Assembly (NCBI GenBank): GCA_002747975.1
Contig: PDRA01000008.1
Span: 1-37,723 of the forward strand
Source of the DNA: Candidatus Altimarinota bacterium
GTDB taxonomy: Bacteria > Patescibacteriota > Gracilibacteria > BD1-5 > UBA2023
DNA: 37,723 nucleotides
Direction of reading: 5' to 3'
The translations under genes and the position numbers were made by a program. Shown here piece by piece: positions 1 to 37,723 of the stretch. Each line of letters opens with the position of its first letter. Within the stretch, counting starts at the first letter, position 1. The notes beneath the pieces are model-generated. The model did not search any database. It was not told where the DNA came from and worked only from the letters and a program-made list of their open reading frames with translations.

Positions 1-76
1 TCTGAGCGGTTTACGAGAAATGCGTTGAATCGCATTTCGAGAGCGAAGAGAGCCGGTCGGCGGCGGAGAGCCGAGA
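1..76 (+). repeat. tRNA-linked structured repeat, copy E0 (cut by window edge)
   Basis: Identical over 76 bases to the element at 1733-1808. It contains the signature hairpin at 17-38 (arms GAAATGCG and CGCATTTC around loop TTGAAT), then short GC-rich hairpins with GCCG/CGGC arms. It is followed directly by what looks like the 3' end of a tRNA. Its upstream tRNA would lie left of the window, so the unit is incomplete. Function unknown. Confidence 0.8.
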
Positions 77-94
77 ACCCCATTATTCGCCCCA
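75..94 (+). pseudogene. tRNA 3' fragment, probably tRNA-His
   Basis: The bases after element E0 fit tRNA geometry from T-loop position 57: GAAC completes a seven-base T-loop, CCCAT is the 3' T-stem, TATTCGC the 3' acceptor strand, C is base 73, and CCA follows. C73 is characteristic of bacterial tRNA-His. No 5' half is present here. By analogy with the other units the intact gene should lie just left of the window. The tRNA identity is inferred from C73 alone. Confidence 0.5.
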
Positions 95-233
95 TTTTTA
101 TATGAGTTTTTAGTAAATAGAAGATAGATTTTAGAAAGGTTTTTTTATCCTTTATCTTTTTTATAGCCTTTCATCTAAATTCTAAACTCTACTTACTATT
201 CTCTATTTTTATTTTTTTAATTTTTATTTTTTT

Positions 234-1475
234 ATGGCAGATTTTTCTCAAATTCTCAAAGATGCTGATCCTATTCACTCTTATGATGTAGGTGAAGTTG
301 TCACTGGTACGGTGCTTGTTTCAGATCAAAAAATGATCTTGGTTGATCTCGATGGGCAGTTTACTGGTATTATCACAGGAAATGATATGCAGTCTTCTAC
401 AGAAAACACTGACACTATTGCTCCTGGTGATAAAATTGAGTCAATTATTATTGGAAATGATCCACACTCTTGACTTGTTCATCTTTCACTTCGAAAGGCA
501 AGTCAGGTCAAATTGATCGAAAAACTCTATTCAAATTTTGATGCCAAAGAGATTATCACTGTGGTTCCAAGCGAAGCAAACAAAGGCGGACTTCTTATCG
601 ATCTTGATGGAATCAAAGGATTTATCCCCGTTTCACAGCTCACTCCAATTCACTATCCTCGTGTTGAAAATGCAAATCCAGAAAAAATCCTTGAACACCT
701 TGGAAAACTTGTTGGAAAACCATTTCAAGTACGAGTAATCAATCTCGATCAAAATGGAAAGAAAATTATCTTCTCTGAAAAAGCAGCGATCGAAGAACAG
801 AGAACAAAAACACTTGCCAATATCAAGGTCGGTGATGTTGTAGAGGGAAGTGTATCAGGAATTCTCAATTATGGACTTTTCGTTACTTTCAGTGGAATCG
901 AATGACTTGTTCACGTTTCTGAAATTGACTGGGGACACGTTAACAATCCTCAAAAGTATGCAAAAATTGGAGACAAAGTAACCGTACAAATCATCGGAAT
1001 TGAAGGAGAAAAGATCTCACTTTCAATCAAACGACTCAAAGATAATCCATGGAAAGTACTCTCTGATAAGTACCAGGTTGGAGATGTTATCGAGGCTCCA
1101 GTGCTTCGAATTTCTCAGTTTGGAATCTTCCTCGAACTTGACGGAGGAATCTCTGGACTTATTCACCTCTCTGAAATTGATGAAGAGACGCTTGATAGCA
1201 TTGAAGAAAAAATCCATATAGGAGAAATGATTCAAGCTCGAATTATTACCTTTGATTCACAGGCAAAAAGAATTGGACTTTCTCTGAAATCTATGGCTAT
1301 GGAAGGAGAAACAGCAAAAGATGAAAAAGAAAAACCAGCACCAAAGAAAAAAGCGGCTCCGAAAGCAAAAAAAGAAGAGACAAAAGAAGAGGAGGCACCA
1401 GCTCCAAAAAAGAAAGCAGCACCAAAGAAAAAGACAACAGCAAAAGCAAAAAAAGAAGAAAAATCAGACTCGTAA
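234..1475 (+). CDS. rpsA: 30S ribosomal protein S1
   Basis: S1 binds mRNA at the small ribosomal subunit and helps recruit leaders lacking strong Shine-Dalgarno sites. The 413-residue product has four S1 (OB-fold) repeats at about residues 15-85, 103-183, 197-265 and 281-350. Repeats 3 and 4 carry classic EGLVHVSEID and SGLIHLSEID motifs. Two in-frame TGA codons (471-473, 903-905) sit at conserved S1 glycines, including the first G of GLVHVSE, and are read as Gly; the stop is TAA. The last 55 residues are a Lys/Ala/Pro/Glu tail with repeated APKKKAA-type blocks, reminiscent of histone-H1-like nucleic-acid-binding tails. E. coli S1 has six repeats, so this is a shortened form. The leader is very T-rich with no Shine-Dalgarno sequence. 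Identification is firm; the tail's function is inferred. Confidence 0.95.
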
Positions 1476-1482
1476 TTGATCC

Positions 1483-1526
1483 GGGTATCCTGTTCGATCA
1501 CTGTATAGAGCAGGATACTCTCTCTT
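1483..1526 (+). terminator. Putative terminator after rpsA
   Basis: Inverted repeat GTATCCTG (1485-1492) and CAGGATAC (1511-1518) with an 18-base loop, followed by a short pyrimidine run rather than a clean T tract. It lies 7 bases after the rpsA stop and upstream of the tRNA promoter. It could also act as an mRNA 3'-end stabiliser. Confidence 0.5.
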
Positions 1527-1539
1527 ATGAGAAAAAAAT

Positions 1540-1567
1540 TTGCTTTTTTGAAAGTTATTTCTATAAT
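1540..1567 (+). promoter_or_regulatory. Promoter of the tRNA-Arg/tRNA-Leu cluster
   Basis: TTGCTT (1540-1545), 16-bp spacer, perfect TATAAT (1562-1567). The expected start near 1574 is about 15 bases before the mature tRNA-Arg. The same -35 and spacing precede tRNA-Ser at 24557. Confidence 0.7.
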
Positions 1568-1588
1568 AGCCAACACTTTTTCTTGTTT

Positions 1589-1664
1589 GCATCCATAGCT
1601 CAATTGGAAGAGCGCCGGTCTTCGAAGCCGTAGGTTGTAGGTTCGAGCCCTACTGGATGCACCA
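1589..1664 (+). tRNA. tRNA-Arg (anticodon TCG)
   Basis: Cloverleaf: acceptor GCATCCA pairs with TGGATGC, D-stem GCTC/GAGC, anticodon loop CTTCGAA giving anticodon TCG, T-arm GTAGG-TTCGAGC-CCTAC, A73 and an encoded CCA (1662-1664). The D-loop has an A at position 20, an arginine identity element. The anticodon stem closes with a C-T mismatch at 27/43. The 3' part from T-loop position 57 is duplicated downstream at 1807. Confidence 0.93.
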
Positions 1665-1733
1665 TACCTCATTTTTGTATTTTACATCATTCTTATACAG
1701 AATATAATTTTTTGTACAAGACAGGGCGAGAAT
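1645..1733 (+). repeat. Direct repeat, copy 1: tRNA-Arg 3' end plus flank
   Basis: 89 bases running from T-loop base 57 of tRNA-Arg through the acceptor, CCA and about 69 bases of downstream flank. It is repeated at 1807-1895 with six differences, all transitions. The flank holds an inverted repeat (CTTATACAGAA with TTTTGTACAAG) that could fold into a post-tRNA hairpin. Confidence 0.9.
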
Positions 1734-1808
1734 CTGAGCGGTTTACGAGAAATGCGTTGAATCGCATTTCGAGAGCGAAGAGAGCCGGTCGGCGGCGGAG
1801 AGCCGAGA
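1733..1808 (+). repeat. tRNA-linked structured repeat, copy E1
   Basis: Identical to bases 1-76. Hairpin arms GAAATGCG (1749-1756) and CGCATTTC (1763-1770) enclose loop TTGAAT. Further hairpins are GCCG/CGGC (1784-1787 with 1790-1793) and GGC/GCC (1794-1796 with 1802-1804). It is much more GC-rich than its surroundings. It lies exactly between the two copies of the tRNA-Arg 3' end and flank. No reading frame is apparent; a structured RNA or non-autonomous mobile element is the best guess. Confidence 0.8.
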
Positions 1809-1895
1809 GCCCTACTGGATGCACCATACCTCATTTTTGTATTTTGCATCATTCTTGCACAGAATATAGTTTTCTGTACAAGATAGGGCGAGAAT
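1807..1895 (+). repeat. Direct repeat, copy 2: orphan tRNA-Arg 3' end plus flank
   Basis: Second copy of 1645-1733. It starts at T-loop base 57 (GAGC, then CCTAC, TGGATGC, A, CCA) with no 5' half, so it cannot be a tRNA by itself. All six differences from copy 1 are transitions and the flank hairpin can still fold (CTTGCACAGAA with TTCTGTACAAG, one mismatch). tRNA-Leu starts nine bases after it. Confidence 0.9.
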
Positions 1896-1903
1896 GTTAT
1901 TTT

Positions 1904-1987
1904 GCTCGGGTGGTGGAATTGGTAGACACGTACGCTTGAGGGGCGTATGCCTATGGCGTGGGGGTTCAAGTCCCCCCTCGAGCACCA
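1904..1987 (+). tRNA. tRNA-Leu (anticodon GAG)
   Basis: Class II tRNA: acceptor GCTCGGG with CTCGAGC (one G-T pair), anticodon stem TACGC/GCGTA around TTGAGGG giving anticodon GAG, a variable arm, T-loop TTCAAGT, A73, and CCA at 1985-1987. It has no promoter of its own and is probably co-transcribed with tRNA-Arg. Its 3' end is duplicated at 2161. Confidence 0.93.
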
Positions 1988-2040
1988 TTGGTTATAAACA
2001 AAAGAAACTTCTTCATTTGAAAGAAGTTTTTTATTTTATA
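1967..2040 (+). repeat. Direct repeat, copy 1: tRNA-Leu 3' end plus flank
   Basis: Begins at T-loop base C56 of tRNA-Leu and runs through the acceptor, CCA and the downstream terminator hairpin. It recurs at 2161-2236 with a few substitutions and small indels. Confidence 0.85.
2005..2034 (+). terminator. Rho-independent terminator after tRNA-Leu
   Basis: Stem AAACTTCTT (2005-2013) with AAGAAGTTT (2021-2029), loop of seven, running into a T-rich tail. In the downstream duplicate (2190-2228) the stem is degraded by an indel, so the functional terminator is this one unless transcription reads through into element E2. Confidence 0.75.
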
Positions 2041-2160
2041 GGAACTTGGGGACTTGAATAGAGGACAATTTTCTTTGAAAAAAGAAAATTAAAAAATGCC
2101 TTGAATGGCATTTTTGTGTCCGAGCCGTCTCTGGCAAGGAGCGAAAGCGACTGAGAAGAA
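2041..2160 (+). repeat. tRNA-linked structured repeat, copy E2
   Basis: Structured element between the two tRNA-Leu 3' copies. Outer pairing GGAC (2063-2066) with GTCC (2118-2121) encloses two hairpins. The first has arms AATTTTCTTT and AAAGAAAATT (2067-2090) with a GAAA tetraloop. The second has arms AAAAATGCC (2092-2100) and GGCATTTTT (2107-2115) around the invariant TTGAAT loop. A GAGCC...GGC hairpin (2123-2135) and a GCGAAAGCG segment follow, then GAGAAGAA and the orphan tRNA end. Sequence differs from E1 but the order of parts matches. Confidence 0.75.
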
Positions 2161-2236
2161 CAAGTCCCCCCTCGAGCACCATTGGTTACAAACAAAAAAA
2201 ACTTCTTCATTTGAAAGAGTTTTTTTTATTTTGTAT
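2161..2236 (+). repeat. Direct repeat, copy 2: orphan tRNA-Leu 3' end plus flank
   Basis: Starts CAAGT (T-loop base 56 onward), then the T-stem, the acceptor strand CTCGAGC, A and CCA, then the same flank as 1988-2040 with a weakened terminator stem. No 5' tRNA half precedes it. From here to the promoter at 2311 I see only AT-rich sequence. Confidence 0.85.
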
Positions 2237-2310
2237 ACGATAGGAGAGACTTGAGGAATTTTTTATTTATTTTCTTCTTTAAAAAGGGAGGAGTCATCAT
2301 TAAAAAACCC

Positions 2311-2338
2311 TTGCATATAAATTATTTTTTCATATACT
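2311..2338 (+). promoter_or_regulatory. Promoter of the lipoprotein-galU-yraN operon
   Basis: TTGCAT (2311-2316), 16-bp spacer, TATACT (2333-2338). Expected start about 2345, giving a leader of about 34 bases to the ATG at 2379. Confidence 0.6.
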
Positions 2339-2378
2339 CTAGAGTGGTATTATTTTTTATATCATTATTTTTTCTCCT

Positions 2379-3086
2379 ATGTATCGATATCTCTCTTTCT
2401 TGGCAATAGTTTTTGTCTCGCTTTCTGCTTGTACCAATCAATCTTCAATGCCTCAAAATACTGGACAATGAGATCAGAAAAATTCACCAAATCAAAAAGA
2501 ATCAAAACAATCTCCGGTTCTGGCTCCAGAACTTCAAAATTCTCAAAACTATCAAAGTTGTATCCAAGAACAAACCCAGTACTGTGCCGCTAAAGCTGGA
2601 AACGAACTCGCAAGAGAAAAAAATGACACGAAATTTTGTGAGTATATCGGTGATGAAACTCAAGTAGAAAATTGTAAATTTGGAATTATTTTTGGCAATG
2701 CACTCAAAGAGAAAAACAGCAAACGCTGTGAGGATATCAAGAATAAAGATCAACAAAAAAGCTGTGTTCTGGCTATTGAAGAGAATATTGCCCTCGAAAG
2801 CTGAGATATCAAAAACTGTGAAAAAATCGCTACAGTCATACAGAAGTATCAAGATACAGATGCAGCCTCTGGAAGTGTTTCATCAGCAATAACCAATCAT
2901 GTTGAAAACTGTAAATTCAATATCCTTCAAAAATCTGGTACCTTCTCAAAAAAAGACTGTGAACAAATTCAAGATGAGTTTATAAAAGAAGAGTGTATGG
3001 TTTTTGCAGAGACTCCTTCTAAAGAGACTCCTTCTAAAGAGACTCCTTCTAAAGAGACTCCTTCTAAAGAGACTCCTTCTCAATAG
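2379..3086 (+). CDS. Cys-rich lipoprotein with C-terminal ETPSK repeats
   Basis: 235-residue predicted lipoprotein. A short hydrophobic signal ends in lipobox LSAC with the lipidated Cys at residue 18. The mature part begins with a polar Gln/Asn/Ser/Pro linker, followed by a helical-looking region with regularly spaced cysteines (CIQE, YCAA, FCEY, NCKF, RCED, SCVL, NCEK, DCEQ, ECMV), which suggests small disulfide-bonded repeats. The C-terminus is five tandem copies of a five-residue unit ETPSK, the last ending in Q. Two TGA codons encode Gly; the stop is TAG. galU begins 21 bases downstream, so they are probably co-transcribed. I do not recognise the family; an anchored surface role is inferred from the signal alone. 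Confidence 0.8.
3009..3083 (+). repeat. Five 15-bp tandem repeats inside the lipoprotein gene
   Basis: Five near-perfect copies of GAGACTCCTTCTAAA, the last ending in CAA, encoding Glu-Thr-Pro-Ser-Lys units. The in-frame 15-bp unit could change copy number by slippage without breaking the protein. Confidence 0.95.
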
Positions 3087-3107
3087 TTCTCCTTTTACTT
3101 TTTCCTT

Positions 3108-3974
3108 ATGTCTATTACACGGGCTATTATCCCAGCAGCTGGCTTTGGGACCCGGTTTCTTCCAGCCACAAAATCTCAACCAAAAGAAATGCTTCCAATT
3201 GTCGATACTCCAGTTATTCAGCTTCTTGTAGAAGAGGCAGTTTCTGCTGGTATTACCGATATTACTATTGTTGTCAGTAGAGGAAAAGAGAGTATTATTG
3301 ATCACTTTGATAGCAATTTTGAGCTCGAAGCACTGCTCTCGAAAAAATGAAAAATCAAAGAGCTTGAGATGATACAAAAACTTCATACCATGGCTCGTAT
3401 TTCCTATGTACGACAGAGCGAACCTCGATGAGATGGAGATGCTATTTTGCAGGCAAAAAATCTTGTTGGGGATGAGCCAGTTCTTGTGTTATTTTGAGAT
3501 GATATTATCCGATGAGAGAAAACAGGGGCTCAGCAACTTGTGGAAGCCTATGAGAAGTACGAGGCTCCTGTGATTGCTCTTGAGCGGATTTCAGATTCTC
3601 AGGTTTCATCGTATGGTGTGATTGAGGGAGACGAAAAAGAGGCAGGAATTTTTGAGATATCAAGATTTCTCGAAAAACCAAATCCAGATGAGACAGATTC
3701 TCGACTGGGCGTCATCGGGAAATATATTATCACACCAGAAGTATTTCAAAAACTGGAAAATGGCAAGTCTATTGCCAGCAAAGATGGGGAAAATCGCCTT
3801 GCTGATGCCTTTGCTCAAATGAAGAGGCTCTACGGAGTAGAAATGCAGGGAAATCGCTATGATACAGGAGATAAATTTGGCTTTGTAAAGGCGACCATTG
3901 ACTTTGCGCTGGCACGAGATGATATTGGCGAAAAAGTAAAAGACTTTATCAAAGAGCGTGCTCAATCGCTGTAA
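3108..3974 (+). CDS. galU: UTP--glucose-1-phosphate uridylyltransferase
   Basis: Makes UDP-glucose from UTP and glucose-1-phosphate in the cytoplasm, feeding surface glycan synthesis. The 288-residue length matches bacterial GalU. The N-terminal nucleotide-binding signature [19 protein letters not shown] (residues 12-30), an FGDDII segment with the metal-binding Asp, the FLEKP motif and the C-terminal [12 protein letters not shown] motif are all present. Several glycines, including the one in FGDDII, are encoded by TGA, so the standard code would cut the gene into pieces. The stop is TAA. yraN starts two bases after the stop, and a lipoprotein gene lies 21 bases upstream. It has no Shine-Dalgarno sequence. 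Related sugar nucleotidyltransferases (RmlA-type) are less likely given the motif set. Confidence 0.93.
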
Positions 3975-3975
3975 T

Positions 3976-4350
3976 ATGTCAAACAAAAAATCACATCGAG
4001 CTATTGGTGATATGGGTGAGACGATCGCCTTGAAGTATCTTCAAAAACATGGATATACTATTGCTGACACCAATTATAGCATCGTTGGTGGTGAGATCGA
4101 TATTATTGCTCGAAATCACGAAAATATATATATCTTTATCGAAGTAAAATATCGAAAAAACATCGAATATGGACATCCTCTCGAAAGTATTTCTCTTGCA
4201 AAAAAACGAGCCCTCAAACGCACTGTGATTGCGTATGCGAACAAAAAAAGAATTGATCTCGATGATTGTAGGGTGGATGTAATTGGGATTATCAAAAAAA
4301 GCGATGCATGATGACATCGCCTTTTTCATATCAAGGGAATAGAGATTTAG
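3976..4350 (+). CDS. yraN: UPF0102 / YraN family predicted endonuclease-like protein
   Basis: Small Holliday-junction-resolvase-fold protein of unproven cellular role. The family core is visible: GDMGETIALKYLQKHGY near the N-terminus, then GGEIDIIA and FIEVKYRK, supplying the Glu, Asp, Glu and Lys of the restriction-endonuclease-like site. The start at 3976 is two bases after the galU stop and leaves the normal YraN N-terminus. Under the standard code it would end at a TGA (4309-4311). With TGA = Gly it runs through two consecutive TGA codons to TAG at 4348-4350, giving 124 residues. The extra codons overlap a terminator hairpin, so the last 13 residues may be non-conserved. Confidence 0.85.
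4295..4326. terminator. Bidirectional terminator between convergent operons
   Basis: GCGATG (4301-4306) with CATCGC (4315-4320), preceded by a run of A and followed by a run of T, so it gives a T-tailed hairpin on both strands. It serves the yraN end on plus and the 1350-residue protein gene on minus. It overlaps the last codons of yraN. Confidence 0.8.
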
Positions 4351-7300
4351 CTAGGCAGCCCCTTCGAAATTTTCATCATTTGCGGGTCTTCCCATTGATC
4401 CAGTATTTACGATTTTCTGGGCTGTCGTTGGGATACTTTTTAAGATATCATCTGTTGTATGTTGTTCTGGCTGTGACCGAATAAAACGTCAATAGGCTTC
4501 TTCTGCCATAGTATCGAGATCACTTCCTTTGAAGTTTTCATAATCTGAGATGTTCACGCCCAAACCTTCGAGATCTTTGAGGTAGGCATTATCTTGGTCT
4601 TTTTTTGCGTTTTCAAATAATTCGCTTGTGTGGTGGGCTCCTCGTATATTTTCACGAAGAGCAGAGATAACCTCTTTTATGAGAATGATGTACTGCTCTT
4701 TTTGAAACTCTGGATTTTCTCGAAATGTTTCATTGGTACGTATCGAATTGATATATGCATAAACTTGATTTCTCCAAATATATTTATAGGTTGTTGAATC
4801 CATGGTCAGATTGTGAACATTGATTTTTTTGGTCGCCTTTTCGATAACATATTTAAGTGATCTGTTTTTATAATCACATATATCTTTTTCACCATTTATT
4901 CCTTCTTTGAGAACTTTGAGTCCGAAATTCATCGATCCATTGGCATCAGCGTTATATCCATTTTGAATCAAAATTTCCTCACTCATAGGCGCTTCCATAC
5001 TTCCCCTCATACCGGCTAGATCATGAAATGTATAGAGATAATCTTTTATGACCTCTTGATTGTACGTATCATCACGCAGCATAACCATAAGTTCTGGAGT
5101 AGTTACTTGGAGGATAGGATGAAGGGTAGAGTAGTATTTGTTCCAAAAAGCTCCAAATCCTGCAAAAACTTCTTCGTCGTGAGTATTAGGACTTTGTTCT
5201 ATTTTTGCACAGAGAGACTCAAATTTTTGTTGATCCCCAGCAGAAATTTTATTTTTTGCTACAAGGTATTTAACAACTTCTCGTACGGTATTTTGATATT
5301 TTTTGGCTCCTGCTGGACTCATACAAAATGGAAATGCATGAAAATACGATCCGTTCCCAAAAATATTTTTATTAAACACATCTTCTTTTGAAACATGAAA
5401 TCGTACGATACTGGTCGCATTACTCATTGCCCATACAAAGGCTGGGGTCATATACTGAGCACTTGGATCCTTTCCATAAATTTCAGGAATGGCTCCGGCT
5501 ACAATTGGGAGCTCATTACTTTTAAATTTACTCATCGCATAGATAGAGGCTTCTTCAGCACCACCAAGGACCTTGGATTCTTTTTGTCATTTGGATTTTT
5601 GTCATTCGAGTCCCTCGGTTACTGCATGCCAGTATTTTGATCCACTTGAAATAGCTGTTACATAGGGGTGGGCATTATTTTTTTTGAAAAGTCGGGTAAT
5701 GAGGGCGGTTTCTGGTGGGTGATTCGATTGGAGTTTGTACTCATCGATAACTTTCTTTTTGGCTGCTTGGAGCTCTTCATCTGGATTGAGATTCATCGAT
5801 TCTGCAAGGGCTCGAAACCAGAGATATTTGTCTCCTTGGAGTGGACCGAGTTCTTGGTCTGGATAGAGTTCTCCTGTCATTTTGGCTATTACAATCAGTG
5901 CTGCAAAAAGCTCATATGGCTTGGCTGGTTTTGTTAGGAGTATTTTTCTCACCCGAGCTCGCTTTTCTGAGGCACCAAGAGTACCAAGTTCTTCTATTTT
6001 TTTGTTGATTTCTCCACCGACTGTATGAGAGAATTCTGTCGTAAAAGCATATCGCATATCACTTCATTCTGGCAGATAGCGTTTTGCCCAGTGGTACATT
6101 GCTTCCGCGGCTTGGACTTGTGCTTTTTGGTCTTGGCTTGCTTTGAGCTTGTTGAACCCCATTTTTACCGCTAAGTATTTGGAATACAGACTTCCAGGCT
6201 CACTGAGGACCCCCCAGAGAAATGATTTATTACCGTGCTCTTTTTCGGCCATTTCCTGCGAGGTTCTCTGTGTTTTTGGTGGAGCCTTCCTCGGTTCAGT
6301 AAATCCCTGTCGCACAAATTCCTCAAGTCGTCAGTAGTTGGCTGATATAGGACTGCCATAGCCTTTTTTCGGGTTTCCATTTTTATCAAAAACAGGAATT
6401 TCATTCCCATCTTTATCGGTTTTTGTTTCATTCTTGTAGTGCTTGATGATGAGAGAATTTTCCTTGATCTTTTCGAGCAAAATATGCTCTCATTCTCCAT
6501 TTGAGAGGACCTTGAGATTACTCCATGTATTGTTTCCACTTGCATCTTTTTCTCCCGTATTTTCAAATTGGATTTTTTTGTCTTCAATTCGAAGGCTGCC
6601 AGAGATTGCTGAATACTCAACAAAGTCTCTTTGGTTTTCAAAGTGTCCAATTCGTTCGAAATTGAGAGATTTTCATTTGTTTCCTTCTTTGAGGTAGTAC
6701 ACGAATTCGAGCCAACTGAGAGTAAAGTCTTCACCATTTTTATCGGTGATTTGTATCTGACGACTGCTTTCGAGAATATTTGAAATACGAACAATTTCTT
6801 TGGTATCATTCATTTCAGTCGTGAAGTAGAGCCCATTTTCAAGAGAAAATCTCCTTCATTCAGGGTCGATATCATTGAGGACTTCCGTCAGGTCGGTGAT
6901 ACTGTCGATAAGATCCTCTTTTTCGATAAAATTTGGTTTATTTTTTGAAACTTTTACACTTCCATCTATGGCGATACCAGTTACCTCTGCGATAAAGTTT
7001 TTTGCAAAGTCTGCGTAGCTGACAAATTCATCCTTGATATGCTCTCAAAGATTATTATAAGAAATGAGCCTGACTCCGCGAACTCCATCGATGACTTCAT
7101 CTGTGCTTGCAATTTTCCAGCTTCTATCCTGTCGCATACCGGTATCAGGATCGGCAATTTGAGTAGAGATATAAGCGCCACTCTCCAAGTCCCGTACGCT
7201 TCCTTCGGCAAAAACAGGGAGATCTTGACGACTCATATAGTTTCGGATTTCATCAAAACTTCCGGCACTTTCGAGAAGATCTTTTTGATTTTGTTGTTCG

Positions 7301-8403
7301 TTATCTGTGACTCTCTCTTTGAACTCCTCGCAGAGAAGAGGGAGGAGGGCAGCAAAGGCCGCATCAAATTTCCTATGATCAAAAGAACTCTCACTCGTGT
7401 CTAAGCCTTCTTGGAAAAATTCGAGATCTTTTGTTTTTATAAAAACACCACTCGTGTTTTTTCGCGCCTCGGCAAGAAATGCTTCTCTGTGATATTTTCG
7501 CTGGCTTAGGAGAATAGGATCCAGGCTCGAATCAAAATAATTACTCTTATTTTCACCCGATCGAAAGAGTCCATTATCTCGTATGTATTCAAAAAAAGTA
7601 TTCTCAAGAAAATCCTCTTCTTCTCTGTCAGAAATAAGTCATTTTTCGACGGCGTCTTTGAGACTAATCTTCGGGAGAATACGTTCGATGGCCTGGCGCC
7701 TTTTTTCTGTATTTGGAATGCGATCGAGAAGAAGAGAAAGGACTTCTTCGTCAAAGTCTCAGGTTCACTCAAAAACGGCAAATTGCAGGAGGATTCTTTT
7801 TCGAGTTTCTTCGTCTATGCTCATCATATCGATTCCCATATCTGCAATATACTCGCTTATATGAGGTGTGGTAATGGTATGATCAAGAGTTGCAAAGAAA
7901 TCCATACTTCGGTTTATATTTCTTTTGAGGGCAGAGAGCTCATTTGCCGGGATTTCTTCGATAATATCTTGGATTTCATCGGCAGAGAGAGTATTTCCAC
8001 TGGCATCTTTGATCGTATATTTGGTCCAATATTTATGGAGATCTCGTTCGGCGAGTTCTCTCTTGAAGAGGGATTTTTGTATTTTGAGAATAATAAATGT
8101 TTTATTTTCAAGACAGTCATTGATGGTATCTTTGTCAATAGGATCGTTGGTATTATCGGCATCCTCTCGGAATTTCATATCAATATCATCGCGCAGTTCA
8201 TGTATCAATTCATCGTATTTCGCAGGATCATTGATAGCATCTCGAATTTTTGCATTGTCTTCGACTTTTTGTTTTTTTTCTATGCCGTCACTGATCCATT
8301 TGTAAACAGTGTTACTTTTTTCTTCTGGACTTCTTCATGTTTTTTCAGGCGTTTCCGAATTTTCAGGAGTATTTGGTATGTCGTCAAAATGATCGTTGCT
8401 CAT
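4351..8403 (-). CDS. Large conserved-looking protein of unknown function (1350 aa)
   Basis: A single open frame of 1350 codons once TGA is read as Gly; it starts MSNDHFDDIPN and stops at TAG (4351-4353). I do not recognise it. There is no signal peptide or membrane segment, so it is probably cytoplasmic. The N-terminal 60 residues are acidic and Pro/Thr/Ser-rich, suggesting a disordered head. The rest is rich in charged helices with interspersed strand-like stretches, for example around residues 380-460, and a Gly/Asp/Asn/Lys-rich turn segment near residue 670. No catalytic motif stands out. It is the last gene of a minus-strand group after queA and a tiny lipoprotein but has its own promoter at 8432-8460. 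At 4 kb it is the second-longest gene in the window, so it is unlikely to be trivial to the cell. Confidence 0.85.
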
Positions 8404-8431
8404 AGGAAATAAAGGTTAATAATACTTTGTT

Positions 8432-8460
8432 ATTATACACTATAAATACAAAAAGTGCAA
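8432..8460 (-). promoter_or_regulatory. Promoter of the 1350-residue protein gene
   Basis: On the minus strand TTGCAC (8460-8455), 17-bp spacer, perfect TATAAT (8437-8432). Expected start near 8425, giving a leader of about 22 bases without a Shine-Dalgarno sequence. Confidence 0.7.
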
Positions 8461-8499
8461 GTTTTTTTGAGATTGTTTTTGCTCCCACTTTTATTGCGT

Positions 8500-8673
8500 C
8501 TATTTTTCTGTTCCAAATGCGGATGGATCGACCGTTGCTTTGACTGGTTTTTTGGGTGTATTTTTTGGTGAGAGCGATTCTGGGTGTTTGACGGGTGATT
8601 TTTGCTCTGGATTCCCAGTACATGAACAAAGTATGTATACGCAAATAAGAGAAAAAGAGAGAAGTTTTGCCAT
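8500..8673 (-). CDS. Small predicted lipoprotein (57 aa)
   Basis: 57 residues starting MAKLLSFSL. A hydrophobic signal ends in lipobox ILCSC, followed by a Lys/Pro/Ser-rich mature peptide of about 37 residues with no defined fold. I chose the ATG at 8673 because it places the signal peptide at the N-terminus; a longer frame starting at 8739 would overlap queA and bury the signal. It lies 41 bases after queA and about 100 bases before the large gene. Small lipoproteins of this kind are common and hard to assign. Confidence 0.65.
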   Translation of the reverse strand: MAKLLSFSLICVYILCSCTGNPEQKSPVKHPESLSPKNTPKKPVKATVDPSAFGTEK

Positions 8674-8714
8674 AATAAAAAAAGAAAAAAGAAATAAATA
8701 ATTGTTTGTATCCT

Positions 8715-9857
8715 CTAATGAATGTACATGCCGTCTCAAAAACTATAAAACATATACGCGCCAGCGATTGCTTCCCTGTATCTTTCGAGGAGATTTTCTC
8801 TCCCGATAAGGCTTGAGATCAGCAGAAGCAGAGAGGACTCTGGGAGGTGAAAATTGCTGACTACTTCATCGACAATCTTCCATTGGTATCAAGGAAAAAT
8901 GTAGGCTCTGGTTGAAAATTGTATTTCATTTTCTTGTTCGCTGACATTTTCTATCCATTTTGGATCAGATGTTTGACTTTGTGCATCCCAGTATTGCTGA
9001 GACTCATGTGAGAGTTTTGACTTGAAATCGGGGCTCATATGTCGCCAGAGTGCTGGGAGGGATTCGAGTGTACGGCATACGGTAGTACCAACCGCCAAGA
9101 GCGGATGTCCGGCTTTTTTTTCTTCGAAAATATATTCAAAAAGCGAATACGGAATGCTGGCTGTTTCGCTGTGAATCTTGTACTCTCGTATATCGTTTGT
9201 ATTGATTGTTTGGAAGGTTCCAAGTCCGATGTGGAGTGTGATATTCTTGGTACGACAGGGAAGCTTACCCATAAGCGCATCGGTAAAGTGAAGCGAAGCA
9301 GTAGGAGCCGCAACTGAGCCATCTTTTTTGGCGAATATACTCTGGTAGTCTTTTTCTTTTTCTCTGCTATATTCGATATAGGGTGGAAGTGGGAGATTGC
9401 CATAGGTTTCGAGGAAATGGTCGATATTTCCCGGATGTATCTCTATAATTCTTCCCACATCACTGGTATCTTTGATCTCGAGCACATAATCTCCCACAAA
9501 AAACCGACTTCATACTTTTATCTTTTTTCCTGGTCGAACCAGTGCTTCAAATGTATTGTTTCCTGTATCTTTGAGAAAAAATATTTCTCCTTCTTTGAGT
9601 CTTTTTTGTTCTTGCAAGGGAGTTGTATATTTGATATTTTCAAGTGGTACTCGAGCTCGAATCACTTTCGAATTATTAAAAAAAAGTGTATGCTCTGGAG
9701 TCAGCCACTTGTCTAAATTCCAAAATGTGGTATCAGCTTCTTTTTTTCCTGTTTTTTTGTCTATAACCATAACGAGCCCATCATGGGCTGGATGGCGAGC
9801 CTTATGGGCAATTTTTTCTTTTGGCAGGTCAAAAGTGTAATCAGAGAGTTGATACAT
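8715..9857 (-). CDS. queA: S-adenosylmethionine:tRNA ribosyltransferase-isomerase
   Basis: Transfers and isomerises the ribosyl moiety of SAM onto 7-aminomethyl-7-deazaguanine in tRNA to form epoxyqueuosine, the penultimate step of queuosine synthesis. The 380-residue protein starts [17 protein letters not shown]. It keeps the family motifs [31 protein letters not shown] and a C-terminal SFGDGMYIH. The last motif contains a TGA-coded Gly where homologues have Gly in the YGD signature. The length is slightly above the usual 340-360. It heads a minus-strand group with a small lipoprotein and is divergent from the TPR lipoprotein operon across 89 bases. No other queuosine gene is in the window, so the base may be salvaged. 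Confidence 0.95.
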
Positions 9858-9912
9858 AGGCGAGTATGACGACTTTGTGGCTTACAAAATAAAAAAATGG
9901 GTAAGAGAAGTT

Positions 9913-9940
9913 TTGCAAAAAAAGAATTTTTGTATATTAT
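9913..9940 (+). promoter_or_regulatory. Promoter of the TPR lipoprotein-sufS-sufU operon
   Basis: TTGCAA (9913-9918), 16-bp spacer, TATTAT (9935-9940). Only six bases separate the -10 from the ATG at 9947, so transcription should start at or within a base or two of the start codon. This predicts a leaderless mRNA. Confidence 0.6.
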
Positions 9941-9946
9941 AGCGAT

Positions 9947-11449
9947 ATGCAATTTTTTACAAAATATTTTTTACATTTTCTTTTGTTTTTTGGTGTTTTT
10001 CTCTTGAGCGCCTGTGTTCCACAGCCAAAAGATACACAAGAAGAAATCGATTATTTAACTGGAGATATTTCAGGTTCTGGTATAGAAATTGATTCAAAAG
10101 CCCATCAAATCACTATTGATGAGGCGGAAAAAGTGCGACTGGCGCTTCAGCGAAAACAGCAGATTTCTACGATTCGAAAGGGGGATTATATGATTGCAAA
10201 AAATCAACCAAAACAGGCTCTTGGATACTACTTGTTTGTTTTAAAAAAAATTCCAGACGATATTGTGCTTCTGCGTAAAATCGCTCACAGCTATTTCCTG
10301 CTCAAGGATTGGAAAAATGCCTACTCTTTTTATATTCGTGTGCCTCGATCTGAGCTTTCAGATGCCCAGAGAGATGAGATGTTCAAGAGTTTATTTTATC
10401 AAAAAAATCAGGGGAGTACAAAAAAAGAACTCGATACGCTGGCAGAATCGCTCCCAAAAGAGGCTCTTTATTATTCGACTTTGCACCCGTGTTTTTCTGG
10501 AGAAAATGCCTGTCGGCGCAGTATCAATGCGTATAAATGAGGCAATGAAAAACTAACAGCTCTCAAAAAAATTCTCAAAGATGTTGACTATGTCAGCCCA
10601 ACGACATCGTATCGACAATTTCGTCTTGCAGTCGGACTCTATGAGCAAAATATGTATCATCTTTCTTCTCTTTTTGCTGGGAGTCTTCTCAAGAATAATC
10701 CCAGCTATACTGAAGCAAAAAAGTTGCAGTGATTCTCTCTCTATGAGCTTGGTCGCTATGAAGCGGCAAAGAAAATTCTTCTCTCATATCTCGACAATGA
10801 TTCGGAAGATTTAGAAGTTATTATTCGACTTGGAGAGATTTTTACCTATCAAGAAGATTATAATCAAGCGATTCTCTACCTCAATAATGCGATCAATGCT
10901 GGCTACAAGCCAAAGACACTTCTCGAGCGACGCCTCGCGTACAACTATGCAAAACTTGATGATCTGGGTTCCATGGAAAAAGTCCTCTCATATCTGATGC
11001 AAGAAGAAGATGCGACCGAAGATGATTTTGCTGTTGCGATCTCTCTGGCTCTCTCAAAAAAACAATATACCAAAGCCTATGCTTGGTCCTATGAATGACT
11101 CCAGCGATTCAATGGGTCAAAAATACTGATCCCACTCTACTTGCAATCAACGCGCCTTTCTCATCAGCTCTCTGATGGTGAGCGATATCTAGAAACCCTC
11201 ACACCAGAGGTTCGAGCACTGCCGCTGGTGCGACTTGAAGAGGCAATTCTTCGTTATGAAAAATCCGATCTTGAGTGAGCAAAACAGATTTTTCAATCTC
11301 TTGTTGATTTTGATGCTGGTGCTGATTTTGGGATCGAGTCAAAGGAGTATCTTGATAGAATCAATCTTGAAGAAATTGCTCATTCATATGAATCATCTGG
11401 TACAACAAATGATGATAGTTATGAGTTTGATCCTGATTTCTGGAAATAA
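9947..11449 (+). CDS. TPR-repeat lipoprotein
   Basis: 500-residue predicted lipoprotein: N-terminal hydrophobic signal, lipobox LLSAC with Cys at about residue 23. The mature part is all-helical with tetratricopeptide-like units, clearest at residues 85-130 (GDYMIAKNQPKQALGYY, then LLRKIAHSYFLLKDWKNAY) and at about 225-345 (LYELGRYEAAKKIL, then LGEIFTYQEDYNQAILYL). TPRs usually scaffold protein complexes, so this is probably a surface-anchored adaptor, with the partner unknown. Glycines such as those in AYKGGNEK and AWSYEG are TGA-coded; the stop is TAA. sufS starts 18 bases later and sufU follows, but a functional link to Fe-S assembly is not obvious and co-transcription may be coincidental. 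Confidence 0.85.
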
Positions 11450-11467
11450 TTTTTTTATTTTTTTTCT

Positions 11468-12682
11468 ATGTTTCAAAACGACTTTCCAATTTTTCAAAAC
11501 CATCCTGATTTGGTTTTTCTTGATTCGGCAGCCAGCGCTCAAAAGCCATCACACGTGATAGAGGGGATGCGTTCATATTTTGAAAATTCATATGCCAATA
11601 TTCATCGAGGTGCCTACGATCTTTCGATGGATTCATCGATGCTCTATGATACAGCAAAGCAAAAAGTTGCTTCATTTCTTGGGGCAGAAAATCGCAGTGA
11701 AATCGTATTTACTTACAATGCGACCTATGCCCTCAATCTTATTGCTCGATCACTTATAAAGTCAAAAATGCTCCAGAAAGGTGATATAATTCTCCTCTCA
11801 AAACTCGATCATCATGCTAATATTGTCCCATGGCAGATTATAAAAGATGAATATGGAGTCCATATAGATTGGATAGATGTCGATGCAAATTGAGCTCTTG
11901 ATTATAGCTCTCTTGAAGCAAAAATCCCTCATGCCAAACTCCTGGCGATAACAGGCGCTTCAAATGTCACTGGAGAGATTACTGATCTGAATCGAGTCAA
12001 GGATTTGCTGGATACTCTTCCAGAGCGTCCATTGTTTCTCGTTGACGCAAGTCAGCTGTTTCCTCATATGCCGGTCGATGTACAGGCACTTGGAATTGAT
12101 TTTTTTGTAGGAACTGGACACAAGGTCATGAGTGATACAGGTATTGGATTTTTTTATGCACCAAAATCACTTCTGCGGGAGATGAATCCAGCTTTTTGTG
12201 GTGGATGAGCGATCAATGGAGTTTCTATAGATGAGTATTTGCCAGCTGGTTTACCGTTTCGTCATGAGCCTGGAACACCGCATATTGCAGGGGCGGTCTC
12301 ACTGCTTTCTGCACTTGAATATATAGAGAATATTGGTTGATACAGCACAGTAGGGAAGTATGAAAATGAGCTGATAGCACACGCATTTTCTTATTGCAAA
12401 AATTTGCCAAAAGGAGTTCGGCTCATTGGATGTGATGAAAATACTCGGCGAGTTTGAGTCTTTTCTTTTGTTTTTGATGGGCATCATCCAAGTGATGTAG
12501 CAGAGTTTCTAGCTGATGCAAATATTTGCGTTCGTGCTGGTCACCACTGTGCTGAGCCCCTTCATAATGCGATTTGAGTGGGAGCTTCACTTCGTATGAG
12601 TCTGTATATCTACAATACAAAATCCGATATTGATCGATTTTTTGAAGCCCTTTCTTCCTTTTTTGATACTTTTTCTCTCTAA
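11468..12682 (+). CDS. sufS: SufS-type cysteine desulfurase
   Basis: PLP-dependent removal of sulfur from cysteine for Fe-S cluster assembly (class V aminotransferase, group II). The 404 residues match the family. Visible are FLDSAASAQKP at the N-terminus, HHANIVPW with the cofactor-stacking His, the PLP Lys in GTGHKVMSDTGIGF (about residue 221), and the catalytic Cys in the group II motif RAGHHCAEP (about residue 360), followed by GVGASLRMS. TGA-coded Gly occurs in FCGGG and GVGAS. It lies between the TPR lipoprotein and a SufU-like scaffold gene that starts seven bases after its TAA. sufB, sufC and sufD are not in the window. Confidence 0.95.
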
Positions 12683-12688
12683 AAAAAT

Positions 12689-13102
12689 ATGAATTCAAAT
12701 GAACTTATCATCGCTTACTCCAGAAATACTCCAAATAAATATCGAATGGAACATCCGACGATTTCATATGTTGAAGATAATAGGGTTTGCTCAGATCAGG
12801 TAGAAGTATTTTTGAAAATAGAAGATGGTAAATTGACCGACTTCTCATTCGATGGTTATATGTCTATTGTTGCGACCGCTTGCGTGGCGATTACTGGGGA
12901 GATTCTTGCCAGCGAGCAGACCCCAGTTGATGCTATTTTAGAACTCGATGAGCGGTTTGTATTTGAGAATATTGGAGATGATATCTCACCACGGCGACGG
13001 TATGCTTCATTGATTGGACTACTTGCTATCAAAAATGCGATACGACAGTGGAAAGGAGATGATTTTCGAGAGGACTTTAGTGATATAGAAGTCGAGAAAT
13101 AA
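12689..13102 (+). CDS. sufU: SufU/IscU-like Fe-S scaffold or sulfur-acceptor protein, third Cys missing
   Basis: 137 residues related to NifU N-terminal/SufU proteins, which take sulfur from SufS and build Fe-S clusters. RVCSDQVEVFLKIEDGKL (from about residue 32) matches the first ligand region (NPxCGD-type) and ATACVAITGEIL (about residues 63-74) the second, including an aligned Cys. At the third position, where the family has a Cys before A-x-L, the sequence reads RRRYASLIGLLA, with Tyr instead of Cys. The Asp after the first Cys is shifted (CSD rather than CGD). Its place seven bases behind sufS supports a partnership with SufS. With two of three canonical cysteines it may be a sulfur relay rather than a full scaffold. 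Confidence 0.8.
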   Translation: MNSNELIIAYSRNTPNKYRMEHPTISYVEDNRVCSDQVEVFLKIEDGKLTDFSFDGYMSIVATACVAITGEILASEQTPVDAILELDERFVFENIGDDISPRRRYASLIGLLAIKNAIRQWKGDDFREDFSDIEVEK

Positions 13103-13115
13103 GGAGTCTTTCATC

Positions 13116-13140
13116 AAAAAACCCACCGCTTTGCGGTGGG
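13116..13140 (-). terminator. Terminator of the VirB6-like gene
   Basis: Perfect 8-bp stem CCCACCGC (13122-13129) with GCGGTGGG (13133-13140), loop of three. On the minus strand it is followed by six T (A run at 13116-13121), so it terminates the minus-strand gene ending at 13148. It also lies just after sufU on plus but lacks a T tail in that direction. Confidence 0.85.
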
Positions 13141-13147
13141 GGAAATG

Positions 13148-15400
13148 CTATGGATTTTGACCTCCTCAAGGATTTTGATTTCAGTTTTGACCTCAAGTTT
13201 GGTCTCAGGATTGATCTCCAGTTTGATCTCAGGATTGATCTCCAGTTTGATCTCAGGATTGATCTCAAGAGCGATCTCATGCCAGATTTCTCGCTTCCTG
13301 TGTTACATTAAAGGTTTTCGCTCATCGATACCCTGTTCAGTTTTCTCTTCCATTCCATCATCGGTGGTATGCGAGAAGAATTTCTTCCTGCTGAGAATTT
13401 AGATTCTTAGGATCAAGCTCACTTAGGTTGAGGTCATTATTGATACTTCTGTATACATCGTCTCAAAAAGCCTCTTTTAATGAATTTGCGTTTGCGCCAA
13501 CAAAGCTCTTAGCAACATCTTTGAACCAGGTCGGATTTCAATTTTTTATAATTTGAACTGAATTTTGTGCTGGTTTGATATTCTGAACAGTCTTGTTTGT
13601 ATTAAAATAATGCTGAATATTATTTGCTTCATTGGCTTGTCTTTGTGCATTTTGCGTCAGTGTCTGTCTTGTTTCGGGAGTAATTGTATCATCTTTGTTC
13701 ATCATTTTGTACCAGCTACTTGCACGATACGAGTCCTCAACTTTTCTTTCCATTGCATATCCAACTGAGTCAACTGCTTTTTTTACTCATTTAATACTTC
13801 CAAATCATGGAACTTTGATAGCGTGAGCTGGGAAGCCTTTTGCCGCACTTACAAGATCTTTTCCAGCATTTTCGACCGGTGTAATAACCTTTTTAGCAGT
13901 TTTACTGATATTTTTGGCTGCCATAAATGCAATCCAGACAAATATAATAGCAATAAGATCGAGGAATATTACGCCAAAGGCTGAACCAACCGCTGAAAAG
14001 ACTCCAATAGTCGTATTTGCACTTTCGGCTTCTTGTCCATCGGTGCTAACAGATCCTCCATACCATTTCATGTCAATACCTCCAAATGAGAATGTTGTCA
14101 CCACAATTTCCTCTCCATCTCCTTTCTTTTCGATTTCTCTTTTGATCGAATTGTTTGGATTTCACATGAGACTTGCAATTTTACATCCCCCCTCTTTTCT
14201 GAGCTGTTCAATATTACATGGCTCCTTATTACTTTGTTTGCTTTCACTTCCATTATTGAGTGCATTGATAAGAATAAGACCAAAAGAGAGGACAAGCCCT
14301 ACAATGGCTGGTAAAAATACAAGTCCAAGAAATTCTCGCACAGAAAATGTATCTTCGTCATCCAGTCACTTGGTACTATCCTTAAAAACAAACCCAAAGG
14401 TAAAGAGCGGTGAAAATATGGCATACGCCCACAGTTTGAAGACTCGTAAAAAGAGTACAAAGGTCAGAGCTATCAGCATCACTCCAAATATCAAGAACAT
14501 GACCGCTCAAACAAGTCACTTATGAACAATAGCAGCAGCCGTCTTAATGGCATTAGCTGTTGTTGGGATACTTTTTACTTCATGCATTCGAAAGACTCAA
14601 TAGGCATAGATAACAAGGTTTCCATAGATTCCTCATACATCTCTGCTAAATTGTTTTGGACTGACATATTCTTGCTTTTCATTACACAGAGATACTTCTT
14701 TTTCGGTATCAGGATTTCCAGAGGCAATACATTTTGGGATTTGTCATTTGGTCCACCATGTATCTTTTTCATCCTGACCAATTGTTTCCATAGGAATAGA
14801 GAGTACCGAAGCAGTAAGTACTGTTGAGACGGAGATCGCCCACTGTACTGCCCACCAAGTAAAAGGAACCATAAGTATCCCGACAACCAGTCGAGGCAAG
14901 AGTGCTCTGTATCCATATTTTTCACTGTTAAACATCGTCATCACTGCCACGATAATAAGAGCAATGGCGTAGATGAAGTAGATGATATTTGAAACAGTTA
15001 TCCAGAGTTTATAGAGATACTCTCGAAGTCAAAAAAGATCACCACTGGTCCAGTCTGGTGAGAGGAGCCAACCAACAATACCAACGGCAACACTGGCAAT
15101 AGAAGTAATAAGTCCTAAGAAAAAGTTTATTCCGCTAATAATGAGATTCATCGTCTCTTCCCAATTGTTGTCTCCTGGAGTTTCTTTTTGGGTATTTGTA
15201 TTTGTTGGAGGTGTTGGATTTGTCTGTGCTCCTCCTTGTGCATATGTCTGGCTTACTCCCAGAGTATATGTGCTTATTTCGATGCCAGCTATACCTTCCT
15301 GAGAAGTTGAAGTTTCTGGGAGAGAGACATCTCCAAAAAAGAGTCCAAACCCAGAGACGACAAGGAGAAAAAGAAAAATAGATTTTTGAAAGAATTTCAT
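13148..15400 (-). CDS. Polytopic membrane protein, VirB6/TrbL-like
   Basis: 750 residues. An N-terminal hydrophobic signal segment (1-25) is followed by a Thr/Pro/Asn linker, then hydrophobic segments near 84-113, 133-158, 165-200, 275-325, 338-365 and 465-497, and a soluble charged C-terminal half. This plan (signal, multispan core, long hydrophilic tail) resembles VirB6/TrbL channel components of type IV secretion systems; the resemblance is by architecture and neighbourhood, not by a diagnostic motif. Four VirB2-like genes lie 4 kb downstream on the other strand. The C-terminus is a Gly-Asp-Gln-Ser/Thr repeat tail in which most glycines are TGA; the stop is TAG at 13148-13150. At least ten other TGA codons are read through. 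No VirB4-type ATPase is in the window. Confidence 0.75.
13190..13280 (-). repeat. Tandem GDQ(S/T) codon repeats rich in TGA
   Basis: A 24-bp unit (two tetrapeptides, Gly-Asp-Gln-Thr and Gly-Asp-Gln-Ser) is repeated about three times with degenerate edges, coding the extreme C-terminus of the VirB6-like protein. One Gly of each pair is TGA, the other GGA. On the plus strand it appears as alternating TTTGATCTCAGG and ATTGATCTCCAG. Confidence 0.9.
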
Positions 15401-15423
15401 AAGAGAAAATTAGTTATGTTTCT

Positions 15424-15452
15424 ATTAAATCATATTTTCTCTTTTTTTGCAA
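15424..15452 (-). promoter_or_regulatory. Promoter of the VirB6-like gene
   Basis: Minus strand TTGCAA (15452-15447), 17-bp spacer, TTTAAT (15429-15424); expected start near 15417, leader about 17 bases. Confidence 0.5.
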
Positions 15453-15482
15453 AGGTTTTTTTGCCTTTTTAATAAAAATGTA

Positions 15483-15510
15483 TTGACTTTAATGTTTATA
15501 TAATTATAAT
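15483..15510 (+). promoter_or_regulatory. Promoter of the 137-residue orphan gene
   Basis: TTGACT (15483-15488), 16-bp spacer, perfect TATAAT (15505-15510); expected start about 15517, leader about 21 bases. Confidence 0.65.
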
Positions 15511-15537
15511 ATATGTTATATATAACAGTATGAGTCT

Positions 15538-15951
15538 ATGCTTATAAACAAAGAACCCGCCTATGTCTTTGCGAGGATGCTTCCTCCAGATGCCCCAGAA
15601 CTCAAACCAACGAGGCTTAATGCGCCGCGTATGAGAAATATTTTTACATACAAAGACAAAAGTTATGAAGTCCTCACTCATGGAAGCTCTGCTCAGTGTG
15701 GATGAGAGTGATTTCAACCCCAGTATGAAGAACAAAAAATATACAATCTCAACCAACATAGGCCCATGTATGCCAATACCCCATGAATTGTAATGGGAGT
15801 TGCACTCTATGTGGATCACATTTGTCGAGGTTTTGTACCAAATACAACTCCTCCGGCGATCGAGGAGGTTGTACAAATGGCACAAAAATACATCGATGCT
15901 TCTCCATCGCCGGATGATTTTTTGCTCGATAGAGAAGAATTTTGATTGTAA
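15538..15951 (+). CDS. Hypothetical protein (137 aa)
   Basis: A 137-residue frame that exists only if TGA is Gly: four TGA codons lie inside it and it ends at TAA. I do not recognise it. It starts MLINKEPAYVFARMLPPDA and contains two cysteines near the middle (SSAQCGGEGFQ and VDHICRGFVP) and a helical, acidic C-terminus. There is no signal peptide. A strong promoter precedes it, and it converges on a membrane protein gene only six bases beyond its stop. Promoter, length and typical codon use argue that it is real; function unknown. Confidence 0.65.
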
Positions 15952-15957
15952 GAAGAG

Positions 15958-16887
15958 CTAAAAAGTAGATTCTAGTTTTTCTTGTTCTTCTTTTCGAAGG
16001 AGATCATTTTCTTTACAGGTGATATAGGCCTCATGCCAGAGAGCGTAGACAAAAATTTCGAGTGTGGAATTGAGATGTGTAATGAAAATAAAGAGAATGA
16101 CAGATACAATTCCCAGTACGATAAGAAAGGTAATTTTCGCGAATGCAACGGTAAAAAAAGTAAGTCCAGTGACAATAACAAATGGGAGAAGGAGAAAGGC
16201 TCAGCCGACTAAGATCACTCGAAAATAGAGTAAAAAGTTTGTAAAATACAGTCTTGTCGTGATGCCTATATTTCGAAATGCCATCTCTGTTGATGCTGAG
16301 AGAGAGGCAATTCAGCGTTTGTTTTCGAGGACAACACAAAACGGAGCATACGAAATAAAAATATTAACCAAAAAAGAAAAAACCAAATACACACTCATAA
16401 TAATGGTAATAAGCCAAAAAAAGCCATCTCCAAAAATCCTCAAAAGAAAAATATAAAATGTGATAATAGTAACAGGATGAAAAATAGCTGTCATATTTTG
16501 GATTTCAAACATTGGCAAAAAATGTGAAAGTCCATCAAAAAATCCCTGCCATGATCGATGCAGTAGGCTTTTATTATTTTTTTTGTAGCTGTCCATCATT
16601 TCTATGATGCCACCGATAGAGATAGCGTGTAAAATGATAAATCCGAAGAAGATAATACTCACAGTAGTAACAACAAGTACCACATAATCTTGGTGCAAAA
16701 AGTCAATAATCACTTTGAGAGCAGAATCCTGCCATCAAAGAAGAAAAACCAATGCAAAAATAACTTGATAGGTAAGAACAAGTACCAGCCAAGCCGTTCC
16801 AAATAAGGCTGGAACGAAGTTAAGTTTTTTGAGTGAGTGAAACTCTGTAACGAGTGACCAGGCATTAAGTATATTTTTTTCTTTCAT
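15958..16887 (-). CDS. Polytopic membrane protein
   Basis: 309 residues, strongly hydrophobic, with about six membrane segments: around 30-52, 66-95, 120-145, 150-180, 205-240 and 245-275. The C-terminus is a charged helix (ENDLLRKEEQEKLEST) probably in the cytoplasm. I recognise no specific family; the plan resembles uncharacterised six-span membrane proteins rather than an ABC permease, because the EAA loop of binding-protein-dependent permeases is not visible. It starts three bases after the stop of the solute-binding protein gene, so the two are co-transcribed and may work together. Stop TAG. TGA-coded Gly occurs in FLLGWQD and LVGGAFLL. Confidence 0.8.
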
Positions 16888-16890
16888 AGA

Positions 16891-19023
16891 TTACCTGTTT
16901 TTTAGAGTGTCAGCAAGCCAACCAAAAAATCAAGAGACAGACTTTCCATCCATATTGAGCTCATAGCGATCAGAGATACTTACGGTATCAAGGATATTAG
17001 CAAAGGCTCGAGGATTTCTGATTTGATTTGGTAGTTTCAATCATTTGATATTTTTGTCGATATATATAGTATGGAGGGGACTTGCAATCGGAATAAAGAG
17101 TGATGTTTCAATGAGTTTTTTTTCTATATTTGAAGCAACTTCTTCAAAAGCCTTTTTGTCAGTGGTTGTACGAAGAGAGCGAATAAGAGCATCGAGTTGA
17201 GCGTCTTTTATACCACTGAGGTTGACGCCATTTTCTGCTTCACTTCCCATAAAATTTTTGAGTACTTGTGTGAGACTTTTTGGTGCTTCTATACCGATAA
17301 GTATAGCATCATAGAGGTTCTTGTCTTTCTTGATGATGTCGCGGATTTGGGTTCATTCAAGCGGAATTCTCTCAACTGGTATCGACATTTGTCCAAGTGT
17401 AGATTCTACAAAATTCATATATTCATCGAGTATTCATGGAACATAGGCAACTTTGAAAATAAGTTTTTCTCATTTTTTATTATAGTAGGCATTTTCTTCA
17501 AGTTTTGCAATAGCTTCGAGTTTTTTTTGTTTTTCAGCTTCCCGCTCGGCTTTTTTTTCTGGTGTATTTTGGATAGCTCGGTAGGCATCAGCAGCTTCGC
17601 TCTTGAAAGCATCCATAGCTTTCTTGTCGGTGGTGTGATAGAGTGTGAGAGTCTCTTTGAGAGGCTCTTTGTTGTCTCGAGAGAGCACAATTTCAAATAT
17701 GTTTTTTCCTTCTTTGAGAGCTCAGTTTTCGATGGATGCCTTATAGATATATTTTTTATTTCCTTTCTTATATTCTTTGAGAGTATATCCATTGATAGAA
17801 ACACTGGTAACGTCGGCTGGTATATTTCATTGGATTCTAATCTCTCCAGCTTGGTCATCTGAAAATAATACTTCTTTTCCTCCGCCATTGTTGACATACT
17901 TGAGAGTGTCATAGGCGATTGCACCACTAAAATCAGTTGACATTTTTTCAGCTTCTGCTCGGAGCATTTGTTTTGTTTTGTATCCATTTGACTTCATGGT
18001 GGTTTGAATGTCTGTTTTTATTTTTGGTTCAATATAGCCATCACTCTCAAAAACCCCTGTCATTTTACTGTGTTTTTTATTTTCAATTTCATACTTGTGA
18101 AAGGCATTGTAGAGATACGAAAAGATGATTTTTTGTACTTGTGTTGGGAAGCTTTTATCTCGGAAAAAGAGTCCGAATAGTTCGTATTGTTTTTTGTACT
18201 CCTTATTATCAAACCGTGGACCAACATTGATTGTTTCTTGTAATTTTGGTGGTATAATGACGGTAACCGTGTCGATGGCTCTTTCGAGAGAAGCAACATC
18301 ATCAAAGAACTTGAAGTGCAGTCGTTCAAGCCATCTTGTCCCAGAATAGTGAGGATTTTTTTGGAAACTGATCCGTTTGAATTTGTACGTTTCGTCATCA
18401 AAAACCTCTTTGTACATAAAAGGACCAGATGCGACATAGTTTTGTGTATTGAGCCGATCGTTGTTGATTTGATCGATAATATCACTTCGAATAATAGGAT
18501 ACTCGAGAGCTTCTATCATCAATGGACTCCTCACCGTATGAGAAAATGTAATCTGTCCTGTTCCTGTTTTTTCTATCTTGAGTCCTTCAAGAAACTTTTT
18601 CATATCTGCTTGGCTGCTTTTTTGTGCAAAGGCATTGTAGGTCGCGATAATATCCTCGCTTTTTACCTTGGTTCCATCTGACCAAATAGCATTTTCACGC
18701 AGGGTACACACTACTTTGGCAGGATTTCCAATATCACAGTAGCTGAGATCTCACTCGTATTGTTTTTTGTGAGGGTTGTAATAGAGAAGTGATCGAAACA
18801 AAAATTTGTATACAAGATCATTGATTTGGTTATCTCCATATTCAAATGGATTTTTGACATCTGGTGCCTTTCCGACGATTCCTATACTGATACTTCCTTG
18901 CGGAATTCCAATAAATTTTCCGCCTGAGTATACATAGACACCGATAAGGTGAATAAAGAAAGCGAAAAAAAGGATACCACTTGAAATGAATATGTATTTT
19001 TTGTAGTGATCCAATGGTTTCAT
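16891..19023 (-). CDS. Family 5 solute-binding protein with an inserted domain, membrane-anchored
   Basis: 710 residues. A single membrane segment at 10-33 anchors an extracytoplasmic body related to oligopeptide/nickel-binding proteins (SBP_bac_5). Family features include NDLVYKFLFRSLLYYN, VVCTLRENAIWSDGTKVKSEDIIATYNAF and NYVASGPFMYKE in the first half, and DAILIGIEAPKSLTQVLKNF and LDALIRSLRTTTDKKAFEEV in the second. Between them, at about residues 395-515, is an extra segment: a beta-rich part (VTSVSINGYTLKEYKKGN, IFEIVLSRDN) like a small Ig-type domain, followed by a charged coiled coil (EKKAEREAEKQKKLEAIAKL). Typical family members are 500-600 residues. secG lies 28 bases upstream and a membrane protein three bases downstream. 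No ABC ATPase or permease is nearby, so uptake is not certain. Confidence 0.85.
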
Positions 19024-19051
19024 ATCAAAATAAATTTAGAAGAGAAGAGTT

Positions 19052-19258
19052 CTATCGAGTTAGATAGATCAAGAGAGCCGTTGCAACATACACTACGATG
19101 GCTATAATCGTGATGTTGTGAAGAATCTTTTCAGGTCCTCGTTTTTCGAATTTTCCGAAATCTTCACTTCATGGAACAATAGAGAGTCCGTTTCATTTTG
19201 CTTGAAGCATAATAATGGCGATAAGAGCGATAGAAAGTCCGCTGATAAAGTATATCAT
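19052..19258 (-). CDS. secG: Preprotein translocase subunit SecG
   Basis: 68-residue subunit of the SecYEG channel. Two membrane segments (2-20 and 46-66) flank a loop with the family pattern: IIMLQAKGNGLS, a Gly-Ser segment, FGKFEKRGPEKILHNIT. The Gly after AK and the Gly before SEDFG are TGA-coded, so the gene is invisible under the standard code. I chose the ATG at 19258 because it gives the short N-terminal helix typical of SecG; an upstream in-frame start would add 47 unlikely residues and overlap the promoter. It is first in an operon with the solute-binding protein. Confidence 0.88.
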
Positions 19259-19286
19259 AATAAAAAAACAAAGAAATATGAACGGT

Positions 19287-19314
19287 ATTATATTGACAAT
19301 TTTTGTTTTTGCAA
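19287..19314 (-). promoter_or_regulatory. Promoter of secG operon
   Basis: Minus strand TTGCAA (19314-19309), 16-bp spacer, perfect TATAAT (19292-19287); expected start about 19280, leader about 22 bases. Confidence 0.7.
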
Positions 19315-19385
19315 ATAATCTTGTAAATTTTCTTGCTTTTTCTTTGAAAATATGATATGATGTGTGAGAAATATAATTTTTTGTT

Positions 19386-19781
19386 ATGAAAATTTGCACC
19401 TATCTTCTGGCAATATTCCTTTCACTCGGGGCACTCTTTTTTGCCTATAATCTCGAAGTTATGGCGTCTGATAATTTCAATGATGTCAATTATGATATTC
19501 CCCTCACTGAAATTGATCCAATTGGACAGACAGGAGGAGGTATTGACGGATGAGTCTGAGCACTACGACAAATCCTCGAAAATGTAGCCGACATTCTCCT
19601 GTTTACAATCCCTATTTTAGCTGGAATTGCCCTTCTTGTCGCTGGATATTTTTATATCTTTTCTGGTGGACAGTCTGATATGGTTGGAAAGGCAAAAATT
19701 ATTATCAAGTGGAATTTGATTGCTCTTCTTGTTGCTTTCTTTTCGTATGGAATTATTACCATAATTGCTTCATTTTTTTAA
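19386..19781 (+). CDS. VirB2/TrbC-like small membrane protein 1
   Basis: 131 residues: N-terminal signal-like helix (1-27), an acidic 35-residue extracytoplasmic stretch, then two membrane helices (about 67-92 and 105-130) joined by a short basic loop containing GQSDMVGKAKIIIKW. This two-helix plan after a signal is that of VirB2/TrbC pilins of type IV secretion systems; the match is architectural. It is the first of four tandem genes with the same plan. A TATAAT at 19372-19377 lies eight bases before the ATG, so the mRNA may be nearly leaderless. IDGGVGALRQ uses two TGA glycines. Confidence 0.75.
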
Positions 19782-19793
19782 AAAAACTCGCTT

Positions 19794-20144
19794 ATGAAAA
19801 CTTCTCTTTTTTGACTTTTTGTCTTTGCATTCTCGCTTCCTTATCTTGTAAGTGCACAGAATTCAGAGATTAGTGTTATTTCTCCTACGGATAACCTTCC
19901 TCCTATCAATGAACTTGAACCATGAGAGGCGATTGCTCAATTTATTGTTAGTATGATTGGGTATGCTGCGGTACTTTCTGTGATTGCAATTACTGTTGGT
20001 GGAATTATGATGATATTGGCCGTTGGTCAAGAAGAAAAATTCAAAAAAGCTCGAAAAATTCTCGCCTTTGCCATCATCGGATTTGCGATTGCAGCCAGCG
20101 CCTATCTCATCGTTCAGATCATTACTCGTTTGAGTTTTGCTTAA
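19794..20144 (+). CDS. VirB2/TrbC-like small membrane protein 2
   Basis: 116 residues: signal peptide with a likely cleavage after VSA (about residue 21), a short Pro/Glu-rich region, then two membrane helices (about 47-74 and 87-112) separated by the basic loop GQEEKFKKARK. It starts 12 bases after gene 1. The signal peptide contains a TGA-coded Gly (SLFGLFV), so the standard code would miss the start. Basic residues in the loop between the helices are typical of TrbC/VirB2 pilins, whose mature form assembles into an extracellular filament. Whether this forms a pilus is unknown. Confidence 0.78.
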
Positions 20145-20166
20145 AAGACTTTTTAATTTTCCTATT

Positions 20167-20523
20167 ATGAAACTTCTCTTTACATTTTTTGCTCTTCTAT
20201 GTATTTCCATCCAAAATGTATTTGCTATTGATGAAAGTGATATTACTGATACCATCACTCCGGAGGGAAGTCTTGACCTTGGAGATAAAAATACTATAGA
20301 CTGACTTCTGGCTTTCATTCAAGATATCCTCATATCAGTCGTATTGCCAGTTGTCGTGGTGTGAGCCTTTCTCTGGGTTGCCTATGAACTATTTACCGCC
20401 GATGGTGATGAGAGCAAGATGAAACAGGCTTGGCTTGCTGTCACCTACAGTGCTATCGCTATTATTCTTATCTTAATGGCGTATTTTATCATCTCTCTTA
20501 TTTGAGGACTCAATTTTTCTTAA
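20167..20523 (+). CDS. VirB2/TrbC-like small membrane protein 3
   Basis: 118 residues: signal peptide ending near VFA-ID (residue 20), an acidic segment, then two membrane helices (about 50-72 and 90-113) with a charged loop (TADGDESKMKQAW). Three TGA codons encode Gly, including VVVGAFLW in the first helix. It starts 22 bases after gene 2. Sequence similarity to the neighbouring genes is low, yet the plan and loop position are the same, which suggests paralogues that have diverged or a set of distinct minor and major subunits. Confidence 0.75.
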
Positions 20524-20535
20524 TACTTCTTTTTT

Positions 20536-20955
20536 ATGCGCACTTTTCTTCTTTCTTTTTGTATCGGAATTTTTTTCCTTTCAATTCATACATCTTTTGC
20601 TGATCCGGCAAACTGTCAAGTGACGGGAAATATGGGAACTGATATATCATCAGTATTGCAAGACTGTCAGTGAGAAGGATCCATCGATATTAGTACTGGT
20701 GGCTCATGAGTGACGAGTATAAAAGAATATGTCAAAAATATTGCAAAAATGGTAATTCAATATTGAGCTCTCTTTGCTGTCGGTGCCCTTGTAGCATCGG
20801 GTATTATGTATACCGTTGCCTATGGTGATGATACGAGAATGACAACAGCAAAAAATATTGCTATATATGCTCTTATCGGTCTTGTTTTATTGGTTATTGC
20901 ATTCCCATTGGTTGGAATTATTGTTGACTTTATTTACTGACTTGGTGAAAGCTAA
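20536..20955 (+). CDS. VirB2/TrbC-like small membrane protein 4
   Basis: 139 residues: signal peptide (about 1-22, TSFA cleavage), a 45-residue extracytoplasmic region with two cysteines (ANCQVTG, LQDCQGE) that could form a disulfide, then two membrane helices (about 70-95 and 108-133) separated by AYGDDTRMTTAKN. It starts 12 bases after gene 3. The two cysteines set it apart from the other three copies. TGA encodes Gly at QCQGEG-type and IYGLGES positions. It is last in the cluster; no assembly ATPase or coupling protein follows within the window. Confidence 0.75.
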
Positions 20956-21258
20956 CTGTCTATAAAAAACAAAGAAATTTCTCGAGTATTTTTCTCATAT
21001 ATACGCTCTATCTCAAATATCTCTGGAGATTTCTTGTTTGAGTTTTTGATTTTTTTCTTGATTTTGGATCAAAAATATATATAATGCCGCCATATTCCAT
21101 TGTAGAAAAAGAGAGACAGTATGTATTGGATAGTGGATTGTCTTGAACCTCCCATTTCAAGTTAGCCCATTGTTCATAACAGTATAACAATATTTTTACA
21201 TCTCGGGACACATTTTTGTGTTTTTTCGTGATATTTATATTTTAATTATAATTATAGT
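20956..21258. other. AT-rich intergenic region between VirB2-like cluster and RNase J locus
   Basis: No convincing gene. A TATAAT at 21247-21252 lies six bases before the ATG at 21259, again suggesting a leaderless transcript. A weak hairpin with ACACA/TGTGT arms followed by T lies near 21208-21226. A 67-codon minus-strand frame (21008-21211) is not supported by any feature I recognise. Confidence 0.5.
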
Positions 21259-22479
21259 ATGTCTCCATCATTTTTTGAGGAGAGTGATGATATAGAGTTT
21301 TGATGAAATCAAAAATCGGCTTCATCTTCATTTCCAAAAAAAAGGCTTCAAAACAAAAAGAGCCAAGTGGTACCACTTGCAAAGCAAGAACTTGCTTTTG
21401 ACGATTCACATTCAGAAAAAACATCGCTTGATGCTCTTCTTGAAAGTATGAAACCATCATTTCTTCCAAAAGAAGAAAACAAAGAAATCATTCGACAGGT
21501 CTGCATCGCGCCTGGCAGTGATACGACAAGTCCATTTTTTCTTATCAAAAAAGAGCATTCTACGTTTCTGTTTGGAACTGGTTTTTCGCAGGTTTCTTGT
21601 GCTGGAAAAACCTATCCATCATTTCCTGATATGCGACTTCCATTTGCTGAAAAAGACTCTCTCGTTGCTTGGATTATTCTTGATGATGCTATCAATGTAG
21701 ATTTGCTTACGACGGTTTTGCCAGTGCTTAATTTTCCTCATATCTATACGACTCGTCAAAATATTGCAAGTATTCGCAATAATATTTCAGATGCAAAAAT
21801 TCTTGATAAATGTCGATTTTTTGAAATTATTGATGACAATAATCAAACACAAAAAATCGGTACAATCGAATATGGAATCTCACAGGAGAGAGGGCATTTT
21901 TGTCTGCGATTTGACAGTCGAGTGTTTGCATACCCATATACACCATCGGCACTATCATCAGCGACACCATGAATCGAGCCAACGCATACATTTTCGTATA
22001 CAGATAAGGAGACACTTCAGGTCAATGATACGACTTTTTCTTTGGGAGAGGTCATGAGTTTTGACAAAACTTCGATACACACACAGAAGATGAAATTTAC
22101 CTTTGATACTTTTTATGTTGATGAAAAATCTGTCGGAGTCGAGGCATGATATGTACTCTCTGATAGAGAAATGCTCTCAGAAGGATGAGTGGTGATTTTT
22201 ACCCTTCAAGAAGACGTCAACCTCAAAACAATCCAAGGACATATTTTTATCGATTCTCGATGATTTGTCCACAGACATGAAGTAATGCACATTCACAAGG
22301 AGATTGTAAAAGCTGTGCGTGTCAGTTATGAACAGATTCGATCTGATGATCCTCATATCGAAAGAGGACAACTCGTCCAAAAACTCAAAAAAGAAATTAC
22401 AAAGTATGCCTATGTACTGACAGGTCGTACTCCTGTTGTGATGCCGATAATTATTGACACTCGTATAGACCACTCGTAG
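21259..22479 (+). CDS. RNase J-like paralogue lacking the catalytic metal site
   Basis: 406 residues. The C-terminal part is recognisably RNase J: GGVVIFTLQEDV, then a conserved SRGFV block (about residue 334) followed by a helix, and the C-terminal segment KYAYVLTGRTPVVMPIII. The N-terminal part keeps the spacing of a beta-lactamase fold, but where RNase J has HGHIDH the aligned stretch reads WIILDDAINVDLL, with every metal-binding His gone. About 60 disordered polar residues precede it. The beta-CASP domain appears shortened. The next gene is an intact RNase J with the opposite pattern. A regulatory or scaffold partner of that enzyme is the likely role, comparable with the low-activity RNase J2 of Bacillus. 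A truncated decaying copy is possible, but the frame is intact and codon use typical. Confidence 0.75.
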
Positions 22480-22514
22480 CTCATAGAGCACACTTTTTCT
22501 TATATTTTTTTGAA

Positions 22515-22568
22515 TTTCCTCCATGAGGAAAAAAATAGTATCTTTCCAAATACAATAAAGTATGGAAA
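22515..22568 (+). other. Two hairpins in the RNase J leader
   Basis: TTTCCTC (22515-22521) pairs with GAGGAAA (22525-22531) around CAT. A second stem pairs TTTCC + ATAC with GTAT + GGAAA (22543-22568) with a two-base bulge. They lie in the 185-base gap before the RNase J gene and could be sites for processing or feedback control. I see no other gene in this gap. Confidence 0.5.
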
Positions 22569-22664
22569 TTTCACACGCTTATCACTTTGTTCATATTTTT
22601 GTTTAGGCATCAAAGAAATTCCTACTTCCTCAATACTCACATTTATTTTCTAACTTTTATTGTT

Positions 22665-24539
22665 ATGAAACATTCAAACAAATCAAACAAGCCAAATCAT
22701 AATCAAAAACACGGAAACAAAAAACCAAAGTTTCGAAATTTTTATGATAAATGAAATACCAAACAGCAAAACTTGCAAGCCGGTGATTCTTTTATTTTTG
22801 AAGACAGTTTTCGTCCTCGCAGATCATTTCCTTTTTTGACTCCAGGACAGGCTCTCAATAAGCATCTGCACATTCCAGAAAAAAAAGTACAACCACTCAA
22901 AAAATGAACCCTTCGAGTTATCCCTTTTGGAGGAGTAGAACAGGTCGGACTCAATTGTATGGGTTTTGAATATGAAGATGAGCTTATCATCGTCGATATG
23001 GGAATACAGTTTGCTGACCAGTATCAACTTGGTATCAATGCCTCTATTCCTGATCTCTCTTATTGTAAAAACAAAAAAGTAACGGGAGTTTGTATTACAC
23101 ACGGACACATCGATCATATTGGATGAGTTTTTTATATGATGGAGCAACTGGGTCGTGATACCCCTATTTTTGCTACTCCTATGGCGTATGAGCTTATCAA
23201 ACTCAAGCAGTGAGAGATGAAGGCTGAACTCACAAAACTGAACGAATATAAGGTCTATAAACCATCACAACTTGGAAAACACTTCCAAATTACTCCTTTT
23301 GTTGTTGATCACTCTATTCCTGATTCGGCTGGTTTCCTTATCGAGACGCCAGTGGGACGATTTGTTCATACTGGGGATTGGAAATTTGATAGCAATCCAC
23401 TTCCATATCGTCCATCGACCAATTATGATTGGCTTGAAGCCACTGGGAAACGAGGGGTTCGATGACTCTTCTCTGACTCGACAAATGCCCATCTTATCGG
23501 TTCGTCTATTTCTGAATCAGAAGTAATTCACTCGATGGAGGATATTTTCAAAACAGCGAAAGCTCGAGTGATTACGGCAACGTTTTCATCGATTATCGAC
23601 CGAGTCATGCTGATCATTTCAACCTCTGAAAAATTCTGACGAAAGGTGGTTCTCCTTGGGCGATCTATGAATAACTATATCGAAATTGCTATGAAGCTTG
23701 GATATGTACGACCAAAGCCAGGAACCATCATCTCTATGCAGGATGCGGCCCAGCTTCCAGACGATCAGGTAACGATTTGTTGTACTGGAGCTCAGGGTGA
23801 GCGATATGCTGCATTGATGCGAATTGTAACAGGGGAATCAAGAGATACAACTCTCAAGCCAGATGATACGATTATTTTCTCTTCTTCGGTAATCCCAGGA
23901 AATGAGAGAGCGGTACAAACGCTTTTTGATCTTATCTCTCAGCAAGGACCAAAAATTCATCACTATCGAGAATCAGAGATCCACGCCTGAGGACATGCTA
24001 AATCAGAGGACACAAAAAAAATGATTTCTCTCGTCAAACCAGAGTATTATATTCCTATATATGGATATCCACATATGCTGCGAGGAAATGCGAGAAATGC
24101 CTATGAAATGGGATATAATAAGAAAAAAGTCCCGATTCTGCGAAATGGAAAACTTCTCGAATTTACCAAGGATGCTATGTACGAGACTGATCAATATGCT
24201 TCCCATGAGCTCAAAACCATAGATGGAAGAATGGTTGGATATACAGGACCAAAAGAGCTCCATGACAGGCTGCAAATTTCTTCTCAGTGAGTCTTGGTCG
24301 TCACGATTTCAAAAAAATCTGGAAAGTATGTCATCCACTATGCGACAGTTGGATTGCCACCAGTCGAAAGTGTGCCATGACTCAAAAAAAGTCTTGACCA
24401 AAGAGTGCTCTCAATCCTCAAAGATGTTTCGAAATTTAAGTCGGCAGAGGAGTTTTCGAATTTCACTGAAAGAAAAGTCTGTGACACAATGCTTCATGAT
24501 ACAGGGAAAGAGCCAAAAGTTGTCGTTGTCGCTCAATAA
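22665..24539 (+). CDS. rnj: Ribonuclease J (metallo-beta-lactamase/beta-CASP family)
   Basis: Zn-dependent 5'-3' exo- and endoribonuclease for RNA decay and maturation. 624 residues: a basic, Asn/Lys-rich head of about 75 residues, then the MBL core with IPFGGVEQVGLN, the metal motif ITHGHIDHIGG (about residue 145-155), HTGDWKFD and SDSTNAH. The beta-CASP region includes TATFSSIIDRV, and the distal metal His lies in EIHAGGHAK. The C-terminal domain (about 540-624) is divergent: GVLVVTISKKSGKYVI is present but the usual SRGFV block is absent. The usual beta-CASP and MBL glycines coded by TGA (IGGVFY, HAGGHA) confirm the code. The upstream gene is a paralogue without active site but with the canonical C-terminus. 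Confidence 0.93.
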
Positions 24540-24556
24540 AATAGTTCTAAAAACAT

Positions 24557-24612
24557 TTGCTTTTTTTCTCTATTTTTCTATAATCTGAAACACTTCACTT
24601 CGAGTGAGGTGT
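24557..24612 (+). promoter_or_regulatory. Promoter and 5' hairpin of tRNA-Ser/tRNA-Met cluster
   Basis: TTGCTT (24557-24562), 16-bp spacer, perfect TATAAT (24579-24584); expected start about 24591. A 10-bp hairpin, ACACTTCACT (24590-24599) with AGTGAGGTGT (24603-24612), would form the first bases of the transcript just before tRNA-Ser. It could alternatively be the RNase J terminator, but it has no T tail. Confidence 0.6.
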
Positions 24613-24617
24613 CTTGA

Positions 24618-24710
24618 GGTGGGTTACTCAAGAGGCTGAAGAGGCGGCTTTGCTAAAGCTGTAGGGTGCCGCAAGGTGCCGCGGGGGTTCGAATCCCCCA
24701 CCCACCGCCA
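24618..24710 (+). tRNA. tRNA-Ser (anticodon GCT)
   Basis: Class II tRNA: acceptor GGTGGGT/ACCCACC, anticodon stem CGGCT/AGCTG around TTGCTAA giving anticodon GCT, a long variable arm (GGTGCCGCAAGGTGCC), T-arm GGGGG-TTCGAAT-CCCCC, G73 and CCA at 24708-24710. G73 and the long arm are serine identity features. Its 3' end is duplicated at 24870. Confidence 0.93.
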
Positions 24711-24778
24711 TTGTTTTTTTGGACAAAGTATCATATATGGAATAATATATGATTTTCGCACAAAATTTGGGATTCGAA
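24690..24778 (+). repeat. Direct repeat, copy 1: tRNA-Ser 3' end plus flank
   Basis: Runs from T-loop C56 of tRNA-Ser through CCA and 68 bases of flank ending in ATTCGAA. It recurs at 24870-24957. The flank holds a hairpin: ATCATATAT with ATATATGAT around GGAATA. Confidence 0.9.
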
Positions 24779-24869
24779 AAGAGTCCCGAGCGAAAGCGAG
24801 AGAAAGTCAATTGAATTTGACTTTCGTGGACGAGCCGTCTCCGGCAGTTTGCGAAGCAAACGAGAGGAA
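24779..24869 (+). repeat. tRNA-linked structured repeat, copy E3
   Basis: Outer pairing GTCC (24783-24786) with GGAC (24828-24831). Inside are a GCGAAAGC segment with a GAAA loop and the signature 9-bp hairpin GAAAGTCAA (24802-24810) with TTGACTTTC (24817-24825) around loop TTGAAT. These are followed by GCCG/CGGC (24834-24837 with 24842-24845) and GTTTGC/GCAAAC (24847-24852 with 24856-24861), then GAGAGGAA and the orphan tRNA end. Same order of parts as E2, with different stem sequences. Confidence 0.78.
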
Positions 24870-24957
24870 CGAATCCCCACCCACCGCCATTGTTTTTTTG
24901 GACAAGGTATCATGTATGGAATAAGATATGATTTTCGCACAAAATTTGGGGTTCGAA
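24870..24957 (+). repeat. Direct repeat, copy 2: orphan tRNA-Ser 3' end plus flank
   Basis: Starts at T-loop C56 (CGAAT), with one C fewer in the T-stem run than the tRNA gene, then the acceptor strand ACCCACC, G73, CCA and the same flank with a handful of substitutions. It ends at GGGGTTCGAACCCC (24948-24961), which is itself T-arm-like. tRNA-Met begins 24 bases later. Confidence 0.88.
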
Positions 24958-24981
24958 CCCCCCCCCATTTACAGTATTTTC

Positions 24982-25057
24982 GGGCCTGTAGCTCAGTGGT
25001 TAGAGCAGTCGGCTCATAACCGATTGGCCGTTGGTTCAATCCCAACCAGGCCCACCA
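24982..25057 (+). tRNA. tRNA-Met (anticodon CAT)
   Basis: Acceptor GGGCCTG/CAGGCCC is fully paired, D-arm GCTC/GAGC, anticodon loop CTCATAA, T-arm TTGG-TTCAATC-CCAA, A73, CCA at 25055-25057. The paired first base argues against initiator tRNA, which has an unpaired base 1. Elongator Met is most likely; a lysidine-modified tRNA-Ile2 cannot be excluded. No structured repeat follows this tRNA. Confidence 0.88.
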
Positions 25058-25066
25058 CTTATAAAT

Positions 25067-25095
25067 AAAACTCCAGTTTTCTGGAGTTTTTTTTG
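25067..25095 (+). terminator. Rho-independent terminator after tRNA-Met
   Basis: AAAACTCCAG (25067-25076) with CTGGAGTTTT (25081-25090), TTTT loop, followed by further T. Ends the tRNA-Ser/tRNA-Met transcript. Confidence 0.9.
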
Positions 25096-25229
25096 AAAGC
25101 AAGTGTTCGTGCATGGTTGTGCTTTTGTAAGATTATAGTATGAAGATGTGTATATGAGTTTTATTTTCATTTTTCTGGACCAGAGTTATTGCTGTAAAAG
25201 TCACATAATTCGGTAACAAAAATATATAC

Positions 25230-25257
25230 ATTGATTTTTCTTTTGTTTTTTGTATAC
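25230..25257 (+). promoter_or_regulatory. Promoter of the NYN-domain gene
   Basis: TTGATT (25230-25235), 16-bp spacer, TATACT (25252-25257); expected start about 25264, leader about 20 bases. Confidence 0.55.
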
Positions 25258-25283
25258 TTATTTGCAATTCATATTATTTCTCT

Positions 25284-25787
25284 ATGCAAGCAGAATCCAA
25301 TTACGCATTTATTGACGGACAAAACCTTCGTCTCTCTATTCAGGCACAGTGATGGAAGCTTGATATATATCGTTTTCGTACCTATTTAAAAGAAAAATTC
25401 AAGGTCCAAAAAGCCTACTATTTTCTTTGAATTATAAATGAAGAATTACAAGATCTTTATTCTGATCTACAAGACGCTTGATTCATTGTAGTTTTTCGAG
25501 AACACCATCAAAAAATGGATGGAAAGAAAAAGGGGAATGTTGATACCGATATAGTATTTGAAATGATGAGACACTACGCCGAGAATAATTGTGATGGTAT
25601 TGTGCTCGTTTCTTGAGATGGAGACTATATCAAACCTGTGAAGTATTTTATACAAAAAAAGAAACTCAAAAAGATCCTTTTTCCAAGTAATAAATATTCT
25701 AGTCTCTATAAGACTGGGGAGTTTCGAAGTCTTTGAATGAATCTCAGTAATGAGGCTATACGAAAAAAACTTGTCTATAAAAAATAG
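25284..25787 (+). CDS. NYN domain (LabA/DUF88-like) protein, putative ribonuclease
   Basis: 167 residues of the NYN branch of PIN-like nucleases. The four acidic positions of the family are recognisable: YAFIDGQNL at the N-terminus (Asp 11), KGNVDTDIVFEMM in the middle, and VSGDGDYIKPV with two Asp residues. Those residues normally bind a divalent metal for RNA cleavage. The Gly of VSGDGD is TGA-coded, which places a reassigned codon inside the active site. The C-terminus is short and basic. It stands alone with its own promoter, downstream of a tRNA cluster and upstream of a long non-coding region. The RNA target is unknown. Confidence 0.85.
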
Positions 25788-25965
25788 ATAATAAAAAAAG
25801 GAGTCGCCCTTAGGTATTGCTCCTTTCGGTAAGACTTCCTTTGTCGTAATGTGCAAGCATTATATCAAAAAATGCGATAAAAGTCAAATATTTTTTGTTA
25901 GAAATAAGTTTCCGTCCCACAACATAGGTACCACTTTTTACAAAATTGGCTTTGTATTAAAAAAA

Positions 25966-26017
25966 GAACAGGAGTATAATAAATTTAGAAAAACATTATT
26001 ATATAATCCTCCTGTTC
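25966..26017. repeat. Long inverted repeat in gene-free region
   Basis: GAACAGGAG (25966-25974) pairs with CTCCTGTTC (26009-26017), and TATAATAA (25975-25982) with TTATTATA (25996-26003), with a five-base bulge. It lies in the 564-base gap 25788-26351. The first part of that gap (25794-25828) has only a weak hairpin (AAAGGAG with CTCCTTT). There is no T tail, so this is not an ordinary terminator. Confidence 0.7.
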
Positions 26018-26093
26018 ATGAAATGATTATATGCAAAACACAAAGAAAAACAAGGTGTAGTTTCTGCAAGAAGTTTTATAGTGAGAATGAGAG

Positions 26094-26233
26094 GAAACGG
26101 TAAAATTCTATTTAGAAACGGTAATCCCTCTTTTTTTTGTTTAGAGTTTACATTCCTTTATTTAACCGAATTTATTTTATATACAACCAAAGAAACACAA
26201 AAGAAACGGTAAATTTTCATTTAGAAACGGTAA
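26094..26233. repeat. Two pairs of GAAACGGTAA direct repeats
   Basis: Four copies of GAAACGGTAA at 26094, 26115, 26203 and 26224. Within each pair the copies start 21 bases apart, two helical turns, and the base pattern between them is similar. Such spacing suits cooperative binding of a DNA-binding protein to one face of the helix. They lie about 60-200 bp upstream of the toxin-antitoxin promoter. Operators or iteron-like sites are possible; no replication gene is nearby. Confidence 0.8.
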
Positions 26234-26292
26234 ATATATTTTTTATTCTATATATGTTCTATTCGAGGAAGGGTATTGTCTATAAAAAACTT

Positions 26293-26320
26293 TTGCTTTT
26301 TCCTCTATTATGTATATTAT
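26293..26320 (+). promoter_or_regulatory. Promoter of the toxin-antitoxin pair
   Basis: TTGCTT (26293-26298), 16-bp spacer, TATTAT (26315-26320); leader about 25 bases to the ATG at 26352. Confidence 0.5.
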
Positions 26321-26351
26321 GGGTATACAATATATTTCTTATTTATATATT

Positions 26352-26666
26352 ATGGCAACTCTCACAGACAAAAAAGTCAAAATGAATTTCACTATTCGCA
26401 AGGGATTGAAAGATGAGTTTTTTAAACTTGCCGAAGAGATGGAAACAACGCCATCAAATCTTTTTAATATGTTGGCAAAGCAAGCCGTTCGCACAAGGAC
26501 ACTGCATATTTCATTTTCCCCAGAAGAAAATGAAGATATCTGAGTTCCCCATCCTATTGCTTATGAAGATTTGACAGAAAAAGAAAAAAAATCATATAAT
26601 AATTTTCTGAAAAACAAAGATACAATGAAATTTTATAATCTCAGACCAGAAGAGTATGGAGTTTAA
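26352..26666 (+). CDS. Antitoxin, RelB/DinJ-like (ribbon-helix-helix)
   Basis: 104 residues. The N-terminus KVKMNFTIRKGLKDEFFKLAEEMETTPSNLF fits a ribbon-helix-helix DNA-binding domain: one strand, then two helices, as in RelB/DinJ antitoxins. The C-terminal half is acidic, ending NNFLKNKDTMKFYNLRPEEYGV, and would wrap the toxin. I chose the ATG at 26352 over an upstream in-frame ATG at 26310 because the latter adds a hydrophobic stretch overlapping the -10. One TGA encodes Gly after NEDI. Its last codons overlap the toxin start by 11 bases, the usual arrangement for such pairs, implying coupled translation. It probably represses its own promoter. Confidence 0.75.
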
Positions 26667-26907
26667 AGAAATCATAGAAAGTGAAGGAGTTGTGCGTTTT
26701 TTGAAGAGAAAACAAATGATCAAATCGTACCTTAAAGCAAAATATTTTTTAGAAAAAGGCTTTTTACAAAATGTAGATTTTAAAATACGACAACCAAAAC
26801 AAGCCGGTATTTATTATTTTCGTATCAATAAACAATATCGAGCATTAGGAAAAGTTGAAAATGGAATTTTGAAGGTATTTGAAATCTCTGATCACCAAAA
26901 TAGATAA
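26656..26907 (+). CDS. Toxin of the RelE/ParE superfamily
   Basis: 83 residues: two N-terminal helices (EFKEIIESEGVVRFLKRKQ, YLKAKYFLEKGFL) then the beta-sheet core with the family-like strand pattern AGIYYFRINKQYRALGKVEN, GILKVFEISDHQN. RelE-type toxins cut mRNA in the ribosome and ParE-type toxins act on gyrase; the sequence alone does not decide which. The overlap of its start with the antitoxin end supports the assignment. No TGA codon occurs in it, so it reads identically in both codes. Confidence 0.78.
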   Translation: MEFKEIIESEGVVRFLKRKQMIKSYLKAKYFLEKGFLQNVDFKIRQPKQAGIYYFRINKQYRALGKVENGILKVFEISDHQNR

Positions 26908-27020
26908 CTGAGAAATATTCTTTATTATTGAAACAAAATGAGCGTAAATATGAGCTGTAAAGCTGGTGCATTCTTGGAATGTTCACATAATTTACTCTAT
27001 ATATAACCATAAAATTAACA

Positions 27021-27056
27021 ATTTGTCAAAAAACTATTGACAAATATTTTTTTTCT
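27021..27056 (+). terminator. Terminator after the toxin-antitoxin pair
   Basis: Perfect 9-bp inverted repeat ATTTGTCAA (27021-27029) and TTGACAAAT (27037-27045), followed by a run of T. It lies 114 bases after the toxin stop; the stretch before it holds no visible gene. Confidence 0.7.
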
Positions 27057-27114
27057 ATTACAATTGCCAGGAAAAGGAAGAAATGTTTTTCCTCGAAAAA
27101 AGTTTCATTTTTGT

Positions 27115-27143
27115 TTGCTTTTTTTGAAAAAATGTGCTATCCT
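27115..27143 (+). promoter_or_regulatory. Promoter of the surface-protein operon
   Basis: TTGCTT (27115-27120), 17-bp spacer, TATCCT (27138-27143); expected start about 27150, leader about 43 bases to the ATG at 27193. An alternative -10 (TGTATAGG) lies a few bases on. Confidence 0.5.
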
Positions 27144-27192
27144 GTATAGGACTCGTGTAATTAAGAGTTTTTAATCTTTAATCTTTATTCTT

Positions 27193-30100
27193 ATGTTTAC
27201 ACAAAAAAATTCACTCCTCGGGCAATCAGTATCGATTTTTTATTGAGATCATCAAGATCTCCGTAGAGAATCGCAAAGATCATCTGAAGTACAGGATACT
27301 GGCCTACAGTCGCTTATTGAGCAATATAAAAAAGAAAAAAGTAAGCCTGCTTTTGATAGTGATGATAAAACAAACAAAAGAGAGAAACTTGCATATATTA
27401 AATGACAAATCAAGGCAGCTAGTGGGCGGTCTATGAGTGATTCAGAGATTATGAATTATAGTGGGCTTACATCAAATCAAGAACAGCAAAGACTAGCTCT
27501 TGAATCATCACCTCAGGCAGAACCGCTTAATACGAAGTATTCGGCCAATGTGCTCAACACTATGTCAGGAACTCAGGCAAAAACAGTAGAACACAGAGGA
27601 AATGTAAATCGTGAACAAGAAGAGGAGTATGTAGAAAGTCTTATTTGAGATGATTCAGCTACTGATTACATCAGCAATATTAATACAAACTCACTTATGA
27701 GTATTATTGCAACTTTAAATAAACGAGAACAAAAGGATTTTCTTAATAGATATGATAATTTTGAGAGAAATTCTTGGGAAAGCGGAAAAGAAGCAAGAGA
27801 GAGAAAGGATCGAGCTAAATGAAATGTTTTAGCTTTTTTGAAAGATCGATGATATGTTTCAAATGGTTCTTTTTGACCAACAGAACAAACTGGTGTTATG
27901 AAACTTGCCAAAAAAATGATCGAAGGACTCAATGATCGAAATGCAAAACAAAAATATCGTAAATTTACCGATGGATATCTCCTATGAGTTGGAGCTGCAG
28001 CACAAATGAGAACACAGCAGGAAGCTCAAAACTTGAATACAAATAACCTTGAATCCTTTCTTGCTGGTACTTATGAGAACGCTCGAGTTACAAAATCGCA
28101 TCTTACAGGAACCCTTGAAACTTATTTCAAGAGAGATCCTTCGAATATTAATAAATTTTCGCAGAGGTTTTTAGGAAAACCAGCAAGTTCAAGAGAGCAG
28201 CTTCTTGCTCACCTTAAGGCAAATCCTGAAGCAAGATTCAAATTCTATAATGCTATTGATCAAGCTGCTCGTTTTGAAGGTGATTATGGAAAGGGATATA
28301 TTGATAGTATTCTTATCGGACAGGTTGTTAATGGAACACTTGCTTCTGATTTTGATGAAAGACTGAACTCTGCTGGAGCTGAAAAACTTGTCAGTGAGAA
28401 ATTAAAGACAGTACTTAGTGATATTGAAAACCAAATAAAATCTGCTAATCTCTCATCAGAAGAAAAAACAAAACTTCTTTTTACCTTAAATAATCTTAAT
28501 ACACAGAGAATTAAATGACGTATTTTGACTGATATTGGAACTCATATTTGAGCTAATATTGAAAAAGGAAATATGGGAGCATGAGTTGCAAAAACATACG
28601 AAACTGCAATCAAAGGACTTACGATAAGTCCATCACTTGGATACTCTGAAAAATGATCAGCACTGGGATTGGTGGTGCGATATGGTGGATCTACGGATCT
28701 ATGAACTGTAAACGGATATGATGTAAATGTAGGGTGAGGATTGAATGCTGGCTACACGACCGCAGGATTTATCTACTTTGCAGATGCCTCTGTAAATATT
28801 CGAAAAAAATTCACATCTCTCAATGGAAGTGATATTACCGCAAAAACGCACTGACTTCATGTAATAGGATGACCAGGATTTGGGTTTATTGGGTATAGTA
28901 ACCTCGATAGGAGAGTAGATAATATCAACAAAAATGCAGAACTTATGAGTCGGTTTTTAGCTGAATTGGCAACTCTTCCTTTGACTTCAGAAACTATTAG
29001 ACAGGATATAGAGATTGCTGCTGCAGCTGTTGGAGCTGATTGAGATACCTTCCTCAAAGGACCACAAAAAGAAAAATTTTTCCAGTATATGGAAAATCTT
29101 GGACTTAATTCAAATACAGGTTTTCAAACAAAACTTCTTATGATTCAATCTTTTGCTGGTTGGGAAAGAGAAAACTACCTTATGAATGAGATGCAAAATA
29201 CAAAGGATGCTCCTTCGTACGGAGGAGTTATGGCTGGAGCTTGATTGGCATGATCAACACCGCTTGTTGGTGTTGGTGTCAATATGTATCAAGTAAAAGG
29301 ATGATATGAAAATATGAATGGGGCATGAATACCAAATACTGTATCTGGTACCATGATAACAGGGGCAGAAGTTGAGGAAGCTTTGCAAATTGCACAAGAG
29401 AGCTCACTTCCAGCTTACCTCAAAACACCTAAGGCTGTACAATTTTTCTTGAATGCACGGTATGATGCAGCATTTCGAAAATATCAGGTAGATTTGACTC
29501 GTCGCAATAGTCACGAGGATGCAAGAGCAGCACTTACAGCGTATGTAAAAAAACACTCAAAAGGACTTAAAAACGCAACTGGAATGACAGTTTCTGGCTT
29601 TCAAAAACTGATTGCTGATAACGATGTACTTTCTCAAATATTAGTATTAACGTCTGGTACGAATACTTCTCGGAATCTTGGAAGACTTATTGCTTATGAA
29701 CCTGAAAATATTCGTAGGAACCCAAAAATGGTAGAGACAGTACGAAAAACTTCACTAAAAGCAGCTGAAAATGGTTTTGGATCGCCATGACTTTTCAAAG
29801 ACTACTACTCTCGGGCTAACTTCAAAAGACATTTAGAAGGATGAACACAAACTATGTGATCAGTATCTTCGAATTACTTTGGAAGCATATCATATAGTCA
29901 GATACGTGCAGGACGAGCACGTGGACTTGATCAGCTTTCAGCTGATACTCCAGTATATGGAGTTGAGAGTGCAACTTCAGCACAAGCAAAAGTTCTCCTT
30001 CCAAAGCTGGTAAACGAGTTTAAAAATGACAGACCACGACAGTTTGAGGATCTCAAAAATCAATTAGCAGGATATACAGGATGAGCTGTTACCGATAGTG

Positions 30101-30555
30101 ATATGATATCTCTTCTTAATGGGGATACTCGTACCATAAACGGGAAGAAAGTGACACCTTCACTTGGGGTGAAGCTCTGTATGTCAGGTGAGTTAAATGC
30201 GACTTGTTTTAATGGATGTGCATTTGTAGAAGTTGGACCATGGAAAATTGATGGAAAAAAAGTAACACCATTTGTAGAGCAAACAGGGCAAATTAATAAT
30301 TTTAGTGCTCGACAAAAAGACTGGAATATCGGACTTATGTATACTGGTACAAAACAAGAATGAGGTCCAGATCATACTGATACGGAAACTTGAGGTGAAA
30401 CAGTTGATGATGTTACTACGACTGAAACCTGAGGAACACAAGTAGATACTCCTGTTACTAATGTAACGGAGGCATGAAATCAAGCTCCTACAGTAACAAC
30501 AGAAGTTGACACAAGTGGTACAACAGTAGGACAACGTAATCCTTTTGATATATAA
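27193..30555 (+). CDS. Large Gly/Asn-rich protein of unknown function (1120 aa)
   Basis: One continuous frame of 1120 codons with about 30 TGA glycines; the stop is TAA. I do not recognise a family. No N-terminal signal is visible. Residues 1-280 are charged and helical. About 475-550 is a glycine-rich, strand-like stretch with alternating polar and apolar residues (GLVVRYGGSTDLG, YDVNVGGGLNAGYTTAGFIY), reminiscent of a beta-barrel or autotransporter-like segment. About 550-1000 is mixed. The tail (1055-1120) is a Thr/Gly/Val/Asp-rich linker. It is first in an operon with a lipoprotein and a giant secreted protein, spaced 24 and 26 bases, so an envelope role is likely, exported by a route that is not obvious. 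A cytoplasmic structural protein remains possible. Confidence 0.82.
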
Positions 30556-30579
30556 GTTTATTTTTAATCCTTTTTTCTT

Positions 30580-30747
30580 ATGAAATATACTCTTCTCTCT
30601 CTCGTACTTGCTTTTGCGCTTACAGGCTGTCAGTCTGGACAAGATAACAAACAGATCACCAATACAGTCGGAAATCAAAAACAAAACTATCAAATACAAA
30701 CGGATGATTCTTCTCAACAATGAGACAAAAATCCATACGAAATCTAA
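30580..30747 (+). CDS. Small predicted lipoprotein (55 aa)
   Basis: 55 residues: a signal peptide with lipobox LTGC (Cys at about residue 17) and a 38-residue Gln/Asn/Asp-rich mature peptide with no fold signature. One TGA encodes Gly (SQQGDKN). It lies 24 bases after the 1120-residue protein gene and 26 before the giant secreted protein, so it is co-transcribed with both. Possibly an anchor or assembly factor for its neighbours; this is inference from position only. Confidence 0.7.
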
Positions 30748-30773
30748 ATCTTATTTCTTTTATTTATACTATT

Positions 30774-33700
30774 ATGAGAACTTTTCGAAATACTCTGTAC
30801 ATACTGGCAACAGTATTACTTCTCTCATTTACTTCTTTTGTAGAAGCTGCTGATGTAGAGATTATCCCTTCTCCTGATGCTTCTTGTGATCAATATTTTG
30901 ATCATGGATATATCTATGCATGACAAGGAGGAACTACTCTCACGGACAAGATACGAAATACATATTCGAATAAGCCATTTATTTACTTTCAAAAAGATGA
31001 AATGGCTCCGACATTGGAATTGTACCGAACGAATATAATGGATTTTCAACAGCCAGTATTTCGTCATCCAAGTGGTTTCTTTGGTGTATGTGGAAACAAT
31101 ACATGGTGTCAATCAAGTGCTGGGGAAGCTTATGTATGAGTACCAGCCAATTCATCAGCTCCTTGGTGGGAAACAAGTCAATTTCTTGGGGTAAGTAAGG
31201 TCCACAATGATCGAATCAATCCAAGTGATATTCCAAATATCAGAAAAAAAATGTTTATCATTCGATATAAACTGAAATGATATTATAAGACTGATACAGG
31301 ACTCACTCCAGCTTTTAATGGTGGAATACATACTGAGTGTCAGCAGGTTGGTGTCCACTGGTGTGGAGATGGAGTTCTTGACTCTGATAAATGAGAAACC
31401 TGTGACGATGGACAAGACAATGGGAAACCTGGAAAGTGTAGCACTGACTGTAAAGGAACTGTACCAAATGCTCCTGTCTGTGGTGATGGAAATGTAGATC
31501 CTGGAGAAGAGTGTGATGATGGAAACACGAATGACAATGATTCTTGTAATAATCAATGTAAGAAAAACCCAATTTGTGGAAATGGAATTGTAGAGGAAGG
31601 TGAGGAATGTGACGATGGAAATACTAATAACAATGACTCTTGTAACAATCAGTGTAAAACGAATCCTATTTGTGGAAATGGAATTGTAGAGGAAGGTGAG
31701 GAGTGTGATGATGGAAACACGAATGACAATGACGCTTGTAATAATCAATGTAAAACACCAAATAAAAAGTGTGATACGCTTATTGTTTCAAAGGCAAATA
31801 TCCAAGTAGGAGAATCAGTGGATGCAAGCTGTACCACAATCCCTGTCGGTCTAGACACAACCATCTCTTGTGGAGGTGGAACTGGTGGCGGAGCTGGTCC
31901 AACCACTTGTACTTATAACGCTGCTGGTACGTATACCCTCAGCTGTGATATTACTCCAAATTTTAGTCCTTCTATCCCATGTACAGCAACAGTAAATGTA
32001 GAAGAGGGAACTGGAAACTATTGTGGTGATGGAATTGTTCAAACACCAAATGATAATGGAGTCAATGAAGAATGTGAACCAAGTGATCCATCAACCTATG
32101 ATCCAAATACAGAAATTTGTACAAGTTCTTGTCAAAAAGAACCAAAACAAAATGGAGAATATATTGACCTTGCTATCAAAAAATACATAGAATCAAATGA
32201 TGCTCAAACGGCTATCAGCCAAAATACAAATGATACATTTGACTATGTCATCAAAGTACAAAACATCGGAACAAAAATGGTAACCAGTACGACAACCGTA
32301 CAAGATACGCTTCCAAATGGAGTAGAGTTCAATGGAAATCCAGCAGGATCAAACTGGAATTGTAATCAGTCAGGAAAACAGATAACATGTACGACTGGTC
32401 AAGATGTGGCAGCAGGAGCGTATTTCACAGAAATCCGAATCCCTGTCAAAGTAACGGCCACTTCTGGAACGGTAACCAATCATGCAACTGTCTATAATCC
32501 AGATGAAGATCCAACAAGATCTTGTCTTCCAAACAATCAAAAACCATCAGTGACAGCGACAAGTTGTCCACAAGATGGAAACAACGAAGATCCAGCCGTC
32601 TTCACGGTTGATGATACAGTCGGAGAACTTTCTATCAAAAAATATGCCGTCGATCTTGATGGAAACAGACGAGATGGACAAAATGGAAATGACGCTCTTG
32701 AACTTGATCCGGGTGAAGAATTTTATTACGAATACAAAGTTCAATCAACTGGAAACCATACTGATGTCACTATTACTGATACCTTTCCACATCAAGTAGA
32801 AGTTCTCTCATTTGATGCTGGTGGATGGAATTGTAGACAAGGAACCAAACAAATAAATGGAAATACGCATCCAACTGTAATCTGTACGCGAGCTACGCTG
32901 GCAGCTGGAACTCATACCGTTCGAGTCAAAGTAAAACTCAAAGACAGCACAACAACTACGGCCAATCTACGAAACATTGCCTATATCTGTAGTGATGAAA
33001 CTGGACCATACGTAAATAGCAATGGAGAGCGATCATGTGATCCAGACTGTCTCGATCCAAATGATCCAGCGTGTAACCCATGAGATCCAGGAGAGTGTTC
33101 GACACTTCCAAGTGATCCAAATTATGATCCAGCTTGTATTGCTCCACGATCTGGAGTGGATCTGGCTCTCAAAAAATACATAGAATCAAACGATGCTCAA
33201 ACTGCTATAAGCAAAGATACTGATGAAACATTTGATTATGTTATCAAGGTTCAAAATGTTGGAACAAAAGAAGTCACTGGAAAAACTACAGTACAAGATA
33301 CACTTCCAAGCGGAGTTGAAAAAAATGGTTCTATTACAGGAACTGATTGGTCTTGTAATACAAATGGAAGCAAAATTACCTGTGTTTCGTATAGAAGTGT
33401 TGATAAAAATGAATACTTCCCAGACATCCGAATCCCTGTCAAAGTAACTGCAACTTCTGGAACCATTTCAAACTACGCAACGGTTCACAATCCAAATGAA
33501 AACGATGATAATGCGTGTTATGATGATAATCGAATGCCAAATGGAAATGAAACAAGTTGTCCAGAAGACAGTAACAATATAGATCCAGCTCGATTTAAAA
33601 TTCCAAGTTCGACTGATGGACTCTATGTAGCTGCAAAATGTCTGACTCCGACATCAAAAGTCTGTGTCTCATATAATAGTCTTTCAGCTTGTGAGAATGA

Positions 33701-35303
33701 CTCTGATCGTACAGAACCATGTCGAAATGGTGATACTGATGGATACAATCAATGTAATAATGTCGATAGATATCAGAATGTGCAGGCAGATTGTGGTGAT
33801 ACGGTATGGAACCCATCATGTGGAAATGGTATCATCGATGGAACTGATGAAGAATGTGATACTGGTGGTGATACGACATGGTGTGTCGATTGTAAAATCA
33901 AAATGCCAACGAATCCAGGAGAAAATCCAATTGAATTCTGGCTTACAGTTCCAAAACTGACCAATGCTCGAATTGGAGCTTCATACGCATTTCCAAATCG
34001 TATTAAGTTCAATAAATATGCTATTGTCGTCGGAAAAGGAACTAATGTATTTACTCTGGCTGATACAGTCGGATTTGGTATCAAACCAACGCATCCAACT
34101 CCAATCAAGATTTCACTTGATAAAGAGTTCTGTCTTCAGTCACAAAGTCCTGTATTTGCAGGAAATGCAAAATCATGTACAACTCTTGGTGAAGCTCGAA
34201 GTCAATATGGAAATGCATTTGATACCTTTGGAAACTATGGTGTCCTTGGTCGAGGAGATTACCTTGTCCCAAATGGAACCTACCAAATCCAAGTTGGAAA
34301 TACAACGGTCGATGCTCCAAGATATGAAACAAGACAAGCCAATAGTACAAATGAGGTTAAGATGTTTAAAGGAGCTGGAATCTATGATGGTACAACACTT
34401 CGAGATAGCTTCGTAATAAAAGACAATGCAACAAGAAATACACAAGGAAAAGTAGAGTTTGCTGCACAGTCAGCCAATGATCCTAATACGTATAATGGAA
34501 TTGTAGAGTTTAAAGTACAGGTATCAAGTGTCCTTCTCGGTACAGCTGGAGCTCCAGTCAATCGAAGAGTAAGTGACTTTATCAATACAACTCCAGATCA
34601 ATTTATTCGAGATTATCTTCGATCACTTGAAGGACAAACTTCTATCCTTGGAAGTGTGACTCCATCAAATCCATCTGGAAACACTGGTCGAAATACGAAT
34701 ACACTCACAACTCGTCCTTTGAATCTATATATCTCTCATACCTGAAACAAGACTATTGATGAGATGTCTGACCTCAATTCGATTCGATACAATGGAAACT
34801 CTCGTATTTATGCTCTCAAAGGAGACCTCACTGTCAACTGTAAGAGCGGAAAAAAATACTTTGAAATGTCTGGTGTCAAGACAGTCATTGTACAAGGAAA
34901 TATCATCTTCAATTGTAATACACAATATAAAGCCAATGATTACGGGGCAAGCTGGGCATGGATTGCTCAGGGAGGAAATATCTCTATCAATAATGGAACC
35001 AACGGATATAAAGCCCTCACTCGTCTCGAAGGTGTATATGCTGCTATCAGAGAAAATTCAAATGGAGGAGACCTCAATTGACAACAAGGAGAATCAACAT
35101 CTACTATTCTGCGAATTGTCGGTACTCTCTATGGAAATGCAAAACCACTCTTTGATTCTCGAACCTATGTACGAGGAAATGGACGATATGATACGCTAAC
35201 AACAGGTACTATCCTCAGCTACTCAAATCGAGCACTGCGCAATACTCCACCACTTTTGACACAGTATATCAATCACTACAACCTCACACGAGTGACTCAG
35301 TAA
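30774..35303 (+). CDS. Giant secreted Cys-rich surface protein with DUF4215 and DUF11 repeats
   Basis: 1509 residues. A signal peptide (1-25, cleavage near VEA-AD) leads into a roughly 180-residue N-terminal region. Four cysteine-rich units of the DUF4215 type follow at about 200-330 (CGDG...EECDDGNTNDNDSCNNQC), three of them near-identical with a period of 32 residues. Two further isolated CGDG/CGNG units lie at about 415 and 1015. Three DUF11-like beta-sandwich domains follow: about 464-600, 617-745 and 795-930. The first and third share YIESNDAQTAIS and EIRIPVKVTATSGT-type motifs and are clearly duplicates. The last 450 residues (FWLTVPKLTNARIG onward) are beta-rich and of unknown fold. 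Such repeats form extended stalks in adhesins. No sortase or membrane anchor is visible at the C-terminus. About ten TGA glycines; stop TAA. Confidence 0.85.
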
Positions 35304-35320
35304 TTGGTATATCACCCACA

Positions 35321-35360
35321 AAAATACTCTCTTTCTATAGAATGATTGAGAGTATTTTTT
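35321..35360 (+). terminator. Rho-independent terminator of the surface-protein operon
   Basis: AAAATACTCTC (35321-35331) pairs with GAGAGTATTTT (35348-35358) around a 16-base loop and runs into T. It follows the stop of the giant gene by 17 bases. Confidence 0.85.
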
Positions 35361-35362
35361 AT

Positions 35363-35390
35363 TTGCTTATTTTTCTCTTTTCTATATCCT
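35363..35390 (+). promoter_or_regulatory. Promoter of the deoxyribonucleotidase-like gene
   Basis: TTGCTT (35363-35368), 16-bp spacer, TATCCT (35385-35390); expected start about 35397, leader about 16 bases. A second TATAAT at 35399-35404 has no good -35. Confidence 0.5.
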
Positions 35391-35412
35391 ATTTTGGATA
35401 TAATATACTTGT

Positions 35413-36009
35413 ATGCACCAAATTTTAGAAAATCATCAGACTATTGCTGTGGACTGTGATGAAGTCCTAGCGGAACTTATCGATTCTGCTATCATGCATT
35501 CAACAGGAAGACTTGCTAAGCTTCTTTCTTCTCGAGAGCAGATCACTGATTACTATATCAAAAATGTTTTTCAGGAGATCTCTTGGGAAGAGATAGGGGA
35601 TTTTTTTCTGGGACCGATGGAAAAAGACAAAGAGATGCTTGCTCTTCCGACTGTTGATGGGGCTTTTGACGCACTCTCAAAACTCAAGAAGCAGTCAAAA
35701 GAACTTTTTGTCATCACGGCTCGTCCTTATTTCGTTGAGGAGTATACCAGAAAATATATCCAAAAACACTTTCCAGATATCTTTTGTGATATACACTTTG
35801 CCAGTCATTTTACTGAACATCAAAGAAACAAATCTGAAATTTGTAAAGAAATTGGAGCCACAGTCCTGATTGATGATAGTATGGATTTTGCCCTTGATTG
35901 CGCTAAAGGTGGTATTGAGACTCTCCTTCTTGAAAAACCGTGGAATAGACAGCGAACAGAAGAGCATCCAAATATTCATAGATTTTCCCATTGGAATGAG
36001 CTTATCTAA
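35413..36009 (+). CDS. HAD-superfamily 5'(3')-deoxyribonucleotidase-like phosphatase
   Basis: 198 residues, cytoplasmic. HAD motif I is AVDCDEVLAEL (nucleophile Asp 14 and acid/base Asp 16), a VITARPY segment matches motif II (Ser/Thr), and VLIDDSMDFALDCA near the end matches motif IV with its two Asp residues. The family (NT5C type) dephosphorylates nucleoside monophosphates, here perhaps to balance dNTP pools or salvage host nucleotides. No TGA codon is needed. It stands between the surface operon terminator and the capA-like gene and has its own promoter. Substrate cannot be read from sequence; related phosphatases acting on other small phosphates remain possible. Confidence 0.82.
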   Translation: MHQILENHQTIAVDCDEVLAELIDSAIMHSTGRLAKLLSSREQITDYYIKNVFQEISWEEIGDFFLGPMEKDKEMLALPTVDGAFDALSKLKKQSKELFVITARPYFVEEYTRKYIQKHFPDIFCDIHFASHFTEHQRNKSEICKEIGATVLIDDSMDFALDCAKGGIETLLLEKPWNRQRTEEHPNIHRFSHWNELI

Positions 36010-36093
36010 TATTGCGAAATTTTGCGATAGAGTAAATATTTCAAATATTTGCAAGTTTTGCTGGTGTCAGGAGAGTTACATAGGGGCATGAGA

Positions 36094-36121
36094 TTGACAG
36101 AACTCGACTTCTGCCTATAAT
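36094..36121 (+). promoter_or_regulatory. Consensus promoter of the CapA-family gene
   Basis: Perfect TTGACA (36094-36099), 16-bp spacer, perfect TATAAT (36116-36121). Expected start about 36128, leaving a leader of about 11 bases. The GGAG at 36122-36125 lies upstream of the start site and so is not a Shine-Dalgarno sequence. Confidence 0.8.
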
Positions 36122-36138
36122 GGAGATAATTCTAATTG

Positions 36139-37116
36139 ATGCTGATGGTATATACCTCTCTTTTTGCATTATCCTTCTTCTGGTCGTCTGTAAGCTTGCC
36201 GCCTTCTTACGAACCAAGTGTGTATCTCTGATGAGATGTGATGCTTTCTCGTGGAGTATGAGCCCAATTCAAAAAGCATTGATTTGATAGCTTGACCGGT
36301 TCCTATCATCCTTTCAAATCGGCCACAAAAAAAGATATCACTCTTCTCAACCTTGAGTCGCCTTTTTCTCTTCCAGACAAAGATAGAGATGAGGCGACTT
36401 TTATTTTTGGTGCCAATCCACGCAGCATCAAGGTCCTTGATTGGCTTCGAGGTGAGAGCACAATGATTGTTTCACTGGCAAATAATCATAGCATGAACCG
36501 ATGATTTGCTGGACTTCGGCAGACACTTAAAACTCTCGAATCAGCTTCAATTCGGCAGATAGGACTGGGCAAATGAGAGCGACAAAAATTTATTTCTCTT
36601 GAAAGATCAGGAGAGAAATACTGTTTTTGAGCGTATTCCTATGATGGGCGATCCTACTGGGACAAGGCCAGTCAGATAATGTGGTATATGAACAAACTTT
36701 CCCAAAGCAGGGCAGATCTTGAATCCATGAAACAAGAGAATTGTGATTACAAGATTTTTGTAATGCACTGGGGACGAGAGTACAAAGTGGCTCCGACGCG
36801 CTCACAGCGGAAGCTCGCTCATAATCTTATAGATGCGTGAGCGACACTTATTGTGGGTTCTCATTCTCATATTTTTGGTGAAATTGAGCAGTATAAATCG
36901 AAGTATATATTCTATAGTCTGGGTAATTTTTTGTTTGATCAGCACTGGTGAGCCAAATGATGTCAGCCTGGAATGGACTGTATTTCTGACCCAAAAACAA
37001 ACAAACAGGTTGTGCCAACGCATATTGGCTCAGCTATTCGACTTGATTTTCCATTTGATTCATACAAAAAATGGCACTGGTACATTTGAAAGGAGTGATT
37101 CGAGAAGATACAATAA
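36139..37116 (+). CDS. CapA-family (PGA_cap) metallophosphatase-like protein
   Basis: 325 residues. A hydrophobic N-terminus (MLMVYTSLFALSFFWSS) acts as a signal or anchor. The PGA_cap motifs follow: YLGGDVMLSRGVG, LLNLESPFS, SLANNHSMNRGF, FVMHWGREY, and IVGSHSHIFGEIE with YSLGNFLFDQ. The family includes CapA/PgsA of poly-gamma-glutamate capsule synthesis but also many phosphatase-like surface proteins. At least ten glycines are TGA-coded, including the ones in GGDVM and NRGF, so the standard code would miss the start and shatter the gene. I chose ATG 36139 (a second in-frame ATG is at 36145); the promoter spacing supports either. Stop TAA. No capB or capC is nearby, so capsule synthesis is not implied. 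Confidence 0.88.
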
Positions 37117-37284
37117 GTTTTTTTAACTTTTTTACAAAAGAATACACAAGATTTGTGATTTTGTGCAAAAAGTCATATACAAATTTTATACAATATATTC
37201 ATAGGATAGCAGCTTTTTTGTTGTATTTTTTTTGCCTTATCTAAGCCAAAAACAAAAAAAAGTAAAAAAAAGTAAAAAAAAGTT
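37117..37284. other. AT-rich region upstream of the rRNA promoter
   Basis: No gene seen. It ends in three A-tracts spaced by GT (about 37252-37284), which resemble an UP element directly upstream of the rRNA -35. Confidence 0.6.
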
Positions 37285-37312
37285 TTGACTTTATAATGTT
37301 TTTGAATATAAA
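37285..37312 (+). promoter_or_regulatory. rRNA operon promoter
   Basis: TTGACT (37285-37290), 16-bp spacer, TATAAA (37307-37312), preceded by phased A-tracts. The leader of about 145 bases before 16S contains a small TGCC/GGCA hairpin at about 37322-37335. Confidence 0.7.
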
Positions 37313-37464
37313 TCTTCTCACTGCCTCGGCAGGAACGCACCTTAACATCTCATATATCAGAAGACAATTTTCTTGGATTTTTTTCTAAGAAAGCTGTAAT
37401 TTCTAATAAAAAACACAACAACCAAAATCCTATCTATTTATTTATAAATAAAAGGTAAACTAAC

Positions 37465-37723
37465 GTTTCAAAGAGTTTGATCATAGCTCAGGATGAACGC
37501 TAGCGGTGCGCCTAACACATGCAAGTCGAGCGATGAAGTTTTCTACACAGAGTATTTAAGAGTATACTCTTTTTATTCTGTGTAGAAAATCGATTAGCGG
37601 CAAACGGGTGCGTAACACGTTGATACTTCCCCCCAAGTCAGGGATAGTCTGGAGAAATCCAGCTTAATACCGGATAGTCCCGCAAGGGTAAAGCAGCAAT
37701 GCGCTCGGGGAAAGGTCTGCGGC
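37465..37723 (+). rRNA. rrs: 16S ribosomal RNA, 5' part (runs off the window)
   Basis: AGAGTTTGATCATAGCTCAG (37472-37491) is the conserved 16S start, followed by GATGAACGCTAGCGG, ACACATGCAAGTCGAGCG and GGCAAACGGGTGCGTAACACG. The 5' end is set by analogy with E. coli numbering (AGAGTTTGATC at position 8). The V1 stem is long: TTTTCTACACAG pairs with CTGTGTAGAAAA. The universal primer region differs from the common 27F sequence at one base (TAGCTCAG, not TGGCTCAG). Confidence 0.97.

Follow-up and report, generated by a model that had tools for sequence, protein, structure and literature searches.

What are the short sequences that stand behind several tRNA genes of a Gracilibacteria genome, each closed by a second copy of the 3' end of the tRNA in front of it? 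We approached this question in a window of 37,723 nt (the whole stretch of DNA analyzed), which is contig PDRA01000008.1 of assembly GCA_002747975.1 (contig C4 of genome G000, a 41-contig draft of 984,708 bp and 92% completeness). ARAGORN places four tRNA genes in it: Arg (1589-1664), Leu (1904-1987), Ser (24618-24710), and Met (24982-25057). Behind the first three, a sequence-only reading of the window had described the order tRNA, flank, element, second tRNA 3' end, and flank again, and our analysis confirmed it. The corresponding direct repeats lie at 1645-1733 and 1807-1895 for Arg (89 nt, 93%), at 1967-2037 and 2161-2231 for Leu (71 nt, 92%), and at 24696-24778 and 24875-24957 for Ser (83 nt, 95%). 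The junction was said to be shared to within one base, and it is: the second copies start at T-loop nt 57 (Arg) or nt 56 (Leu and Ser), with the Ser copy one C shorter than the gene. Between each tRNA and the structured element (here called E) lie 57 to 60 nt. That reading had missed that the left end of E repeats nt 56-65 of the preceding tRNA in reverse complement (P0L), that the second Leu and Ser flanks end in an inverted T-arm copy or nearly so, and that window nt 1-94 hold the tail of a further unit, which carries a tRNA-His 3' end. The features, all on the plus strand, are as follows.

1-76, plus: 3' part of an element E of type B, probably belonging to the tRNA-His at the start of contig C37
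77-94, plus: second copy of the tRNA-His 3' end, ACCCCATTATTCGCCCCA
1589-1664, plus: tRNA-Arg (UCG), intact; its nt 56-76 are 1644-1664
1665-1723, plus: first flank of the Arg unit
1724-1733, plus: left arm GGGCGAGAAT of the Arg unit, an imperfect inverted T-arm (6/9)
1734-1806, plus: element E, type B, of the Arg unit
1807-1895, plus: second tRNA-Arg copy (nt 57 to CCA) and second flank, with the left-arm sequence GGGCGAGAAT at its end
1904-1987, plus: tRNA-Leu (GAG), intact
1988-2047, plus: first flank of the Leu unit, with a terminator-like hairpin
2048-2056, plus: P0L, an inverted copy of tRNA-Leu nt 56-64, GGGGACTTG
2057-2160, plus: element E, type A, of the Leu unit, with P1, H1, H2, the CGTCTCTGGCA motif, and H4
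2161-2181, plus: second copy of tRNA-Leu nt 56-76, paired with P0L over its first 9 nt
2182-2253, plus: second Leu flank, homologous to the first, with an inverted T-arm copy GAGACTTG at its end; truncated second unit
24618-24710, plus: tRNA-Ser (GCU), intact
24711-24767, plus: first flank of the Ser unit
24768-24776, plus: P0L, an inverted tRNA-Ser T-arm copy, TGGGATTCG (8/9)
24777-24869, plus: element E, type A, of the Ser unit, with a hairpin CGAGCGAAAGCGAG common to E. coli rtT
24870-24889, plus: second copy of tRNA-Ser, nt 56 to CCA, one C shorter
24890-24957, plus: second Ser flank, with a near copy of the inverted T-arm at its end; truncated second unit

Since the second flanks end in a truncated P0L, we read them as tandem units cut short. 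The start of the window would adjoin the tRNA-His on contig C37 through their common tRNA-His 3' end, a join left unassembled in this draft.

The inverted tRNA sequence at the left end of E pairs with the second tRNA copy, so that a helix, P0, closes the element. A unit thus consists of a flank (often with a terminator-like hairpin), P0L, the structured E, and tRNA nt 56-76 once more in direct orientation; complete units carry the tRNA 3' end in cis. Over 29 loci, P0L lies 47 to 72 nt behind the CCA at 27 and 17 and 22 nt behind it at the other two. The paired fraction in P0 is 0.79 to 1.0 at nt 56-64 and 0.62 at nt 65, and beyond nt 68 it is about background (near 0.37). A full acceptor-T minihelix was therefore rejected, pairing past nt 68 being at or near background except at a few loci (L088, L096, and L101). 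The second copy is identical to the tRNA across 14 nt at 17 of these loci, while at five its acceptor half, CCA included, is degraded, with 8 matching nt of 14 at most. Behind tRNA-Cys of genome G024, the second copy has lost its match to the tRNA T-stem, with P0 kept.

Chance does not account for the copies. Among the 31 tRNAs of G000, six have their own nt 65-76 downstream (14 of 916 mismatched tRNA/flank pairs), and seven have their own nt 56-64 inverted (22 of 916 mismatched pairs). In five genomes (G000, G009, G018, G020, and G024), 25 of 146 tRNAs are followed by their own nt 61-76 in direct orientation, with 14 or more of the 16 nt matching. Identity in these copies starts at nt 56 (11 copies), nt 57 (10 copies), or nt 58, 59, 60, or 61 (one each), the sole nt-61 start being a Ser copy with a 1-nt gap. 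The sequence-only reading had staked its case on recurrence at other tRNAs and on nonrandom junctions; both were found, with 21 of the 25 copies from the five genomes starting at nt 56 or 57. All 25 lie within 330 nt of the CCA (the only range sought), which leaves no room for an integrase gene inside a unit.

Elsewhere in G000, the full order was found at Leu-tag, Leu-taa, and Asn-gtt, and Ser-tga has the left part of a unit with no second tRNA copy. Five of the 31 tRNAs have less than 150 nt of downstream sequence before the contig ends, and behind three of these five (Gln-ctg, Lys-ttt, and Leu-caa) the start of a unit is visible at the contig end. Other contigs open or close with unit ends bearing Leu-caa, His, or Gln-like 3' ends. 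The assembly breaks within or at the start of units (C3, C4, C5, C8, C17, C28, and C31), so unit counts are lower bounds. A separate observation concerns tRNA-Leu(UAG) on contig C7 (L009, G000:C7:75500-76700, minus strand): a copy of its 5' end, ATATGCCCAGGTGGTGGAATTGGTAGA, reaching to the D-loop, lies upstream of the gene, and two copies of another palindromic repeat, beginning CTCCCGAGAACGAGCATTCGATG, separate the two.

The main subtype of E is made up of P1, two hairpins (H1 and H2), the conserved stretch CGTCTCYGGCA, and H4. Covariation supports this fold. In an alignment of 13 sequences, 77 cells carry two-sided changes and six carry one-sided changes, and on four of five measures the alignment lies above every one of 500 shuffles; the fifth, further pair types, is reached by 319 of 500 shuffles in the same 13 sequences. 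In 36 sequences, whose alignment was fitted to the covariance model and is hence biased towards it, 92.7% of cells are paired and 209 show two-sided changes, and none of 500 shuffles reaches either value. The helices differ in their share of GU pairs: H2 has 322 Watson-Crick pairs, one GU, and one other among 324 cells, H4 has no GU in 74, and the share is 1.5% in H3, 2.6% in P1, 8 of 261 in H1, and 4.4% in P0 (these counts, and the pair counts above, come from observations that are not independent of one another). Near-perfect Watson-Crick helices are the expected outcome of template switching (PMC8794818), and the almost purely Watson-Crick H2 and H4 therefore fit template switching or a DNA-level fold at least as well as an RNA fold. 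In 78 tRNA genes, the GU share is 6.3% in acceptor stems and 4.9% in T-stems; that of P0 is tRNA-like, and P0 does not stand out. Searches with Rfam models found no known family for E at gathering score within the window, and at eight loci, up to an E value of 0.5, they returned only tRNA and weak unrelated matches.

To follow E beyond the source genome, we used two covariance models. The core model (R1) matched 8 of 147 genomes, G000 among them. The full model (R2) found E in 23 of 77 genomes of the source's order (47 candidates scored per genome) and, in a shallower search across the phylum (nine candidates scored per genome), in 0 of 378 genomes besides G000; both searches lose weak matches, the phylum-wide one more so. 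Within the order, R2 gave 48 matches, 41 of them outside G000. We examined 28 of these 41, and a tRNA of the same strand lies directly upstream at 25, covering 13 amino-acid kinds; of the remaining three, one follows a different tRNA-like 3' end close to the start of a contig and two are without a tRNA. Direct inspection found an inverted or direct tRNA copy at 10 of 27 tRNAs in G018, at 11 of 26 in G024 (including Gln-ttg, probably by chance, and Pro, a remnant), and at 8 of 31 in G000, and thus more units than R2 detects. A pattern scan of viral contigs gave four matches, none with a tRNA within 600 nt. ARAGORN calls of SeC(UCA) at L030, L217, and L238 are probably tRNA-Gly(UCA) in this code-25 lineage. 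The open-licence part of the literature that we searched held nothing on tRNA-linked repeats in this bacterial group; the repeats treated in PMC6851277 lie in a protein gene.

E is 65 to 114 nt long in the set used to compare sequences between genera. Median similarity is 0.70 between elements of the same genus behind different tRNAs (n = 37), 0.64 between different genera behind the same tRNA (seven pairs only), and 0.62 when both differ (n = 360). Judged by these values, E resembles the E of its own genus more than the E behind the same tRNA elsewhere.

The repeats at E. coli tyrT have been known for decades, and RtT is characterized by a stable processed RNA and by encoding the protamine-like protein Tpr; to our knowledge, the origin of these repeats is unexplained. 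The sequence-only reading had pointed to them as a parallel, and the parallel is closer than it claimed, extending to the spacing, the closing helix, and the place of the second copy. At K-12 tyrT, the tRNA-Tyr 3' end recurs from nt 58 onward at +159, +337, and +515, an inverted T-arm copy stands about 59 nt behind the CCA, and a further unit lies between the two tRNA-Tyr genes. Behind E. coli tRNA-Pro (proK), P0L stands about 50 nt from the CCA and forms only 6 bp, and in the tRNA-Pro units of Klebsiella, Salmonella, and E. coli records, both P0L and the second copy are altered to fit that tRNA. Units at tyrT and proK are tandem and partly truncated. At K-12 proK (L256), the second rtT unit is cut short and is followed by GTAGGCCTGATAAGACGCG, which from its motif we take to be a REP sequence. 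The Rfam RtT consensus (RttR, RF00391) includes the P0-like closing helix, and the RttR annotation covers 171 nt, beginning 8 nt after the tRNA and ending at the second CCA. The tyrT unit is matched at least in part in 4,980 of 5,426 E. coli genomes, with most of the unit in one place in 1,920; strain ECO21 is without the unit between the two tRNA-Tyr genes, and the second flank stands there. The E. coli unit also matches 3 phage and 23 plasmid records, and the five examined are tRNA-Tyr or tRNA-Pro loci.

E units share two traits of RtT: a closing helix formed by an inverted T-arm and a second tRNA 3' copy ending in CCA, and a place directly behind a tRNA of the same strand, in tandem at some loci. 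The cores of rtT and of the window's Ser unit share the run CGAGCGAAAGCGAGAGAA. Likeness between the rtT and E cores has z values of 3.5 to 4.7 over 20 to 40 nt in four comparisons (reached by one to three of 500 shuffles), and R2 ranks the three rtT repeats first on the E. coli locus, although with E values of 0.26 to 0.41. The Rfam RtT model, in turn, has no match to E at gathering score in the window, nor up to an E value of 0.5 at eight loci. We regard the likeness of plan as strong and the common descent of E units and rtT as likely. The two differ in range: in the enterobacterial loci examined, rtT stands behind tRNA-Tyr and tRNA-Pro only, whereas G000, G018, and G024 have E-family copies at 8 to 11 tRNAs per genome.

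Next, we compared tRNA sites between congeners, and both occupied and empty states were found (Ser-gct, Leu-taa, Glu-ttc, and Thr-ggt). Between G018 and G024, the first 60 nt behind orthologous tRNAs match in 8 of 11 cases without E but in only 3 of 10 with E in either genome; the three are His (E in both), Val, and Thr-ggt (a match is a score above 14, the 99.9% point of the null, and in one Met comparison the two genes may not be counterparts). Ser-gct carries a unit in G009 but not in G020. The first flank, 54 nt long in G009, does not match the native gap of 21 nt in G020 (z = -0.8), while behind the second copy a 12-nt gap and the start of tRNA-Met do match (z = 19.9). This tRNA-Met, the next gene after Ser-gct in G020, is broken off after GCAGTCGGCT in G009 (L103). 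At Leu-taa and Glu-ttc, occupied in G018 and empty in G024, the empty flank is again unlike the first flank (z = 1.5 and 2.1) and matches the second (z = 9.9 and 7.9). At Thr-ggt, occupied in G024 and empty in G018, the first flank is a match to the empty one (z = 8.8, against 4.3 for the second flank). For Pro-tgg, a match arises only through the next tRNA, and Gln-ctg, also compared, was uninformative. By these comparisons, the flank before E is nonnative at three tRNAs, Ser-gct, Leu-taa, and Glu-ttc. Every model predicts native sequence behind the unit, so only the foreign first flank is informative. Since the unit is bounded by direct repeats, insertion in the T-loop and insertion right behind the CCA look alike, and loss of a unit gives the same picture as an empty site.

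The term "non-autonomous mobile element" had been proposed for these units. The many tRNAs served, the similarity of E by genus, the occupied and empty sites in congeners, and the lack of room for a gene all support it; in respect of movement itself, gain and loss both fit. The other proposal of the sequence-only reading, an RNA system dependent on a tRNA 3' end provided in trans, is called for by none of our results, complete units having that end in cis. One candidate route, target-site duplication with reverse transcription, was suggested by L100, where a 17-nt flank is repeated, and was rejected as not general, because three tRNAs have a foreign first flank and no RVT_1 was found in 11 of 23 carriers.

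We searched 76 genomes of the source's order for four enzyme families (these are drafts, in which absence is not proof), and none of the four could be linked to the units. Reverse transcriptase (RVT_1) was found in 12 of 23 carriers of E and not in 11, G000 and G010 among the latter. The TnpB-type family PF07282 exceeded its cutoff in 1 of the 76 genomes, which by the model is no carrier, and gave a weak match in one carrier (G006). Y1_Tnp (E value of at most 0.001) was found in 7 of 23 carriers, counting two weak matches in G010, and in none of the other 16; the drafts G000, G014, G020, G024, G025, and G039 yielded neither RVT_1 nor Y1. Neither a reverse transcriptase, as a retroelement would use, nor the Y1 or TnpB of IS200/IS605 and REP/RAYT is therefore a constant companion of E across the 23 draft carriers. 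The tyrosine recombinase family PF00589 occurs in 22 of 23 carriers (the exception, G025, is 78% complete), with one copy each in G000 (contig C33), G009, G018, and G024. Its presence says little, as 70 of the 76 genomes have it with or without E. The parallel drawn earlier with T-loop attachment sites is plausible, and the part that would need a recombinase tied to the units found no counterpart.

Integrative elements that use tyrosine recombinases rebuild the target tRNA with a 3' end of their own, leave the displaced 3' fragment at the far side, and have their junction in the T-loop. E units likewise show a rebuilt tRNA, a direct 3'-end repeat, and (except at Thr-ggt) a foreign flank beside the tRNA, but they are under 300 bp, lack an integrase, have an inverted arm specific to the tRNA, and serve many different tRNAs. 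Integron cassettes are bounded by attC sites that fold through inverted arms, form tandem arrays, and have the core site GTTRRRY. E units are similarly cassette-like, bounded by an inverted-arm fold, and tandem; they differ in having no gene, in showing no integron integrase, and in their T-loops, which are mostly GTTC and so do not fit GTTRRRY. REP/RAYT, Rickettsia palindromic elements, and RIME are small, palindromic, gene-less, and multicopy, as E units are; unlike these, E units are tied to the 3' ends of tRNA genes and include a tRNA copy, and 16 of 23 carriers showed no Y1.

On balance, and with modest confidence, we take the units to be RtT-like tRNA-tail cassettes: gene-less, non-autonomous, roughly 110 to 270 bp long, and placed directly behind tRNA genes. 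The E family is the counterpart of the rtT repeats across this lineage, large and divergent, and it is probably non-autonomous and mobile; E units and rtT together suggest a neglected class of tRNA-linked elements. Such a unit may enter through an exchange in the T-loop, at the tRNA 3' end or beside it, in which case the tRNA would always be rebuilt and the old 3' end displaced. The direct repeats would permit clean loss as well as tandem growth. P0L could be refitted to each new tRNA by copying between the inverted arms (template switching) or by selection. If transcription covers the unit, maturation of the tRNA 3' end at the second CCA could free a discrete RNA, comparable to the annotated rtT RNA.

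Two other readings compete with a mobile cassette. E could be an RNA that the host uses for regulation or tRNA surveillance, made from tRNA transcripts and kept by selection, with the tRNA 3' end as its processing signal. Such a role agrees with the strong covarying fold, with the many second copies still identical to their tRNA, and with the annotation of rtT RNA as a processed RNA ending at the second CCA. Three ortholog pairs differ at 18 of 318 positions in E (5.7%) and at 16 of 164 in the first flank (9.8%), and this somewhat greater conservation of E could mean host function. We nevertheless hold a host RNA to be rather unlikely, given that the set of E-bearing tRNAs differs between congeners, that R2 has no match in 54 of 77 genomes of the order (the model misses subtypes), that loss of the acceptor copy leaves P0 and E in place, and that inspection often finds a terminator-like hairpin between tRNA and E. 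Alternatively, template switching and unequal crossing-over at a hairpin-rich tRNA 3' end might build the units in place, with the E cores homogenized by gene conversion. The nearly pure Watson-Crick H2 and H4 are what template switching would give. Tandem and truncated units also speak for this, and the likeness of the first and second flanks at several loci (Leu-gag, Leu-tag, and Ser in G000, Leu-tag in G016, and Leu-gag in G020) fits local tandem duplication. Growth in place is still quite improbable in our view: the GU share of P0 is tRNA-like, the junction is fixed, the first flank is foreign at three tRNAs, and E itself has to come from elsewhere.

A retroelement, an RNA-guided transposon, or a Y1-type transposon as the driver is very unlikely. 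An RNA-like structured core is followed by about 20 nt identical to the target and mostly preceded by GTT, the right junction is fixed, and about half of the carriers have RVT_1, all of which speak for such a driver; the uneven record of RVT_1, PF07282, and Y1 in the carrier drafts given above stands against it. A guide RNA with the tRNA 3' end as its guide was likewise rejected on the grounds of mutated second copies and the lack of PF07282, and it is weakened further because P0 would hide the guide. Returning to the tRNA-tail cassette, a broader version, which we think unlikely, would make these units part of a widespread type of integrase-less cassette, with the tRNA T-arm as attachment site, P0 as its folded mimic, a host tyrosine recombinase or template switching as the agent, and an arm that is refitted; E. 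coli rtT, the Gracilibacteria family, and possibly rhizobial repeats would be its branches. With the same plan behind a dozen tRNA kinds, occupied and empty in close relatives, the origin of rtT becomes testable. The units also bear on how small gene-less elements target essential RNA genes harmlessly and on how inverted copies arise and remain matched.

The commonest H2 hairpin of the family occurs in 31 named records, nine of them titled Candidatus Gracilibacteria or Patescibacteria; the other 22 we assign, by our own grouping of the genera, to Rhizobiales or Bacteroidales/Bacteroidetes. At four Bacteroidales/Bacteroidetes loci (L183, L185, L199, and L208), the hairpin lies, like an intervening sequence, within what we take to be a 23S rRNA gene (antisense in the locus). 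An exact H2 hairpin, GAAAGCCAACGATTTGGCTTTC, is also found in rhizobial repeats of the form GGGTGAGGAGCGG, hairpin, H2, CGAGCGACGAACGCCC (among L180 to L209, e.g., L189 and L196), with no tRNA within 600 nt in those examined. A palindrome, ATGCTCGGG/CCCGAGCAT, encloses the repeat in its loop at L189. Part of the rhizobial repeat matches five Aminobacter/Mesorhizobium plasmids (H64 to H68), in four of which it lies under an annotated site-specific integrase gene.
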